A DNA stretch of 64,000 bases from Hyphomonadaceae bacterium (GTDB taxonomy: Bacteria > Pseudomonadota > Alphaproteobacteria > Caulobacterales > Hyphomonadaceae). The notes beneath the pieces were generated by a model. That model saw only the letters and a program-made list of their open reading frames with translations. It was not told the origin of the DNA and ran no database searches. Shown here piece by piece: positions 1 through 64,000 of the stretch (within the stretch, counting starts at the first letter, position 1; each line of letters opens with the position of its first letter). The DNA is taken from contig JALHLR010000001.1 of the NCBI GenBank assembly GCA_022844475.1, positions 62,001-126,000 of the forward strand, written 5' to 3'. Both the position numbers and the translations under genes were made by a program.

Positions 1-92
1 TCGACCCCGTCAAGCTCAAGCGCGTATTCGGCGTCTACCTGCTGCTGACCTCGGCGTTCATGCTCAAGGACCTGGCGCCGGGACTATCGTAG
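1..92 (+). CDS. C-terminal end of a TauE/SafE-type membrane permease (partial)
   Basis: The window opens inside an open reading frame (codons in phase with position 3) that ends with TAG at 90-92. The last residues read KRVFGVYLLLTSAFMLKD, a hydrophobic helix followed by a short polar tail. This resembles the conserved C-terminal helix of TauE/SafE (TSUP) permeases, which move organosulfur or other small anions across the inner membrane. Only 29 residues are visible, so the family call rests on that one motif and the substrate cannot be inferred. Confidence 0.5.
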   Translation, partial: DPVKLKRVFGVYLLLTSAFMLKDLAPGLS

Positions 93-166
93 CGTGGATT
101 GAGCAACGCGAAATCCACCTCTGGCCGGTTTGGCGCGACGGTGGATTTCGCTTCCCTCCCGGCGCC

Positions 167-1414
167 CTACTTCAGGCTCGCCTTGTAGTCCTCGGCCGCC
201 TTCAGCAGGCGGATCACATTGCCGCTCCACATCTTGGCGAGATCGGCTTCGGTATAGCCTTCCTTGAGCAGACGATCGGTGATCTTTGGCAGGGCGGTGA
301 TGTCGCGGAAGCCGTCGAGGCCACCGCCGCCGTCCCAGTCGGCGCCGAAGCCGACATGATCAACGCCCACGAGCTTGATCGTGTAAAGCACCTGCTGCAT
401 GTAGTCCTCGAACGTCGCGCGGTTCTCCGGAAACTGACGGTCGATAGCGTTCAGTTCGTCGAGATAGAGCTCATGGCGCGCGCTTTCGAGCTGGTTCGGG
501 TTCCCCCATTTGGTGCGCAGCGCCGCCATTGCGTCGGTGCGTTCTTTCGTCTGCGGCAGCGTCTTGATGAAGGAGCCGAGGGCGTTCATGTGAATAACGC
601 CGCCCTTCGCGGCCATCTTCTTGAGCAGGGCGTCGGGCGCATTGCGCGGATGCTCGTTGAGATGGTCTGCGCCATGATGCGAGAGAATGATCGGCGTCGC
701 TGACAGGTCGATCATCTGCTCGATTGCGGCGTCCGAGGAATGGCTGCCGTCGAGCACGATGCCGAGTTCGTTGGCGCGCTTGACGTAGTCGCGACCCATC
801 GGCGACAGGCCGCCCCATTTCATGCCGATCGCGCCCGGGTTGGTTGAGTCGGCAAGCTGATTTGTGCCGTTGTGCACCGGGCCCGCCATGCGCACGCCCA
901 GCTTGTAGAAGGTGTCGAGCAGGGAGAGGTCTTCGCCAAGTTCGTAGGAATTCTCGATCGAGATGTAGACGATCTTCTTGCCGCTCGCGTCGATACGGGC
1001 GGCATCGGACGACGTGAGTGCAAGTTCGAACTTGTCAGGGTTCGCCGCCACCATCTTGTGGATCGACATCGCGCGGATCAGCGCCGCATCCCGCACATCG
1101 CGATAGCCTTCCGGCGTCAGCGGGCCCTGGCCCATATAGATGACCCAGAAGCCGCCATCGAGGCCGCCGTCCACCATGCGGGGATAATCGACCTGCGATC
1201 CGTCGCGCTCGACGTCGTGGCGCTCCATGATGTCGTAGCCACGCACCGTGTCGAAGAAGGCGGGTGTGTCGAGGTGGGTGTCGAGCGTCAGGAGGCGGTT
1301 ATGGATCGCCCATGCTTCGGCGCTGACGCCGGCCGGCGCGGTGGCCATGGTCGAGCAGCCGGCCAGCGCGGTTGCGCCGATGAGGGCCAGTTTCAGCCGG
1401 GAGAAGTTCGCCAT
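167..1414 (-). CDS. Membrane dipeptidase, peptidase family M19, predicted lipoprotein
   Basis: A 415-residue zinc dipeptidase of the renal dipeptidase (M19) family, which hydrolyses dipeptides and in some members D-amino-acid or beta-lactam-like substrates. The N-terminus is a lipoprotein signal with a lipobox ending LAGC at Cys20, so the enzyme is probably anchored on the periplasmic side of a membrane. The metal-site pattern is visible: HLD at residues 47-49, a bridging Glu near 154 (ISIEN), His224 (GSHSSD), His245/246 (LSHHGADH) and a late Asp in GFGADWDG. Full length for the family. It reads left and stands alone, divergent from the PepSY operon. Confidence 0.92.
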   Translation of the reverse strand: MANFSRLKLALIGATALAGCSTMATAPAGVSAEAWAIHNRLLTLDTHLDTPAFFDTVRGYDIMERHDVERDGSQVDYPRMVDGGLDGGFWVIYMGQGPLTPEGYRDVRDAALIRAMSIHKMVAANPDKFELALTSSDAARIDASGKKIVYISIENSYELGEDLSLLDTFYKLGVRMAGPVHNGTNQLADSTNPGAIGMKWGGLSPMGRDYVKRANELGIVLDGSHSSDAAIEQMIDLSATPIILSHHGADHLNEHPRNAPDALLKKMAAKGGVIHMNALGSFIKTLPQTKERTDAMAALRTKWGNPNQLESARHELYLDELNAIDRQFPENRATFEDYMQQVLYTIKLVGVDHVGFGADWDGGGGLDGFRDITALPKITDRLLKEGYTEADLAKMWSGNVIRLLKAAEDYKASLK

Positions 1415-1549
1415 CGATGTCTCTTGGGTTCAGGAGAGGGGGGTGTTCTGGCCAACATGCATGCCCGCCCGCCAGCCTCAAGAGCAGGAAGGGCGTCGTC
1501 CACCCTGATGCTGAAAAGCCGGTCACGACTGCACTTTTGCTCATCTGCA

Positions 1550-1568
1550 AATGAGAATGGGTTGCAAT
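1550..1568. promoter_or_regulatory. Candidate Fur box upstream of the PepSY/DUF2271/ApbE cluster
   Basis: The 19-mer AATGAGAATGGGTTGCAAT matches the classical Fur box (AATGATAATCATTATCATT orientation) at 12 of 19 positions and keeps the AATGAGAAT half plus TTGCAAT on the other side. It lies about 90 bp before the ATG at 1659, in the divergent region between the dipeptidase and the PepSY gene. PepSY-TM and ApbE-type modules are often iron-linked, so the site fits its position. It is a visual match only. Confidence 0.45.
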
Positions 1569-1658
1569 TAGAGGGTTGGTCGCGTAACTGCGGGGCTGGA
1601 CGGAGCCGCTGGGGCGCCGACAGGGAATGGCGCCGAAAAACGGCCGCCGGGATGCGGG

Positions 1659-2348
1659 ATGGCCGAGGGCGCGGACAGCTCAACAGCTCTGATCGGAGAC
1701 GCCGAAAAGGCCGCGAAGAAGGCCCACAAGGCCAAGGTGCGCCGGCTGTTCTGGATGACCCAGGCGCGCGTCTGGCACTGGATCACGGGCGCGGCGACGC
1801 TGGTGTGCATGCTCATGTTCGCAATCACCGGCATCACACTGAACCATGCGGGCCAGATCGAAAGCCAGCCGGTCGTGGTGGAACGGACGGCTATCCTGCC
1901 ACCCGAATTGCTCGTTCAGCTGGGCGAGGCGCCGCCCGGAGGCGAGAGGGCGATACTGCCTGCGCCGGTGGCTGACTGGCTCGCCAGGGAGGTTGGCGCA
2001 CCGGTGTCACGGCGGACCGGCGAGTGGTCCGAGGACGAAGTCTATGTCGGGATGCCCAAGCCCGGAGGCGACGCCTGGCTGTCGATTGACCGCGAGACGG
2101 GCGACGTCATCTTCGAGAACACCGATCGTGGCGCGATCGCGTGGCTCAACGATCTTCACAAAGGCAGGAACACAGGCCCGGTGTGGTTCTGGTTTCTCGA
2201 CATCTTCTCGATTGCGGCCATCCTGTTCTGCATCACCGGGCTGGTGCTGCTCTGGATGCACGCGCCGCGCCGGGCGCCGACCTGGTTCATCGTTGGTGCG
2301 GGTCTTCTCGTTCCGGCGGTGATCGCCGTCTTCCTGGTTCATGTTTGA
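1659..2348 (+). CDS. PepSY-associated transmembrane protein
   Basis: A 229-residue inner-membrane protein of the PepSY-TM-like type. A basic N-terminal region leads into a first membrane helix at about residues 35-58 (HWITGAATLVCMLMFAITG), which carries the WHWxxG pattern typical of the family. A periplasmic PepSY-like part follows (about 60-165), containing a D..TG segment and ending in NDLHKGRNTG before VWFW. Two further helices close the protein (about 175-228). Such proteins are found in flavin-based periplasmic electron transfer or iron reductase systems. The DUF2271 and ApbE genes downstream support that role. The start is the ATG in phase with the long frame. Confidence 0.82.
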   Translation: MAEGADSSTALIGDAEKAAKKAHKAKVRRLFWMTQARVWHWITGAATLVCMLMFAITGITLNHAGQIESQPVVVERTAILPPELLVQLGEAPPGGERAILPAPVADWLAREVGAPVSRRTGEWSEDEVYVGMPKPGGDAWLSIDRETGDVIFENTDRGAIAWLNDLHKGRNTGPVWFWFLDIFSIAAILFCITGLVLLWMHAPRRAPTWFIVGAGLLVPAVIAVFLVHV

Positions 2349-2360
2349 GGCCGAGTTTTC

Positions 2361-2873
2361 ATGCGCAACGTCCTGATGCTCACGGTTCCGGTGGCGATGG
2401 CGGGCGCGGCGCATGCGGGCACGCTGGAAGTCTCCGTCGAGATTCCGAAGCTCAACGTCGCCGAGTATCACAGGCCCTACGTCGCTATCTGGATCGAGGA
2501 TGCCAGCGGCAGGGTCGCGGCCAACCTGTCGGTCTGGTACGATGTCGATCTCAAGGATCAGGAAGGCGAGAAGTGGCTGAAGGACATCCGCCAGTGGTGG
2601 CGAAGGTCGGGCCGCAGCCTTGAACTTCCTATGGACGGCGTCTCCAGCCCGACCAAGCCGCCCGGCAGGAACAGCATGAAGTTCGACACCGCCAGGGGCC
2701 CGATCGCGATGCTGCCGCCGGGCGAGTACAAGATCATTGTGGAAGCAAGTCGCGAAGTGGGCGGCAAGGAACTCGTCGAGATACCGTTCAGATGGGCGCC
2801 CGGTGGCGAAGCGCAAGGCGCGGCCAGGGGCAAGGAAGAGCTGGGCGTCGTCACGCTCAAGCTGACCATGTAG
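2361..2873 (+). CDS. Secreted DUF2271 domain protein
   Basis: A 170-residue protein with a cleavable signal peptide (MRNVLMLTVPVAMAGAAHA) and a mature part matching the DUF2271 pattern: RPYVAIWIEDASGR, a tryptophan-rich WLKDIRQWW stretch, a GVSSPTKPPG loop and a C-terminal PPGEYKI strand. DUF2271 proteins are periplasmic and usually sit with PepSY-TM and ApbE genes; their chemistry is not established. The gene starts 12 bases after the PepSY stop, so the two are co-transcribed. The biochemical role within flavin transfer is inference. Confidence 0.82.
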   Translation: MRNVLMLTVPVAMAGAAHAGTLEVSVEIPKLNVAEYHRPYVAIWIEDASGRVAANLSVWYDVDLKDQEGEKWLKDIRQWWRRSGRSLELPMDGVSSPTKPPGRNSMKFDTARGPIAMLPPGEYKIIVEASREVGGKELVEIPFRWAPGGEAQGAARGKEELGVVTLKLTM

Positions 2874-3124
2874 ATCAACGCCGTTGAGTGCTCAGAAGAG
2901 GCGCGTTCGGGAACGCCGGCACGTACAGGCTCGAAGCGGAATCCCCCGGCAGGATGACGATGCAAGGCAGGAAACTGACATCGCAGTCGATCTGCGTGAC
3001 TGTGCTTGAAGCACCGCCGGGGTGAATTGGTCGGCGGTCGCCTTGAATTCCGGGTCGTTCCGGGGCTTGGCAAGGGAATGACCCCGTCAGGATTTCCCGG
3101 TCTGTGCGACGATCGTGGATTTAA

Positions 3125-4123
3125 GTGGGCGTGACAGTGACCAAGAGCAATCGCGACCCTCGTCTCCTCATTCCGAAAGGCCTGAAACCCGCCGACGTGC
3201 GGGCGTCGCGGATCGATGCGCCGGTGCGGCGGCTCTCGGGCGCCACGATGGGGACGGGGTGGTCGCTGTCGTTTGTGGCGCATGAGGCGCTTGGGACCGC
3301 TGCGGTCGTGGCGGCTCTGGAGGATGCGTTCGCGCTGGTGATCCGGCAGATGAGTGGGTGGGAGCGCAGCTCGGATCTTTCCCGGTTCAATGCGGCGCCA
3401 GAGGGATGGCAGGAGACTCCACCGGAGTTTGCATTCGTGCTGAACCGCGCGCTGGAAATCGCGGCGCTCACCGATGGCGCATACGATCCGTCGCTGGGGC
3501 GCCATGTCGAGGCGGCGGGCTTCGGATCGGGGTTTCTGACGGGGCAGCCCGTGCTGCAGGGGTGGCGCAGTATCAAGCTCGACATGGCCGGCCTCCATGC
3601 CTGGCAACCGGGCGGGGTAGCGCTTGACCTGTCCTCGATCGCCAAGGGCTATGCGGTCGATCTGTGCGCAGGCGCGCTGCGCACCTTGAGCGTGGCAAGT
3701 TTCCTGGTTGAGATCGGCGGCGAGTTCGCGGGGCAGGGCGTAAAGCCGGATGCGCAACCCTGGTGGGTGGGGCTGGAACTGTCCGATCTTCCGTATGCAG
3801 AGGATGAGCCGAGCGGAACGGATGTGGCGCTGGTGAATCTGGCAGTGGCGACAAGTGGCGATTTCGTGCGCCGGCGCGAGGGCGGCTCGCATCTGCTCGA
3901 TGGGCGCACGGGGCGGCCTGTGATGGGCGAGTTGTCGGGCGTGGCGGTGCTGCATGCGAGCGCGATGGAGGCCGATGCCTGGGCGACGGCGCTTTTCGCG
4001 CTGGGGTGCGACGCCGGTCTGGCGATGGCCGAGGCGCAGGGACTAGCGGCTGTGTTGGCGGTGCGGGGTGAGGGTGGGGCGCGAGCGCTGCTCAGCAGCA
4101 AGGCGGAAGAGATGCTCGGGTAG
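3125..4123 (+). CDS. apbE: FAD:protein FMN transferase, ApbE family
   Basis: A 332-residue ApbE homologue. ApbE uses FAD and Mg2+ to attach FMN through a phosphoester to Thr or Ser of target flavoproteins. Visible family features are the N-terminal GATMGTGWS motif, the helix ending MSGWERSSDLSRFN, DPSLGRHVEAAGFG, the LDLSSIAKGYAVD motif and the Mg-binding DAWATALFALG near the C-terminus. No ATG lies before the conserved region, so translation starts at one of the GTG codons at 3125-3131. No lipobox is seen, so it may act in the cytoplasm or be exported another way. A 250-bp spacer separates it from DUF2271. The usual DUF4198 partner is not visible. Confidence 0.88.
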   Translation: MGVTVTKSNRDPRLLIPKGLKPADVRASRIDAPVRRLSGATMGTGWSLSFVAHEALGTAAVVAALEDAFALVIRQMSGWERSSDLSRFNAAPEGWQETPPEFAFVLNRALEIAALTDGAYDPSLGRHVEAAGFGSGFLTGQPVLQGWRSIKLDMAGLHAWQPGGVALDLSSIAKGYAVDLCAGALRTLSVASFLVEIGGEFAGQGVKPDAQPWWVGLELSDLPYAEDEPSGTDVALVNLAVATSGDFVRRREGGSHLLDGRTGRPVMGELSGVAVLHASAMEADAWATALFALGCDAGLAMAEAQGLAAVLAVRGEGGARALLSSKAEEMLG

Positions 4124-4128
4124 AATCC

Positions 4129-4338
4129 CTAATCGTCGGAGATCATCGCCATGGCGCCTTTGCGCTCGCTGGGCTTGAGCTTGATGAAGAGGGCGCGGGC
4201 TTTCTTGATGTCGGCGGGCTTGCCCGTGTCGGAGGCTAGCTTGAGGGCGATGGCGGTGGGGTCGTTCGCGCCCTTGATGAAGACGAGGGCCTTGGCCATC
4301 TTGCCCATCGCCTCGCGGTCGATCGCGCCTTCATCCAT
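4129..4338 (-). CDS. Small hypothetical protein
   Basis: A 69-residue soluble, highly charged protein starting MDEGAIDREAMGKMAKALVF and ending KGAMAMISDD. The longer frame reaches 4401, but AGGAGA seven or eight bases before the ATG at 4338 is a clear ribosome binding site, so the shorter start is chosen. The sequence looks helical, with regular Ala/Lys spacing and no membrane segment or metal motif. I do not recognise a family. It ends five bases from the convergent apbE stop. Confidence 0.6.
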   Translation of the reverse strand: MDEGAIDREAMGKMAKALVFIKGANDPTAIALKLASDTGKPADIKKARALFIKLKPSERKGAMAMISDD

Positions 4339-4496
4339 CAGCAGTCTCCTGCGCCAGGCCGATCCGGAGACGGATGGGCATGGTGGCGCGAATAGGTGCA
4401 CGCTTGCATGGATCGGGCGGGCTGTCGCCGCGCAAGGGTAGTCAGCCCGCTTTCGCGTGTTATGCAGGCAGACCTTTCCTGTGGAGCCGTCGCCGC

Positions 4497-5975
4497 ATGC
4501 AACGCCTGATCTTCATCGGCCTGATTCTCGCGATGGTGCTGGGTGCAACCGTTGGCGCTCTTGTTTATGGCGACCAGGGCGCTCGAGCCGTGGCGGCGGC
4601 CGAGCGGGTGGCGGCGTTTGACACCGATCGCGATGGCGCGCTGAGCGAAGCGGAATTCACGGCTTCGGCCATGGGGCGGACCGATGGCCTGACCTTCGCG
4701 CAGGCCGACAAGAACAAGAACGGGCAGGTCACGACGCTCGAAATCGAGAAGACGCCGAGCAAGAGCCAGACGGATATTGCCAGTTATTTCAAGATCCTGT
4801 CGGACATTTTCCTGCGCCTGATCAAGATGATCGTGGCGCCGCTTGTCCTCACAACCTTGACCGTGGGCATCGCCCATCTGGGCGGTGGAGCGGCCGTGGG
4901 GCGGATCGGGGCCCGCACGATGGGCTGGTTCATCACGGCCTCCCTGGTCTCGCTGGGCCTTGGGCTTGTGATGGTGAACCTGTTCCAGCCCGGCGTGAAT
5001 TTCCCGGTCACCCTGGAGACGGCGGTGGCAGACCCGTCGACGGTGCAGACCGGCGCATTCTCGCTGGCGGAGTTCATCACGCACGTCTTCCCGACCTCGA
5101 TCGTGGACGCGATGGCGCGGAACGAGATCCTGCAGATCGTGGTGATTTCCCTGTTCCTCGGGGTGGCGCTGCAGTCGCTGGGACAGAAGACCGCGAAGGT
5201 CACGGACCTGCTGGAGCAGGGCGCTTTCCTCATGCTGAAGGTCACCGGCTACGTCATGATGGCGGCGCCATTCGCCGTGTTCGGCGCCATCGCCTACACG
5301 GTCTCGCTGCAGGGTCTGGGCGTCATTGCTGACTATGGCCGGCTGGTCGGGACGTTCTTCCTGGCGCTGCTGGTGCTGTGGTCCGTGCTTATCCTGGTCG
5401 GCTTCCTGATCCTCGGGCCGCGCGTCTTCAAGCTGATCTGGGATGTACGCGCGCCGGGCCTTCTGGCCTTCGCGACGGCGAGTTCGGAAGCGGCCTATCC
5501 GCGACTCCTTGAGCAGCTTGAGCGGCATGGCGTCGCCAACCGGGTCGTCTCCTTCGTGCTGCCGCTGGGCTACTCGTTCAATCTCGACGGCTCGATGATG
5601 TACTGCACGTTCGCAGTGATGTTCATCGCGCAGGCGATGGGTGTGCCGCTGACGATCGAACAGCAGATTGGCATGCTCCTGTTGCTCATGGTCACGTCGA
5701 AGGGGATTGCCGGGGTGCCGCGTGCATCGCTGGTCGTTATCTCCGCCACGCTGCCGGCGATGGGCATGGACCCGACCTGGATCGCGCTTGTGCTGGCGGT
5801 CGACGCCTTCATGGACATGGGCCGCACCGCGACCAACGTCGTGGGAAACTCCATTGCCTGCGCGGTGATCGCGAAGTGGGAAGGGCTGCTGTCCGATCCC
5901 GACAAGGACCCGCCGACAGTGGAGGAAGTTCTCGGATCGAGCGAGGACGAGGCGGCCTCGGCGGGGAATCGCTGA
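4497..5975 (+). CDS. Dicarboxylate/amino acid:cation symporter (DAACS family) with an EF-hand pair in the first loop
   Basis: A 492-residue transporter of the GltP/DctA fold. The core signatures are present: SFVLPLGYSFNLDGSMMY, SKGIAGVPRASLVV and MDMGRTATNVVGNSIA, where the Arg aligns with the carboxylate-binding Arg of GltPh. An Asn stands where GltPh has a sodium-ligand Asp, as in DctA-type members. Between helix 1 (residues 3-24) and helix 2 (about 93) lies an insert with two complete 12-residue EF-hand loops: 42-53 (DTDRDGALSEAE) and 71-82 (DKNKNGQVTTLE). This is unusual for the family and suggests Ca2+ sensing in the periplasm. ATG 4497 is chosen because the first helix begins immediately. 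Confidence 0.9.
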   Translation: MQRLIFIGLILAMVLGATVGALVYGDQGARAVAAAERVAAFDTDRDGALSEAEFTASAMGRTDGLTFAQADKNKNGQVTTLEIEKTPSKSQTDIASYFKILSDIFLRLIKMIVAPLVLTTLTVGIAHLGGGAAVGRIGARTMGWFITASLVSLGLGLVMVNLFQPGVNFPVTLETAVADPSTVQTGAFSLAEFITHVFPTSIVDAMARNEILQIVVISLFLGVALQSLGQKTAKVTDLLEQGAFLMLKVTGYVMMAAPFAVFGAIAYTVSLQGLGVIADYGRLVGTFFLALLVLWSVLILVGFLILGPRVFKLIWDVRAPGLLAFATASSEAAYPRLLEQLERHGVANRVVSFVLPLGYSFNLDGSMMYCTFAVMFIAQAMGVPLTIEQQIGMLLLLMVTSKGIAGVPRASLVVISATLPAMGMDPTWIALVLAVDAFMDMGRTATNVVGNSIACAVIAKWEGLLSDPDKDPPTVEEVLGSSEDEAASAGNR

Positions 5976-6322
5976 CCCGAAATTGCCCGCTGCTGACGCA
6001 CTGGTCAGTTTCCAACCCGGAAAGTTGAAGAACGCGGCGCCACTGCGAATTGACGAAGCATGACGTGCAGGGCATATCCCGGCAAAAGAAGGGTCGCCGG
6101 CTCCCCCCGGCGGTGCGGCGAACAACAATAAAAGCGCCGTTTCCTAGGCCCCTGCGAGCCGACGCGTTTTTCAGAAATGCGACGAGAACGCGCAACCTGT
6201 TCTGCAAAAAACGCCGCTGTCAGTCTGGCGCTTGGGGCAAAACGAAGGCATAGAAAACCTGTCTCGCCACCAAGGCCTAGATGCCGGGGTTGAGACACTG
6301 GGGCGTCGAGAGCGAGAGAGAC
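5976..6322. other. Intergenic region upstream of tonB
   Basis: A 347-base region without a convincing gene. It contains a small GC hairpin at 6095-6112 (CGCCGG, loop CTCCCC, CCGGCG) and A/T-rich patches around 6121-6135 and 6200-6220. It presumably carries the tonB promoter, but no clear -35/-10 pair or Fur-like site could be assigned. Confidence 0.5.
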
Positions 6323-7000
6323 ATGTATTACGCTACGAAGCGGAGCAATACCAAGACGCGTGTCGCCGGGGTCGTCGGCGTCGTGCTTGGCCTTGGCGTG
6401 TCGGGCTATGCGCTCGCCAACGGGCTCGGCATCATCGAGACCAATGAGCGGATCGAGACTGAAGTTGTCATGATCGAGGAACTCGACGAGGTCGTCGAGG
6501 AGGAGCCGCCGCCACCGCCGGTCGATGTGGACCTGCCGCCGCCGCCGCCGCAGGTGATCCTGCCGGACTTCGTGTTCGACACGCCGCCGCCGCAGGAAAA
6601 TGCCGTCCGTCAGGTGCAGGCTGTTGCCAATCCCGCCCCGCCGCCGCCGCCGGCTCCGCCGGCAGCGAAGCCTGCTCCGCCGCCGCGCCCGGCCGTTGCG
6701 CCGAAGGCCAACCAGCGTCGGTTCGACGAGATGCTTTCCAAGGATTATCCGACGTCCGCCATCCGCAAGAAGCAGGAAGGCGAAGTCAGGCTCTCGATGT
6801 GCATGAGCGCCGAGGGGCGCGCGTCGGACGTCAAGGTTATCCGCTCGAGCGGCGTTGAGGCGCTTGATGAGGCGGCCGTCAAGGGCATGTCCAAATTGCC
6901 CTTCACGCCGGCCAAGGATGGCGACGGCAAGCCGGTCGCCTGGTGCCCGCCGGCCTACAAGCCTTACGAGATGACGCTGGTCTGGAAGCTGCCGGAGTAG
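6323..7000 (+). CDS. tonB: TonB energy transducer protein
   Basis: A 225-residue TonB. It has a short cytoplasmic basic N-terminus and one signal-anchor helix (about residues 13-33). A long Glu/Pro-rich periplasmic spacer (about 45-125, with many PPPPP runs) is followed by a C-terminal TonB domain (about 133-225) with SAIRKKQEGEVRLSM and the YEMTLVWKLPE end. TonB couples the ExbB/ExbD proton motor to outer-membrane receptors. The ATG at 6323 is chosen over the longer frame from 6281 because MYYATKRS leads directly into the anchor. It is the first gene of a tonB-exbB-exbD-exbD-TPR run. Confidence 0.93.
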   Translation: MYYATKRSNTKTRVAGVVGVVLGLGVSGYALANGLGIIETNERIETEVVMIEELDEVVEEEPPPPPVDVDLPPPPPQVILPDFVFDTPPPQENAVRQVQAVANPAPPPPPAPPAAKPAPPPRPAVAPKANQRRFDEMLSKDYPTSAIRKKQEGEVRLSMCMSAEGRASDVKVIRSSGVEALDEAAVKGMSKLPFTPAKDGDGKPVAWCPPAYKPYEMTLVWKLPE

Positions 7001-7057
7001 GTGTGGCTTTACGGCGGACGCGCTGGGGGGATTGGCGCTCAAACGAGTTATCGGTCA

Positions 7058-7087
7058 GGCGGCACGAAGGGATAGCTTCGCACCGCC
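7058..7087 (+). other. Hairpin between tonB and exbB
   Basis: An interrupted inverted repeat: GGCGG, CA, CGAAG, six-base loop, CTTCG, CA, CCGCC. The two 5-bp arms are separated by a symmetric CA/CA internal loop. It has no T-run after it, so it is more likely an mRNA processing or stability element, or part of the exbB leader, than a terminator. Confidence 0.45.
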
Positions 7088-7128
7088 GCAACTAGTCTCG
7101 GGGTGACCCGAATGAGGAGAAGACGGTT

Positions 7129-8010
7129 ATGAAGATGGCGTATCTCGGGGATGGTCTGAAGCGGCAGTCCAATCCGGTAAAATTGTTGCTTGCCGCGCTT
7201 GCGATGCTGTCCATGCCGATGGTCGCATTTGCTCAGCCGGCCGATGCGCCGCCGATGCTTCCGACGGAAGAGGCTCCTGCAGCTCCCGCTCCTGAAGCTG
7301 CCGCCGCTGCGCCTGCTGGCGAAGAGGCCAAGGCAGATGGCGAAGCTCACTCGATGGAAGATGCTTTCACGCTTGCGGCCGTCTGGACCGAGAGCGACGA
7401 AGTCGGCAAGGGCACGCTGATCATCATGATCATCATGTTCGCTGGCACGATCTACATCGCCGTCACCAAGGCGGTGGATCAGACCATGCTGAGCAGCCAG
7501 ATGAAGAAGATCCCGGCTTTCTGGGACGCCAACACGCTCGACGAGGGCCTTGACCTTCTCGGCCGCAACAACGCTTTCCGCGCAGTGGCTGAAGGTGCAA
7601 TCGCCCAGGCGAACTCGGCGCAGGCCGGCCTCGGCGCGCGTATTTCCCGCTCTGACCGCATGTCTCACCAGGTCGGTATCGAGCTTGAGCGCATCAACGG
7701 ACGCCTGCAGGGCGGCATGGCCTTCCTTGCCACCGTCGGCGCTATCTGCCCGTTCGTCGGCCTGTTCGGCACGGTGTGGGGTATCGTTAAGGCGCTGATC
7801 ACGATCACCGCTTCGGGCGACGCATCGATCGAGCGCGTGGCCGGTCCGGTCGGTGAAGCGCTGATCATGACCGCCATCGGTCTCGCGGTCGCCGTCCCCG
7901 CGGTTATCTTCTACAACCTGCTCGGCCGCCGGAACAAGAACATCTCCGACGCCGCGCGCCACTTCGCCTACGACGTCGACAAGCTGATGGCCTCTTCGGC
8001 CAAGGCCTAA
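7129..8010 (+). CDS. exbB: ExbB/TolQ/MotA-type proton channel protein with signal sequence and Ala/Pro-rich extension
   Basis: A 293-residue ExbB-family subunit of the TonB energising motor. The N-terminus has a signal-like hydrophobic segment ending MVAFA. A 50-residue Ala/Pro/Glu-rich periplasmic stretch comes next, then helix 1 (about 98-117), a cytoplasmic region and the two diagnostic channel helices with CPFVGLFGTVWGIVKAL and GPVGEALIMTAIGLAVAVPAVIFYN. Such long N-terminal extensions occur in ExbB proteins of alphaproteobacteria and Xanthomonas-like organisms. Two exbD genes follow directly, and the nearby tonB argues for ExbB rather than TolQ. Confidence 0.92.
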   Translation: MKMAYLGDGLKRQSNPVKLLLAALAMLSMPMVAFAQPADAPPMLPTEEAPAAPAPEAAAAAPAGEEAKADGEAHSMEDAFTLAAVWTESDEVGKGTLIIMIIMFAGTIYIAVTKAVDQTMLSSQMKKIPAFWDANTLDEGLDLLGRNNAFRAVAEGAIAQANSAQAGLGARISRSDRMSHQVGIELERINGRLQGGMAFLATVGAICPFVGLFGTVWGIVKALITITASGDASIERVAGPVGEALIMTAIGLAVAVPAVIFYNLLGRRNKNISDAARHFAYDVDKLMASSAKA

Positions 8011-8038
8011 TGGTCGCGGCTGCCCAGGAGGCCACACC

Positions 8039-8500
8039 ATGTCTGACGAAAAGATAGGGAAAGAAGGAGCCGGCGGCATTCAGCTGGTCGAGACGGATGA
8101 ATCTCCGGTCAATTCGGAGATCAACACGACCCCTCTCGTCGACGTCATGCTCGTGATGCTGATCATCTTCCTGATCACCATCCCGGTGGCGGTGAAGAGC
8201 ATCGAGGTTGAGCTGCCGACTGAACGGAACCAGGTGGTTGTCCCGAAAAAGGAGAACATCAACCTTTCCGTTCGTGCCGACGGCGCCGTCTACGAGGACC
8301 TGCGGGAGCTGAGCGATTCCCAGCTTGCCCAAAGGATGGCTGCCTTCGCCCGCCAGGATCCCCAGCCTGAAGTGCATATCCGCGGTGACCTCACGACCCC
8401 GTACTTCCAGGTCGGCAGGGTCGTCGAGATCGCGCAGAAGGCAGGCATTCTGAAGGTCGGCTTCATCACCAAGGCGCCGCGTCCCGGCAGCACTGGTTGA
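8039..8500 (+). CDS. exbD: ExbD/TolR biopolymer transport protein, first copy
   Basis: A 153-residue ExbD-type protein with a single membrane helix (about residues 33-52) and a periplasmic domain. The proton-path Asp is D35 within INTTPLVDVMLVM. The C-terminal domain contains PEVHIRGDLTTPYFQVGRVVEIAQKAG, the typical ExbD/TolR strand-helix unit. It begins 28 bases after exbB. The two ExbD copies are not close duplicates: they differ in the loop after the helix and in length, suggesting specialised subunits. Confidence 0.92.
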   Translation: MSDEKIGKEGAGGIQLVETDESPVNSEINTTPLVDVMLVMLIIFLITIPVAVKSIEVELPTERNQVVVPKKENINLSVRADGAVYEDLRELSDSQLAQRMAAFARQDPQPEVHIRGDLTTPYFQVGRVVEIAQKAGILKVGFITKAPRPGSTG

Positions 8501-8510
8501 CTTGTAATTT

Positions 8511-8536
8511 CCTCCTCCCGGCATGCCGGGGGGAGG
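8511..8536 (+). other. Intercistronic hairpin between the two exbD genes
   Basis: CCTCC.CCCGGC / GCCGGG..GGAGG forms a strong GC stem around a tiny AT-containing centre, immediately after the first exbD stop and before the ribosome binding site of the second. No T-run follows, so it probably stabilises or separates the messages rather than ending transcription. Confidence 0.45.
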
Positions 8537-8555
8537 GCTGAAGGAGTAATGCCTC

Positions 8556-8975
8556 ATGTCAATGGCAGTTGGGGAACGCGAAGAAGGCGCACCGCTTTCC
8601 GAAATCAACACGACGCCGCTGATCGACGTCATGCTCGTTCTTCTGATCATGATGATCGTGACGCTGCCGCCGCAGCGCCACGCGGTGAAGCTGGATACGC
8701 CGCTTCCGCCGCCGCCGAACCAGCCGCCGCCGCCGGACGACCTGCCGGAGCCCGTCCGCATCATGATCGGCTTCGACAACCAGATCTCGTGGATGGGCGA
8801 GATCGTCGACCGCAATTCGCTGGACTCGCGGATGAAGATCGAAGCTCAACGCGACATCCAGCCCGAAATCCACATCGAGCCTGACCGTCAGGCGCAGTAC
8901 GGCGTGGTCGCTCACGTGATGGCCGCCGCGCAGCGGAACGGGCTCAAGAAGATGGGCGTGATCGGGGGAACCTGA
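8556..8975 (+). CDS. exbD: ExbD/TolR biopolymer transport protein, second copy
   Basis: A 139-residue ExbD-type protein. The channel Asp is D24 in INTTPLIDVMLVLL, and the periplasmic part starts with a proline-rich linker (PPPPNQPPPPDDLP) absent from the first copy. It continues with the common PEIHIEPDRQAQYGVVAHVMAAAQRNG unit. Paired exbD genes behind tonB-exbB are known from Xanthomonas and several alphaproteobacteria, where the second copy can be needed for particular substrates. The last codons and stop are partly duplicated just downstream. Confidence 0.92.
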   Translation: MSMAVGEREEGAPLSEINTTPLIDVMLVLLIMMIVTLPPQRHAVKLDTPLPPPPNQPPPPDDLPEPVRIMIGFDNQISWMGEIVDRNSLDSRMKIEAQRDIQPEIHIEPDRQAQYGVVAHVMAAAQRNGLKKMGVIGGT

Positions 8976-9009
8976 TGACTGCAGCGTGATCGGGGGACCT
9001 TGATCACGC
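8956..9009 (+). repeat. Imperfect 21-bp direct repeat with hairpin at the end of the second exbD
   Basis: GCGTGATCGGGGGAACCTGA at 8956 onward, the last codons and stop region of exbD, recurs 28 bases later at 8984-9004 with one shifted base (GACCTTGAT). The second copy also pairs with the following GATCACGC to form an 8-bp perfect stem (8984-8991 with 9002-9009). It looks like a small tandem duplication that created, or was kept because of, a 3' hairpin. Confidence 0.6.
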
Positions 9010-9199
9010 CGCATTCTGCCCGGTGTCATTGCAGGCGGCACCCGTCCGATGGCCGGGGGCCGCCTCGCGCAGTTCAAGCTGCGTGAATCGTGTTGAGGAT
9101 GGGGTCGAGCAGGCTATATCGAGTTCAGACGTGATCCCGTTTCCTGTCGGAACGCCCCCGGTCGAAACGCCCGGTCAAAATTAAGGTGGAGGATAAAAG

Positions 9200-10435
9200 A
9201 TGCAGACGTTCGGCAAAGCCTTGCGCAACAGCCTGCCCGCCCTGGGCCTAGGCCTGCTCGGCGCGCTTGGCGCAGCCAGCGTAACCGCTCCCGCGGCGTA
9301 CGCGCAGAAGGTCACGGCGAAGAAGGAATTCGTCGAGAACTTCAACGCGGCAAACTCCGCGCTGAGCTCCCGCAACTGGAGCCAGGCGCTCGCCAAGGCC
9401 GATGCGGCCGCTGCACACGCCTCGGGCGCGCAGCAACGCGGCGCCATCGAACAGATCCGCGTCGCCGCCAGCTGCGACCCATCGATCAAGAACCACCAGG
9501 GCTGCATCACCGCCATCGAGAAGGCCAAAGCCTCGGGCGGTAGCGGTCTGCCGGTCAAGAACTACGACCAGATGCTTGCCGGCCGCTATGCCGACGCTGG
9601 CAATGCCGCGAAGGCCCTGGCACAGACCAAGGAGAATATCTCGAAGTACGGCGGCACGGCCACCGAGCACGCTTTTGTCGCCAAGAAGGAGCTCGAGGCC
9701 AAGAACTTCGCCGGCGCACAGACCGCGATCAACAAGGCTATCTCGGCCGGCAAGCCGACGGCCACCCACTACAACATCCTGCTCAACGCGCTCGCGGGGC
9801 AGAACAAGATGGACGAGTACTACAAGACGCTGGAGCGCATCGCGCCGTCGATGGGCAACGACACCTACTGGCGTATGCTGATCGAGCGCACCAAGAAGGA
9901 ACCGACTTATCGTTCCGCCGATGTCGAGCTTGACGTGTTCCGCGCGATGGAAGCCGCCAAGGTCACCCTCAAACCGCAGGAACGGTTCGAGATGGCCGAA
10001 GCTGCGCGTAATCGCGGCATTGCGATCGAGGCCGCCAATTCCTGGGCCATACTGGTCAAGGCGAACGACGCCAACGTTGCCAAGAACAAGGCCAAGGTCG
10101 ACTCCGTGACCAAGGCGGCCGCCGCCGACAAGGCAACCGAACTGGCCAAGAGCGAAGCGATTGCCGCGACCCGCGCGACGGGCGAACAGTTCGGCATCGT
10201 CGCCGAAGGCTATCTCGCAAGCGGCAACACCGCGAAGGCGATCGAGTTGTTCAACAAGGCGCTGGCCAAGGGCGAAATGCCCGCGGGCACGGCAGACCTC
10301 GTGAAGCTGCGTCTCGGCGTCGCCCAGATGAAAGCTGGCAAGAAGGCGGATGCTGTGAAGACCTGGCAGTCGATCAAGGCCGACAACGGCGCGGCCTGGC
10401 TGGCCAAGAGCTGGATCGCGATCTCCAAGTCGTAA
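9200..10435 (+). CDS. Secreted alpha-helical repeat (TPR-like) protein of the TonB cluster
   Basis: A 411-residue protein with a clear signal peptide (cleavage after AAYA, about residue 35). The mature part is almost wholly helical and Ala/Lys-rich, with repeated A..AL...A helices resembling degenerate TPR/Sel1 repeats. Examples are NSALSSRNWSQALAKADAAA and EGYLASGNTAKAIELFNKAL, the latter a good TPR consensus. It lies 224 bases after the second exbD and is followed by a strong terminator. TPR proteins often end tonB-exbB-exbD-exbD operons and may organise the motor in the periplasm, but no function is established from sequence. Confidence 0.8.
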   Translation: MQTFGKALRNSLPALGLGLLGALGAASVTAPAAYAQKVTAKKEFVENFNAANSALSSRNWSQALAKADAAAAHASGAQQRGAIEQIRVAASCDPSIKNHQGCITAIEKAKASGGSGLPVKNYDQMLAGRYADAGNAAKALAQTKENISKYGGTATEHAFVAKKELEAKNFAGAQTAINKAISAGKPTATHYNILLNALAGQNKMDEYYKTLERIAPSMGNDTYWRMLIERTKKEPTYRSADVELDVFRAMEAAKVTLKPQERFEMAEAARNRGIAIEAANSWAILVKANDANVAKNKAKVDSVTKAAAADKATELAKSEAIAATRATGEQFGIVAEGYLASGNTAKAIELFNKALAKGEMPAGTADLVKLRLGVAQMKAGKKADAVKTWQSIKADNGAAWLAKSWIAISKS

Positions 10436-10457
10436 GCTGGTTCTGACTTGAGTTGCG

Positions 10458-10487
10458 AAGGCCCGGCTGGAAGCAGCCGGGCCTTTT
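10458..10487 (+). terminator. Rho-independent terminator of the TonB cluster
   Basis: A perfect 12-bp stem (AAGGCCCGGCTG / CAGCCGGGCCTT) with loop GAAG is followed by TTTTGCTTT. It lies 22 bases after the stop of the repeat protein. Confidence 0.85.
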
Positions 10488-10595
10488 GCTTTACCGGGCC
10501 CGAACCTGACGGAATGGCCGCAGGATCGGCGTTTGACGCACCGCGGCCAAGCCGTCATACGGGCGGCAAAAGACGCCAAGAAACCCTCTCCCACC

Positions 10596-12500
10596 ATGCT
10601 CCAGATCAATGACCTGACGTTCCGGATCGATGGCCGGCCCCTGTTCGAGGGGGCGTCGGCGCAGATTGCCGATGGCTGGAAGGTGGGCCTCGTCGGCCGC
10701 AACGGCACGGGCAAGTCGACCCTGCTGCGCATCATCCGTGAGGAACTCGCCAAGGGCGAGGGCAATGGTGACGGCTCGGTGCGCATCAATCGCGGCGCGA
10801 AGATGGGGTATGTGCTGCAGGAAGTGCCGGCCAACGACACCAGCCTGCTCGATGTCGTGCTGGAAGCCGATATCGAACGCGCCAGCCTGATGCGCGAGGC
10901 TGAAACCTGCGAAGACCCCGACCGCATCGGCGAAATCCACGAGAGGCTGGCCGACATCGACGCCTGGTCGGGCGAGGCGCGGGCGGCGGAGATCCTTGTC
11001 GGCCTCGGCTTCACGCAGAACGACATGTCGCGCGCCTGCAGGGAATTCTCGGGCGGCTGGCGCATGCGCGCGGCGCTGGGCGGCGTTCTCTTTGCGCAGC
11101 CCGAGCTTCTGCTGCTGGACGAACCGACCAACTATCTTGATCTCGAAGGCGCAGCCTGGCTTGAACAGTACCTGCGCAAATACCCGCACACCGTCGTCAT
11201 CGTCAGCCACGACCGCGACCTGCTGAACCGTTCGGTAACGCACATCCTCGCGGTCGAAAACACCAAGCTGGTGCTGCAGGCGGGCGGGTATGACACCTAC
11301 CTGCAGCGTCGCGCTGAGCGCACGCAGCACCTCGCTGCGCAGAAGGAAAAGCAGGACGTCCAGCGCGCCCACATGCAGTCCTTCATCGACCGCTTCAAGG
11401 CCAAGGCCTCCAAGGCCGCGCAGGCGCAGAGCCGGATGAAGATGCTCGAGAAAATGACGGTGATCACCGTGCCGCTGGCCGAGCGCACCGTGCCATTCAA
11501 GTTCTACGAGGTCGAAGAACTGGCATCTCCCATTCTCGAGCTCGACAAGGTCGACATGGGCTACGCGGCTGGCAAAGCGGTGCTTGAGCGGGTGTCCCTG
11601 CGTCTCGATTTCGATGACCGCATCGCCATCGTCGGCGCAAACGGGCAGGGCAAGACGACGCTTGTGAAGTCGATCGCGCAGAAGCTGCCGCTGCTTCAGG
11701 GCATGCGCCGCGCCTCGAAGAATCTCCGCATCGGGTATTTCAGCCAGGATCAGCTCGACGAACTGCGCGCCGGCGAGACTGTGCTCGACCACGTGAAAGA
11801 TCTTCTGCCGAACGCGGGTCAGGCGCAGGTCCGCGCGCTCGCGGCGCAGTTCGGCTTCGGTCACGAGAAGTGCGAGACAAAGGTCGACAAGCTTTCCGGC
11901 GGCGAGAAGGTGCGCCTGCTTATGGGGCTAACCACCTACAAGAAGCCGCACATTCTGATTCTCGACGAACCGACCTCGCACCTTGACATCGATAGCCGCG
12001 AGGCGCTGATCTATGCTTTGAACGAGTTCAACGGCGCTGTGCTCGTCATCACTCACGATACCTATCTGGCGGAAGCGACCGCGGACCGGCTATGGCTGGT
12101 CAACAACGGCAAGGCCAACCCGTATGACGGCGATCTTGCCGACTACAAGGCGCTGGTCCTCGCCGCCGACCGCCCCGAGTCCGACAAGCAGCACGCCATC
12201 GCACGCGCAGAGATCGCCGCGGCTGCGGAGAAGGCCGCGCCATCAGGCGGAGGGCACGAGAAACCGAAGCCCGCGCCAAAGATGTCGTTCAAGCAGAAAC
12301 ACCGCATCGAGACCGCCGAGAAGGAGGTCGAGAAGCAGCGCGCCGCGCTGGAGCTGCTCGACCGCGACCTCGGCGACCCCGGCACGTTCACGCACAAGGC
12401 CGATGCAGAGGCCAAGTTGAAGGCCCGCGCGAAGGTTCAGGCGCAGCTCGACGCCGCGGAGGCTGAATGGCTCGCCGCCCTGGAAGCTGCGGAGCAGTAA
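10596..12500 (+). CDS. ABC-F family ATP-binding protein (YheS/Uup-like)
   Basis: A 634-residue protein with two ABC ATPase domains and no membrane segment, the ABC-F layout. These ATPases act on ribosomes, at the E-site or in rescue of stalled complexes. The first domain has Walker A GRNGTGKST (34-42) and signature FSGGWRMRAALG, followed by LLLDEPTNYLD. After a charged linker with the QRAHMQSFIDRFKAKASKAAQAQSR motif comes the second domain, with GANGQGKTT, LSGGEKVRLLMG and LILDEPTSHLDID. The C-terminus is a Lys/Glu/Ala coiled coil. The ATG at 10596 begins right at the domain (MLQIND); the upstream in-frame extension is not conserved-looking. Confidence 0.93.
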   Translation: MLQINDLTFRIDGRPLFEGASAQIADGWKVGLVGRNGTGKSTLLRIIREELAKGEGNGDGSVRINRGAKMGYVLQEVPANDTSLLDVVLEADIERASLMREAETCEDPDRIGEIHERLADIDAWSGEARAAEILVGLGFTQNDMSRACREFSGGWRMRAALGGVLFAQPELLLLDEPTNYLDLEGAAWLEQYLRKYPHTVVIVSHDRDLLNRSVTHILAVENTKLVLQAGGYDTYLQRRAERTQHLAAQKEKQDVQRAHMQSFIDRFKAKASKAAQAQSRMKMLEKMTVITVPLAERTVPFKFYEVEELASPILELDKVDMGYAAGKAVLERVSLRLDFDDRIAIVGANGQGKTTLVKSIAQKLPLLQGMRRASKNLRIGYFSQDQLDELRAGETVLDHVKDLLPNAGQAQVRALAAQFGFGHEKCETKVDKLSGGEKVRLLMGLTTYKKPHILILDEPTSHLDIDSREALIYALNEFNGAVLVITHDTYLAEATADRLWLVNNGKANPYDGDLADYKALVLAADRPESDKQHAIARAEIAAAAEKAAPSGGGHEKPKPAPKMSFKQKHRIETAEKEVEKQRAALELLDRDLGDPGTFTHKADAEAKLKARAKVQAQLDAAEAEWLAALEAAEQ

Positions 12501-12536
12501 AGCCTCGCGAAGAGGTGCGGACCGTGACGTGTGCGA

Positions 12537-12818
12537 TCAGGCTCCGCCGCCCCCACCGCCGCCACCGCCACCGCCACCGCCGCCCTTGCCTTGCGTGCGG
12601 CGCATCATCTGGTTGCCGGCGCCGCCAAAGGCCTTTCCGCCGCCCTTCAGCTGGTTCGGATCGAAGCCGGGCTTCTTGAGGCCGCCGGGCGGGCCGTTCT
12701 TTGCGGCCTTGGCGTTCTGCAGCTTTTCGAGGGCTTTTTTCGCGATGTCGCTCTGGCTACTGGCTGTGTCGTCAGCCTTCGCCTTCGCCGGTTTCCTGGG
12801 GTCGCTCGCCTTGGCCAT
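12537..12818 (-). CDS. Small basic protein with a C-terminal poly-glycine run
   Basis: A 93-residue protein. The first half is charged and Ala/Lys-rich (MAKASDPRKPAKAKADD, then IAKKALEKLQNAKAAKN). The middle is GLKKPGFDPNQLKGGGKAFGGAGNQMMRRTQGK, and the C-terminus has 14 consecutive Gly residues before a final Ala. The Gly run is coded by repeated GGN codons, a slippage-prone stretch. The opposite strand is also open but reads as a proline run in an otherwise hydrophobic shadow. I do not know a function; the composition suggests a disordered nucleic-acid-binding or structural protein. Confidence 0.6.
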   Translation of the reverse strand: MAKASDPRKPAKAKADDTASSQSDIAKKALEKLQNAKAAKNGPPGGLKKPGFDPNQLKGGGKAFGGAGNQMMRRTQGKGGGGGGGGGGGGGGA

Positions 12819-12830
12819 TGTCCGGCTCCG

Positions 12831-13196
12831 TTATCTGGCGGGCGTATAAACCGCCCGCTGACGTAATGTAGGCCGCTCGATCTCAAGGCGAGAGGGGGAA
12901 ACCCCCTCGGCCTTCATCCGCGACTCGATCCAGAGGAGGATATGCTCGAATGTCGGCTTCTCAAGGCCCGGCACGTCGTTAAGGACGGTGTGATCCAGCC
13001 CCGACAGGACGCGCTCCAGCAGGTCCTCCAGCGCGCCCAGGTCCATCACCCAGCCATCACTGTCAGGGGCGGGGGAGGCGACGCTGGCGGTCACAAGGAA
13101 GGAATGGCCGTGCACGCGGCGGTAATGCGCGCTGCCGGCTTCGGCCTCGATATAGTGGCTGGCCTCGAAACTGGCCGTTGCGCTGATCTCGAACAT
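12831..13196 (-). CDS. 6-pyruvoyl-tetrahydropterin synthase / QueD-like protein with Tyr at the catalytic Cys position
   Basis: A 121-residue T-fold protein of the PTPS/QueD family. The zinc ligands are visible as His14 (ASHYIE), His29 and His31 (VHGHSF), and the second half has LDHTVLND and the PTFEHILLWI helix. In QueD and PTPS a catalytic Cys precedes HGH by four residues (CxxxHGH); here that place is Tyr25. The reaction is therefore uncertain. The ATG at 13196 is used; the longer frame upstream overlaps the aldolase gene. It is the last gene of an operon with a dihydroneopterin aldolase (10-base spacer) and a pteridine-reductase-like SDR, which points to pterin cofactor rather than queuosine chemistry. 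Confidence 0.82.
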   Translation of the reverse strand: MFEISATASFEASHYIEAEAGSAHYRRVHGHSFLVTASVASPAPDSDGWVMDLGALEDLLERVLSGLDHTVLNDVPGLEKPTFEHILLWIESRMKAEGVSPSRLEIERPTLRQRAVYTPAR

Positions 13197-13206
13197 GACC
13201 CGGAAC

Positions 13207-13605
13207 TCAGACGTCCAGCGTCCACCAGGGGAAGCCGGGCAGCGACTGGCCCATCCGCCCCATGCGGCAGGCCACGATCGCGACGCCGGGGTATACGTCG
13301 GGCTTGTTGGTCTGCACAACCGCTCCCAGCACGCCGGGCTGACGCAGGCAGAGGTCGAGGATTTCCCCGCACAGCGTCTCCTGCAGGTTGAAATGCCGGC
13401 CATTTACCAGCGCGAGCACGCCCTCCCGCACAAAATCATAGTCCTGCACGCCCTCGATCGCGTCCGCCCCCGGCGGCGGCTTCAGCATCAGCGTGACCGA
13501 CACGAGCAGGGGCTGGCGGGCAGCTTGCTCGAAGGCGTGGATGCCGATCGAGGCCGAGGTCTCGATGCCGCCGATGCGGACCAGGTAGAAGCTGGGAAAG
13601 CTCAT
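13207..13605 (-). CDS. Dihydroneopterin aldolase/epimerase family protein (FolB/FolX)
   Basis: A 132-residue T-fold protein. DHNA catalyses the retro-aldol cleavage of 7,8-dihydroneopterin, or the epimerisation to dihydromonapterin in FolX. Expected active-site residues are present: Glu26 in GIHAFEQAARQP, Tyr56 in VQDYDFV, Glu76 in FNLQETLCGEI and Lys101 in TNKPDVYPG. Its first four bases overlap the stop of the upstream SDR (ATGA). Whether it serves folate or tetrahydromonapterin synthesis cannot be told, but the FolM-like neighbour favours the latter. Confidence 0.85.
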   Translation of the reverse strand: MSFPSFYLVRIGGIETSASIGIHAFEQAARQPLLVSVTLMLKPPPGADAIEGVQDYDFVREGVLALVNGRHFNLQETLCGEILDLCLRQPGVLGAVVQTNKPDVYPGVAIVACRMGRMGQSLPGFPWWTLDV

Positions 13606-14384
13606 GTCGCGCCGCCTTCGGGTCTTGTGTCGAACATCACGTCGCGCGCGCTCGACTGCAGGCGCTGGCCGTTGTCGACATGGATGACCTGCCCGGTGAG
13701 CGCGTGCGTGGCCAGCAGGAAGTCGAGCGCGGCGCCTACATCGTCGACATTGATCGGACGGCCCATCGGGTTGCGGCTGGCGGCGGTCTCGAACTCGTCC
13801 TGTGTCTGGTCGAAGCTCGGCAGCAGCAGGCCCGGCGCGATGGCGTTGACGCGTACCTTCGGTGCAAAGGCGCGCGCCATCATGTCGGTGGCCGCGAGGA
13901 GCCCAGCCTTGCTCATCGTATAGGAATAGAAGTCAGGATTCATGTTCCAGAGCTTCTGGTCGAGAATGTTGACGATGACAGTGTCGCGCGTCGGATCGGC
14001 CTGCGCGAAAAGACTGTCGGAGAGCAGGGCGGGGGCGCGAAGATTCACCGCCATCGCCTGATCGAATACGTCGGGCTTCATGGCGCGGGGGTCATCGTAG
14101 TCGAAGACCGAGGCCGAGTTCACCAGCCCACAGAGCGGGCCGCCGGCCAACTGCGCCGCATGCCCGACGAGTGCGCTGGCGGCGGCTGCATCTGCGAGGT
14201 CGGCGCTGATCGCCCATGTGTTCGGATTACTGGCGCGCAATTGTCTGCAGAGTTCGTCTGCTTCAGCTGCGTTGCGATTGGCGTGGATGATGACGGCGTG
14301 GCCAGCCGCGGAGAGTCTCTCGCACAGGCGCCGCCCGACGCGTCGCGCGCCGCCGGTGACAAGGATGCGTCTGGTGGTGATCAT
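13602..14384 (-). CDS. Pteridine-reductase/FolM-like short-chain dehydrogenase
   Basis: A 260-residue SDR. The cofactor motif TGGARRVGRRL carries arginines in the loop, as in NADPH-dependent pteridine reductases and FolM. The catalytic Tyr/Lys pair is in YSYTMSKAG. NSAS replaces the usual NNAG after the fourth strand, another feature shared with pteridine reductases. The ATG at 14384 is preferred over the upstream one because the Rossmann strand starts at once. It heads the three-gene operon with FolB/FolX and PTPS-like genes. Together these could make tetrahydromonapterin or a related reduced pterin. Confidence 0.85.
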   Translation of the reverse strand: MITTRRILVTGGARRVGRRLCERLSAAGHAVIIHANRNAAEADELCRQLRASNPNTWAISADLADAAAASALVGHAAQLAGGPLCGLVNSASVFDYDDPRAMKPDVFDQAMAVNLRAPALLSDSLFAQADPTRDTVIVNILDQKLWNMNPDFYSYTMSKAGLLAATDMMARAFAPKVRVNAIAPGLLLPSFDQTQDEFETAASRNPMGRPINVDDVGAALDFLLATHALTGQVIHVDNGQRLQSSARDVMFDTRPEGGAT

Positions 14385-14495
14385 GGCGCTGTCTTCGGAC
14401 GTGCGGGCAGGGATGGCAAGGGCTTGCACCTCCTGATCAACCTTGTCCCACTGATCCCGACGAACGTCGGGCTCCGGGAAGGGTTGCGCGCCTTC

Positions 14496-15182
14496 TCAGC
14501 GCGCCCCGGCCGCAGCTTTCGTCGCCGGCTCGCCCTCAAGCCGTTGTCCCTTGCGCCAGTCGGACGGCATGACGAATTCGCCAGCCCAGATTCCAGCCTT
14601 CGCTTCGCGCGCGGCGTTCTCGGCGGGGACAAACTCGGTTGAGTATTCGCGATAAGCGACGGCGTGGCCATTGCGGACGAGCCAGTCCTGAACGCTCTGG
14701 CCACGGACGGAGCATTTGCCCAGCACGCGCTGGTAACGGTCTTTGCCTTCGGAGACGCATGTCACTGGGTTTCGGTTGATCCACGCATCGAGCGCGTTGG
14801 CGGCGGTCGATCCGCAGCGCACGAGCGCGCCATTGGCATCCTTGCACTTCTGGCCAGACTCCGGCGCATCGACGCCGACGAGGCGGATGCGCTCAGAGCG
14901 GATGTCGAGCGTGTCCGCATCGATGACGGAGGCCGTGCCGACGATGGCGCCCTCGGGCGCAGGTGACGGATTCGCTTCTGTGACGATGATGTCGGGCGTC
15001 TCGGGGGCAGAGGCTTCAGCACCGCCGCCGGTGGGCGCCGGGAAGGGCAAGCCGGCATCCTCGCCCCAGACATACCAGGCCACCGCCAGCACGCCCAGAA
15101 TGGCGCTCACCACAACGGAAGTTGAGCCGGAGCGGCCGCGGGAACGGCGGGGGTGCGATTTCGTACGGGTGCGCTTTGCCAT
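14496..15182 (-). CDS. Membrane-anchored thermonuclease-family (SNase) protein
   Basis: A 228-residue protein with a very basic N-terminus, one signal-anchor helix (about residues 23-41) and a Pro/Ala-rich linker, then an SNase-like OB fold (about 78-205). The motifs GTASVIDADTLDIRSERIRLVGVDAPE and KDRYQRVLGKC correspond to the nuclease active-site strands, with Arg residues in IRLVGVDAPE and RYQRVLG. Paired cysteines (CKDANGALVRCG, CVSEG..GKC) are typical of exported alphaproteobacterial members. Probably a periplasmic nuclease. Single gene, left-reading. Confidence 0.85.
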   Translation of the reverse strand: MAKRTRTKSHPRRSRGRSGSTSVVVSAILGVLAVAWYVWGEDAGLPFPAPTGGGAEASAPETPDIIVTEANPSPAPEGAIVGTASVIDADTLDIRSERIRLVGVDAPESGQKCKDANGALVRCGSTAANALDAWINRNPVTCVSEGKDRYQRVLGKCSVRGQSVQDWLVRNGHAVAYREYSTEFVPAENAAREAKAGIWAGEFVMPSDWRKGQRLEGEPATKAAAGAR

Positions 15183-15293
15183 GTGGCGAACGGTGCGGCC
15201 CGCCGGTTACCGAAAGGTTGATTCGGCGGGCTTTATGCCTTGCGCCGGGCGGCTGTGGGGTGTCATTTGCCCGCGCATTCAGGAGCCACGTCG

Positions 15294-16586
<1,293 letters not shown>

Positions 16587-16636
16587 AGCGCCTCGAGGCC
16601 GGCCATCCCCTAGATTCGGGAGTTGGCGCTCTTGCT

Positions 16637-17479
16637 CTAGTGCGAAAGCATGATTGCGACGCCTGGCTCCTGCAGGAGGTGCTGTGTCGCGCCTCCCAGG
16701 ATGAATTCGCGCAATTTCGAACGTCCATATCCGCCCATAACCAGCAGGTCTGCTCCCTGCGCCTTCACAAAATCGGATATCGCCGGTCCGATCTTGCGGG
16801 TTCCAATATCGACTTCGTCAGCGACCGCCTTGATGCCGTGCAAGCCAAGGTGCCGGACCACGTCATTGCCGAGTCCCGCCGTGGCTTCAGGCTTTTCCTT
16901 GATGACAGTCAGCACCCGCACTTCGCGCGCAAGCTTCATGATGGGGAGCGCATCGGCCATCGCACGCGCAGCCTGGCGGCTGCCGTCCCAGGCGAGCACG
17001 ATCTTTCCGAGCGTCTTTGCGGGAAGGTCAGCGGCGCCTGGGCGGAAGATCACGACAGGTCGTCCCGACTGGAACAGCACCGCCTCGGCGACCGAACGCT
17101 GTCCGTCGAAGCTGTCGACCATGGGGATGAGGCATACGTCACGCGTGCGCGCGTGGAAACTTACCAGGTCGCCAAGCAGGGCCTGCTCCGATTTGGCGAG
17201 CAGCGTACTTGCTGTCACACTCTCTGTCGCGGCTTTCTCCGAAAAGGCCGCCAATGCTGCCTTGCAGTTCGCAAGACTCTTCTGTTCTTCCTGCGCACAC
17301 AGGCCGCTCAGATTGACAAGACGCTCTGCAAGCCAGTTGCCAGGGGGCTTGAAGTCGACCTGCACCGCAAGGGCGGTGATTCCGGAGCCAAGTGCTCCAG
17401 CAAACCTGACAGCCTGATCGATCGCTGCGACTGGCGTCGGGTCCGGATAGCTGTCGAAGTGGAAGAGTATGTCTTTCAC
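16637..17479 (-). CDS. Universal stress protein with two Usp domains
   Basis: A 280-residue protein with a degenerate first Usp domain (about 1-140) and a canonical second one (about 150-280). The second domain ends with the ATP-binding signature GGYGRSKLREFILGGATQHLL. The frame stays open up to 17743, but the extra residues are Arg/Trp-rich and unlike a Usp domain. The GTG at 17479, giving MKDILFHFDSYPDPTP, starts exactly at the first beta strand and is preferred. Tandem Usp proteins are common in alphaproteobacteria and linked to starvation or oxygen stress; the ligand here is unknown. Confidence 0.85.
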   Translation of the reverse strand: MKDILFHFDSYPDPTPVAAIDQAVRFAGALGSGITALAVQVDFKPPGNWLAERLVNLSGLCAQEEQKSLANCKAALAAFSEKAATESVTASTLLAKSEQALLGDLVSFHARTRDVCLIPMVDSFDGQRSVAEAVLFQSGRPVVIFRPGAADLPAKTLGKIVLAWDGSRQAARAMADALPIMKLAREVRVLTVIKEKPEATAGLGNDVVRHLGLHGIKAVADEVDIGTRKIGPAISDFVKAQGADLLVMGGYGRSKLREFILGGATQHLLQEPGVAIMLSH

Positions 17480-17832
17480 GGAGCTTGGCCCTGCATCTGA
17501 TGGCTGTGACCAGACCACACTAGGCCGATCCGCTGCTGCCTCATTGATGCAGGTCAAGAGCTTCACGCGGTCAGCCCTGTGCCATCGGACAAGCGCACAG
17601 TTGCTGGCATCAGGCTTCCAGACTGCAGCTGGATTCTGCGGGTTGCGACAAGTCTCGTTCCGTCCTTCCGCCCGATCAGCTCGGCTGTGGCGCAGGGATG
17701 GTTGTCGGAGCTGTGGTATTCTCACGGGCCAGTTGTAGCCCATGCGATCGCGGCTGCAGGCATAGATCGGGATCGTCCTTAGGGCGCTTGCTGCCCGGCG
17801 GCCGTGTTGCCAGGGATGCTATCGCAACAACA
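17480..17832. other. Intergenic region between the stress protein and the sensor kinase
   Basis: A 353-base stretch in which the stress-protein frame stays open leftward but codes low-quality sequence. No gene, RNA or clear terminator was recognised. The upstream regulatory region of the stress protein must lie here. Confidence 0.4.
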
Positions 17833-19776
17833 TCAAACCTGGGCCACCTGACCTGACCTATGCCGGAGCAGGAGCTCCAGCAATCCTCGTGGTGATATGG
17901 GCTTGGTCAGGACGTCATCGAACAAACCAGCGTCTTCTCCGGCGAAATCCCTTTCGGAGAGCGCAGTGAATGCGATCAAGGGCGTCGCCTGATTGCGACC
18001 CTGCGCGCGGATCATCCGTGCGGCCCCGATGCCATCCACGTCCGGCATCACCAGGTCTAGAAGTATCATGTCGAATTCCTGCGCCGCTGTCCTCTCCAGC
18101 GCCTCTGCCGCACTGCCTGCATCGTAAACGTTCACATCGAGCGGTTCGAGAAGTTGGCGTATCAGGGTCCGGTTGGCCAGGTGATCATCGACGATCAGCA
18201 CAGCGACGCCAGCCAGCATGCGTTCGGAGTCGGCAGCAGGCTCGTCGTTGGGTTTGTCTGGCAGGTGCAGCACGCGGGGCGCAGGCAGAACAACCCAGAA
18301 GCAACTGCCTTCTCCTGCCTTGCTCATGAATCCGACTTCGCCACCCATGGCTTCTGCAAGCTCCTTGCAGATAGCCAGCCCCAATCCCGTTCCGCTTCTT
18401 GCCGGGTGGGTTGAGGCGTCGATCTGCGCAAACCGCTGAAACAGCTTCGCCTGGTTCTCCGGCGCGATGCCGCGTCCGGTGTCTCTTACCTGAAGGGTCA
18501 GCCGTTGCGTTGTCTCGTCGTAGGCAGCATCGATACTGATGCCCCCCGCGGCAGTGAATTTGACCGCGTTGCTGATCAGATTGGTGATGATCTGGCGCAC
18601 CCGCAACGGGTCCAGCATGACGGCCTGGGGCAGTCCGTCGGCAGACAATTCTGCAGTCAGGTTCTTTTCCTGCAATTGCGTGGAAAAGAAATGCAGCGCG
18701 TTGTCGGCGAGTAATCGAGGGTCAACCGGACGCGGAGCTATAGCCATCTGCCCGGCATCCAGCCGGGAAATGTCAAGCAGGTCGTCGATCGTACGCTGCA
18801 GCGTTTCCCCTGCCGTTCTGATGTGCATGAGCTGGCCTGAGGCGCGCTCATCAAGGTTGGCTTCCCTGGCAAGCAATGCGGCAAATCCAACGATGCCTGT
18901 AAGGGGATTGCGCAGTTCGTGCGAGATGTTTGCCAGAAATGCGCGTTTCGCTGCGAGTGCCTCCTGCGCCGTCGTCAGCGCCTCGTGAGTCAGTTCATTT
19001 GCCTTCTGCAACCTGAATTCGGTCTGCTTGATGGCCGTCACGTCGGTTACAAGCGTCAGAATGCCAAGCACGCGTCCGGCGTCATCCATATCCGGAATGT
19101 AGCGCGCCAGCATGTGGCCTATCTCTCCTGACGGCTTCTCCAAAGTTCGCTCGAATGCTTGCGCTTCGCCACGCAATGCGCCCCGGATGAACGGCTCATT
19201 CCTCGCGAAAAGTTCGGGACCCATCAGCTCCTGAATCGTAAGGCCGATCATTTCATCGGGGTTGCGCCCGAACCAGTCGCGATACTGAAGATTTGCATAG
19301 CGGCAGCGAAGGTCTGAATCCCAATAGCCGACCATCGCCGGGATGCTGTCGGCGAGCGTTCTGATAAAGCGCTCCGAACGCGTCTGCTCGGTTACGTCCT
19401 GAAACACGCCAAAGAGCACTTCGACCACGCCCTGTGCGTCGCGAAGGCATTCAGCCTTGGCCGCAACGTAGCGTGTTGACCCATCGGGGCGCACGATCGT
19501 CCCCTTGAACTCATAACCCTCGCCTGTCGCGATCGCGCGGCTGACCAGTTCAGAAAGCTGCCTTCCGCTGTCAGGGTCGTACAGTTTCAGAAGAGCTTCG
19601 TAGTCTGGCTCGCCAGCATCAGGATCGAGCCCGTGGATGCGATAGGTCTCAGCCGACCACACGATGCGGCCGCTGGGCACGTGGAAATGCCAATGCCCAA
19701 CGCCAGCCAGCCGCGCCGCCATCTCCAGCAGCTTTGTGTGCGTCTCTGTCGGTGTGGGTTCGGGTTTTTGCTGCAC
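17833..19776 (-). CDS. Hybrid sensor histidine kinase with two PAS domains and a C-terminal receiver
   Basis: A 647-residue cytoplasmic kinase without membrane helices. PAS domains lie at about 18-132 and 135-252. The phosphoacceptor His286 is in the H-box FLANISHELRNPLTG. The catalytic domain has N-box LISNAVKFT, DTGRGIAPE (G1) and GTGLGLAI (G2). The receiver begins near 525 (VLIVDDHLANR), has phosphoacceptor Asp574 (ILLDLVMPDVDG) and a conserved Lys in DDVLTKPISP. It should sense a soluble or redox signal through PAS and pass phosphate within itself to an unlinked partner. No response regulator gene is adjacent. Confidence 0.93.
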   Translation of the reverse strand: MQQKPEPTPTETHTKLLEMAARLAGVGHWHFHVPSGRIVWSAETYRIHGLDPDAGEPDYEALLKLYDPDSGRQLSELVSRAIATGEGYEFKGTIVRPDGSTRYVAAKAECLRDAQGVVEVLFGVFQDVTEQTRSERFIRTLADSIPAMVGYWDSDLRCRYANLQYRDWFGRNPDEMIGLTIQELMGPELFARNEPFIRGALRGEAQAFERTLEKPSGEIGHMLARYIPDMDDAGRVLGILTLVTDVTAIKQTEFRLQKANELTHEALTTAQEALAAKRAFLANISHELRNPLTGIVGFAALLAREANLDERASGQLMHIRTAGETLQRTIDDLLDISRLDAGQMAIAPRPVDPRLLADNALHFFSTQLQEKNLTAELSADGLPQAVMLDPLRVRQIITNLISNAVKFTAAGGISIDAAYDETTQRLTLQVRDTGRGIAPENQAKLFQRFAQIDASTHPARSGTGLGLAICKELAEAMGGEVGFMSKAGEGSCFWVVLPAPRVLHLPDKPNDEPAADSERMLAGVAVLIVDDHLANRTLIRQLLEPLDVNVYDAGSAAEALERTAAQEFDMILLDLVMPDVDGIGAARMIRAQGRNQATPLIAFTALSERDFAGEDAGLFDDVLTKPISPRGLLELLLRHRSGQVAQV

Positions 19777-19942
19777 GCAGCCACATCACCTTGTGCGTCA
19801 ATGCCATGCAGTTGGCGCGGGAATCACCCTGACAGGGATCCTTGTGCGCCGGAAGAGAGACAACATACCGCAGAGGGTTGTCCCGTTCGGTGGCCTGCTG
19901 CTGGCCTGCATTTCGTCATGCCGAAACAGCTATTCGCTGCGT

Positions 19943-22003
19943 TTATCGCGCCTGAGGTCTGAACGCGATCAGCACATTTCCCGGGGGCTCGCCGAAGCGC
20001 GCATAGCCCGACTGCACGAACAGCGTGCCATCGCCCGCGATGTACGGCGCCGAGTCGAGACCGCCGCCATGGCCTTCAATCCCGTTCACGGTTTTCTCGA
20101 ACGGACGGTTGGTCATGTACTCGAACAGGACCTCGCCGGTCCTGCCATCGAAAATGCGCAGCATGCCTTGCGTCGTGCCGGTGACGACGGCGCCGTCGAC
20201 CAGCAGCGGGGCAGGCGACATGCCGAGGCGGCACGGCGCAGGGGTACGCGCGGGCGGCGTGGCGGCGGCGTTCGCTATGGTTGGCGCTGCAGCTGCTGGC
20301 GTGGCGGGACGCGGCGGCGTCGCAGCCACGCGCGGCGTCGGCAGAATGGGCGCAGACACCGGCTGGATGCGCCATTCCGGCGCGGGCGCGTAGGCCATCG
20401 CCACAGGCATCTCTGCGCCGCAATCGCGCTGGTTCGGCTTGTAGGACCATTTGATCTCGCCGGTCATCGCATCAAGCGCATGGATGCCGGGACCGAAATT
20501 CGGGTTCTCGCCTGGCGTCGGCGGACGGTTGGGGTCATTCATCGGAGCGAAGATGCGCTCGCCATCGAAGGCGAGTCCCCAGTGCGCGCCGCCATTGGCC
20601 GAGCCGCGCCCGACCTTGTTCGACCAGACCAGCTGGCCATCATCGGGATTGAGGGCCCAGACGACACCAGACTTCTGGCCGGCGACGACCAGCTCCGATC
20701 CATCCTTGCGCGCGATCAGCATTGCGGTGGCGCCGAAGTCGTGGTCTGGGCTGTGGTATTCGCCGGGCCAGTCGCAATTGGCGCCGCGGCGACCGCAGGC
20801 ATAATTCCAGATATCGGCCTTCGTCGCCTGGAACACCCACTTCTTGGCGCCGGTATCGAGATCATACGCGATGATGGCGTCGGATGTGTCGGTGGCGGGC
20901 CACGACACATTTTCGCCGGTGCCCGCGTAGGCGACGTTGCGCTTTTCGTCGATGACGGGCGTCGACCAGATGATGGCGCCGGAAGGCCCCCATTGCTGCG
21001 TCCCGGTGCGCGAAAGACGCGTCGGCTGCGCGGGCTCCATCGTCGTGCCGGTCCAGAGCTTCTCACCCGAAGCGAGGTCGAACGCGATGACGGCGCCCTG
21101 TCCCTTGCAGCATTGGTAATCGTCCGAACCTGCATAGTTCACTTCGATCGCCGATACCGGCGTGATCACCTTGCCATCATGGACGACAGGCGCGCCGGTG
21201 ATGCGGTTGTATTCGTTGAGCCGCGCGTTCGAGACCCAGAGTTTGCGGCCGGTCCTGGCGTCCACCGCATGCACGAAGCCCGCAGCGTCCCCCATGATGA
21301 TCGCGGCCGGCGACTTGTCCGTCGCCTCGGCGAAGGTGAGGGAGGAGCGCAGTGTCATTTCGGAAATGTAGTGCCACTTCACGCATCCGCTGTTGGTGTC
21401 GAGTGCGTAGAGCCGCCCGGCATCTGTCGCGGCGATGAAGATGGTATCGCCGACGATCACGGGCTGCGAGCGCATGGTTGGTGTCTGCGGGAATGCAACC
21501 ACCCACGCGACGTCGAGTGTTTTCATCTGATCGCGGGTGAGGCCTGTCTCCTGCGCGGTCTGCGCGCGGTTGGCCGTGTTGGTGACGCCGAACGTGGTCG
21601 AGGTGCGCGGCGCGCCGTTGAGGCGCACTTCGCGCGTCTTCACCGGGCAGCGCGCGGCGTTGATCCACGCATCGTTGTTTTCTTCCGAGGTCGGCAGCCA
21701 GTTGATGAGCTGGGCGAGCTCCTCCTTGGGTACATCCTGCGCCTGGATCTTCATGTAACCCAGCTCGAGCGCGTATTTCACCGTCGCCCGGTTCAGCTGC
21801 CGGATGGCGGCAAGCGACGGCGCGCCGCTCTGCTGGCCGCTGTCGTGACAGGATGCGCACCATTGCTGGTAGACAGCCTCGCCCGGGTGTTCGCCAGCCT
21901 CGGCCGATGCGTGCTCCGCCGTCACGTCATCCGGGCGCGGCGCGCAAGCGGATGTGGCGCAGGCGACAAGCGCCGCGAGCGCGAACGCGCGGAAATGGGT
22001 CAT
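19943..22003 (-). CDS. PQQ-dependent quinoprotein with N-terminal cytochrome c (polyvinyl-alcohol-dehydrogenase-like) lipoprotein
   Basis: A 686-residue protein. It has a lipobox (ATSAC, Cys20) and an N-terminal cytochrome c domain with haem motif CASCH at 49-53. An eight-bladed PQQ beta-propeller follows, with repeated W-motifs such as GRLYALDTNSGCVKWHY, GFVHAVDARTGRKLW and GAVIAFDLASGEKLW. The vicinal Cys pair in YQCCKGQG and the WGPSGAIIWSTPVID segment match polyvinyl alcohol dehydrogenases, so a secondary-alcohol substrate oxidised in the periplasm is likely. An odd Ala/Pro/Thr-rich insert (about 573-612) interrupts the last blades. No PQQ synthesis genes are nearby. Confidence 0.85.
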   Translation of the reverse strand: MTHFRAFALAALVACATSACAPRPDDVTAEHASAEAGEHPGEAVYQQWCASCHDSGQQSGAPSLAAIRQLNRATVKYALELGYMKIQAQDVPKEELAQLINWLPTSEENNDAWINAARCPVKTREVRLNGAPRTSTTFGVTNTANRAQTAQETGLTRDQMKTLDVAWVVAFPQTPTMRSQPVIVGDTIFIAATDAGRLYALDTNSGCVKWHYISEMTLRSSLTFAEATDKSPAAIIMGDAAGFVHAVDARTGRKLWVSNARLNEYNRITGAPVVHDGKVITPVSAIEVNYAGSDDYQCCKGQGAVIAFDLASGEKLWTGTTMEPAQPTRLSRTGTQQWGPSGAIIWSTPVIDEKRNVAYAGTGENVSWPATDTSDAIIAYDLDTGAKKWVFQATKADIWNYACGRRGANCDWPGEYHSPDHDFGATAMLIARKDGSELVVAGQKSGVVWALNPDDGQLVWSNKVGRGSANGGAHWGLAFDGERIFAPMNDPNRPPTPGENPNFGPGIHALDAMTGEIKWSYKPNQRDCGAEMPVAMAYAPAPEWRIQPVSAPILPTPRVAATPPRPATPAAAAPTIANAAATPPARTPAPCRLGMSPAPLLVDGAVVTGTTQGMLRIFDGRTGEVLFEYMTNRPFEKTVNGIEGHGGGLDSAPYIAGDGTLFVQSGYARFGEPPGNVLIAFRPQAR

Positions 22004-22102
22004 TGAATCTCCTCCCCGGAGCCGTCTTTTGTTTTCGGCAACGTACCGCTGCCGACCGGCGTGGCAAGACGAAGGAGGCTCAATCGGGCGTGAGAGACCG
22101 CG

Positions 22103-23071
22103 CTATTCCGCGGCGACGGCGTGCGTGCGCGCCTGTACCGCAGCGCGGCTGGCGAGTGACCAGCTGAGCAGGCGGTCGAGCCCGGTATGGAAACCCTGCG
22201 GCTGCCACCTGATGGTCTGCTCTGCCTCCATCTGGTCGAGCATCGGGCCGGAGGAGATGGCGGGCGGTCCCTCGCACGTCACGAGATCCATCCAGCGCCC
22301 GCCCGGGCGGGGCGTGCGCTCGTCGAGCAGGGCGCAGACGGATTCGGCGATGTCGATATCGCGACGCTCGGCGCCGACGGAGAAGTCGATGCGGGACAGC
22401 GGAGCGGCGGCCTCTGCGGCGCGCAGCAGGCCGGCTGCGAAATCGCGGATCGGCAGCCAGTCCCGCACGATCTCGCCGCCATCGGGAATGGTGAAGTCGC
22501 GATCATGCATCAGGTGCGCGACAAGGCGCGCCATCAGCGATGTCTGCGGCTGCCACGGCCCAAAGGCTTCGCCCGCCACGCAGGTGACAAGCGGCAGGTC
22601 ACAAGCACGCGCCCAGCGGTCCATAAGCGCGGCGGCGGCGCTGCGCGCAGCCTGAACGCGCGTGGGACGAAAGCTGATGTCGTTTGTGGCCTGTTCAGCG
22701 TGCACGATGCGGAAGCTCTGACGCCGCTCGCCGGAAAGGCCTTCGCGATAGGCGCGACAGGCTTCGAGCACGGCGTAGGCGGCCCCGATCTCGCCATCGA
22801 TCAGCGCATCGCCCGGCGCATCGGGCGTAGCGGCGAGATGAATCACGGCGTCGGGTTCAAACTGGCGGATCACGGCCCGCATCATCGCTCGGTCGGACGC
22901 GTCAGCCTCGAGACGGGCATAGCCTTCGCGCGCCGCTATTGGTGTGAGAGCCGGCGTGGGCGTTGTGCGTCCGCGCCGGTCAAGATTCATTACCTGGTCG
23001 CCACGCTCGACAGCGAGACGCACCACGGCGGATCCAAGAAATCCGCAACCGCCTGTAACGAGGACGCGCAT
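22103..23071 (-). CDS. NAD-dependent epimerase/dehydratase-like protein lacking the YxxxK dyad
   Basis: A 322-residue extended SDR resembling dTDP-glucose 4,6-dehydratases. The nucleotide-binding motif GGCGFLG follows MRVLVT, and the HLAA, GPWQPQTSLMARLV and VRDWLPIRDFA segments align with RmlB-type proteins. Where RmlB has PYSASKAASD, this protein has RVQAARSAAA, so the catalytic Tyr is Val and the Lys is Arg. It should bind NAD but may not catalyse. The ATG at 23071 fits the Rossmann strand. No other sugar-nucleotide genes are adjacent, so a role cannot be given. Confidence 0.8.
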   Translation of the reverse strand: MRVLVTGGCGFLGSAVVRLAVERGDQVMNLDRRGRTTPTPALTPIAAREGYARLEADASDRAMMRAVIRQFEPDAVIHLAATPDAPGDALIDGEIGAAYAVLEACRAYREGLSGERRQSFRIVHAEQATNDISFRPTRVQAARSAAAALMDRWARACDLPLVTCVAGEAFGPWQPQTSLMARLVAHLMHDRDFTIPDGGEIVRDWLPIRDFAAGLLRAAEAAAPLSRIDFSVGAERRDIDIAESVCALLDERTPRPGGRWMDLVTCEGPPAISSGPMLDQMEAEQTIRWQPQGFHTGLDRLLSWSLASRAAVQARTHAVAAE

Positions 23072-23175
23072 AAGGCCCCAAGGCTCCAACCGTTAACACG
23101 TGGGGGTGTTATGGTTAGCGGATCGTTAATCCCGGATCAGCCGTTGTCGACTTTCCGCGAGAAGGCGTCATCTGC

Positions 23176-23658
23176 TCAGCTTCCGGTGCGCCTGAAAGTA
23201 TAGACCACGTTGTCGATGCCGAGCAGGATTGTCTCGTCGTCCACCATCGGGAAGTCGAGCGACACGCTGGCGTTGTTATCTTCGCAGGTGAACGTCAGCG
23301 TCGTAATGTCGAGCGCCGTGAGGCCGAGGGCGGCGGCGTCCTTGGCCGGATCCGGCAGGTTACCCTCGAACAGCGCGCGAGGGGGCACGATATTGGTGCT
23401 GTAGACGGGTTTGCTGCAGGTGACGATCGGCGGTCCTGAGGACGCGTCTGCGGCGAGCTTGAATTTCGAGAAGGCAGGATCGGGCGCGGGCTCCTCGCCC
23501 TGGTTGTCCCACCAGGGCGCAACGCGCGCCGCGGTCAGCTCCCAGGCGCCGAAGAACGGATTGCGCGGCGTGATGGCGTCCACGCCCTCGTCTGCTTTTT
23601 CGGCTGCAGGTGAGCAGGCGGCTGCAAGCGCTAGAACTCCGACGATGATTCCACGCAC
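23176..23658 (-). CDS. Predicted lipoprotein of unknown function
   Basis: A 160-residue protein starting at GTG 23658, preceded by GAGAGAGGA, with a lipoprotein signal (MRGIIVGVLALAAAC). The mature part begins with NPFFGAWELTAARVAPWW, reminiscent of small beta-barrel lipoproteins such as META/HslJ or lipocalin-like domains, and ends with a strand-rich IDNVVYTFRRTG. Two cysteines (TCSKP, TCEDN) could form a disulfide. The upstream in-frame extension is Arg/Ser-rich and rejected. I do not recognise a specific family. Confidence 0.72.
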   Translation of the reverse strand: MRGIIVGVLALAAACSPAAEKADEGVDAITPRNPFFGAWELTAARVAPWWDNQGEEPAPDPAFSKFKLAADASSGPPIVTCSKPVYSTNIVPPRALFEGNLPDPAKDAAALGLTALDITTLTFTCEDNNASVSLDFPMVDDETILLGIDNVVYTFRRTGS

Positions 23659-23734
23659 GATGAATCCTCTCTCGCTGTCCGCTTCTCTGCATAACAGGCG
23701 CGGGCTGCGAATGGGAGGGGATGTAAACGCGCGC

Positions 23735-24538
23735 TCAGACGTCGCGCCGCGTGAAGACGTGCGCGAGTGCGATTGCGCCGGCGGTTGCGACGTTGAGGCT
23801 GTCCATCGCGCCAGCCATCGCAATGGAGACGCGCCGGCTGCGCGCGATCAGGTCGGCCGGCAGGCCGGGGCCTTCTGCGCCAAGCACAAGCGCGAGCCGA
23901 GGCGGAGGTGCGAGCGTCGTCAGGTTTTCGCCGCCGCTGGGTGAGAGCGACCAGGTCTCGATCTCTGCATCGGCGAGCGCCGCGAGAAGCGAGGCGCCAT
24001 CGCCGCCGTGCGTGAAGGGCAGGGTGAGGGCGGCGCCTGAAGATACGCGGATCGACTTGCGGTAGAGCGGATCGCAGCTGGTCTCGTCCAGGAGGACGGC
24101 GGACGCGCCGAACGCCGCCGCGTTGCGGAAACAGCCGCCGACATTGTCATGGTTCGACAGGCCGATAAGGACGAGCAGGGTGAGCGGGCCGGCGGGGAGG
24201 CTGGCCAGGAGTTGTTGGGCTGTCCGATCGTCATTGCGCCGCGCCAGGGCGAGCACGCCGCGGTGGAGATGGTAGCCCGCAAGGCCATCCATCACGGGTT
24301 GGGGCGCGGTGTAGACTGGAGTGTGGGGAAGCTGCGCAAGCAGCGGCGCGAGCGCTTCGATGCGCTTTTCCGAGAGAAAGACAGAATCGATCGCAAACCG
24401 CCCGGCGCGGATCAGCTGTTCGAGCGCAATCACGCCCTCGACGATGAAGCGCCCTGCTCCGCGATCGAGATCGCGGTCCTTCAGCACGCGATAGGGCGCA
24501 ATGCGCAGATCGTCGGCGGAGGAGATTGGGACAAGCAC
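23735..24538 (-). CDS. TrmH/SpoU-family RNA 2'-O-methyltransferase
   Basis: A 267-residue SPOUT methyltransferase that transfers a methyl group from SAM to a ribose 2'-OH in tRNA or rRNA. The substrate-binding N-terminal part begins with RIAPYRVLKDRDLDRGAGRFIVEG. The three SpoU motifs are clear: NHDNVGGCFRNAAAFGA, LALVLGAEGPGLP and MAGAMDSLNVATAGAIAL. The frame is open to 24613, but the GTG at 24538 starts where homologues start. No strong ribosome binding site was seen. The exact target nucleotide is unknown. Confidence 0.87.
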   Translation of the reverse strand: MLVPISSADDLRIAPYRVLKDRDLDRGAGRFIVEGVIALEQLIRAGRFAIDSVFLSEKRIEALAPLLAQLPHTPVYTAPQPVMDGLAGYHLHRGVLALARRNDDRTAQQLLASLPAGPLTLLVLIGLSNHDNVGGCFRNAAAFGASAVLLDETSCDPLYRKSIRVSSGAALTLPFTHGGDGASLLAALADAEIETWSLSPSGGENLTTLAPPPRLALVLGAEGPGLPADLIARSRRVSIAMAGAMDSLNVATAGAIALAHVFTRRDV

Positions 24539-24617
24539 AGCGGTTTGTGACGCGCGCAGGCGCCTTGGGCAAGCGAGGTCTGCGAGAAGGAAAGACGCTG
24601 GACGCGGCCACAAAAGA

Positions 24618-24645
24618 AAAGGCCCGCTCCTGCGAGCGGGCCTTT
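24618..24645 (-). terminator. Rho-independent terminator after the copper/redoxin protein gene
   Basis: A perfect 12-bp stem (AAAGGCCCGCTC / GAGCGGGCCTTT, four-base loop) is followed, read leftward, by TTTTCTTTTG. It sits 22 bases after the stop at 24668. Confidence 0.85.
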
Positions 24646-24667
24646 CCGTTCTCAGGTGCGAAATCGA

Positions 24668-26635
24668 CTAGAGGTCGATGTCGGCGTCGCGCAGGTCGCG
24701 GGTGGCGCTGGCGCGGGAGACGTTGCCGGCCTCGAGCTCTTTCTTGTCGAGCCCGCCGTCCTTGTTGGTGTCGAGGTCGGCAAAGCGGGTCCGCACCGAG
24801 GCCATCGTGCCGGTCAGCTCGTCGATCTGCACCTTGTTGTCGGCGTTGTTGTCGAGCGCGCCGATCGTGCGCGAGTCCATCAGCTTCGCCTGCAGGTCGT
24901 TGCGGACGTTGGAAACGGTCTCGTCAGCCCAGCGATAGTTGACCCGGAAGTACATCATCTCTTCCCAGGACTGCTCGCCCCAGGTGACGTTGATGGTTGG
25001 GTCCGGGTTGGCCTTGTTGTGCTCGGAGTTGTCGTAGATCCACTTGGCGACCAGCTTGGTGCCGGCCTTGATGTGGATCGGGTCCACCGGATCGTAGTCG
25101 CGCTGCCAGTTGAAGTCGTATTTCGGGAGGCTGAGGAGCATCGTCTCCTTGCCGTCCGGCGCGATCTGCTTCAGCTCGACCGACCAGCCGCGATAGTGGG
25201 CGTGCGGATAGAGCGTGTAGAGATAGGCGTCGGCCGGGAATTCGAGATAGGCGATCTCGGTGTGGCGCGCTTCGCCCTTAGGAATCTTCAGCGCGAAGTC
25301 GGAGATGACGGTCGAACGCTTGATGAACTCGGGCGCCTGTTTCAGCGTGTAGTAGCCGATCTGCGTCTGGTCCGTCGCAGACTTGCCGGTCGTCGTGTAG
25401 TGCATCGAGAAGGACAGCTTGCCGCCGGCAGGAACCGGGGCGCCAGCGCCTGCGGCGATGACCTGGGGCTCGGCGCCCGGCGTGTAGGAGCCGACCGAAC
25501 CGCCCGGGATACGGGCAGGCTTCGCGCCGCGATCCGGCGAATGGTTCGACGTCACGTGGTGCAGGACGGACCGTGCGCCCGGCTTCACGGCGATCGCCTT
25601 CAGCCAGGTGTCTTCCTGGAAGGGGTTGTCGATGCGCATGTTCTGATACTCGACCGTGCCGGAAGACGGCACGTCGAAGGACGGAAGCGTCACGATCACG
25701 TCGGGTTTGCCGAGGTTGGTCGGCCATTCCGGCGCAACGCCGGCGGTTTCCTTCAGCAGGTCGGAGCCCGCGCCGCGGGGAGCGCCCGCGCGCACCCAGT
25801 GGATCAGCTTCTTGGTCTGATCGGCCGTCAGCGCGTGGTCATTCTGGAACGTGCCGATATGTGGATCGGCGAAGTAGGGGGGCATACGGTCGGACATCAC
25901 CGACTCAAGGATCATCGGCGCGAACGACTTCACGACTTCATACGAGTCGAACTTGAAGGGCGCGATGCCGCCTTCCTGGTGACAGGCGACGCACTTCGCC
26001 TGGATGATCGGCGCGACTTCCCTGGAGTAGGAAATGTTGGCGTGCTCGGCGACCTTGCCGCGCTCGGCGAACGCGATGGCTGCGCCGCCCTTCACTTCGA
26101 TGCGCGGGTTGGCGACCGGCTTGCCGGCCAGCACGGCGTCGATCGCCTTTGCGGCTTCCGTAACGGGGCCGTGGTAGGCGACCTTGAAACCGGTCTTCGG
26201 CTCGATGACGAAGACTTCGCCTTCGCGCTGGATGCCGAGATCCTCGCCGACGAGCTGCAGCTCATCCATCAGGACCGGCATCGCGAATTTCTGGGCTTTG
26301 GCCTCGGCGGCTGTCGCTTCGCGCGACTGGCCCGGGGTCGAGTTGATCATGTAGAAGAGGACGCCCTTGTCCTTGTATTTGTCCTGCACCTTCGCCAGCG
26401 CGCGGGCGCCTTCACGCGACAGCTTGCCGCCATTGGTCTGCGACATCAGGACGATGGCCGGAGCGTGCTTGAAATAGAACAGCTCGTGCGCGAGGCGCGT
26501 GGTGTCGGTGAGCTGGAAGTTGCCAGCCCGCTCCGGCGCCAGGCCCGTCGTCGGGGCGGGGGCGGCGATCACCGCGCTGACGCCAGCGACGGCAATCACG
26601 GCGGCGAGCGCACTCGTCATCAGGACACGTTTCAT
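24668..26635 (-). CDS. Secreted redoxin / cytochrome c / copper type II monooxygenase-like / EF-hand protein
   Basis: A 655-residue exported protein (signal peptide to about residue 25) with four parts. Residues 30-175 form a thioredoxin-like redoxin domain with no CxxC. Residues 205-290 carry a single cytochrome c motif, CVACH (215-219). Residues 300-570 resemble the peptidylglycine/dopamine monooxygenase fold with all six usual copper ligands in order: His359-His360, His412, His478-x-His480 and Met560 or 561. The C-terminus has two EF-hand loops, 595-606 and 622-633. ATG 26635 has GGGAGAG upstream. The haem could feed electrons to copper; the substrate is unknown. A terminator follows directly. 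Confidence 0.87.
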   Translation of the reverse strand: MKRVLMTSALAAVIAVAGVSAVIAAPAPTTGLAPERAGNFQLTDTTRLAHELFYFKHAPAIVLMSQTNGGKLSREGARALAKVQDKYKDKGVLFYMINSTPGQSREATAAEAKAQKFAMPVLMDELQLVGEDLGIQREGEVFVIEPKTGFKVAYHGPVTEAAKAIDAVLAGKPVANPRIEVKGGAAIAFAERGKVAEHANISYSREVAPIIQAKCVACHQEGGIAPFKFDSYEVVKSFAPMILESVMSDRMPPYFADPHIGTFQNDHALTADQTKKLIHWVRAGAPRGAGSDLLKETAGVAPEWPTNLGKPDVIVTLPSFDVPSSGTVEYQNMRIDNPFQEDTWLKAIAVKPGARSVLHHVTSNHSPDRGAKPARIPGGSVGSYTPGAEPQVIAAGAGAPVPAGGKLSFSMHYTTTGKSATDQTQIGYYTLKQAPEFIKRSTVISDFALKIPKGEARHTEIAYLEFPADAYLYTLYPHAHYRGWSVELKQIAPDGKETMLLSLPKYDFNWQRDYDPVDPIHIKAGTKLVAKWIYDNSEHNKANPDPTINVTWGEQSWEEMMYFRVNYRWADETVSNVRNDLQAKLMDSRTIGALDNNADNKVQIDELTGTMASVRTRFADLDTNKDGGLDKKELEAGNVSRASATRDLRDADIDL

Positions 26636-26887
26636 TCCAGCTCTCCCTCTGGTGCCCGTTAAGCGGGCCTTCGCGCCCATGAGTTCGGGCGCTGTGTAAT
26701 GCGAATTTCCAGTATTCATTCTAGGCGAAAAATCGTCAACGCGGCGGGGTCTTTTGCCGGCCTGAAACTGCCTGTTTTCCGGTCACAAACGCGATAGCCG
26801 GCAAGGTCTGCCCCGCGAATGAGCGAGAAGCGATAAGGCCAATGCCGTTGACCTTACGGCAGCATAGGCGAGCGCCGCAGAATCAAA

Positions 26888-26914
26888 ACGGCCCGGAACG
26901 AGGTTCCGGGCCGT
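26888..26914 (-). terminator. Rho-independent terminator after the Mo hydroxylase operon
   Basis: A 12-bp stem (ACGGCCCGGAAC / GTTCCGGGCCGT, loop GAG) is followed, read leftward, by TTTTGATT. It lies 27 bases past the stop of the large subunit. Confidence 0.85.
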
Positions 26915-26941
26915 CTGGACGTTGACTGCTGATCGGGCCGA

Positions 26942-29197
26942 TCAGGTCCAGCGAAGGTCGCTCTGCACCGCGGGCAGCACGCGGATGCGCTTGCCGGTCG
27001 CCGCGAAGATCGCGTTTGCCACGGCCGGCAGAACCGGCGGCAGCGCGGGCTCGCCAAGGCCTGTCGGCGAGTTGTTCGAGATGTGGAAGTGGCTGTCGAT
27101 CTGCGGCGCATAATCCATGCGCAGCAGGGGCATGTCCTGGAAGTTGGACTGCACCGTCCGGCCTTTGTCGAAGGTGATCTTCTGGTGCATCTCGGAAATG
27201 CCGTCGACGATCGAACCCTGCACCTGGTTGTGTGCGTTGATCGGGTTGATGATCGTCGAGCCGACGTCGCCCACCGACCAGACCTTCTGCACTCGCCAGG
27301 AGCCGTTCTGCTCGACCTTCACCTTCGCAACCTGGGCAAAATAACCCTGGTGGGAGAAGTAGAAGGCGACGCCCATGCCCGTGCCCTTCGGCAGGGGCGC
27401 GCGGTTGGCCCAGCCGGAGCGCTCACGAACAACATTGAGAACGTCGACCATTCGCTTGGCGTTCATCGGGCCTTTCTCGCCCGACACGGCCGCAGCCGGC
27501 GAGTTGAGCAGGTCGATCCGGAACTGAAGCGGGTCCTTGCCTGCGGCGATCGCCACTTCGTCGATGAACGACTGATAGGCGAAGCAGACCGCATTCGACA
27601 CCGGCGCGCGCAGCGGGCCTGTCGGCATGTTGCCCGGAACGAGCGACTGGCCGTAGGTGGTGTTTGCGATGAAGCCCGACGGAAACTCCGTCGGCGGCGA
27701 GGTGGCGTTGCCAAGTGCGCGGCCATTGGCGCCGAAGGTGACGAAGTGGTTCGTAAGGGCCACAAGATTGCCCTGGCCATCGAGTCCGGCGCGGAAGTTG
27801 TGGTAGCCGCCCGGGCGATACGGGTTGTGTTGCGTGTCCTGCTCGCGCGTCCAGAGCAGTTTCACGGGAACGCCGGCTTGCTTCGAGATCGCCGCCGCCT
27901 CGACCATGTAGTCGTTGGCCAGGCGTCGGCCAAAGCCGCCGCCGCAACGGATCATGTGGCAGGTGATCTTGTCGGCGGCGACGCCGAGTGCTTCGGCAAC
28001 CAGTCCTATGCCCTGGCCGGGTAGTTGTGTCGGAGCCCAGATTTCCACGGTGCCATCGGCCTTGGCGTGGGCCGTGCAGTTCTGCGGTTCAAGCGGGGCG
28101 TGAACGAGGAAGGGGTAGGTGTAGGAGGCCTCCACCTTCTTTGCAGCACCATTCACGGCCGCTTCTGATGCAGCCCAGTTAGCTTCCGTCGGGGCCCTGC
28201 CCTGGGGGCCAAGGAAGGCTTGCGGCTTGGCCTTGGCAAGCGCGCTCGCCTGGCTGTCGAACGAAGCGGTGGAATGATCGGCGGCTGCGCCTTCGTCCCA
28301 CTGGATTTTCAGTTTCTTGGCCGCTTCCTTCACGGTCCACCAGTCATCGCCGACGATAGCGACGCCATCGAGCAGGCCCATGAGCGATGTGCCGACCTGC
28401 TTCACCACGAATGAGTCGGTGATGCCGGGCAGTGCCTTGATCTCGGCGGTGTTGGCGGAAACAATCTTGCCGCCAAACACAGGGCATTTCACGAAGTGCG
28501 CGTACTTCATCCCATCGACCTTGACGTCGATGCCGAAGATGGGTTCGCCACGCACGATCTTTGGCGAGTCCCAGTTCCGCATCGACTTGCCGATGATCCG
28601 ATAGTCTTTCGGGTCCTTCATCGTCAGGGTGGCGGGCTCCGGCGGCGTCAGCTTTGCTGCGTCGGCGACGAGGTCGCCATACGGGATCTTCTTGTTTGTC
28701 GCAGCATGGACGACCATCGAGGGCTCTGTTGTAAGCTCGCTGACCGGCACTGCGAGGCGGGCAGCCGCCGCAGCAAGCAGCATCTGGCGCGCTGCGCGGC
28801 CAACCTGGCGTTGCGGAATCCAGTGTTGCGGAGTCGCGAACGAGCCGCCGGCGATCTGCTGGCCATAGCGTTTCTGGTCAGCATCGCCCTGTTCGATGAC
28901 GACCTTGGACCAGTCGGCGTCGAGCTCTTCCGCGATCAGCATGGGCAGCATCGTCTTGATGCCCTGACCGATCTCCGGGTTCTTCGCCATGATGCGGATC
29001 GTACCGTCAGGCGAGATCGCGACGAAATTGTTCATGTCGACGACGGGTGCGGCAGGCTTCGCCGGCTCGGCAGCGATAGCGGGGGCGCCATCGGTTGTGT
29101 CTGCCGGCGTCACGCAGCCCGCGAGGACGAGGCCGCTGCCTGCTGCGAGCAGGAAGAAGCGGCGCGATGTGTTGATGGTGATGTTGCCGTCAGCCAT
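26942..29197 (-). CDS. Xanthine-dehydrogenase-family molybdopterin-binding subunit (isoquinoline oxidoreductase/aldehyde dehydrogenase type), exported
   Basis: A 751-residue molybdenum hydroxylase large subunit. The N-terminus has a twin-arginine signal (TSRRFFLLAAGSGLVLAGC) that also ends in a lipobox Cys, so it is probably Tat-exported, folded with its cofactor, and lipid-anchored. Family segments include GIKTMLPMLIAEELDADW, RPVGGSF-like QIAGGSFATPQHW, CGGGFGRRLANDYMVEAA and the catalytic Glu in TGLGEPALPP. This subtype oxidises aldehydes or N-heterocycles. It follows the 2Fe-2S gene by three bases. No FAD subunit is present, as expected for the periplasmic type that passes electrons to cytochrome c. 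Confidence 0.92.
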   Translation of the reverse strand: MADGNITINTSRRFFLLAAGSGLVLAGCVTPADTTDGAPAIAAEPAKPAAPVVDMNNFVAISPDGTIRIMAKNPEIGQGIKTMLPMLIAEELDADWSKVVIEQGDADQKRYGQQIAGGSFATPQHWIPQRQVGRAARQMLLAAAAARLAVPVSELTTEPSMVVHAATNKKIPYGDLVADAAKLTPPEPATLTMKDPKDYRIIGKSMRNWDSPKIVRGEPIFGIDVKVDGMKYAHFVKCPVFGGKIVSANTAEIKALPGITDSFVVKQVGTSLMGLLDGVAIVGDDWWTVKEAAKKLKIQWDEGAAADHSTASFDSQASALAKAKPQAFLGPQGRAPTEANWAASEAAVNGAAKKVEASYTYPFLVHAPLEPQNCTAHAKADGTVEIWAPTQLPGQGIGLVAEALGVAADKITCHMIRCGGGFGRRLANDYMVEAAAISKQAGVPVKLLWTREQDTQHNPYRPGGYHNFRAGLDGQGNLVALTNHFVTFGANGRALGNATSPPTEFPSGFIANTTYGQSLVPGNMPTGPLRAPVSNAVCFAYQSFIDEVAIAAGKDPLQFRIDLLNSPAAAVSGEKGPMNAKRMVDVLNVVRERSGWANRAPLPKGTGMGVAFYFSHQGYFAQVAKVKVEQNGSWRVQKVWSVGDVGSTIINPINAHNQVQGSIVDGISEMHQKITFDKGRTVQSNFQDMPLLRMDYAPQIDSHFHISNNSPTGLGEPALPPVLPAVANAIFAATGKRIRVLPAVQSDLRWT

Positions 29198-29200
29198 GGC

Positions 29201-29683
29201 TCAGACCTCCCGCGTGTCTTTGGTGTCAACGCCCGCGGCCGTCTTGATGGCCTCGCGGATGCGGACATAGGTGCCACAGCGGCAGGCATTGCCCTGCATC
29301 GCCATGTCGATGTCCTTGTCGTTCGGTTTGGGGTTCTTGTTGATGAGGGCGGTCGCCGCCATCACCTGTCCCGCCTGGCAGTAGCCGCACTGCATGACGT
29401 CGACGTCGAGCCATGCCTTCTGGACGGCCTGTCCGGTCTTCGTCTCGCCGATCGCCTCGATCGTGGTGACGCGCTTGGCGCCGACCGACGACACCGGCGT
29501 GACGCACGCGCGCGCCACTTCGCCATCGAGGTGCACGGTGCACGCGCCGCACATCGCGATGCCGCAGCCGAATTTCGTGCCCTTGAGGTCGAGTTTGTCC
29601 CGCAGGACCCACAGGAGCGGCATTGCGCCGTCCACATCGACCGTCTGGGTCTTCCCGTTCACGTTGAGTGTGTAGGTTGTCAT
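29201..29683 (-). CDS. (2Fe-2S)-binding small subunit of the molybdenum hydroxylase
   Basis: A 160-residue protein with two iron-sulfur clusters. The plant-type ferredoxin cluster uses [16 protein letters not shown] plus ACVTP, and the second uses [11 protein letters not shown] and ACRCGTY. The ATG at 29683 ([10 protein letters not shown]) is chosen. It carries electrons from the Mo site of the downstream subunit. It has no signal peptide and would be co-exported with the Tat-tagged large subunit. The two genes are separated by three bases. Confidence 0.93.
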
Positions 29684-29981
29684 TTGGAGCTCCGCGGGCG
29701 TGTTTCCGGAAAAGTGGTTCCGGTTCCTCCGCCCAGTTTCTAACCCGCGACGCACGTGCCCCGATAAACGCGGCGCACGCCTTGAGAGAATCCATAGCGC
29801 GGGGTTTGGTGAACGCCAATGACAGCGCGTTAGCGCTCAAGCGAAATCTCGGCTGGCCGGAAACACGCTTGCGCGATTAGGGCGCGCAGCGGGGATTTTC
29901 TGCGAATGGTTCGCAGCGAGCCGCCGGAAGCGCTGTAGTTGAAGGACTCTAGCGCTGGTCAGTCCGGCACGGTTCTGCGCG

Positions 29982-30338
29982 TCAGGACGGTGGCGGCATC
30001 GGAGGAGCGTCCTCCTGGATCGACAGCAGATAGGCAACGACATCGTATTCATGCCCCTCGCCGAAGTGGAAAACCGGCATGCGCCGGAGCGAGACGGCGC
30101 GCGAGGCGTGCAGATCGTCCGCCAGCCAGTCGGGCCGGAAATTCCACAGCGCGCGCCTGAGCGGCGGCGCTGCCGCGTTGGGACTGTCGCCGGTCCGTTC
30201 AATGGCATGGCAGCTGGCGCATAGGTCCTGGGCGACCTGATGGCCAACCTCGGCGTCGCCGGACTGCCAGGCAGGCGCCGGCTCGGTTGCGCACGCGACA
30301 AGGGTGACTGCTGCGATCAACATTATTGGCAAGCGCAT
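29982..30338 (-). CDS. c-type cytochrome lipoprotein
   Basis: A 118-residue protein with a lipobox (MLIAAVTLVAC) and one haem motif CASCH near residue 43, followed by a distal region with RRMPVFHF whose Met is a candidate sixth ligand. The ATG at 30338 has AAGGA upstream. It lies 298 bases before the 2Fe-2S gene in the same direction and is a plausible electron acceptor for the Mo hydroxylase. That link is by position only. Confidence 0.83.
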   Translation of the reverse strand: MRLPIMLIAAVTLVACATEPAPAWQSGDAEVGHQVAQDLCASCHAIERTGDSPNAAAPPLRRALWNFRPDWLADDLHASRAVSLRRMPVFHFGEGHEYDVVAYLLSIQEDAPPMPPPS

Positions 30339-30428
30339 GGGAGGCGATCCTTGAGCCGGAAACCGGGCTCTGTCGCTGATACTGCGTCGGCTGTCGAAGC
30401 CCGGATTGCGCGCGATCAAATCGCGCGG

Positions 30429-31238
30429 CTATTCGCGCGAAAGATCCTGCCTCTGGAATGCGACGATCGCAACGATCGCCAGCACTGCGGTCCACAGCAT
30501 CATGGCGATCGCGCCCGGTATTGCGAGGTGAACGCCAATCGCATCCGGTTCTCCCAGCAGCAGCAGGCCGGATTCGTGAATGGCGCGTCCGGCGAAGTTC
30601 GGCAGCGCGGCAAGCCACAACTCGCCAGTCTCGATCCGGAACCTGATAGCCGTCAGATCGATCGCCACGAGGATAACCAGCGGTGCGACGATGGCGGCCA
30701 TCAGTGAGCGGGAGAGAACGGCCACAGCCATGACCAGCGCGCCGGTAAGCATGAGCTGAAGCAGCGCGCCGCCAAATCCGGTGAGCAGACCAAGCCAGGG
30801 ATCGGAGGGTGCATCCGCCTGGCCGGTCAGCATCGCGTCATAGAGCCCGACGAGAAAGCGGCCCACTCCGGATGCGAGGATGCTGACGCTGGCAGCGAGC
30901 GCGAACAGGAGCAGCTTGGCGATCATGATTGCGGTGCGGTCAGTGCGCGGCAGGATGGCGCGCCATGTCTCCCAACGGTACTCGCCGGCAAAAAGGATGG
31001 CCGCGCCAACAATGGCGAAGACCTGAAAGAGCGACGACTGCGTCGTGCCGAGGCCTGCATAGCCGTATCGCAACGGATTGGCGTAAGGCAGCAGGTCGCC
31101 GACATAGGCGCGCACCGACGTTTCCTCGATCAGGCCTGCGACCAGTCCAAACACCGGCATGAAGCCGAACGCCCAGAACAGCGACCAGCGATTGCGCCAC
31201 AGCTTGAAGAGTTCAGCTCGGAAGGCTTGCCCGATCAT
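30429..31238 (-). CDS. ABC-2 type transporter permease
   Basis: A 269-residue integral membrane protein with about six helices, starting FRAELFKLWRNRWSLFWAFGF, a typical N-terminus of ABC-2 permeases. The first bases overlap the stop of the ATPase gene (ATGA, 4 bases), so the two form one exporter. The substrate is not indicated. Confidence 0.87.
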   Translation of the reverse strand: MIGQAFRAELFKLWRNRWSLFWAFGFMPVFGLVAGLIEETSVRAYVGDLLPYANPLRYGYAGLGTTQSSLFQVFAIVGAAILFAGEYRWETWRAILPRTDRTAIMIAKLLLFALAASVSILASGVGRFLVGLYDAMLTGQADAPSDPWLGLLTGFGGALLQLMLTGALVMAVAVLSRSLMAAIVAPLVILVAIDLTAIRFRIETGELWLAALPNFAGRAIHESGLLLLGEPDAIGVHLAIPGAIAMMLWTAVLAIVAIVAFQRQDLSRE

Positions 31239-32134
31239 GACGCACCCGCGCCGCTGGCAGCCGTGCTGCTGAGAAACACGTCCTCAAGACTCTGGTTGGC
31301 CCAACGCGCTTCGAACACGTCGACGCCGCCAGCACTGAGGGCGCGGATGAGGGCGGGCGCTTCCTCCCGCGCAATGTCGACACGAATGCCATCGCCCTGC
31401 GCCCGTGCGCGCGGCCCGGCAATGGCGAGCGCCTTGGCGATCGGTGTCGCCGCAATGAAGATTGCGCCGCGGCCTGAAACAAGATCGGCAACTCGCCCCT
31501 CGGCAATCAGCTTGCCATGGTTGAGGATGGCGACGCGGTCGCAGACCTTCTCGACCTCGTCGAGCAGATGACTCGAAAGAATGATCGTGACGCCGTCCTG
31601 ATCGACAAGCTCACGCACCAGCGTGCGCATTTCCTGGATGCCCGCGGGATCGAGTCCGTTGGTAGGTTCGTCGAGGATCAACAGTTCCGGCCGCGCCAGC
31701 AGCGCCGCGCCAAGCGCCAGACGCTGGCGCATGCCCATCGAGAATGTGCGCGCCTTGCGATCCGCCGCATCGGTCAGGCCGACACGCGCGAGCACCGCCT
31801 CCTCACGTCCCGCTTCCCTGAATCCCGACATCCGCGCCGCCATGCGCAACATGTCGCGCGCCGTGAGGAAAGGGTAGAGCGAGGGCGCCTCGATCATCGC
31901 GCCGACCCGGCGCAGCACCGTCGCGTTGATGTTGGTCTCGCCCAGTAGCCTGAACCCGCCGCGGCTCGGCGTCACAAGGCCGAGCACCATCCGCAACAGC
32001 GTGCTCTTGCCCGCGCCATTGGGCCCGAGCACGCCATAGACCATGCCCTTCGGGATCGACAGATCGAGCGCCGACAACGCCGTGACGGCGCCATAGCTCT
32101 TGCCAAGCCCGGTTGTTTCGAGCGCGTGGGTCAC
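31235..32134 (-). CDS. ABC transporter ATP-binding protein
   Basis: A 299-residue ATPase of the CcmA/NatA type. Walker A is GPNGAGKST, the signature is FSMGMRQRLALGAAL (SMGMRQR in place of LSGGQ, frequent in this group) and Walker B is LLILDEPTNGLDP. The start codon is GTG, six bases after the stop of the enoyl-CoA hydratase gene. It partners with the permease directly downstream. Confidence 0.92.
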   Translation of the reverse strand: MTHALETTGLGKSYGAVTALSALDLSIPKGMVYGVLGPNGAGKSTLLRMVLGLVTPSRGGFRLLGETNINATVLRRVGAMIEAPSLYPFLTARDMLRMAARMSGFREAGREEAVLARVGLTDAADRKARTFSMGMRQRLALGAALLARPELLILDEPTNGLDPAGIQEMRTLVRELVDQDGVTIILSSHLLDEVEKVCDRVAILNHGKLIAEGRVADLVSGRGAIFIAATPIAKALAIAGPRARAQGDGIRVDIAREEAPALIRALSAGGVDVFEARWANQSLEDVFLSSTAASGAGAS

Positions 32135-32140
32135 GCGCAG

Positions 32141-32938
32141 TCAGGCGCCCTTGAACACCGCCGCGCGCTTCTCGACGAAAGCCCTGGCGGCTTCCGCATG
32201 ATCTGCCGTCTGAGCGGTGCGCGAATGATTCAGCGCCTCGGTGTCGAAGGACAGCAGCATGTCACCTTTCTCGGCGATGTTGAGGTTGCGCTTCATCAGC
32301 CCCTGCGTGATGCGTGCGCCATTGGCGAAGCGCTTCGCCAGCGCCATCGTTTCGGCCTCAAGCTCCCTGGGATCAACCGCGCGGTTCACCATGCCGATGC
32401 GCTCAGCCTCCTCGGCGAGGATTACGTCGGAGAGGAGGTAAAGCTCCTTCGCCTTGGCCGAGCCAACCAGTTGCGTGAGAAAATACGTGCCGCCGAAATC
32501 GCCCGAGAGTCCGACTTTCGCGAAAGCTGTCGTGATCTTCGCGCCGCGCGCCGCAATCCGGAAATCGCACGCCAGCGCGATCGACAGGCCCGCGCCCGCC
32601 GCTGCGCCGGGGATGGAGGCGATGGTGATCTTCGGCATGTCGTGCAGCCAGCGTGAGACTTCCATGCTCTGACGCAGCGCATGCGCTGCCTGCTCGGGCG
32701 AGCGGCCATGGTTCGCGCCGCCGTCCGTCGCGGCAAAGCCCTTCACATCGCCACCGGCGCAGAAGGCGCCGCCTGCGCCCGTGATGACGATCGCGCCGAC
32801 GTCGGGATCCGCTGCAAGTCGTGGCAGCGCTTCGAGCAGCGCGCCAAGCATCGGCTGTGAAAGCGCGTTGCGCGCCTCGGGCCGGTTCATCGTGAGGATG
32901 GCGACACCGTCCTGCTTGGTTTCCAGAAGGTCGGCCAT
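32141..32938 (-). CDS. Enoyl-CoA hydratase/isomerase family protein
   Basis: A 265-residue crotonase-fold protein. The oxyanion-hole strands are GGAFCAGGDVKGF and IPGAAAGAGLSIALACDFRI. These enzymes add water to or isomerise enoyl-CoA thioesters in fatty-acid or branched-chain breakdown. Its stop lies six bases from the ABC ATPase start, so all three may be co-transcribed, although a functional link is not obvious. Confidence 0.9.
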   Translation of the reverse strand: MADLLETKQDGVAILTMNRPEARNALSQPMLGALLEALPRLAADPDVGAIVITGAGGAFCAGGDVKGFAATDGGANHGRSPEQAAHALRQSMEVSRWLHDMPKITIASIPGAAAGAGLSIALACDFRIAARGAKITTAFAKVGLSGDFGGTYFLTQLVGSAKAKELYLLSDVILAEEAERIGMVNRAVDPRELEAETMALAKRFANGARITQGLMKRNLNIAEKGDMLLSFDTEALNHSRTAQTADHAEAARAFVEKRAAVFKGA

Positions 32939-33016
32939 GGCGCATCTCCCTGTGCTTTATGTGACTCTGGGATAGGACTGGGGAATCGCGCGCGCAAGCG
33001 CGCGCCGGCTGCCAGC

Positions 33017-33250
33017 CTATTTGGCGTGCTGCGAAACGCTCTGGCGCGATGCGACAGGCGAGTGGACGCCCAGCGTGATGTCGGCAGACCCGCAAACCGG
33101 ACAGAGCAATTCGGGCGTCACGGCCGCGATGTCCGTCTGTATGCCCACGCGCAGCGCGATTGGAGCCGGATCAAGCGGGGTCTTCGCCCCGCAATCATGG
33201 CAGGCGACAAGCAAGAGGTGATCGCTGTTGAGAACGTCGCGGAACTTCAT
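33017..33250 (-). CDS. Small zinc-ribbon protein
   Basis: A 77-residue protein starting MKFRDVLNSDHLLLVACHDCG, with two CxxC knuckles (CHDCG near 18 and CPVCGS near 54). This is a rubredoxin-like or zinc-ribbon arrangement. The longer frame to 33433 is unconvincing. No close family is recognised. The C-terminal tail (HSPVASRQSVSQHAK) is polar. Confidence 0.68.
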   Translation of the reverse strand: MKFRDVLNSDHLLLVACHDCGAKTPLDPAPIALRVGIQTDIAAVTPELLCPVCGSADITLGVHSPVASRQSVSQHAK

Positions 33251-33449
33251 CGCACTTGACCCACACAACTCGCCCCTCTTGTGGGGGCTCAGCCCTGTGG
33301 AGAAATCCTGCACCGGGCATTTGGGAAAAGCGAATCGGAAGTTCGTGCGCCGCGTGCGTGGCCAGGCGGCGGTTTTCCGAAATTCGTCGTGAATCGCGGC
33401 CATCCGCCAAATCCATACGTGTCTTGAGGACAAGTATGTACGACATTTT

Positions 33450-33497
33450 GTAAAACACGCTTGACTTCAAGATCGAGACATGTAAAACAAGCTTTAC
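33450..33497. promoter_or_regulatory. Twin operator and promoter in front of the membrane-protein/XRE operon
   Basis: Two nearly identical 16-mers, GTAAAACACGCTTGAC (33450-33465) and GTAAAACAAGCTTTAC (33482-33497), each with half-sites GTAAA and TTKAC around a 6-base centre. They are spaced 32 bases centre to centre, about three helix turns, and lie just before the ATG at 33519. A TTGACT (33461) and TAAAAC (33483) with a 16-base spacer form a plausible promoter covered by both sites. The arrangement suggests autorepression by the XRE protein encoded in the operon. Confidence 0.6.
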
Positions 33498-33518
33498 CAA
33501 ACGACAAAGAGGTTTGTC

Positions 33519-34427
33519 ATGTCGACAGAAGCTTCAAAATCAAAGCGAAGGGCCGCCGGCGTTCTGACCGTCGCGGTCGCCGTGGCGCTGCTTTCCGCTA
33601 CGGGCCAGCCAACGCCGAAAGTGCTGGCGCGCCTTGCCGACCTTGGCGTGCCTGACCTTGCGGCGCGCATCACCGTTCATGTCCTGCCGGTGGTGCTGGT
33701 CGTCGGCGCCGTCCTGCTCGGACAAGCCCTGGGCAAGGGACGCAGCAAGATGACGCGCTGGATTCTCTATGCGCTGCTTGGCGCCGTCGCCGGGTTCTTC
33801 ACCGGCTACAGCATGGACGTTCTGGTCGGCCTGCCGGCCGCCATCCAGGCGGTGAACGGTCCGCTGGCCGAGCCGTCCGTGACCGATATCGTTCTCTGGG
33901 CGATCGGCGGGATATCGATTGCCACGGGCCTCATGGTGGCGGCGCTTGCGGTTTTCGGTTCGCCGGCCGCCTACGCGCTCAACCTGGAGCCGGATTGTGA
34001 TCCCGAAGCCATGGACATCAGGAAGGCTGAGCGTGGGATTCTTGCTCTGAGCAGCGCGGGCCTGTCTGCCATGGGAATCGCAAGCATCGCGCTCGCGATC
34101 GCCCAGCAGTCGGGAGACGGTGCCACGCTTGGGCCAAGCATCATCGCGCTCGTCACATGCGCCGCCAGTGGTTTTGCCAGCATCATCCTGTGGAATCTGA
34201 TGGACGAACTCCAGCGCCGTCAGGTCGTGAATGCCTATGCCGTCTCGGCCGTGATCTTCACCGCTGGCGCGTTTGTCTGGTCCATCGCGGAAGTGCAGGG
34301 GCTTGTGCCGCCGTTCGGCGCAAGTGCGTCCTTCGCGGCGATTACCTTCGTGCAGATGATGGCCGCCTCGATCATCACTGCTGCCGTCGCAGGCAATGCC
34401 CGCGCAAAGAAAAGGCGGGCCGCATGA
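33519..34427 (+). CDS. Polytopic membrane protein coupled to an XRE regulator
   Basis: A 302-residue protein with about eight predicted helices, basic ends (MSTEASKSKRRAAG, ARAKKRRAA) and no recognised transport or enzyme motif. A cytoplasmic loop around 155-172 is acidic (NLEPDCDPEAMDIRKAERG). Its stop overlaps the start of the XRE gene (ATGA). Small XRE regulators coupled to membrane proteins of this kind are widespread, but their function is largely unknown. Expression is probably controlled by the twin operator upstream. Confidence 0.8.
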   Translation: MSTEASKSKRRAAGVLTVAVAVALLSATGQPTPKVLARLADLGVPDLAARITVHVLPVVLVVGAVLLGQALGKGRSKMTRWILYALLGAVAGFFTGYSMDVLVGLPAAIQAVNGPLAEPSVTDIVLWAIGGISIATGLMVAALAVFGSPAAYALNLEPDCDPEAMDIRKAERGILALSSAGLSAMGIASIALAIAQQSGDGATLGPSIIALVTCAASGFASIILWNLMDELQRRQVVNAYAVSAVIFTAGAFVWSIAEVQGLVPPFGASASFAAITFVQMMAASIITAAVAGNARAKKRRAA

Positions 34428-34633
34428 AGAACCAGCTGCGTGTCCTGAGAGCCCAGCGGGCCTGGAGCCAGGCCGATCTTGCGGAGAAACTCAAAGTGTC
34501 CCGACAGACCATCAACGCAATCGAGACCGGACGATACGACCCCTCCCTTCCACTCGCCTTCACCATCGCGGGACTCTTCGAGCTGAGCATCGAGGCGATC
34601 TTCTCTCCCGACGATGCCGAAGCCGGCCACTAG
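34424..34633 (+). CDS. Short XRE-family (Cro/CI-type) transcriptional regulator
   Basis: A 69-residue protein that is essentially one helix-turn-helix: LRVLRAQRAWSQADLAEKLKVSRQTINAIETGRYDPSLPLAFTIA. The recognition helix is VSRQTINAIE. It has no dimerisation or effector domain beyond the short SIEAIFSPDDAEAGH tail. It overlaps the membrane-protein gene by four bases, so production is translationally coupled. It is the natural candidate to bind the repeated GTAAA-N6-TTKAC sites. Confidence 0.9.
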   Translation: MKNQLRVLRAQRAWSQADLAEKLKVSRQTINAIETGRYDPSLPLAFTIAGLFELSIEAIFSPDDAEAGH

Positions 34634-34699
34634 CGCCGGCCCCGACTGACCGAACCACCATCGACTGCTCAACCCTCAACCCTCCCCAGGAGAGATACG

Positions 34700-35614
34700 A
34701 TGAATATCGCCGAAACCCTTGCCGCCTCGATCGGACGCGGCATGCGTCGCACGATCGCCACAGCCGTGATCGCGGCCTCCGCGCTTGGCGCGCCGGCGCT
34801 TGCCCAGCCTGCCATGTGGGCCGTCAAGGACGCTGACTCCACCATCTACCTGTTCGGCACGGTCCACCTGCTGAAGCCTGAAACACAGTGGAAAACGCCC
34901 AGGCTCGAGGCCGCGATCAAGGAAGCCGAACAACTCTGGCTCGAACTGCCCACCACGAATGCCGAACAGCTGGCGCCCCAGATGATGCCGCTGATCACGC
35001 AGTTCGGCCTCGCGCCCGCAACGCCGCTGTCGTCGAACCTCACGCCCGACGAAATGAAGACGCTGGACGAGGCTGCAAAGCTCGCGGGAATGACCGGCGC
35101 CCAGCTCAACATCTTCCGTCCGTGGTTCGCAGCCCTCACGATCTCGACCTCGGCGATGGTCCGCGCCGGCTATGACCCTGCTTCCGGCGTCGACTCCAAG
35201 ATCGAGGCGGCCTTCGGCGAGCGCGGCGTCAAGCCGAACGGTCTTGAAACGCCGGAGTCGCAGATCAAGGTGTTCGCCAGCATGGAGCGCGACGAAGAAC
35301 TCGCCTACCTGCGCGAGACCATGGAGGAGTACGATAACGCTGCCACCATGCTCGACGGAATGGTCGACCAGTGGTCGCGCGGCGACGTCGCGGCAATGGA
35401 GCAACTCTTCGTCACCGAGATGCGCGAAGCCTCGCCGGACCTCTACGCAGCGCTTCTGCCCAATCGCAACGCCAACTGGGTCGGCCAGATCGAGGAGATG
35501 CTGAAAGGCAAGGGCACGATCTTCATCGCCGTCGGCGCCGGCCACCTCATCGGTGAGGACAGCGTGCAGGCCATGCTCAAGGCCAGGGGCATCGAGTCGG
35601 TCCGCGTCCAGTAG
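34700..35614 (+). CDS. TraB/GumN family protein, secreted
   Basis: A 304-residue protein with a signal peptide (ending APALAQ, residue 36). The family motifs GTVHLL (53-58) and GAGHLIG near the C-terminus contribute the paired Gly-His elements of the TraB/Tiki fold, and Glu-rich helices lie between. Tiki relatives are metalloproteases, but activity of bacterial GumN-type members is not established. It follows the XRE gene by 66 bases and has its own AGGAGA ribosome binding site. A terminator follows. Confidence 0.88.
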   Translation: MNIAETLAASIGRGMRRTIATAVIAASALGAPALAQPAMWAVKDADSTIYLFGTVHLLKPETQWKTPRLEAAIKEAEQLWLELPTTNAEQLAPQMMPLITQFGLAPATPLSSNLTPDEMKTLDEAAKLAGMTGAQLNIFRPWFAALTISTSAMVRAGYDPASGVDSKIEAAFGERGVKPNGLETPESQIKVFASMERDEELAYLRETMEEYDNAATMLDGMVDQWSRGDVAAMEQLFVTEMREASPDLYAALLPNRNANWVGQIEEMLKGKGTIFIAVGAGHLIGEDSVQAMLKARGIESVRVQ

Positions 35615-35678
35615 CCAGGCCAGTCCGGAGACACGAGCGACGTCGAGTCCGGCCCACACCAAACGTCGACAAGGACTT

Positions 35679-35714
35679 GCGGCGCCGCCCCTCACGCGGC
35701 GCCGCTTCTCTTTT
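35679..35714 (+). terminator. Rho-independent terminator after the TraB/GumN gene
   Basis: A 10-bp perfect stem GCGGCGCCGC on both arms, with loop CCCTCAC, is followed by TTCTCTTTT. Both arms are themselves palindromic. Confidence 0.8.
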
Positions 35715-35773
35715 GTGAGTGGCTCCTGGCGGCCAAGTCTTGCAAGCCGCGCGCAATCGCGCATCTTCACGGC

Positions 35774-36529
35774 ATGGCTGGCTCAACCGCTGACATTCTC
35801 GGGCGATATCTCCGCGACGCCCGGCGCATCGTGGTGTTCACGGGCGCCGGCATCTCCACGGAATCCGGCATTCCGGATTTCCGCTCGCCCGGCGGCGTCT
35901 GGTCGCGGATGAAGCCGATCTATTTCCAGGAGTTCGTCGGCTCGGAGGCCAAGCGCCGCGAGGCCTGGACGCGGGTGTTCTCGGGCGCAGCGGGCTGGGT
36001 GGGGAAGGAGCCCAATGCCGGCCACGTTGCCGTGGCGCGGCTGGTCCACGCCGGCAAGGCCTCGTCCATCATCACCCAGAATGTCGATAACCTTCACCAG
36101 GCGTCCGGCGTGCCGGACCGCCATGTCATCGAACTGCACGGCAATGCCAGCTACGCCACCTGTCTCGAATGCGGCGTGCGGCATGAGCTGGATGACCTGC
36201 GTCCCATTTTCGTCGACCGCGGCGAGATTCCAGCCTGCCGCGCCTGCGGCGGTCTGGTGAAGACCGCGACCATCTCCTTCGGCCAGCAGATGCCCGAAGA
36301 GCCCATGCTCGCGGCCGAGGCCGAGACACAGGCCTGCGACCTCTTCCTTGTCCTCGGCTCCTCGCTTGTCGTCACGCCAGCCGCGCATTTCCCGGTGAAG
36401 GCAAAACAGTACGGCGCGCGCCTCGTCATCCTCAACCGCGAGCCGACCCAGCTCGACGATCTCGCCGACCTCGTCCTCCACGACGAGATCGGCCCGACGA
36501 TGACAGCCGCGATGCGGGATCTGAATTAG
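35774..36529 (+). CDS. cobB: NAD-dependent protein deacylase (sirtuin)
   Basis: A 251-residue Sir2-family enzyme that removes acyl groups from lysines using NAD. The NAD motif is GAGISTESGIPDFRSPGG, followed by ITQNVDNLHQASG and the catalytic His in VIELHGNAS. The zinc site is CLECG and CRACG, and the C-terminal part has LFLVLGSSLVVTPAAHFP. The residues that favour succinyl groups in CobB-type enzymes were not checked. Single gene. Confidence 0.93.
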   Translation: MAGSTADILGRYLRDARRIVVFTGAGISTESGIPDFRSPGGVWSRMKPIYFQEFVGSEAKRREAWTRVFSGAAGWVGKEPNAGHVAVARLVHAGKASSIITQNVDNLHQASGVPDRHVIELHGNASYATCLECGVRHELDDLRPIFVDRGEIPACRACGGLVKTATISFGQQMPEEPMLAAEAETQACDLFLVLGSSLVVTPAAHFPVKAKQYGARLVILNREPTQLDDLADLVLHDEIGPTMTAAMRDLN

Positions 36530-36552
36530 GGGCGAGCGGAGATGGCGGGTCG

Positions 36553-37239
36553 CTACTTTGCCCGCCGCCCCTTCCTGCTCTGCATCCACGTCCTGAACAG
36601 CACCACCGGCGCGCCCACGACGCGCAGCACCGACACGAACATCAGCAGCCCGTACAGCTTGAGCCCCGCCAGCACCGCGCCCGCCTCGAATGACTTCGGC
36701 TGCAGCTCTGTGAGGTTCAAATTCTGCTGCAGCGCCGTCTTCGCGTCCTGACTGAGGAAGAACGCAAACACGTCCAGCCCTCCCATGATAGCCTGCGACA
36801 GGAAATTCCAGACCACGAATCCCTGTCCTGCACTCGCGCCGAACAGCCTGTCCTCGATGCGCGCGGGCAGCAGCGTGTAGGCGTAAGCCATCGCCGCGAT
36901 CACCGGCACCGCCGTGAGATGCGACAGCATCCCGCCGATATCGTCGCGCAGCAGCTTGCCCGCGCTGAACTTCCTGCGCGGCGTCATCGCGCCACCAAGA
37001 TCATGCGGCTTCCAGATGCCGGCGATGTCGTCGATTGCGTGCGCCGCGGCGTCCGCAATCGCGATACCTGCAAAGATGCAGAAGAGCAGGTGGGCCGGGT
37101 TGGTCGGCAGCGTCGGCCGGATGATGGGCGAGACCACGGCAAGCCAGAAGATCGAGACGATCGAAAGCAGCCCGACGTAAATCCAGTAAAGACCGATGCG
37201 CCGCGAGCCTGCCGGCCGTGGCGCAACGACGCCTACCAC
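36553..37239 (-). CDS. Hypothetical membrane protein
   Basis: A 228-residue protein with about four to five membrane helices (IGLYWIYVGLLSIVSIFWLAVV, LLFCIFAGIAIADAAAHAI, LTAVPVIAAMAYAYTLLP, FVVWNFLSQAIMGGLDVFAFFL and one near the C-terminus). The GTG at 37239 is chosen because AAGGAG lies five bases upstream. It overlaps the last codons of the SDR gene by seven bases, so the two are translationally coupled. No family is recognised. Confidence 0.75.
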   Translation of the reverse strand: MVGVVAPRPAGSRRIGLYWIYVGLLSIVSIFWLAVVSPIIRPTLPTNPAHLLFCIFAGIAIADAAAHAIDDIAGIWKPHDLGGAMTPRRKFSAGKLLRDDIGGMLSHLTAVPVIAAMAYAYTLLPARIEDRLFGASAGQGFVVWNFLSQAIMGGLDVFAFFLSQDAKTALQQNLNLTELQPKSFEAGAVLAGLKLYGLLMFVSVLRVVGAPVVLFRTWMQSRKGRRAK

Positions 37240-37919
37240 GCCAGCTCCTTGCCGTTCCACGCCAGGAACCGGCCGGTCGAGGCAATGTCCAGCTTGTCGA
37301 TCAGTTTCAGCAGGTTCGCGGCGCTTTCATCGGTGGTGAGCTGCGCGCTTTCGCCGCCCATTTCGGTCTTTACCCAGCCGGGATGCACGATCAGCACCGG
37401 AATGCCGTGCGGTTTCAGCTCGGTGGCGAGCCCGCGCATCAGCCGGTTCACTGCCTGCTTGGAGACGCGATAGGCGAGATTGTCCGCCGATGCGCCGGTT
37501 GCGCCCATCTGGCTCGACAGGGTGATGATCCGCCCCTTTGCCGCCTTCACGTTGGGCAGGAAGGCAATTGCCACGCGCAAGGGCGCCATCGAATTGACGC
37601 GGAAGGCTTCTTCCAGCCCCTCGAAATCCATGTCCGTCGCAGACTGCCTGTCCGGCCCGCCGATGCCGGCATTGTTGATCAGCACGTCGATCGGTTCAGC
37701 TTCCAGCTTCCGCCGCACGCGGCCGATCTGCGCGGGGTCCGAGACATCCATCTCGATCACCTGGACCCACTGTGGTGTCGAGGCCGCGAACGCATCAAGT
37801 GCGTCGCGATCGGATGAAGCACGCACGCAAGCGAAGACCTTGTCCCTGCGCCCGGCGAACGCCTTCACCAGCGCCAGGCCGATTCCGCGGTTTGCGCCTG
37901 TGATCAGAGCAACGGCCAT
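37233..37919 (-). CDS. Short-chain dehydrogenase/reductase (C-factor-like)
   Basis: A 228-residue classical SDR with TGANRGIG, NNAGIG and the catalytic YRVSK. Its length and the VHPGWVKTEMGG segment resemble C-factor/sniffer-like SDRs. The ATG at 37919 (MAVALITGANRG) is used. Its stop lies inside the start of the downstream membrane-protein gene, and it follows the 3-hydroxyacyl-CoA dehydrogenase gene by ten bases. The substrate is unknown. Confidence 0.88.
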   Translation of the reverse strand: MAVALITGANRGIGLALVKAFAGRRDKVFACVRASSDRDALDAFAASTPQWVQVIEMDVSDPAQIGRVRRKLEAEPIDVLINNAGIGGPDRQSATDMDFEGLEEAFRVNSMAPLRVAIAFLPNVKAAKGRIITLSSQMGATGASADNLAYRVSKQAVNRLMRGLATELKPHGIPVLIVHPGWVKTEMGGESAQLTTDESAANLLKLIDKLDIASTGRFLAWNGKELAW

Positions 37920-37929
37920 CGTCGTGGGC

Positions 37930-38808
37930 TCAGCGTGTCGGAACCGGCTTGTCGCCACGATAGTCGTAGAAGCCGCGGCCGGCCTTCTTGCCGACCCAGC
38001 CAGCTTCAACGTACTTCACCAGAAGCGGGCAGGGGCGATACTTCGTGTCGGCAAGTCCATCGTGCAGCACCTGCATGATGGACAGACACGTATCGAGGCC
38101 GATGAAGTCTGCCAGCTCCAGCGGGCCCATCGGATGGTTCGCGCCCAGCTTCATGGCGGTGTCGATCGACTCCACTGTGCCGACGCCTTCATACAGCGTG
38201 TAGACTGCCTCGTTGATCATCGGCATGAGCACGCGGTTGACGATGAAGGCGGGGAAGTCCTCTGCATTCGTGACATGCTTGCCCAGCCGCTCCACGATGT
38301 GGACGGCGGCGTCATAGGTCTGCTGGTCCGTCGCAAGCCCGCGGATCACCTCGACCAGCTTCATCAGGGGCACGGGGTTCATGAAGTGCAGGCCGATGAA
38401 ACGCTCCGGCCGATCCGTCGCCGCGCCAAGACGCGTGATCGAGATCGACGATGTGTTTGTCGCCAGCATCGCCGTCTTCGGCAATTTCAGGCACAGCGCG
38501 TCGAAGATGGCGCGCTTCACCGATTCCTTCTCGGTCGCGGCCTCGATCGCAAAGTCGACATGTGCGAAATCTTCAAGCGACGTTGTTGTGCGGATGCGGC
38601 GCATCCCGGCATCGCGCGCGTCCGACGAGATCATCTGGCGGTGAACCTGCCGGTCCATGTTGCGCTGGATCGTCTTGACCCCGGCCTCCAGCCGCTCCGC
38701 CGAAACATCGTTCAGCATCACGTCGAACCCCGCCAGCGCGCAGACATGCGCGATGCCGTTGCCCATCTGCCCTGCGCCGACGATGCCTATGGTGCGAATT
38801 GCGGTCAT
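37930..38808 (-). CDS. 3-hydroxybutyryl-CoA dehydrogenase / 3-hydroxyacyl-CoA dehydrogenase
   Basis: A 292-residue single-function dehydrogenase that oxidises 3-hydroxyacyl-CoA with NAD. The Rossmann motif is GIVGAGQMGNGIAH. The catalytic His is in RFIGLHFMNPVPLM, and VNRVLMPMINEAVYTLYEGVGT and NHPMGPLELADFIGLD are typical of the C-terminal dimer domain. The ATG at 38808 is used; a TTG three codons upstream is less likely. It probably feeds butanoate or PHB metabolism. Confidence 0.93.
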   Translation of the reverse strand: MTAIRTIGIVGAGQMGNGIAHVCALAGFDVMLNDVSAERLEAGVKTIQRNMDRQVHRQMISSDARDAGMRRIRTTTSLEDFAHVDFAIEAATEKESVKRAIFDALCLKLPKTAMLATNTSSISITRLGAATDRPERFIGLHFMNPVPLMKLVEVIRGLATDQQTYDAAVHIVERLGKHVTNAEDFPAFIVNRVLMPMINEAVYTLYEGVGTVESIDTAMKLGANHPMGPLELADFIGLDTCLSIMQVLHDGLADTKYRPCPLLVKYVEAGWVGKKAGRGFYDYRGDKPVPTR

Positions 38809-39037
38809 TCCACTCAACGTCCGTCCATGAGTTTGGCATTGAATCGAGGCAGGCTAGCACGCAGCGACGCAAGCGCGAGACAAGGCTATTCGCACATGCA
38901 CAACGGGGTGGGAAGAAGCCCCGAAGTGTGTCCTTTGCGCACCTGCAGGCCGCGCGGCTAACGGTCGCGTGCGGCCGCCGCTGCTAGCCGCTTGTCCCAC
39001 AGCGGCTTTTTCCGCTTCGACGCCGGGGCGAGCCGGG

Positions 39038-39043
39038 TATAAT
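39038..39043 (+). promoter_or_regulatory. Promoter -10 element for the tandem TonB_C-like gene
   Basis: A perfect TATAAT stands 57 bases before the ATG at 39100, in an otherwise GC-rich 291-base intergenic region. A weak TTCGAC at 39016 could serve as the -35 box with a 16-base spacer. Confidence 0.4.
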
Positions 39044-39099
39044 GTTGCGTCACAGGCTGGCGCTGTCTGGATAGACGCTGGCCACATCGGAGGATTGAG

Positions 39100-39747
39100 A
39101 TGCTGAAGTGGATGTGTGCAGCCGCAGCTTCGCTGGCGTTCGCGGCGCCGGCCCTTGCCCAGAAGACTGACCTGCCGGATCGCCCGGCCAAGCAGACGAC
39201 GCCATTCGACGTCGCGGCCATGAAGGAAGGCAACACGCTGCTCAAGGCGAACGGCTCGTGCATGGCGCAGTACATCGTCGGCGCCAACGGCCGCGCCAAG
39301 GACATCACAGTCGACTGCACGCACGCCGACATGGCCCCGTACGTTTCGCGCACGATCGAGACAGGCGTGTGGGATGCGGAAGTCCTCGAGAAGGAATTCC
39401 TGGATTCGTTGCCGATGCGGCAGATCTTCAACTACGGCGCTGGCCCCGCGGGACCCGACCCGCGCGGCGAGAAATCCCCGGTCCTGGTCGACGGCCTGCG
39501 CGAACGCGATATCACCGCCGCGCTTGCCAAGGTCGACAAGGAAGGCATGTGCGATGTGAAGTACACCGTCGGCGCCAATGGCAAGCCGAAGGACGTTGAG
39601 CCCAACTGCACTCCGTCCGAGTACAACGACCTGATCGTTGCAGCTGTTGCCAAGATGGTCTTCGAGCCCGCCCAGAAAGGCGGCGCTGCAACCGACTGGC
39701 CCGGCATCAACATGCCCGTGAAACTGACCAAGCCTGAAGGCTCCTAG
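39100..39747 (+). CDS. Secreted protein with two TonB_C-like repeats and matched Cys pairs
   Basis: A 215-residue exported protein (signal peptide ending APALAQ, residue 21). Two copies of the same unit are visible: CMAQYIVGANGRAKDITVDC (54-73) and CDVKYTVGANGKPKDVEPNC (151-170), each followed by a helix (MAPYVSRTIETGVWD; YNDLIVAAVAKMVFEP). The V..NG...D pattern followed by a helix resembles the C-terminal domain of TonB. There is no anchor helix or Pro-rich spacer, so it cannot energise receptors by itself. The Cys spacing of 19 is identical in both repeats, suggesting disulfides. GGAGGA precedes the ATG. Confidence 0.8.
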   Translation: MLKWMCAAAASLAFAAPALAQKTDLPDRPAKQTTPFDVAAMKEGNTLLKANGSCMAQYIVGANGRAKDITVDCTHADMAPYVSRTIETGVWDAEVLEKEFLDSLPMRQIFNYGAGPAGPDPRGEKSPVLVDGLRERDITAALAKVDKEGMCDVKYTVGANGKPKDVEPNCTPSEYNDLIVAAVAKMVFEPAQKGGAATDWPGINMPVKLTKPEGS

Positions 39748-39861
39748 GCTGCAGGCGCCAACGGAAATCGGAAAGCCAGTCATGGGCCTCCTGCGCGAGA
39801 CCTTGTGTCGACCCTGACTGGTACACTTTGCTCCGACGTTGAGCTCCGACGTTGGCAGCCC

Positions 39862-39907
39862 AAAAAGAAAGAGCGGGAAGGCGTGGGCCTTCCCGCTCTC
39901 CTTTTTT
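39862..39907. terminator. Bidirectional terminator between convergent genes
   Basis: A perfect 12-bp stem (GAGCGGGAAGGC / GCCTTCCCGCTC, loop GTGG at 39871-39898) has AAAAAGAAA on its left and TCCTTTTTT on its right. It can therefore end transcripts from both the TonB_C-like gene and the TonB-dependent receptor gene. Confidence 0.88.
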
Positions 39908-39923
39908 CAGGCGCTCGGCGCGC

Positions 39924-42572
39924 CTAGTAGACGGCGCGAAGGCGCGTATACCAGAACCCGCCATTCATGCCGAACGGCCCGCCCGAGCGCGGATAGACCT
40001 GACCGTCAGCCAGGCTGTTGGTCAGCGCATAGACCGGGTTGGTCGTGGAGGGGGCGATCCTGTCGGGATACTCGTCCGTCAGGTTGTTGACGCCAACCGT
40101 CAGCGTGTAGGTGTCTGACAGGGTGTAGCTGACATCAAGGTCGAGAAGGACCTTCTCGCCGAATGTCTGACCCGGATACTCCAGCTCGTTGGCCCACTCG
40201 CTGTAGTAGTTGGCCCGGCCATTGACGGTGAAGTCGCCCATCTGCCAGCCGCCCGCAGCCACCAGACGGTGTTTGGGGGCGATGTTGGAGACGTTGAAGC
40301 GCTGGGCGGCGCTGATGACCAGCGGATTGAAGTCCTGCACTTCGCTCTTGTTATAGTTGTAGGCGAGCGAGAGCGTGAGGTCTCCGCCCATCAGATCCGT
40401 TCCGTAGGTGGCGATGGCGTCGACGCCTTGCGTCGTCACGTCGAACCCGTTGGTGAAGTAGTTGACATCACCGCCGAGGCCGACGGCCGACAGAGAGGGA
40501 AGCGCAAGGAGGTTTGCCGCCGAGACCGTGAAGGTCTGCGACAGGCCGATCCGGTCCTTCACCTCGATGGAGTAGCCGTCCACCGTGACGGTCAGAGCGT
40601 CCATCGGCTTCAGAATGAAGCCGAGGCCATAGTTGACTGACTCTTCAGGATCCAGCGAGCCCTGCGCCCCATAGAACTGGGCGATGTCGCTCGACACCGG
40701 ATATGTACCGGTCTGCACCTGGTTCCCGGACCGGAAGTTCGTCGTGATGATCTGGGTGTTGTTCTGACCGGGCGAGGGGGCATGGAAGCCCGTGCCCACA
40801 GTTCCGCGGATCGAGAAGACGTCGTTCACTTCGTAGATGGCGTTCAGCTTGCCGACGAGGGCCGAGCCGAAGGAGGTATAGTCTTCGTAACGGACCGCCG
40901 CGCCGACGCTCAGCTGGCTCGTCAGATCCGTTTCAGCGCCAACATAAACGCCGTAGTTCGACTGGCTGCTCTTGCCGGCGAATGTGGGGCTGGTGCCGCC
41001 ATAGCCGCTGGCGGCCGGGGGCTTGGTGGCGGTGATGCCGGCAGGGGCGTAAACGCCGGGCGAGACGAGGTTGTAGAGCGTCTGGACGGCGTAGGGACCT
41101 GCGCCATAGGACTGCGGATCGCCAGCGGTCTTTTCGTACTCCTCGTTGCGGTATTCCGCACCTGCCGACAGCGTCACCGGGCTCGCAAAACCGACGCTCA
41201 GCGGATAGGTGAAATCGGCGTTTATTACCTGCTCGGTCTGGATGAGCTCGCCGAACTCGAAGCTGGTCTGGGTCTGCGGACCGTAAGACGGGCTCAGAGA
41301 CTGGTTCATCGACAGATCAAGCGAGTTGCGGGCGAAGGTGGCCGAGAAGTCATAGGTCAGGCCGCTTGCGACCTCACCCCTGATGCCGCCCGTTCCATAG
41401 GCCTGGTCGACCTCGCCGACAAAGCGCGGGGTAAAGCCGCCCGGATAAAGCGAGGTGAAGTTGAACCTGTTGGTGTCGTTGACAAAACCGCCGGCCGGGC
41501 AGGTGGCGTTGCCGGTCGGGCAGGGGGTCAGGAAGATGTCAGTGAACGCGGCGTTCCGGCCCGGCGAACGGGTCGACGGCGTGCCTGTTCCGACATCAAC
41601 CACCAGCGGCACGGGCGCGTTGATGGGCGGGCGGTAGTTGAAGCTCTGATCGGCCTCGCTGCCGGCGAGGTTGACGGTCAGGTAGACTTCGCTTTCCGCA
41701 CTCAGATCATAGCCAGCGTTCAGGAAGGTCTTCCAGCCATTCGAAGGCGAGGATCCCCAGATCTGGGCCGGGCCATCCGGCGCGTTGGGAATGCGGTTGG
41801 CGACGGCCGGGTTCGTCCGCGCCAGCTCCAGCGCGATCGGGCGCGTGGCGCCGCGGCTGGTGCCTTCATCATCGAACCATTCACCGGCCACCGTGACAAA
41901 GCCGGCGCCGCCGAGGTCAAAGCCGCCCTTGGCGGCAAGCTGCGTGCGTACGCCATCCCCCTCGAAGGTCTGGCCGTAAATGGCCTGGACTTCAAAGCCT
42001 GCGTCCTCGCGGATCTGGTAGTTGATGACCCCGCCGATGGCGTCCGAGCCATACTGCGCGGTCGCGCCGTCCCGCAGGATCTGCAGGTTGTCGAGGGCGA
42101 TCGCCGGGATGTTGCCGATGTCAGCGCCCTGGGCGCCGAATGACAGGGCGGTGTCGGCGCCCGTGTAAACCTGAACAAGGGCGGCGCGGTTATAGCGCTT
42201 GCCGTTGATCATGATCAGGACCTGGTCGGCGCCGAGGCCGCGCAGCGAGGGCGCGCGTACGAAGGTGGAGGCGTCGGAAATCGAGTTCTGCGGGACATAG
42301 AAGGACGGGACGATGTTTCTGACCACGTCGAGGAGGTTGAAGGCGGGCTGGTCGGAGAGTTCCGAGCCGCCAATGACGTCGACCGGCGAGGGCGAGTCCG
42401 TCGCCGAGCGGTCCGTCCGCCGCGTGCCGGTCACAATGACCACATCCTCACCATCAGACGCCGCCGGCTGAGCCCCCTGCTGAGCAAACGCTGCAGGCGC
42501 TGCGCCGATCAGGGCGGCTCCCATCAGAATAGTTCCCGCCAGAAGGCGGCTCTTAGTGCTGAGAATGCGCAT
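39924..42572 (-). CDS. TonB-dependent outer-membrane receptor
   Basis: An 882-residue receptor. It has a signal peptide (to about AAFAQ), a TonB-box-like region (EDVVIVTGTRR) and a plug domain with FNLLDVVRNIVPSF, PSLRGLGADQVLIMINGKRYNRAALV and NIPAIALDNLQILRDGATAQYGSDAIGGVINYQI. A 22-strand barrel ends with an aromatic C-terminus (FWYTRLRAVY). Large size and the QGAQP/VTGTRR style are common in carbohydrate- or peptide-type receptors of alphaproteobacteria; the ligand is unknown. A weak Fur-like stretch (AAATCGTTCTCAAAC) lies 70 bases upstream. Confidence 0.93.
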   Translation of the reverse strand: MRILSTKSRLLAGTILMGAALIGAAPAAFAQQGAQPAASDGEDVVIVTGTRRTDRSATDSPSPVDVIGGSELSDQPAFNLLDVVRNIVPSFYVPQNSISDASTFVRAPSLRGLGADQVLIMINGKRYNRAALVQVYTGADTALSFGAQGADIGNIPAIALDNLQILRDGATAQYGSDAIGGVINYQIREDAGFEVQAIYGQTFEGDGVRTQLAAKGGFDLGGAGFVTVAGEWFDDEGTSRGATRPIALELARTNPAVANRIPNAPDGPAQIWGSSPSNGWKTFLNAGYDLSAESEVYLTVNLAGSEADQSFNYRPPINAPVPLVVDVGTGTPSTRSPGRNAAFTDIFLTPCPTGNATCPAGGFVNDTNRFNFTSLYPGGFTPRFVGEVDQAYGTGGIRGEVASGLTYDFSATFARNSLDLSMNQSLSPSYGPQTQTSFEFGELIQTEQVINADFTYPLSVGFASPVTLSAGAEYRNEEYEKTAGDPQSYGAGPYAVQTLYNLVSPGVYAPAGITATKPPAASGYGGTSPTFAGKSSQSNYGVYVGAETDLTSQLSVGAAVRYEDYTSFGSALVGKLNAIYEVNDVFSIRGTVGTGFHAPSPGQNNTQIITTNFRSGNQVQTGTYPVSSDIAQFYGAQGSLDPEESVNYGLGFILKPMDALTVTVDGYSIEVKDRIGLSQTFTVSAANLLALPSLSAVGLGGDVNYFTNGFDVTTQGVDAIATYGTDLMGGDLTLSLAYNYNKSEVQDFNPLVISAAQRFNVSNIAPKHRLVAAGGWQMGDFTVNGRANYYSEWANELEYPGQTFGEKVLLDLDVSYTLSDTYTLTVGVNNLTDEYPDRIAPSTTNPVYALTNSLADGQVYPRSGGPFGMNGGFWYTRLRAVY

Positions 42573-43079
42573 GTAGAATTTCTGGCTCCCACCGATGCTT
42601 CATCCCGCACCCCAAAAGAGCGCGTGGACGCACGACACAAATCGTTCTCAAACGCTAAGCAGGGTGCAGGTTACTCACAAGGCGCGCGCAGTCCGAGGCG
42701 CACTCGAATGTGCTGCGGGATGCAAAATTGTGACAGTTTCTGCATGTCGCGTACGGTCTTGTTCGCCAGCCGGGAGAGCGCATGAGAGGCTTTTCGCTTC
42801 CCAGGCTTTGTTTCCCTCTGTGCATCGGCCTGTGGTGGCCGGGGCGCCGATCCGACAGGCGCGGCATGCGGCTGATTTCGGCGCAGGCCCAGTGATCCGT
42901 TTCCGGCGCATGTGCGCGGGCCGTCCTCACGCAACGGAAGGCCATCAATCGGTGCAACTTCAACCGGCACCGGCTGCGGCATCCCAGAGGCGCTCCTCAT
43001 CGACCATCACCCGATGAGAAAAATTGTCCGTTCGATACTCGCCCTCGCTGTTTCGGGTTTTTCGAAGACGGACATCTGA
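42573..43079. other. 507-base intergenic region between the receptor and clpB
   Basis: No convincing gene. The left part should hold the receptor promoter; ACAAATCGTTCTCAAACGC at 42638-42656 is a weak Fur-like match. At the right end a 21-codon frame, 43014-43079, reads MRKIVRSILALAVSGFSKTDI and then stops one base before the clpB stop codon. It looks like a lone or truncated signal-peptide coding stretch. Other open frames here have no family-like features. Confidence 0.45.
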
Positions 43080-45698
<2,619 letters not shown>

Positions 45699-45806
45699 TG
45701 ATTGACCCTTGTCAAAAGCAGTCGTCAGGTACGAAGCGGGACCCGCAAGCGGCATCCCGACGGATCATGCCCCCGCCATTCGGCCGGACGCCTGATCCAG
45801 AGCAAG

Positions 45807-45834
45807 AGGTAGGGTATGGGGTCACCTACACAAG
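45807..45834 (-). promoter_or_regulatory. Tentative heat-shock (sigma-32-like) promoter for clpB
   Basis: Read leftward, CTTGTG (45834-45829) and CCCTACCT (45814-45807) are separated by 14 bases. They resemble the alphaproteobacterial sigma-32 pattern CTTG ... CCCTATNT. The location, about 110 bases before the ATG, is reasonable, but the match is loose. Confidence 0.3.
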
Positions 45835-45875
45835 GGGCGCCGCCCTGTTCCTCTCCCGAACGGATTTGGAGGGCG

Positions 45876-47477
45876 TCAATGTGCCTCCGCCGCCGCTCCG
45901 CCACCCGCCGGGGCGGGCCGCTTCAGCAGAGGCGCAAGGCACAGCATCACCGCAAAGCAGATCGACATCACCAGGAACAGGTCGTTGAACGTCATCACGT
46001 TCGACTCCACCTGCATCCGACGCACCAGCTGCCCGAGCGCCGCCGCTGATGGGTCGGGATTGCCCGCCGCACGCAGACTCGCCTCCGCCTGGAGCAGAAA
46101 GTCCTGCACCTCAGGCCGCGACGGATCGAGCCCGGCCGAAATCTCCTGGTTGTGCAGGTTGGTGTAGTTGAGCCGCATCGTGTTGATCGCCGCGAGCCCC
46201 ACCGCGCCGCCAAGGTTGCGGCACACCGTGATCAGACCCGTGGCATTCGGCATCTTGTGCGGGGGCAGGGTCCCCAGCGCGATGAAGTTCGACGGGATCA
46301 TCGACATGATCAGGCCGAGGCCGCGGAGCGCCTGTGGCCAGAACAATTCCTCGAACGAGGATTCCGCCGTCAGAAAGCTGTTCCAGTACAGCCCGATCGC
46401 CGCCAGCGACAGGCCCGTCGCCAGCACGTAACGCGGGTCCACCTTGCGGATCAGCACCCCGGTGATCGGTCCGCCGATGAACATGGCGATGCCGCCAACG
46501 CTCATGATCTGTCCGATCTGCAGCGAATTGTAGCCACGCACGGTGCCGAGGAAGAGCGGCGTCAGGTAGATCGACCCGAACAGGCCGAAACCCACAATCA
46601 CCGCGACCGTCGATCCGACGGCGAAATTGCGATCCCTGAAAATGCTGAGGTCCACCACTGGATTTGCCCGCGTAAAGGCGCGCCAGAAGAACACCACCGC
46701 CGCCAGCGAACACAGGAACATCCACACGACAAGATGCTCGTCCTCCAGCCACCCCGCAGCAGGGCCTTCCTCGAACACGTATTCGAACGCCCCCAGGAAC
46801 AGCGCCATGGCCGCAAGGCCGATGATGTCGATGTTGCGGATCAGGCTCATCTGCGTCGGCAGTTTCGGCGTGAGGTTCCATACCAGCGTCGCGGAAATGA
46901 TCCCCGGGATCACGTTGACGAGGAACAGCCAGTGCCAGCTCATGTTCTCTGTCAGCCACCCCCCCAGCGTCGGTCCGATCGACGGCGCCAGCGTCGCCAC
47001 CATCCCCACCGCCACCTGCTGCAGCATCGACCGGTTCGGCCCGAACAGCGTGAACGCCGCCGCCATCGTTGTCGGGATCATCGCCGCGCCAAGAAATCCC
47101 TGGATGCAGCGGAAGACGATCAGGCTGTTGATGTCCCACGCAAACGCGCACAGCACGCTCGCCGCCGTGAACCCCCCCGCCGAGAACACGAAAAGCCGCC
47201 GCATCGAGAGCGCGCGGTTGAGGAGGCCCGACAGCGGAATTCCGATCACCTCGGCGATCAGATAGCTCGTCTGGATCCACGCGACCTCTTCAGCCGACGC
47301 CGAAACGCCCGCCTGGATCTGCGCGATGGAGGAGGCGACGATCTGGATGTCCAGGATCGCCATGAACATGCCGACCACCATCGCGAAAAACCCGATGTTG
47401 AGCATCAGGCTTTCGCGCGTTCCCCTGGCCGGGGGCGTGTACGCTCCTGGCGGGGCTGTGGTGGCGGTCGCGCTCAT
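45876..47477 (-). CDS. emrB: MFS multidrug efflux transporter, DHA2 (EmrB) family
   Basis: A 533-residue protein with 14 predicted helices. Typical DHA2 motifs are FMAILDIQIVASSIAQIQAGVSASAEEVAWIQTSYLIAEVIGIPLSG (antiport motif D1 region) and the motif C-like GPTLGGWLTENMSWHWLFLVNVIPG. With the adaptor gene two bases upstream and a TetR gene across the divergent promoter, it forms an EmrAB-type pump for lipophilic toxic compounds. The outer-membrane channel is not encoded here. Confidence 0.93.
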   Translation of the reverse strand: MSATATTAPPGAYTPPARGTRESLMLNIGFFAMVVGMFMAILDIQIVASSIAQIQAGVSASAEEVAWIQTSYLIAEVIGIPLSGLLNRALSMRRLFVFSAGGFTAASVLCAFAWDINSLIVFRCIQGFLGAAMIPTTMAAAFTLFGPNRSMLQQVAVGMVATLAPSIGPTLGGWLTENMSWHWLFLVNVIPGIISATLVWNLTPKLPTQMSLIRNIDIIGLAAMALFLGAFEYVFEEGPAAGWLEDEHLVVWMFLCSLAAVVFFWRAFTRANPVVDLSIFRDRNFAVGSTVAVIVGFGLFGSIYLTPLFLGTVRGYNSLQIGQIMSVGGIAMFIGGPITGVLIRKVDPRYVLATGLSLAAIGLYWNSFLTAESSFEELFWPQALRGLGLIMSMIPSNFIALGTLPPHKMPNATGLITVCRNLGGAVGLAAINTMRLNYTNLHNQEISAGLDPSRPEVQDFLLQAEASLRAAGNPDPSAAALGQLVRRMQVESNVMTFNDLFLVMSICFAVMLCLAPLLKRPAPAGGGAAAEAH

Positions 47478-47479
47478 CT

Positions 47480-48628
47480 CTACTTGCAGTCAGGCTTGGT
47501 GGAGACCGTGGCCGTGACCTGCAGGCCGGCGCGCAGCAGGCCTGTCTCGAGCGCTTGCCGGTCGAGCACGATCTTCACCGGCACGCGCTGCACGATCTTG
47601 GTGAAATTCCCCGTCGCTGTGTCCTGCGGCACGAGGCTGAATGTACCGCCCGTCGACGGCGACAGGCTCTGCACCCTGCCGGTCACATGCAGGTTCGGCA
47701 GCGCATCGACATGCACGTTGACGCACTGGCCCTCGCGCATTTCGGTGATCTGCGTCTCCTTGAAGTTTGCGACCACCCAGACATCGTCCGACGACACGAT
47801 CGACAGCGCCACACGTCCCGGCGACAGGATCTGTCCCTCGACCACATCCTTCTTGGTGACCACCCCATTCATCGGCGCATGAATCTTCGTGCGATCCAGC
47901 TCCAGTTGCGCGCCAACGACTTTCGCGCGTGCAGCCTCCACCTTCGCAGCGGCTGACAACGCGGCCGCTTCCGCACTCGAAAGCTGGCTGCGCTGCGCCG
48001 TGATCGATGCAGTGGCCTGCGAAAGCTGTGCGTTCGCCGTGCGACGCGCAGCTTCCGCCTGTTCCAGCTTTGCCTTCGGATACCAACCCTTTTCGGCAAG
48101 CTCCGTCAGGCGCTTTTCGTCGGATGAGGAGAGGTCGGCTGAGGCGTCCGCCGCTTCGCGCGCGGCGCGCGCTTCGGCCAGCGTATCGCGCTGCACGGTG
48201 ATGCGCGCCCGGGCCTGCGCCGCGTCGGCTTCCGCCTGCGCGAGCTCGGCCTTGGCAAACGCCAGCCGCGTCTCGAATTCGTCCGCTTCCAGTTCGATCA
48301 GCAGGTCGCCGCGCCTGACCGTCTGGTTCTCGGCGACATGGACCGTCTTCACATAACCCTCGATCTTCGGGGTCACGCGCGCGATGTCGGAGCGTAGCTG
48401 GGCGTTGTCGGTTGAGATGTTGAACCGGCCGTTGGTCAACCAGTCCACGCCGAACCAGCCCGCAACGAGCACAGCGACCGCTGCGAGCCCGAGCAAGACC
48501 TTCTTGCGAGCGCCGCCGGCCGCCGGCGCCGCTGCCGGCTGGGCGGACGCATCGGGCGCGGACGCCTCATGCTGCGCCGGCGGGGGTGCGGGCTCAGCCG
48601 GTTCGATCTTGACTGGTTTCAGGGCCAT
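47480..48628 (-). CDS. emrA: HlyD/EmrA-family membrane-fusion adaptor
   Basis: A 382-residue periplasmic adaptor. It has a Pro/Ala-rich cytoplasmic N-terminus and one anchor helix (about 49-68). A lipoyl/barrel-sandwich half (IEGYVKTVHVAENQTVRRGDLLIEL) and a long alpha-hairpin of Ala/Glu-rich coiled coil (about 120-235) follow. The second lipoyl half is KIHAPMNGVVTKKDVVEGQILSPG. It bridges EmrB to an outer-membrane channel. First gene of the efflux operon. Confidence 0.93.
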   Translation of the reverse strand: MALKPVKIEPAEPAPPPAQHEASAPDASAQPAAAPAAGGARKKVLLGLAAVAVLVAGWFGVDWLTNGRFNISTDNAQLRSDIARVTPKIEGYVKTVHVAENQTVRRGDLLIELEADEFETRLAFAKAELAQAEADAAQARARITVQRDTLAEARAAREAADASADLSSSDEKRLTELAEKGWYPKAKLEQAEAARRTANAQLSQATASITAQRSQLSSAEAAALSAAAKVEAARAKVVGAQLELDRTKIHAPMNGVVTKKDVVEGQILSPGRVALSIVSSDDVWVVANFKETQITEMREGQCVNVHVDALPNLHVTGRVQSLSPSTGGTFSLVPQDTATGNFTKIVQRVPVKIVLDRQALETGLLRAGLQVTATVSTKPDCK

Positions 48629-48679
48629 TTCGCGTCCTGGGATAGCCGGCTAGCTGCAGCTCGCCAGACGACTGTAATT

Positions 48680-48690
48680 ACCGTTACGGT
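48680..48690. promoter_or_regulatory. Palindromic operator candidate between emrAB and the TetR gene
   Basis: ACCGTTACGGT is a palindrome around a single central base, with AATT flanks on both sides (AATT-ACCGT-T-ACGGT-TG-AATT). It sits in the 128-base divergent intergenic region between the efflux operon and the TetR gene, where a TetR protein would repress both. Confidence 0.55.
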
Positions 48691-48756
48691 TGAATTGAAA
48701 TGTAGCCGCGATCACGCGAGTATCAAGTCCTGAGGATTGGAGGTATTAGGCGTTGC

Positions 48757-49413
48757 ATGTCGCCATCAGATTCCGGCCCCGCCGATACCCCGACCGTTGA
48801 ACCCGAAGCTGGCCGAGCTGAACTTCGGCGCGCCGCTTTCCTGAAGGCAGCGCGCGAGGTGTTTCTCGAGCATGGCTATGAAGCAGCCAACATGGCCGAG
48901 ATCGTCCGCCGTGCTGGCGGCTCCCTGTCGACCCTTTACGCACAGTTCGGCGGCAAGAAGGGCCTCTTCGAGGCAATGATCGATGCACGCGTGAGTGAAA
49001 TCACGACGCAGATGCAGCTGGAACTCGCCGCCCACGCCCCGTTGCGCGAAGGCTTGACCCGCATCGGAGAGGATTTCCTGTTCCGGCAGGTCCAGCCCGA
49101 GAACCTCAACTTCTTTCGTCTGATGGTCGCACAGGCGAAGACATTTCCGGAGATGGCCGAAGCCTGGAGCAAGCGCGCCCAGGAAGCCGTCAGGCGGGCG
49201 CTCGCCGGCTATCTGGAAGACCGTGTGGCAGCTGGCGAGATCCGGATCGGCAATGCCGAGCAGGCCGCTTCGATCTACTTCGATCTCCTCCGCTCACGCA
49301 TGCAGTTCCGCACGCTGCTGATGCCGTCCTACGTCCCCACCGACCAGGAAGTGCGCGAACAGGTCGAGCGCGCCGTGAAGGTCTTCATCGGCGGCATCGA
49401 GGCGTTGAACTAG
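48757..49413 (+). CDS. TetR-family transcriptional regulator, divergent to emrAB
   Basis: A 218-residue regulator. The N-terminal DNA-binding domain (about 22-70) reads LKAAREVFLEHGYEAANMAEIVRRAGGSLSTLYAQFGGKKGLFEAMI, a textbook TetR helix-turn-helix. The C-terminal ligand domain resembles AcrR/NalC-type proteins, with AWSKRAQEAVRRALAGYLEDR. The divergent position and the shared palindrome make it the likely local repressor of the efflux pump. Confidence 0.92.
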   Translation: MSPSDSGPADTPTVEPEAGRAELRRAAFLKAAREVFLEHGYEAANMAEIVRRAGGSLSTLYAQFGGKKGLFEAMIDARVSEITTQMQLELAAHAPLREGLTRIGEDFLFRQVQPENLNFFRLMVAQAKTFPEMAEAWSKRAQEAVRRALAGYLEDRVAAGEIRIGNAEQAASIYFDLLRSRMQFRTLLMPSYVPTDQEVREQVERAVKVFIGGIEALN

Positions 49414-49429
49414 CGCGAGGCTCGCCGCG

Positions 49430-50218
49430 TCAGCGCCCCTTGAAGTCGCCCGGACGCCGTTCGCCAACGGCCTTCACGCCTTCACGAAAGTCGTCCGTCT
49501 TCATCAGCCACTGCTGCTCCACGAATTCGTGGTCGGTGGCCGCTCGCACTGCAGCGCTCAGATCTGCGCGCAACGTCTGGCGTGTTGAGCGCACCGCCAG
49601 GGGTGCATTCTCCGCAATCGACCCGGCCAGCGCCTGCGCCCGCGCCATCAACTGATCCAGCGTCACGATCTCGTCCGCCAGCCCCATCCCGAGCGCCGCC
49701 TCCGCATCGAAGCGATCGCCCGTCAGGAACATCCGCGCCGCATGCTGTCGCCCAACCAGGCGGGGCAGGGTATGGGTCAGCCCGAACCCCGGATGAAAAC
49801 CCAGCTTGGTGAAGTTCGCGGCAAACCGCGCTTCTGGCGCCACGACCCGAAAATCCCCCAGCAGCGCGAGCCCCAGCCCCGCCCCGACCGCTGCGCCCTG
49901 CACGGCGACAACAATCGGCAGCTCCGTCGAGAACAACCGCACCGCTTGGTCGTAAAGCGGATTGCCGCGCGCCTCATCCTTCGCCGCAATACCGATCTCG
50001 TCCGCGCGCCGCGTGAGATCTGCCCCCGAACAGAACACCTTCCCGGCCGTCGCCAGCACCACCGCCCGCGTCACGCCATCCCTGTCGAGCCCCTCCAGCA
50101 CATCCGCCAGATCACGCATCAGGTCGACGCTCACCGCATTGATCGGCGGCTTGTCGATGGTGACGGTCGCCACGAAGCCGTCGTGCGCAATGTGAATGTC
50201 GCCAATGCGGTCCGTCAT
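49430..50218 (-). CDS. Enoyl-CoA hydratase/isomerase family protein
   Basis: A 262-residue crotonase-fold protein with KVFCSGADLTRRADEIG and VQGAAVGAGLGLALLGDFRV as oxyanion-hole segments. It begins a left-reading group with an SDR and an acyl-CoA dehydrogenase, consistent with a fatty- or aromatic-acid breakdown route. The exact substrate is unknown. Confidence 0.9.
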   Translation of the reverse strand: MTDRIGDIHIAHDGFVATVTIDKPPINAVSVDLMRDLADVLEGLDRDGVTRAVVLATAGKVFCSGADLTRRADEIGIAAKDEARGNPLYDQAVRLFSTELPIVVAVQGAAVGAGLGLALLGDFRVVAPEARFAANFTKLGFHPGFGLTHTLPRLVGRQHAARMFLTGDRFDAEAALGMGLADEIVTLDQLMARAQALAGSIAENAPLAVRSTRQTLRADLSAAVRAATDHEFVEQQWLMKTDDFREGVKAVGERRPGDFKGR

Positions 50219-50223
50219 CTTGC

Positions 50224-51030
50224 CTACCCCAGGAAGCGCTCGCGAATGCCTTTGCGGAACGCCTCGACGCCAGCCGCCAGTCGCTGTCCATACGTCGCCC
50301 GCGCATCGTCTCCCGCCACAAACGTCACGCGATCGCTCGTATCCGTAACCGCCGCGTACGCCTCTTCGGCTATCTTCTCTGCCGTCGAACCGCCCGAACG
50401 GCGCTCCGGATCCATGAATGCCTTCATCGTCTTTCCGATCGCTTCCATGTATGCCGGATGCGGCGTCATCACGAGCGAGCGGCTGGCGAAGTCCGTCGCG
50501 ATCCCGCCCGGCGCCAGCGTACGCACCTTGATGCCGAACGGTGCAAGCTCATACGCCAGGCTCTCGCTCCATCCTTCCAGCGCCCACTTGGTCGCGTGGT
50601 AGACCGAGTTGAATGGGAAGGTGACCAGTCCGCCGATCGACGTCGTCGTCAGGATCATGCCGCTCTTCTGCGCGCGCAGGGCAGGCAGGAAAGCCTGAGT
50701 CACGCGCATCACGCCCAGCAGGTTGGTGTCCAGCTGCGTCTGCAGCTGCTCGTCGGTTGCGCCCTCGAACGCCCCGGCCAGCCCATATCCTGCATTGTTG
50801 AACACCACATCCACTGGCCCCAGCGCCAGCGCCTTCGCGGCGGTGTCCTTGATCTGCCCGGCGTTGGTTACGTCGAGCGGCATAAGCGTCATGCCCGGAA
50901 TGGCGGCGAGATCCGACTTTGAGGGATCGCGCATCGTCGCGATCACCTTCCAGCCTTTGCGGGCGAAGAGCTTGGCCGAAGCATGGCCGAGGCCGGTGGA
51001 CGCTCCGGTGATGAAGATGGTCTGGGTCAT
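50224..51030 (-). CDS. Short-chain dehydrogenase/reductase
   Basis: A 268-residue classical SDR with TGASTGLGHAS, the VVFNNAGYGLAG segment and the catalytic YHATKWALEGWSESLAYEL. Its stop is followed five bases later by the start of the enoyl-CoA hydratase gene. The substrate is unknown; similar proteins act on sterols, retinoids or hydroxyacids. Confidence 0.9.
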   Translation of the reverse strand: MTQTIFITGASTGLGHASAKLFARKGWKVIATMRDPSKSDLAAIPGMTLMPLDVTNAGQIKDTAAKALALGPVDVVFNNAGYGLAGAFEGATDEQLQTQLDTNLLGVMRVTQAFLPALRAQKSGMILTTTSIGGLVTFPFNSVYHATKWALEGWSESLAYELAPFGIKVRTLAPGGIATDFASRSLVMTPHPAYMEAIGKTMKAFMDPERRSGGSTAEKIAEEAYAAVTDTSDRVTFVAGDDARATYGQRLAAGVEAFRKGIRERFLG

Positions 51031-51098
51031 GTCTCGCTATCCTCCGCGTCAGACGCCGATGTGAGTAAACGCTCACATTCTCGCATGCCTTGCAAGAC

Positions 51099-52265
<1,167 letters not shown>

Positions 52266-52350
52266 ATTCCATCTCCCGTCGGTCTGATGCCGATGGAAGA
52301 GGATGGACCTGAGGTTGCCGGAAGGGAAGTGCCGCCCCGATGCAGGGTTC

Positions 52351-52683
52351 TCAGGCCGGCCGCGTATTGAAGCCGGCGCGCGGTGCAACCCAAACATTGA
52401 AGAGGACGCGCAGCCCCTGCTCAAATGTGATCCTGAAAATGCGCTCGGCAATATCATTCAGCGTGTCTGGAGGTATTGGACTTGGCCCGGCTTTGTCTGG
52501 CCCGAGCATGGACCAGTCGGCGTTGAGGGGATGTCCTTCGGCATCCAGTTCATATGTCTCTATCGACGTGACATACCAATCCATTGATCGTGCATGATCG
52601 AGCAGCTGAATGGCGCGATCGGGCTCGAGCAAGCGCACGCCTCGGGCGGATCTTGCCGCTTCGAAGTCATGCGCGACGGCCAC
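52351..52683 (-). CDS. Small hypothetical protein coupled to the amidohydrolase
   Basis: A 110-residue frame starting at GTG 52683, five bases after the amidohydrolase stop. The sequence has a normal soluble composition: LLEPDRAIQLLDHARSMDWY, then VTSIETYELDAEGHPLNADW, and a Pro-rich IPPDTLNDIAERIFRITF region. It lacks the Arg/Ala bias of shadow frames. The same frame remains open upstream, but that part overlaps the amidohydrolase and reads as shadow sequence. No family is recognised and the start is uncertain. Confidence 0.6.
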   Translation of the reverse strand: MAVAHDFEAARSARGVRLLEPDRAIQLLDHARSMDWYVTSIETYELDAEGHPLNADWSMLGPDKAGPSPIPPDTLNDIAERIFRITFEQGLRVLFNVWVAPRAGFNTRPA

Positions 52684-52688
52684 GTGAT

Positions 52689-53723
52689 CTATAGCCCCAA
52701 CCGATAGAATCTGTTCGCAGTGCCGTAGAACAGCTCCTGCTTCTCGTCTGCACTCGCGCCCGCCGCCGTCAGCTTCAGCGCATTCCACAACGTCGGGTAG
52801 TCGCAGCTCACCTCGTCGACGGGGAAGTTGCTCTCGAACATTGCGCGCTTCGCGCCGAACGCCTCGATGCATGTCTCGATATAGGGGCCCCACTCCTTCG
52901 CCAGCTGCTCGGACGGCGCGCGCGTCTCCGACAGCATCGACGGGAAATTGCAGAACGGCATGGCCAGCCCGCCCAGCTTCACATGCACATTCTCGCATTT
53001 TGCCAGCGCGCGGATATTCTCGCGCCACACGCCGAAGCGCTCCGGCAGCCTGCCCGCATAGCTCGCAATCCCCAGCGGCGTGCCGACATGGTCCAGCACG
53101 ATAGGCGTCTCCGGAAACTGTCGCGCCAGGTCGACCAGCTCCGGCAGTTGCGGCTCCATCATCCACGCGTCGAACGACAGGCCGCGCTTGCCCAGCTCGG
53201 CAAAGCCTTCGCGAAATTTCCGCTCCATCATCACGCCCGGGGGATTGCGGTTCAGCGGCCCCAGCACGCCCGCATCCGCATCATACGATGTCGACCGCCG
53301 TATGCCCTTGAACCGCCTGGCCCCCGCCGCGATGTGCGCATCCAGCACGCGGCCAACCTCCGCCCCAAGCAACAATTCTGCCGTGCTAACAATCCCCGCG
53401 CACGCCAGCGTCTTGCCATACAGTCCGCTGGCGGCCATCGCCGCGACACCGTTGACGAACTCGGTCTCGCCAACGCACTTCATCTCGGCCGGCCCCTCCG
53501 CGCGATACATCGAGCGGCACTCGAGATAGACGGTCGCCACAATGTTGTGCCCGCTGGCTGTGTCCCCCAGCAGCTGATCCAGCAGGTAGTGTCCTTTGCG
53601 ATAGCTGATGTGCTCGAAGGGATGCACGGGTGGCGGGATCAGGTGCATCACCGGCCGCCGATCCCATAGATGGTGGTGCGGGTCGATGATCGGCAGGTCC
53701 GGGTCGATGATCGCTTCAGGCAT
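52689..53723 (-). CDS. Amidohydrolase family protein (TIM-barrel, PDC-hydrolase-like)
   Basis: A 344-residue amidohydrolase_2 protein. The metal-binding DPHHHLWD is at the N-terminus, followed by a barrel with LSFDAWMMEPQLPELVDLARQFPETPIVLDHVG and the C-terminal KRAMFESNFPVDEVS, where a late Asp completes the site. Such enzymes hydrolyse or decarboxylate lactones and aromatic acids. The ATG at 53723 is used. It is followed by the small gene at 52351-52683. Confidence 0.9.
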   Translation of the reverse strand: MPEAIIDPDLPIIDPHHHLWDRRPVMHLIPPPVHPFEHISYRKGHYLLDQLLGDTASGHNIVATVYLECRSMYRAEGPAEMKCVGETEFVNGVAAMAASGLYGKTLACAGIVSTAELLLGAEVGRVLDAHIAAGARRFKGIRRSTSYDADAGVLGPLNRNPPGVMMERKFREGFAELGKRGLSFDAWMMEPQLPELVDLARQFPETPIVLDHVGTPLGIASYAGRLPERFGVWRENIRALAKCENVHVKLGGLAMPFCNFPSMLSETRAPSEQLAKEWGPYIETCIEAFGAKRAMFESNFPVDEVSCDYPTLWNALKLTAAGASADEKQELFYGTANRFYRLGL

Positions 53724-53779
53724 GGAGGTTTCCCCGCTTCTGATGCGGACCATCCGGCAAATTCACGGCGATGGAAAGT

Positions 53780-54421
53780 CTACTCCAGCCCCTTGCGCTC
53801 GCGATACCAGGCTACAAACGCCTTCGCCCGCGCGCCGGCTTCCGCCTCGACCTCGTTCCAGCCGAACGCATAACGCGCTGCAAAGGTCGACAGCCCCCAG
53901 TCGGTATACTGCTGCACGTGGTGGATCTCGTGCGCCCACAACGCGAGGCTCGAGACATAGCTCTCGTCCTTGAACACCACCGTGTCGATCAGCGTCACAG
54001 CCGCTGCGCGCCCGTTGCGGATTGCAAAGCCAGCCAGCCCCGCCTGGCTGGTGTCGCCGATCGTGTAGCGCACATTCTCCAGCAGCTCCGCCGGATAGAA
54101 CGGGATCAGCTCGCGCTTCACTTCCTCGGGGATCGGCTTCGACTCCGGCCGCACCGCATCGCGCGACCGCTGCAGCGCCGATGCCAGCGTCTGCGACACC
54201 ACATTGCCTGTGTACTGCGTCTGCACCTGCACGAAGCCGCGTGTGAAATTGGTCAGGTGGCCGCTGACGGTCGGCTTCACCGGAGCGGCCGTGGTGGAAT
54301 TCGGCGCCACAGGACGCGGCGCAACCCCGCTGGCCCCCGCCGCATTGGCAGCGGTCTGGGCCGCGACAGGCGCTGCGCCCACGATCATGGTGGCGAGGGC
54401 AAGCAGCGCAGGTCGAAGCAT
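53780..54421 (-). CDS. Secreted DUF4157-type metallopeptidase-like protein
   Basis: A 213-residue protein with a signal peptide (to about AAQ, residue 22) and an Ala/Pro/Thr-rich linker. Its domain carries HEIHH (164-168) in ALWAHEIHHVQQY, followed by WNEVEAEA, which supplies a third ligand. This is the DUF4157 zinc-peptidase-like pattern, whose members accompany secretion and toxin proteins in some bacteria. Activity is inferred only. The frame is open far upstream, but the ATG at 54421 (MLRPALLALATMIVG) starts the signal peptide. It is divergent from the TIR gene, sharing 138 bases of regulatory DNA. Confidence 0.8.
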   Translation of the reverse strand: MLRPALLALATMIVGAAPVAAQTAANAAGASGVAPRPVAPNSTTAAPVKPTVSGHLTNFTRGFVQVQTQYTGNVVSQTLASALQRSRDAVRPESKPIPEEVKRELIPFYPAELLENVRYTIGDTSQAGLAGFAIRNGRAAAVTLIDTVVFKDESYVSSLALWAHEIHHVQQYTDWGLSTFAARYAFGWNEVEAEAGARAKAFVAWYRERKGLE

Positions 54422-54559
54422 GGATCCCCCGGAAACGTGGAGCGGATGCTGATGAGCTGCCCGATCGCCCATGAATGAGCCGTGAATGTGGCAGGGCTCC
54501 TGTTCCCGCAAGCATGACAGCTGCCGCATCCATTGATAGGCAGGCGAGGGGAGAATCGC

Positions 54560-55285
54560 ATGACCCACCTTTTCATTTCGCACTCGACGCGCGATGGCGG
54601 CCTCATCGCTCAGCAGCTGTCCGCCGCACTCGAAGCTGCGGGCCATCGCTGCTGGATCGCCCCGCGCGACGTGAAACCCGGGGTTCCCTATCCAGGCCAG
54701 ATCGTCACGGCGATCGAAGGCAGCGCAGGCCTCGTCCTCCTCGTCACGCCCGCCGCTAACGAAAGTCCCGATGTGCTGCAGGAGATCCAGCTTGCCTCCA
54801 CAGCGCGAAAAACGATCGCGCCTGTGATCGTTTCCGGCTGCACGCCGGGCCCAGACCTGCGGTATTTTCTTGGCGTCCGACACCAGATCCCGTGGAGCGA
54901 CGCGCGCGGCACAACCGCGGAGCTTATGCGCTCGTTTCCTGCAGCGGCCCTGCCGCGTTCGACGATCGGCGACGCAATGCACAAGTTCGTTGACGATGCG
55001 CGCGCCGCGGGAAGTATTCCGCCTGTCGCGGGCGTCGAGTCGTCCGTAGACGCCAACCAGACCTTCGACGTCTTCATGCTGATGCCTGGCCAGAGCAAGA
55101 TCAACGTCATCAAGGTGGTCCGCGAGTACACCGGTTGGGGTCTTGCCGAGACGAAGCAGATCGTCGAAGGCTTTCCGCCCGTTCGTGTCGGCCTCTCCAT
55201 GCCAAAGGCCCGGGCCGAGCACATGATCCGAGACCTCAAGTCGGTCGGTGCTACAATGATGCCGCTCGCGCCTCACAAGTCCTAG
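54560..55285 (+). CDS. TIR-domain protein fused to a ribosomal L7/L12-type C-terminal domain
   Basis: A 241-residue cytoplasmic protein. Residues 3-115 are a bacterial TIR domain: LFISHSTRDGGLIAQQL, WIAPRDVKPG, AIEGSAGLVLLVTP and SPDVLQEIQLA, where Glu75 falls at the NADase catalytic position. After a linker (about 118-165), residues 168-236 align with the L7/L12 C-terminal domain. Lys180, Ile184, Lys185, Arg188, Gly194-Leu195, Lys199 and Val202-Glu203 match the E. coli K65, I69, K70, R73, G79-L80, K84 and V87-E88 surface that contacts EF-G, EF-Tu and IF2. GGGGAG precedes the ATG. The TIR part may cleave NAD or make a signal. Its stop overlaps the convergent GrpB gene by four bases. Confidence 0.9.
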   Translation: MTHLFISHSTRDGGLIAQQLSAALEAAGHRCWIAPRDVKPGVPYPGQIVTAIEGSAGLVLLVTPAANESPDVLQEIQLASTARKTIAPVIVSGCTPGPDLRYFLGVRHQIPWSDARGTTAELMRSFPAAALPRSTIGDAMHKFVDDARAAGSIPPVAGVESSVDANQTFDVFMLMPGQSKINVIKVVREYTGWGLAETKQIVEGFPPVRVGLSMPKARAEHMIRDLKSVGATMMPLAPHKS

Positions 55286-55833
55286 CCGCCAGCTGACCAC
55301 GCATTTGCCCGCTCGAGGCAAGCGCGTATCCAGCCCGACTTGTGATCGTTGTAGGCCATCGAGTTGTCGGGATGCGCCGCAGCCGCCTTGCGCTTGGTCG
55401 TCTCGTACGCCTGCGCCTCATCCGGGTGCGCAAGCAGAAAGTCGCGAAAGGCAAGCTGGCGGGCAATGTTCGCGTTTCCCTCCGCATAGAAGTGGACATG
55501 GAACACACGCTTCCCGTTGCGCTCCAGTATGCAGTAACGCCGCCCTTCAATCCCGAACGCGCCACGCCACAGATAGCCCAGCGCCTCGATATCAGCCCGT
55601 CGCGCTTCAAGCCCCTCAAGGCTCCGCACCACCGGCATCAGGTCCACGACTGGCTTCGCCGCGATGCCGGGGATCGCGGTCGAGCCGATGTGATGTGCCG
55701 CGATCAGATTTTCTCCCAGCACGCTGCCCAGCCGCGCGCCCTCCGCAGCCGCCATCTCCTTCCATGCCGGATAATGCGGTGCGAGCCATACCCGCGTCGC
55801 ATCGGCGATGCGCGCGGCGCGCTCATCCGCCAT
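55282..55833 (-). CDS. GrpB family (UPF0157) nucleotidyltransferase-fold protein
   Basis: A 183-residue protein of the GrpB/UPF0157 family, recognised by HHIGSTAIPGIAAKPVVDLMPVV, which is a nucleotidyltransferase-like GS...D motif, and FHVHFYAEGNANIARQLAFRDFL. GrpB relatives share the polymerase-beta NTase fold with kanamycin nucleotidyltransferase and MNT toxins. The function of chromosomal copies is unknown. The first 11 bases overlap the end of uvrC, and the stop overlaps the TIR stop tail to tail. Confidence 0.9.
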   Translation of the reverse strand: MADERAARIADATRVWLAPHYPAWKEMAAAEGARLGSVLGENLIAAHHIGSTAIPGIAAKPVVDLMPVVRSLEGLEARRADIEALGYLWRGAFGIEGRRYCILERNGKRVFHVHFYAEGNANIARQLAFRDFLLAHPDEAQAYETTKRKAAAAHPDNSMAYNDHKSGWIRACLERANAWSAGG

Positions 55834-57961
55834 GGAAGAAATCGTAGATCCGCCGCGCGAGAGCCTCGTTCACACCCTCCACGGTCTGCAGGTCCGCCAT
55901 CGTCGCACGGCTCACGCCCTTGGCCGAGCCAAAGCGGTTCAGCAGCGCCTTCTTGCGCCGCACGCCGACACCCGCAATTTCATCCAGCGGGTTCTGTCCA
56001 GCGATCGCCGCGGAGCGCTTGGCCCGATGCGCACCGATCGCCCAGCGGTGCGCCTCGTCGCGCAGTCTTTGCAGGTAGTACAGGGCAGGGTCGTTCGGCG
56101 GCAGCTGGAACGGCGCGCGCCCCGGCCGGAAGAACTGCTCCCGTCCCGCATTCCGGTCCGGCCCCTTCGCGATGGCGACAAGGTTCAGCTCGCCCGGCCT
56201 GAAGCCCACCGCTTCAATCGCCTCCTTCGCCGCTGACAATTGGCCCAACCCGCCATCGATCAACACCAGATCAGGCCACGCATCGGGCTTCCTGCTTCCC
56301 TCAGCCCGACGGACTGATGGAGGTAGATCGCTCGCACTTGCAAGCGAGACCGAGGGGGGGGCAGCTCCAGCATCAGAGGGAGGCAATGGATCGACAGCTG
56401 GAGCATTCAACTCCTCCCACTCCTTCTTCAGCCGCGCAAACCGCCGCCGCATCACCTCGCGCATCATGCCGTAGTCATCACCGGGCTCGAGATCGACGTC
56501 GCGGATGTTGAACTTGCGATAGGCGTTCTTCTCGAACCCGTCCGGCCCCGCCACCACCATGCCGCCCACCATGTTCGTGCCCATGATGTGGCTGTTGTCA
56601 TAAACCTCGATGCGCTTCGGCGCCTCGGCCAGATCGAAGACTTTCTGCACCGCCGCAAAGATCTTCTGCTGGCTCTGCGTCTCGGCCAGCTTCCGCCCAA
56701 GCGCCTCTCTCGCATTCAACGTCGCCTGCGCCACGATCCCGCGCTTCTCGCCGCGCTGCGGCGTGCGGATCTCCACCTTGTGCTCTGCCTTCATCTCCAG
56801 CGCCTCGGTCATAAGATCCCACTCCTCGATCTCGCGATTGAGGAGGATCAGCTTCGGCACAGGCTTGTCATCATAGAACTGCGCGATGAACGCCGTCAGC
56901 ACCTGCTCTGACGAGTCATCGCGATCATGCTTGGGATACCAGACCGTCGCGCCCCAATTCTGTCCCGCCCGGAAGAAGAAGGCCTGCACTGCAGACGCCC
57001 CTGCCTCCGAATGAATGGCGAATACATCCGCCTCCACAAGCCCGTCGGGATTGACGCTCTGGCTCTGCCGTACCGACGACAGCGCGCGAATGCGATCCCG
57101 CAACGCGCCGGCACGCTCATAGTCCATGTTCTGCGCCGCGCGCTCCATCTGCGCCACCAGCTGTTGCTGCAGCGTCTCGGCGTCGCCGTTGAGAAATCGC
57201 TCAGCTTCCCGAACAAGATCACGATACTCGTCCAACGGGATCAACCCGGTGCATGGCGCCGAACACCGGCCCATCTGGTGCAGCATGCAGGGCCGCGAGC
57301 GCGTCGCGTAGATATTGTCCGTGCATGTTCGCAGCAGGAAGGCCTTCTGCAGCGTGTCCAGCGTATGATCGACGGCGCCGGCCGACGCGAACGGACCAAA
57401 ATACTTCCCCTTGATCCGCTTCGCTCCACGATGCTTCAGCGCCTGCGGCGCCTCATGGTCCTCGCGGATCAGAATGTGCGGAAAGCTCTTGTCATCCCGC
57501 AGGATGATGTTGAACCGCGGCTTCAACTTCTTGATCAGGTTCGCTTCAAGCAGCAGCGCCTCTGTTTCGCTCGCCGTGACCACGAACTCCATCGTCCGCG
57601 TCAGCGAGATCATCCGCGCGATGCGCTGCGTCTGCCCGCCGATCTTGGCGTAGTTCGAAACCCGCGCCTTCAGGTTCCGCGCCTTGCCGACATAGAGCAG
57701 CTCGCCGGTCTCGCCGAACATCCGATAGACGCCCGGCTTCCCCGGCAGGCGGCTAACCTGGTCGCGGATGATGTCAGGGCCCGACATCCGCTTCTTCTTT
57801 GTACCGTCCGCGGAATCAATCTCGACGCCAGAGGAGATTTCCTCCGGCTCCATCTCGATCGCGTCGGGCAGGTCGTCCGCCAAGTCGTCGGCGTTGTCGA
57901 CCGCATCCTCGGGCAGGTCGTCCGGCGTTTCCTCGGGGATTTTGGGGTCTTCCGATTCCAT
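55823..57961 (-). CDS. uvrC: Excinuclease ABC subunit C
   Basis: A 712-residue UvrC, the nuclease that makes both incisions in nucleotide-excision repair. An acidic N-terminal extension (about 1-55) precedes the GIY-YIG domain (KPGVYRMFGETGELLYVGKA). A Cys-rich region (RPCMLHQMGRCSAPCTGLI), the UvrB-binding UVR helix, the RNase H-like C-terminal nuclease (RIEVYDNSHIMGTNMVGGMVV, LVLIDGGLGQL) and two HhH motifs follow. Within the nuclease domain a Pro/Ser-rich stretch of about 35 residues (VDPLPPSDAGAAPPSVSLAS onward) interrupts the fold. The ATG at 57961 is used; an ATG at 58003 is possible. Confidence 0.95.
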   Translation of the reverse strand: MESEDPKIPEETPDDLPEDAVDNADDLADDLPDAIEMEPEEISSGVEIDSADGTKKKRMSGPDIIRDQVSRLPGKPGVYRMFGETGELLYVGKARNLKARVSNYAKIGGQTQRIARMISLTRTMEFVVTASETEALLLEANLIKKLKPRFNIILRDDKSFPHILIREDHEAPQALKHRGAKRIKGKYFGPFASAGAVDHTLDTLQKAFLLRTCTDNIYATRSRPCMLHQMGRCSAPCTGLIPLDEYRDLVREAERFLNGDAETLQQQLVAQMERAAQNMDYERAGALRDRIRALSSVRQSQSVNPDGLVEADVFAIHSEAGASAVQAFFFRAGQNWGATVWYPKHDRDDSSEQVLTAFIAQFYDDKPVPKLILLNREIEEWDLMTEALEMKAEHKVEIRTPQRGEKRGIVAQATLNAREALGRKLAETQSQQKIFAAVQKVFDLAEAPKRIEVYDNSHIMGTNMVGGMVVAGPDGFEKNAYRKFNIRDVDLEPGDDYGMMREVMRRRFARLKKEWEELNAPAVDPLPPSDAGAAPPSVSLASASDLPPSVRRAEGSRKPDAWPDLVLIDGGLGQLSAAKEAIEAVGFRPGELNLVAIAKGPDRNAGREQFFRPGRAPFQLPPNDPALYYLQRLRDEAHRWAIGAHRAKRSAAIAGQNPLDEIAGVGVRRKKALLNRFGSAKGVSRATMADLQTVEGVNEALARRIYDFFHGG

Positions 57962-58162
57962 GCGGCATAGGTAGGCCAGCCGCGCCCGCGGTTCAAACGT
58001 CATTGCCGCTGCCTGCTGCTGGCGCTCTGTCAGCATCAGAAGCTGGGGAAAGAGCCCATGCTGCCCCATGTCTTCAATGTCACGCCATTCCGGCTTGCCG
58101 TTGACGCGACTGCCGGTAGATTCCCCTTGCCGCGCTCGGCGGCAAGCAATTGGGGACATCAC

Positions 58163-58693
58163 ATGAGACGCACTCTGCTTGCCGCCGCGGGTGGCCTGGG
58201 GGTCGCCGCGCTTCTTGCGCCCGCAGCCTCCGCGCAGGTCTATGCCGGCGCCGGGGCGACCATCTTCACGTCCGACGTCAATGGCCAGGATGTCAGCCTC
58301 GGCGCGATCCTCGGGCGCGCGGGCTTCAAGACCAATGCATTCTTCGGCTTCGAGGGCGAATTCGCCATCGGCATTCAGGACGACAATTTCGACGTGCTCG
58401 GCCAGGAAGTCAGCGTCGGCCTCGACAGCGAGTATGGTGTGTTCGCAGTCGGCTGGCTGCCGATCCCGCTGGTGGGTGACCTGTTCGGCCGCGTTGGCTA
58501 TGCCGACCTCTCCATCGAAGCAGACGCCGGCGGGCTTGGCTCGGTGGCTGAAGATGGCTCCGGCCTTGCCTATGGCGCCGGGATCGCGCTTAGTCAGATC
58601 CCCTTCACCAAGCTCCGGCTCGAATACACGCGCTACGAGCCCGATGACGGCGAGATCGACTCGTTCGGCATCTCCGCACTTTTCCAGTTCTAG
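58163..58693 (+). CDS. Small outer-membrane beta-barrel protein
   Basis: A 176-residue protein with a signal peptide (MRRTLLAAAGGLGVAALLAPAASAQ) and eight short amphipathic strands. Examples are YAGAGATIFTS, GAILGRAGFKTNAFFGFEGEFAIG and LRLEYTRYEP. The terminal strand FGISALFQF ends in Phe, the usual recognition signal for barrel insertion. It belongs to the OmpA/Omp25-like beta-barrel group. The upstream in-frame extension from 58058 is rejected. Function unknown. Confidence 0.85.
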   Translation: MRRTLLAAAGGLGVAALLAPAASAQVYAGAGATIFTSDVNGQDVSLGAILGRAGFKTNAFFGFEGEFAIGIQDDNFDVLGQEVSVGLDSEYGVFAVGWLPIPLVGDLFGRVGYADLSIEADAGGLGSVAEDGSGLAYGAGIALSQIPFTKLRLEYTRYEPDDGEIDSFGISALFQF

Positions 58694-58723
58694 GCGGCGA
58701 ACGCTCAACGCGATTTGAGACAG

Positions 58724-58750
58724 CACGGCCCGCCGGTACGGCGGGCCGTG
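58724..58750. terminator. Hairpin terminator between convergent genes
   Basis: A 12-bp stem (CACGGCCCGCCG with CGGCGGGCCGTG, loop GTA) lies between the barrel gene and the receptor gene. Neither side has a strong T-run (ACAGTTTCT on the right), so termination may be partial or serve both directions. Confidence 0.6.
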
Positions 58751-58757
58751 ACAGTTT

Positions 58758-60863
58758 CTAGAACCTGCCAGACACGCGGACCGCATACGACCGTGTGCCG
58801 AAACCACCCGTTGCCGCGCGCGTCTCGATGGAGGAGGGCAGGGCTGAAGCGCCACGATCAGGCGTGAAGAACTGCCGCTCGCGAATCTCCTGCGGCAGCA
58901 ATACGTCCGCCATGGTGAAGCGCACGATCAGACCGGTAATCGCAGTCGTCTCGACATAAAGATCGAAATTCGCCTCATCCCACCCCGTCGTGCGAAGCTC
59001 CCGCAGTCGGTACTGGTCCACCTCATCGGCGCGCTCATACAGCGCCCCCCAGGCAAGTTTCAGATCGGGCAGCGCCTGCCGGACATCGACCGAATAGCTC
59101 CAGTCGGGCTCGTCAGAGAATCTCCGCGAGATGCCGGTGACCGGATCGGTCACGCTGCTCTCTTGCGCCATCCCCTTGAGCCGAAGTTCGCCACCGGTCA
59201 GGCCAACAACATCCAGCGGCGCCGTGGCGTCCAGCTTTACGCCGGTGCGGCGGCCATCTCCCAGATTGCCCGGCGCATCGAACAGGCCGGCGATCGGAAT
59301 CTGATCCTGCACCGCCTCTACCGCGTCATGGAAAGCCGACAGCGTCACCACGCCCTTCGTGCCGAAGCGATGCTCCCACTCCAGTGTCGATCGCCATGTC
59401 CGTTCGGGCTCCAGGTTCGGATTGCCGAGATCCACCGTCCCGTCGAACAGCGACACGACACTGGCGAACTCGGTGAAATCGAGCTGGCTCACATCGCGCT
59501 CCAGCAGGAAACGCAACTGGTTGGCGCTGTCGGCTGACCAGGTCGCGCCGACGCGCGGCTTGAAATAGGTGAAGTTGCGCTCCTGCGCGCCATCGCCCGA
59601 CTGCGTGATGATCGAGGTCTCGACCGTCACGCCCGCTTCGATGCGCAGCCCAGGCGCTGCCTGCCACACATCGCTGACGAACGCCTCGGCGCGCTCCTCT
59701 TCAACGCGCGTGTTTGCAACCGGCGGCGTCGCGTCGATCGTCGCCCGCGGCGTCTGCACCCGTACGTCGAGATTGCTGTCGAGATAGTTGAACGCAATTT
59801 CGCCGCCCCAGTCGATCGCATGGTCCTTCAGGGGTTTCCACGACATCACGCCGCGCGCGACGAACTCCCCGCTGTCGGCCGAACGTTCGATGAAGGTATT
59901 GCGGAATCCGCCCGCCGTGAAATTGGTCGAATACCGTTCGGACGACCCTGTATGCCGTCCGCTCGCAAGGCCGATCAGCTTGAACGATGCGTCAGGCGAT
60001 AGCCGATGCTCCCAGTCTCCACCCGCTTCCGCAGCCCACGCGTCATCGCCGGTCACCTTGCTGTCATCGACCTGCGTCAGCGCGCCTATTGCATTGAAGG
60101 TCTGCGAAAACGTATGCCGCCCGTCGCGTGAAGGCGTCGCCTGCAGGTTCACGTTGAACGCGTCGCTCTCGCCGGCTTTCCAGCTGGCCCGGCCGCTCAT
60201 CCGGTATTCCCAATAGCTACCTTGCAGGAATTCCGGGCCCTGCGAGACAGGCGCGCCTGTGCCGCTGCGTGTCTCCTTCTCGTATTCGATCCGCCCGCGC
60301 CGCGCAGGCTGCGCCTGCAACGCCAGGTTCAGGTTCACATCCCCGAGCTTGAACCCGCTGGTGAGCACGACAAGCGGGTTGATGCTGCCCGAAGGGTCGA
60401 GCTGGCTCGCCTGCGCCACGAATGTGTTGGTCGCGCCCGCCTCGCGCGGGCGCAGCCGCACATCAGCGATCATCGTCTGACCGGAAACATCCGTCCCGTC
60501 GCCGCCGCCGACCCGAATGTCGATGCGCAACACATCACGCGCCGAAATGCGCGACAGCTGCTCGGCCAGCGCCGTCTTCGAGCTCGGCCGCTCGCCATTG
60601 ATCAGCACATTGCCTGCCGCGCCCGCAAACCCGCGCCTGTCGTCACCGCCATCGAGCGAGAAACCCGGCAGGCGGCGGATCATGTCCTCCGCGGTCACAG
60701 GATTGAAGGGCGCGAAGAAATCAGCCGCATAGGATTGCGCCGCAGGCGCCTGCTCCGCTTGCTGCGCGCTGGCCGGACCGGCGGCCAGCATGAAGGCGAT
60801 TGGAATCAGGAGACAGGCCGATTGATCGGCCTGTCTCCCTTTCCGGAATTGACGTCCGTGCAT
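58758..60863 (-). CDS. TonB-dependent receptor / outer-membrane beta-barrel protein
   Basis: A 701-residue receptor with a signal peptide and a plug-like region (VTAEDMIRRLPGFSLDGGDDRRGFAGAAGNVLINGERPSSK). A long barrel ends in SYAVRVSGRF. The plug is shortened and resembles the TonB-dependent outer-membrane barrel group often found in sphingomonads and Hyphomonads. The periplasmic domain carries no obvious TonB box. Ligand unknown. The start at 60863 gives a slightly long polar leader (MHGRQFRKGRQADQS) before the hydrophobic signal, so an internal start is possible. Confidence 0.88.
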   Translation of the reverse strand: MHGRQFRKGRQADQSACLLIPIAFMLAAGPASAQQAEQAPAAQSYAADFFAPFNPVTAEDMIRRLPGFSLDGGDDRRGFAGAAGNVLINGERPSSKTALAEQLSRISARDVLRIDIRVGGGDGTDVSGQTMIADVRLRPREAGATNTFVAQASQLDPSGSINPLVVLTSGFKLGDVNLNLALQAQPARRGRIEYEKETRSGTGAPVSQGPEFLQGSYWEYRMSGRASWKAGESDAFNVNLQATPSRDGRHTFSQTFNAIGALTQVDDSKVTGDDAWAAEAGGDWEHRLSPDASFKLIGLASGRHTGSSERYSTNFTAGGFRNTFIERSADSGEFVARGVMSWKPLKDHAIDWGGEIAFNYLDSNLDVRVQTPRATIDATPPVANTRVEEERAEAFVSDVWQAAPGLRIEAGVTVETSIITQSGDGAQERNFTYFKPRVGATWSADSANQLRFLLERDVSQLDFTEFASVVSLFDGTVDLGNPNLEPERTWRSTLEWEHRFGTKGVVTLSAFHDAVEAVQDQIPIAGLFDAPGNLGDGRRTGVKLDATAPLDVVGLTGGELRLKGMAQESSVTDPVTGISRRFSDEPDWSYSVDVRQALPDLKLAWGALYERADEVDQYRLRELRTTGWDEANFDLYVETTAITGLIVRFTMADVLLPQEIRERQFFTPDRGASALPSSIETRAATGGFGTRSYAVRVSGRF

Positions 60864-60993
60864 AAGGCGTTTTGTCCCGGCGCCGGCTCAGGGTTGGGGG
60901 AAGAGCCGGCTGAAGTAGACTACAGTCCAATTCTGGCGCGCGCGCAACTAGCTCGAGGCGCCTCGACATGACTTCGTTGTGAACGGCGTCGCC

Positions 60994-61617
60994 TCAGGCC
61001 GCCGCGCCGTCGAGGAAAACATCGACCAGCGACTCAAGCATGGTCGGCAGGCTCCCGCGCCGCTGCGCGTGCAGCCACTGGATCACCGCCCCGGAAAGCA
61101 GGCTGTCGAACGCTGTCGCCAGCACCTGCGCAGAAGCTGCGCGCGAAATGTCTCCGCGCGCCTGGCCGCGCGCGAAGATCGTGGTCAGAATGCCGAACGT
61201 CTCCCGTTTCAGTCCGGGCGATATGCCATCGCCGTCCAGTCCCATCGAAACCTTCCGGATCTCGACGAACACTTCCCGGTAAAGATTCTGGTTGCCCGCA
61301 ATGCCCCTGCCCATCTGCCGGAACAGGCGGCGGAGCAGGGCGGCGGTCGGCGCTTGCGCATCGTCGAGCGCAGCGCGCAGCATCGCGCGGTAGCTCTCAA
61401 GCGATCGTGCCGTGATTGCATCCAGCACCAGGATCTTCGATCCGAACTGGTTGAACACCGTCGCGCGCGAGACGCCGGCTTCGGCGGCAATGTCCTGCAT
61501 GGAAACGCTCTGGAGGCCCTGTGCTGCAAACAGCTTCTCGGCGGCCTTGAGGATCAGCTCCCGCGTTTCCTCGCCATACGTCCGTACCTCGCGAGCTGGC
61601 CGCGCCCGTATCCTCAT
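60994..61617 (-). CDS. TetR-family regulator coupled to the desaturase gene
   Basis: A 207-residue regulator with an N-terminal helix-turn-helix (ILKAAEKLFAAQGLQSVSMQDIAAEAGVSRATVFNQFGSK) and a helical C-terminal ligand domain. Its start overlaps the desaturase stop by four bases. TetR proteins in this position (DesT/FabR type) often respond to the unsaturated-to-saturated acyl-CoA ratio, so control of the desaturase is likely but inferred. Confidence 0.9.
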   Translation of the reverse strand: MRIRARPAREVRTYGEETRELILKAAEKLFAAQGLQSVSMQDIAAEAGVSRATVFNQFGSKILVLDAITARSLESYRAMLRAALDDAQAPTAALLRRLFRQMGRGIAGNQNLYREVFVEIRKVSMGLDGDGISPGLKRETFGILTTIFARGQARGDISRAASAQVLATAFDSLLSGAVIQWLHAQRRGSLPTMLESLVDVFLDGAAA

Positions 61618-62561
61618 GCAGGTCTCACGGCTGTCTCAGAGCGCGACCCGCACCGCCTCAACACCTCGGCATACCCGTTTGTGATCCGCATGCGCTCGCG
61701 AAAGCCCTTCTGCATCAGCAGTTCGTGCGTCTTCTCCAGATTGTAGCACGGCACATACATGAAGCAGTGGTGCTCGCAGTGATAGTGCACCCAGAACGGT
61801 GCAATCAGCAGCCGTTCGATCGGATTGGCGAGCGTCGTCCGTGCATGCGTGAACGGATCTTCCTGCGTATTGACCATCGCATGTTCGCCCATCGCGCGCA
61901 GCCGCGTCACCAGCGGAAACCATGTCGCCATGGGCACGATCCACAAGGCCAGCCATGCCCACCAGTAACCCAGCACCGTCGTGACGCCGAAGATCACCGC
62001 CTGTGACACCCAGAACCGCAGGCCCGGATTGTCTGGCACGCGCGGGGGCTTGCGTGTCTTGCCGCCAAGCCGCTCAATGAAAGGCGCGATCCGCTGCTTG
62101 TAGAAAGTCTGCCCCGTCAGGTCGCGCACGAACTTCCGCCACAGCGACCCGCGCGTGACCGGAAACGGACGCGACAGCGCCAGGTCCGGATCCTCCGGCT
62201 GCTCCGTGTATTTGTGGTGCGTCAGGTGATAGGGCCGGTACCGCTTGAGGCTTCCGCCCACCGGCCCGCCACACAGCCACTCCGCCAGCCAGTCATTAAG
62301 CTTCGCATTCGGATGCAGCGTCCCGTGCGCCGCCTCATGCTCGAGGATCGCCAGCCCCAGCTGTCGCGCCCCGATCAGCATCACCGCCAGCGCATAGGTC
62401 AAGGGATTGGGAAACGCGATGAACAGCGCACCCGCCCCGACGATCACCGCCCACGCATACCCGACAAGGGCAGGGCCCCTCCACGCCGACTGACGCGACA
62501 CCCGCGCCCATTCGTCCGGCGTGAAGATGGTCTTGGGATCAACGCGTGTGACGGCTGGCAT
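61614..62561 (-). CDS. Membrane fatty acid desaturase
   Basis: A 315-residue di-iron membrane desaturase. The histidine boxes are HEAAH, HLTHHKYT and HYHCEHH, with an intermediate GEHAM. Helices flank the boxes (VGYAWAVIVGAGALFIAF, FGVTTVLGYWWAWLALWIVPMATWF). It introduces a double bond into acyl lipids or related substrates; regiospecificity is unknown. It is co-transcribed with the TetR gene that follows. Confidence 0.92.
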   Translation of the reverse strand: MPAVTRVDPKTIFTPDEWARVSRQSAWRGPALVGYAWAVIVGAGALFIAFPNPLTYALAVMLIGARQLGLAILEHEAAHGTLHPNAKLNDWLAEWLCGGPVGGSLKRYRPYHLTHHKYTEQPEDPDLALSRPFPVTRGSLWRKFVRDLTGQTFYKQRIAPFIERLGGKTRKPPRVPDNPGLRFWVSQAVIFGVTTVLGYWWAWLALWIVPMATWFPLVTRLRAMGEHAMVNTQEDPFTHARTTLANPIERLLIAPFWVHYHCEHHCFMYVPCYNLEKTHELLMQKGFRERMRITNGYAEVLRRCGSRSETAVRPA

Positions 62562-62692
62562 GAAGCAATGCTAGCAGAATGCCTGCCGCAACGCAGCACC
62601 CAGAATGCCCCGGCGGTAACGCAAGGAAAGGGGGTAGCGGCCAGCGCTGGGTCCGCTAGGTTGCCGCGCAATTCGTTGTCGGAGCCATCGGA

Positions 62693-63955
62693 ATGAAATT
62701 CCTCGTCTCACTGATGATCAGCTGCGCAGCGTTGGCTGCCTGCGGGGAACCCGTTCCACCCCCCGCGCCTGAACCTGCTCCCGCTGCTCCCCCGGAAGCT
62801 GCCGCGGCCCCAGCTGCAGATCCCATGCAGGGTGACGGCGGCGTCGATGCGTTCTACACGCCCGACCCCTCTATCCCCGCCGAGCCCGGCAAGCTCATCC
62901 GCACCATGACGCAGCCGCCGGAAACCTCGCTGGCCGAGGCAGGCCAGGCGATGCGCCTTCTCTATTCGTCCACCAACGGACTTGGCGAGGCCAGGACGCC
63001 GATCGCTGTCTCGGGCACACTCTTCCTGCCCAAGGGCGACGCCCCCACCGGGGGCTGGCCGCTCATCGCCTGGGCCCACGGCACGGTCGGCATTGCCGAT
63101 GTCTGCGCGCCGTCCAATCGCCCGCGCTCTGAGCGCGACCAGAAGTATCTCAACCACTGGCTCTCGCAGGGCTACGCCGTCGTCGCCTCTGACTATCAGG
63201 GCCTCGGCACGCCTGGCGGCCACCCCTATCTCGCAACGCGCCCCGCTGCCTATTCCGTGCTCGACTCCATCCGCGCCGTGCAGGGCGACCCCGCTCTCAA
63301 CATCGGCAAGCCGGTCGTCCTCGTCGGCCAGAGCCAGGGCGGCGGCGCAGCATTCGCAACAGCAGGGGAGGCGGCGACCTACGCGCCCGAACTCGACATC
63401 CGCGGCACTGTCGCAACCGGTACGCCCTACTTCACGATGGACGCCGCGCCTGCCGTTCGCGATCCCGAAGCCGTCTCGGGCGTTCTCGCCTACTCGATGT
63501 ACATCATGTATCTCGCCGAACAGGCCGATCCGCTGTTCAAGATCGCGGACTACGCATCGCTTCCCGCGCGCCCCTTCTTCGAGTCGACCCGCACCCAGTG
63601 CCTGATGGACACGTGGACGAAGATCGAAGCCGAGAAGATGAGCCAGGCGAAGATGTTCACCGCGGACCCAACGCCCGCGATGGCGAAGTTCTTCCCGCTG
63701 ATGGCCTATTCATCGCTCAAGGTGAAAGGCCCGGTCTTCATGGGCACGGGCGGCAAGGACGCCGACGTCCCGCCCCCCGGCCAGGAGCGCCTCTTCAAGG
63801 ATGCTTGCGCCGCCGGCAGCGTGATCGAGCACAGGGTCTACCCCGACCTCGACCACTCAGGCACCGTAAACGGCTCGCTCGCGGACTCGACGCCCTTCGT
63901 GAAGAAGGCTTTCGCCGGCGAGGCGCTGACGGGCAATTGCCCCACGGCGGGGTAG
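62693..63955 (+). CDS. Secreted alpha/beta-hydrolase (lipase/esterase-like) lipoprotein
   Basis: A 420-residue protein with a lipobox (LMISCAALAACG, Cys17) and a Pro/Ala-rich linker (about 19-45). The hydrolase domain has the nucleophile elbow GQSQGGG, Asp in GTGGKDADVP and His in YPDLDHSGTV, in the order of the catalytic triad. Sequence style resembles secretory lipases (LIP family). The oxyanion motif AHGTVG lies after the first strand. It would act at the cell surface or in the periplasm. GGAGCCATCGGA precedes the ATG. Confidence 0.88.
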   Translation: MKFLVSLMISCAALAACGEPVPPPAPEPAPAAPPEAAAAPAADPMQGDGGVDAFYTPDPSIPAEPGKLIRTMTQPPETSLAEAGQAMRLLYSSTNGLGEARTPIAVSGTLFLPKGDAPTGGWPLIAWAHGTVGIADVCAPSNRPRSERDQKYLNHWLSQGYAVVASDYQGLGTPGGHPYLATRPAAYSVLDSIRAVQGDPALNIGKPVVLVGQSQGGGAAFATAGEAATYAPELDIRGTVATGTPYFTMDAAPAVRDPEAVSGVLAYSMYIMYLAEQADPLFKIADYASLPARPFFESTRTQCLMDTWTKIEAEKMSQAKMFTADPTPAMAKFFPLMAYSSLKVKGPVFMGTGGKDADVPPPGQERLFKDACAAGSVIEHRVYPDLDHSGTVNGSLADSTPFVKKAFAGEALTGNCPTAG

Positions 63956-63976
63956 AGCTTGCAGGAGGACGCCGCC

Positions 63977-64000
63977 ATGAATGAGGAGCGACGTCCTCAT
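63977..64000 (+). CDS. Possible start of a further gene, cut by the window end
   Basis: AGGAGG lies seven or eight bases before an ATG at 63977, and the frame (MNEERRPH) stays open to the last base. This is the only evidence, and eight codons are too few to name a product. The terminal 20 bases also form a 7-bp inverted repeat (ATGAGGA / TCCTCAT), which could lie inside the new message. Confidence 0.4.

What the first reader, a model, noticed from the sequence alone, without database searches (positions are those of the whole stretch)
54560..55285. TIR domain fused to a ribosomal L7/L12 C-terminal domain
Seen: an N-terminal TIR domain with Glu75 at the NADase position, followed by residues 168-236 that match the L7/L12 C-terminal domain position by position. 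The match includes the Lys/Ile/Lys/Arg/Gly-Leu/Lys/Val-Glu face that binds translational GTPases. Known: TIR proteins in bacteria make or use NAD-derived signals in immunity and abortive infection; the L7/L12 CTD recruits EF-G, EF-Tu and IF2. Inference: the fusion may tether a TIR enzyme to translation factors, sense translation status or phage shut-off of translation, or be activated by a stalk-like partner. I know of no described system with this architecture.
Basis: partly seen in the sequence, partly recalled or inferred. Interest (0 to 1): 0.88.

Follow-up and report, generated by a model that had tools for sequence, protein, structure and literature searches.

The report
TIR enzyme carrying a ribosome-stalk head
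A small bacterial protein joins an immune-type TIR enzyme to a copy of the ribosomal-stalk domain that normally catches translation factors, so it may watch or attack through the protein-making machinery; the join is real and conserved, but what it does is untested.

Summary
Window 54560-55285 (+) encodes a 241-aa protein: an N-terminal TIR domain (Pfam TIR_2, residues 5-116, E 3.6e-18) and a C-terminal ribosomal L7/L12 C-terminal domain (PF00542, residues 169-232, E 4.5e-15), both over Pfam's cut-offs. Predicted folds agree: the CTD matches solved L12 (1ctf, rmsd 1.4 A), the TIR best matches SARM1 and SPARTA. It is no artefact: four genomes of one genus (4 of 15 held; two titled Hyphomonadaceae MAGs) carry it at the same chromosomal site. 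TIR and CTD are conserved while the linker drifts. Within the CTD the helix 4-5 face that docks EF-Tu is most conserved (19 of 24 residues invariant, 15 of 45 elsewhere). No other genome in the family (105 genomes) or in the order, class and phylum samples showed it. My best reading: a one-gene TIR effector whose sensor is a transplanted stalk domain that docks translational GTPases, or proteins that bind stalks. NADase activity, partner and defence role are inferred. bL12 domains inside larger phage proteins and stalk capture of the CRISPR effector Cami1 are precedents for the parts; the papers my searches listed showed no TIR-L12 protein. New variant of a known kind.

The parts
54560..55285 (+). 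TIR-L12 fusion gene, 241 aa
   Evidence: ORF and translation; Pfam; full-length matches in 4 of 105 family genomes
54572..54907 (+). TIR domain, residues 5-116
   Evidence: TIR_2 E 3.6e-18; predicted fold pLDDT 83, best Foldseek matches SARM1 and SPARTA TIR-APAZ
54782..54784 (+). Glu75 codon, the position of the NADase glutamate (label recalled)
   Evidence: invariant in 9 of 9 aligned TIR domains, chosen from those fetched
54938..55060 (+). variable hinge, residues 127-167
   Evidence: 2-9 identical residues per pair and many indels among the four orthologues
55064..55255 (+). ribosomal L7/L12 C-terminal domain, residues 169-232
   Evidence: PF00542 E 4.5e-15; predicted strand-helix-helix-strand-helix order, block pLDDT 77-91; Foldseek 1ctf TM 0.87 by target, rmsd 1.4
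55097..55168 (+). helix 4-5 segment, residues 180-203, equivalent to the EF-Tu-docking face of L12
   Evidence: 19 of 24 positions invariant in four orthologues against 15 of 45 in the rest of the CTD
53780..54421 (-). divergent neighbour: protein with an eCIS_core domain, signal-peptide-like N-terminus by eye
   Evidence: PF13699 E 2.2e-8; matched in 14 of 15 genus genomes
55282..55833 (-). convergent neighbour: GrpB family protein
   Evidence: PF04229 E 1.7e-43; absent beside the fusion in L005/G012
55823..57961 (-). uvrC, conserved flank of the site (712 aa; named by eye)
   Evidence: 712-aa frame without stop, and similar order in the genus loci
52689..53753 (-). amidohydrolase, outer flank
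   Evidence: PF04909 E 1.7e-35

Best explanation
It is a single-gene TIR effector whose sensing or targeting part is a transplanted ribosomal-stalk domain. Shown: the fused domains, their folds by prediction, their joint conservation and the selective retention of the helix 4-5 docking face. Inferred: the L12 domain docks translational GTPases (EF-Tu, EF-G, perhaps IF2 or RF3) through helices 4 and 5, off the ribosome, because the L12 N-terminal part that anchors L12 to L10 is missing. The variable hinge lets the TIR domain reach neighbours. When the state or crowding of those factors changes, for instance when a phage or toxin alters translation, TIR domains come together and consume NAD or make an NAD-derived signal, stopping the cell.
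For: Both domains over Pfam cut-offs. CTD fold and TIR fold, nearest to SARM1 and SPARTA. Glu75 invariant in 9 of 9 TIRs. Helix 4-5 constrained: 19/24 invariant against 15/45, Fisher p 3.7e-4. Of positions at least 80% conserved in 19 rplL proteins, all four fusions keep 14 of 20 in helix 4-5 but 6 of 21 outside, p 0.013. K65 and K70 equivalents are kept in 4 of 4; their mutation weakens EF-Tu binding (PMC10602876, passages), and helices 4-5 of L12 are the partner of EF-Tu helix D (PMC5770553, passages and reference title). No L12 N-terminal domain: Pfam at E <= 1 lists only two TIR families and the L12 CTD.
Against: No activity or binding was measured. The equivalents of K81, K95 and K107 are lost in all four, and residue 193 has changed from Leu to Trp or Met, so the partner may have changed. 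Hairpins like helix 4-5 also occur in membrane-anchored-looking proteins of unknown role, so the motif alone does not prove GTPase docking. Isolated L12 domains bind GTPases weakly (recalled). Nine neighbouring proteins show no PADLOC match. The four orthologues are close relatives, so the tests are not of independent data; in the closest pair (window-G5) the rest of the CTD is as constrained as helix 4-5 (dN/dS 0.11 and 0.12), and in G5-G4 helix 4-5 has dN/dS near 1, with dS only 0.12. By sequence profile the best solved TIRs are a metazoan TIR-STING and Toll-type TIRs, with SARM1 weaker.
Confidence: 0.4

Rival explanations
1. Integrated decoy: the L12 domain is bait for phage or plasmid proteins that bind the ribosomal stalk. 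Such a protein binds the copy on the TIR protein, clusters it and sets off the TIR enzyme.
For: Stalk-directed proteins exist: Foldseek listed 8phj, titled cA4-bound Cami1 in complex with 70S ribosome, and Cami1 is called a stalk-captured CARF-RelE nuclease (title of Mogila et al. 2023 in reference lists). Phages carry bL12-domain proteins (PMC6375957, passages), and three were read here on viral contigs. The conserved docking face is the part a decoy must copy.
Against: No phage protein that binds this CTD is known to me. A decoy would be expected to copy its own host's L12, yet the host rplL is among the less similar L12 proteins compared (27.8 bits against 46.5 for the best).
Confidence: 0.22
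2. The L12 fold serves only as a structural or pairing module, or holds the TIR inactive, and no longer binds GTPases.
For: Loss of K81, K95 and K107 equivalents and the Leu to Trp/Met change; hairpins of the same kind in membrane-anchored-looking proteins.
Against: If only folding mattered, the beta strands and helix 6 should be as conserved as the docking helices; over the four orthologues they are not.
Confidence: 0.2
3. A toxin or regulator unrelated to phages: the free stalk domain competes with ribosomes for translation factors, and the TIR part links this to NAD status.
For: It stands alone, with nine neighbours lacking PADLOC matches; the same site holds unrelated cargo in relatives, including an EF-G fragment.
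Against: Patchy presence (4 of 15 in the genus) and exchangeable partners of this TIR are more typical of conflict genes than of housekeeping.
Confidence: 0.12
4. Degenerate or chance fusion without function, or an assembly error.
For: All four carriers are draft assemblies (50 to about 610 contigs); the three with records are titled MAGs.
Against: Four genomes, same domain order, both domains conserved while the linker drifts.
Confidence: 0.02

Closest known systems
Single-chain bacterial TIR effectors with another sensing domain (TIR-SAVED, TIR-APAZ of SPARTA, Cat1 CARF-TIR)
   Same: TIR effector head (PADLOC SAVED_TIR E 1.8e-11, Aga_TIR E 2.9e-9, both over the TIR part; SPARTA in Foldseek)
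   Different: No SAVED, APAZ or CARF match in Pfam; the other half is a ribosomal L12 CTD. Nine neighbours have no PADLOC match.
Ribosomal protein bL12 (L7/L12)
   Same: CTD profile match (positions 1-63 of 67) and predicted fold; docking helices 4-5 kept
   Different: No L12 N-terminal dimerisation/L10-binding part; below NCBIfam's L12 cut-off (51.1 of 84.4 bits); several conserved lysines lost
Phage-encoded bL12-domain proteins (Mizuno et al. 2019, PMC6375957)
   Same: An L12 domain placed inside a larger non-ribosomal polypeptide with factor-binding residues kept (passages)
   Different: Those are phage proteins, with no TIR mentioned in the passages seen; this is a chromosomal gene with a TIR
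Cami1 (CARF-RelE), captured by the ribosomal stalk
   Same: An immune effector that works through the bL12 stalk
   Different: Cami1 is captured by L12; this protein carries L12 itself
Thoeris ThsB / ThcB TIR proteins
   Same: Weak TIR similarity (ThcB4 29.6 bits of a 220 cut-off; ThsB E 3.7e-4)
   Different: Far under cut-off; no Thoeris model matched in nine neighbours

Membership tests
TIR domain superfamily (NADase type) | TIR profile match over the curated cut-off | tested here: met
   PF13676 66.7 bits, cut-off 28
TIR domain superfamily (NADase type) | TIR fold | tested here: met
   AlphaFold2 pLDDT 83, pTM 0.81; SARM1 and SPARTA TIRs as best Foldseek matches
TIR domain superfamily (NADase type) | catalytic glutamate present | tested here: met
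   E75 invariant in 9 of 9 chosen TIRs; that this is the catalytic Glu is recalled from SARM1 and plant TIRs
TIR domain superfamily (NADase type) | NAD hydrolysis or cyclisation | not testable with these tools
   needs an enzyme assay
Ribosomal protein bL12 | L12 CTD profile and fold | tested here: met
   PF00542 56.2 bits, cut-off 25.9; 1ctf rmsd 1.4 A
Ribosomal protein bL12 | N-terminal dimerisation / L10-binding domain | tested here: not met
   no L12 N-terminal match at E <= 1; the N-terminus is a TIR. So it is not a ribosomal protein bL12
Ribosomal protein bL12 | full-length equivalog score | tested here: not met
   TIGR00855 51.1 bits of 84.4
Ribosomal protein bL12 | GTPase docking residues of helices 4-5 | tested here: met
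   equivalents of K65, K70 and K84 kept in 4 of 4, K81 lost; binding itself was not testable
Thoeris | Thoeris TIR protein over cut-off with a linked Thoeris effector | tested here: not met
   29.6 of 220 bits for ThcB4; nine neighbours without PADLOC match
ClpS adaptor (same fold class) | ClpS sequence profile | tested here: not met
   no ClpS family among Pfam matches at E <= 1; ClpS structures rank below the best L12 structures in Foldseek

The most novel reading that the evidence does not exclude
A bacterial immune receptor that has captured a piece of the ribosomal stalk as its sensor: it monitors translational GTPases, or catches stalk-binding phage proteins as a decoy, and answers with a TIR enzyme. 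To my knowledge this would be the first immune protein to carry the stalk domain itself rather than bind it.
Probability: 0.33. Interest if true: 0.85.

Novelty: new variant of a known kind. Interest (0 to 1): 0.62.

Why it matters
If the stalk domain is the sensor, bacteria can read the state of translation, or attacks on it, by copying the docking site of translation factors onto an immune enzyme. That would parallel plant receptors with integrated decoys and make testable the idea that core-machinery domains are recruited as immune bait. The protein is short (241 aa), apparently single-gene and easy to express, so the idea can be tested directly.

Tried and rejected
Recent copy of the host's own rplL: rejected. 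The host rplL CTD scores only 27.8 bits against the fusion CTD, other L12 proteins up to 46.5, and the host rplL has a one-residue insertion (VVPS) that the fusion lacks.

ClpS-like adaptor: rejected, no ClpS profile match at E <= 1; the best L12 structures rank above ClpS.

Wider spread: looked for and not found. Plasmids (35 records) and phages (14 records) had matches, none with one place covering 80% of the query. Viral contigs: scans with A1, A2 and A3 confirmed none. Class (385 genomes), phylum (398) and order (398) samples: no genome outside the genus shows both domains among the matches listed. Caveats: in those three calls at most 7 candidates per genome were scored, the list was cut, searches listed only E <= 1e-14 and 1e-18, and the samples overlap. 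One match (G094, the L011 protein) ran to query position 202, into the CTD; Pfam finds only TIR families in that protein, so I count it as a chance extension. The one genome-contig scan used a single protein and exact peptide words, so it reaches close relatives only.

The first structure job, on the full protein, gave a poor TIR (block pLDDT 25-48 over residues 1-130) with only 4 rows; a TIR-only job with 6 rows gave a good one.

Promoter scan: no promoter-like site at 54300-55500 and one terminator-like site on the minus strand, no more than in shuffles. Ten paper searches were run. Those aimed at a TIR-L12 protein were 20 (20 of 116 papers listed), (6 of 7; 10 of 93; 2 of 2); none listed one, but 'L7/L12' with its slash cannot be searched and most subscription papers are not held. 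Searches gave no new source that I used. In one search the UvrC query was translated in a wrong frame and held stops; one search repeats it in frame.

Full report
WHAT IS THERE. Window 54560-55285 (+) is an open frame of 241 codons starting at ATG. Pfam gives TIR_2 at residues 5-116 (E 3.6e-18) and the ribosomal L7/L12 C-terminal domain at residues 169-232 (E 4.5e-15), both over the curated cut-offs; the only other family listed, PF01582 TIR, stays under its cut-off. NCBIfam's whole-protein L12 model matches only the C-terminal part and stays under its cut-off (51.1 of 84.4 bits). Against sequences of solved structures the C-terminal half finds bL12 proteins (best E 7.5e-11) and the N-terminal half TIR adapters (best E 0.0025). 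The host genome has a separate rplL.

FOLDS. A prediction from the four orthologues gave a confident C-terminal domain (block pLDDT 77-91 over residues 171-240) with the order strand, helix, helix, strand, helix, and a poor TIR. Foldseek matched it to L12 structures, among them 1ctf (TM 0.87 by target length, rmsd 1.4 A) and 8yeq (0.89, 1.2 A). A TIR-only prediction from six rows reached pLDDT 83 and pTM 0.81; the first ranks are human SARM1 and the TIR-APAZ subunit of SPARTA, followed by plant and Toll-type TIRs among the 50 rows shown. SARM1 and SPARTA are NADases by established knowledge. A profile of nine related TIRs, compared by sequence, ranks a metazoan TIR-STING and Toll-type TIRs first and NADases such as Cat1, AbTIR, SPARTA and SARM1 lower, so sequence alone does not fix the enzyme type. 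Glu75 is one of 12 positions invariant in the nine aligned TIR domains; that it is the catalytic Glu is recalled.

WHO HAS IT. Full-length matches occur in 4 of 101 genomes (the host and relatives) and in 4 of 105 genomes of the family, all in the window's genus, where 4 of 15 carry it. The three others match loci L003, L004 and L005 (same scores), titled uncultured Alphaproteobacteria and Hyphomonadaceae MAGs. In samples of the class (385 genomes), phylum (398) and order (398) no genome outside the genus has a match over both domains among the matches listed; the samples overlap, at most 7 candidates per genome were scored, and the lists were cut or limited by E-value. One match that ran to query position 202 (G094) is a TIR protein without any L12 match in Pfam. 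Plasmid and phage records show none. So the fusion is rare and, as far as I could look, confined to one genus.

THE SITE. Fourteen of 15 genus genomes match the eCIS_core-domain gene. Beside it, towards uvrC, 4 of the 14 hold the fusion, 7 are empty up to GrpB or uvrC (G001, G002, G003, G006, G007, G013, G014), and 3 hold something else: a LysE-type gene in G010, an EF-G domain III-IV-V fragment in G008 and about 0.7 kb without a gene that I recognised in G011. G013 also has a DUF433/DUF5615 pair between uvrC and GrpB. The fusion thus looks like a single-gene insertion at a site that takes varied cargo. GrpB is missing beside the fusion in L005, so it is not a fixed partner. Pfam names the three nearest neighbours eCIS_core, GrpB and amidohydrolase; the others at 49.4-60.9 kb look metabolic or repair genes by eye. 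Nine neighbouring proteins have no PADLOC match at E <= 0.001. The rest of the window was not annotated.

CONSTRAINT. Between the four orthologues TIR identity is 94-120 of 126 residues; the linker is nearly unalignable (2-9 identities, lengths differing); the CTD lies between (39-62 of 69). Inside the CTD the helix 4-5 segment (180-203) has 19 of 24 invariant positions, the rest 15 of 45 (Fisher p 3.7e-4). dN/dS there is 0.10-0.15 in four pairs, 0.34 in one, and 1.03 in G5-G4, where dS is only 0.12; in the rest of the CTD it is 0.11-0.61. In the closest pair (window-G5) the two parts do not differ (0.12 and 0.11). As a control I compared 19 rplL proteins from other genomes of the class: of positions at least 80% conserved in rplL, all four fusions keep 14 of 20 in helix 4-5 but 6 of 21 outside (p 0.013). 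The sequences are related, so these p-values are descriptive. PMC10602876 reports that changing K65 or K70 weakens EF-Tu binding (passages). PMC5770553 says that the L7/L12 CTD binds EF-Tu helix D and cites Kothe 2004, whose title names helices 4 and 5 of L7/12 (passages and reference list).

MODULARITY. In G004 a second TIR gene lies directly upstream (L004 5828-6736): its first 120 bases are 90-100% identical per 30-base block to the neighbouring fusion, then identity falls; from about base 200 its GC drops to 0.44-0.60 (locus 0.64), and its C-terminal part has no Pfam match. In G915 a close TIR (E 1.5e-48) sits at the C-terminus of another protein. The TIR head is therefore combined with varying partners, as expected for effector heads.

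L12 DOMAINS OUTSIDE RIBOSOMES. By my reading of its table, six of 385 class genomes have two or more PF00542 matches at E <= 1e-5, the host among them. I searched the other five and three with weak best matches again and opened four of the 14 loci returned: L074 and L068 are membrane-anchored-looking proteins with L12 helix 4-5 hairpins, L071 a 175-aa rplL-like protein, L073 an ordinary-looking rplL. On viral contigs a scan with the host rplL confirmed 11 loci, of which I opened five. Three proteins (L084-L086) put an L12 hairpin or CTD behind another N-terminus and match PHROGs of unknown function; L078 is an rplL of normal length and L082 an rplL beside what looks like rplJ, so perhaps bacterial DNA. 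Mizuno et al. describe phage bL12 domains placed within larger polypeptides with EF-G and EF-Tu contact residues kept, and peptides of a phage bL12-domain protein in 70S fractions; they also report that ribosomes with the tagged phage bL12 could not be purified (PMC6375957, passages). So a transplanted L12 domain is a known kind of part; a TIR partner was not among the papers that my searches listed.

HOW IT MAY WORK. The protein should not join the stalk as L12 does, since it lacks the L12 N-terminal part. The most likely use of the conserved face is to dock translational GTPases or, as a decoy, proteins that target the stalk. Immune use of the stalk has a precedent: the CRISPR effector Cami1 is called stalk-captured (title of Mogila et al. 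2023 in reference lists; [quoted passage not shown] In TIR-SAVED, filament formation brings TIR domains together and switches on NAD degradation (PMC11229360, passage). A CTD that gathers the protein on abundant or clustered targets could do the same. I put this general model at 0.4, the decoy form at 0.22, a purely structural CTD at 0.2 and a non-immune role at 0.12.

VERDICT. The protein is a new domain combination of a known kind (TIR effector with an accessory sensor), rare, selected and untested. Interest is high for its oddity and easy testability, tempered by confinement to four draft genomes of one genus and the absence of any direct functional clue.

Noticed in passing
L052 402-1310 (+), genome G008, same chromosomal site as the fusion: A 302-aa protein with EF-G domains III, IV and V and no G-domain match sits where other species carry the TIR-L12 gene. 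Curious because L12 CTD binds EF-G; may be coincidence.
   Followed up: partly
L004 5828-6736 (+), genome G004: Second TIR gene next to the fusion with a near-identical 5' end and an unrelated, lower-GC C-terminal part without Pfam match.
   Followed up: partly
L074 1126-1800 (-) and L068 1204-1734 (-): Membrane-anchored-looking proteins with L12 helix 4-5 hairpins (two copies in L074); a use of the L12 motif that I know of no description for.
   Followed up: partly
L084 1348-1758, L085 1192-1662, L086 1258-1680 (all +), viral contigs: Phage-contig proteins with an L12 hairpin or CTD behind other N-terminal parts, matching PHROGs of unknown function (phrog_5819, 26927, 23470).
   Followed up: partly
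L001 1330-1707 (+), host rplL: The host's rplL has a one-residue insertion between helices 4 and 5 (VVPSLGL), unlike the other rplL proteins aligned.
   Followed up: no
L047 165-482 and 479-820 (+), genome G013: DUF433 / DUF5615 pair, toxin-antitoxin-like, between uvrC and GrpB near the same site.
   Followed up: no
L043 2245-2783 (G006) and L042 124-671 (G005): GrpB matches fall into two frames, so this gene may be broken or misassembled in these two genomes; described only.
   Followed up: no
window 53780-54421 (-): Small protein with an eCIS_core domain and a signal-peptide-like start, matched in 14 of 15 genus genomes; its other neighbours read here are not eCIS genes by name.
   Followed up: no
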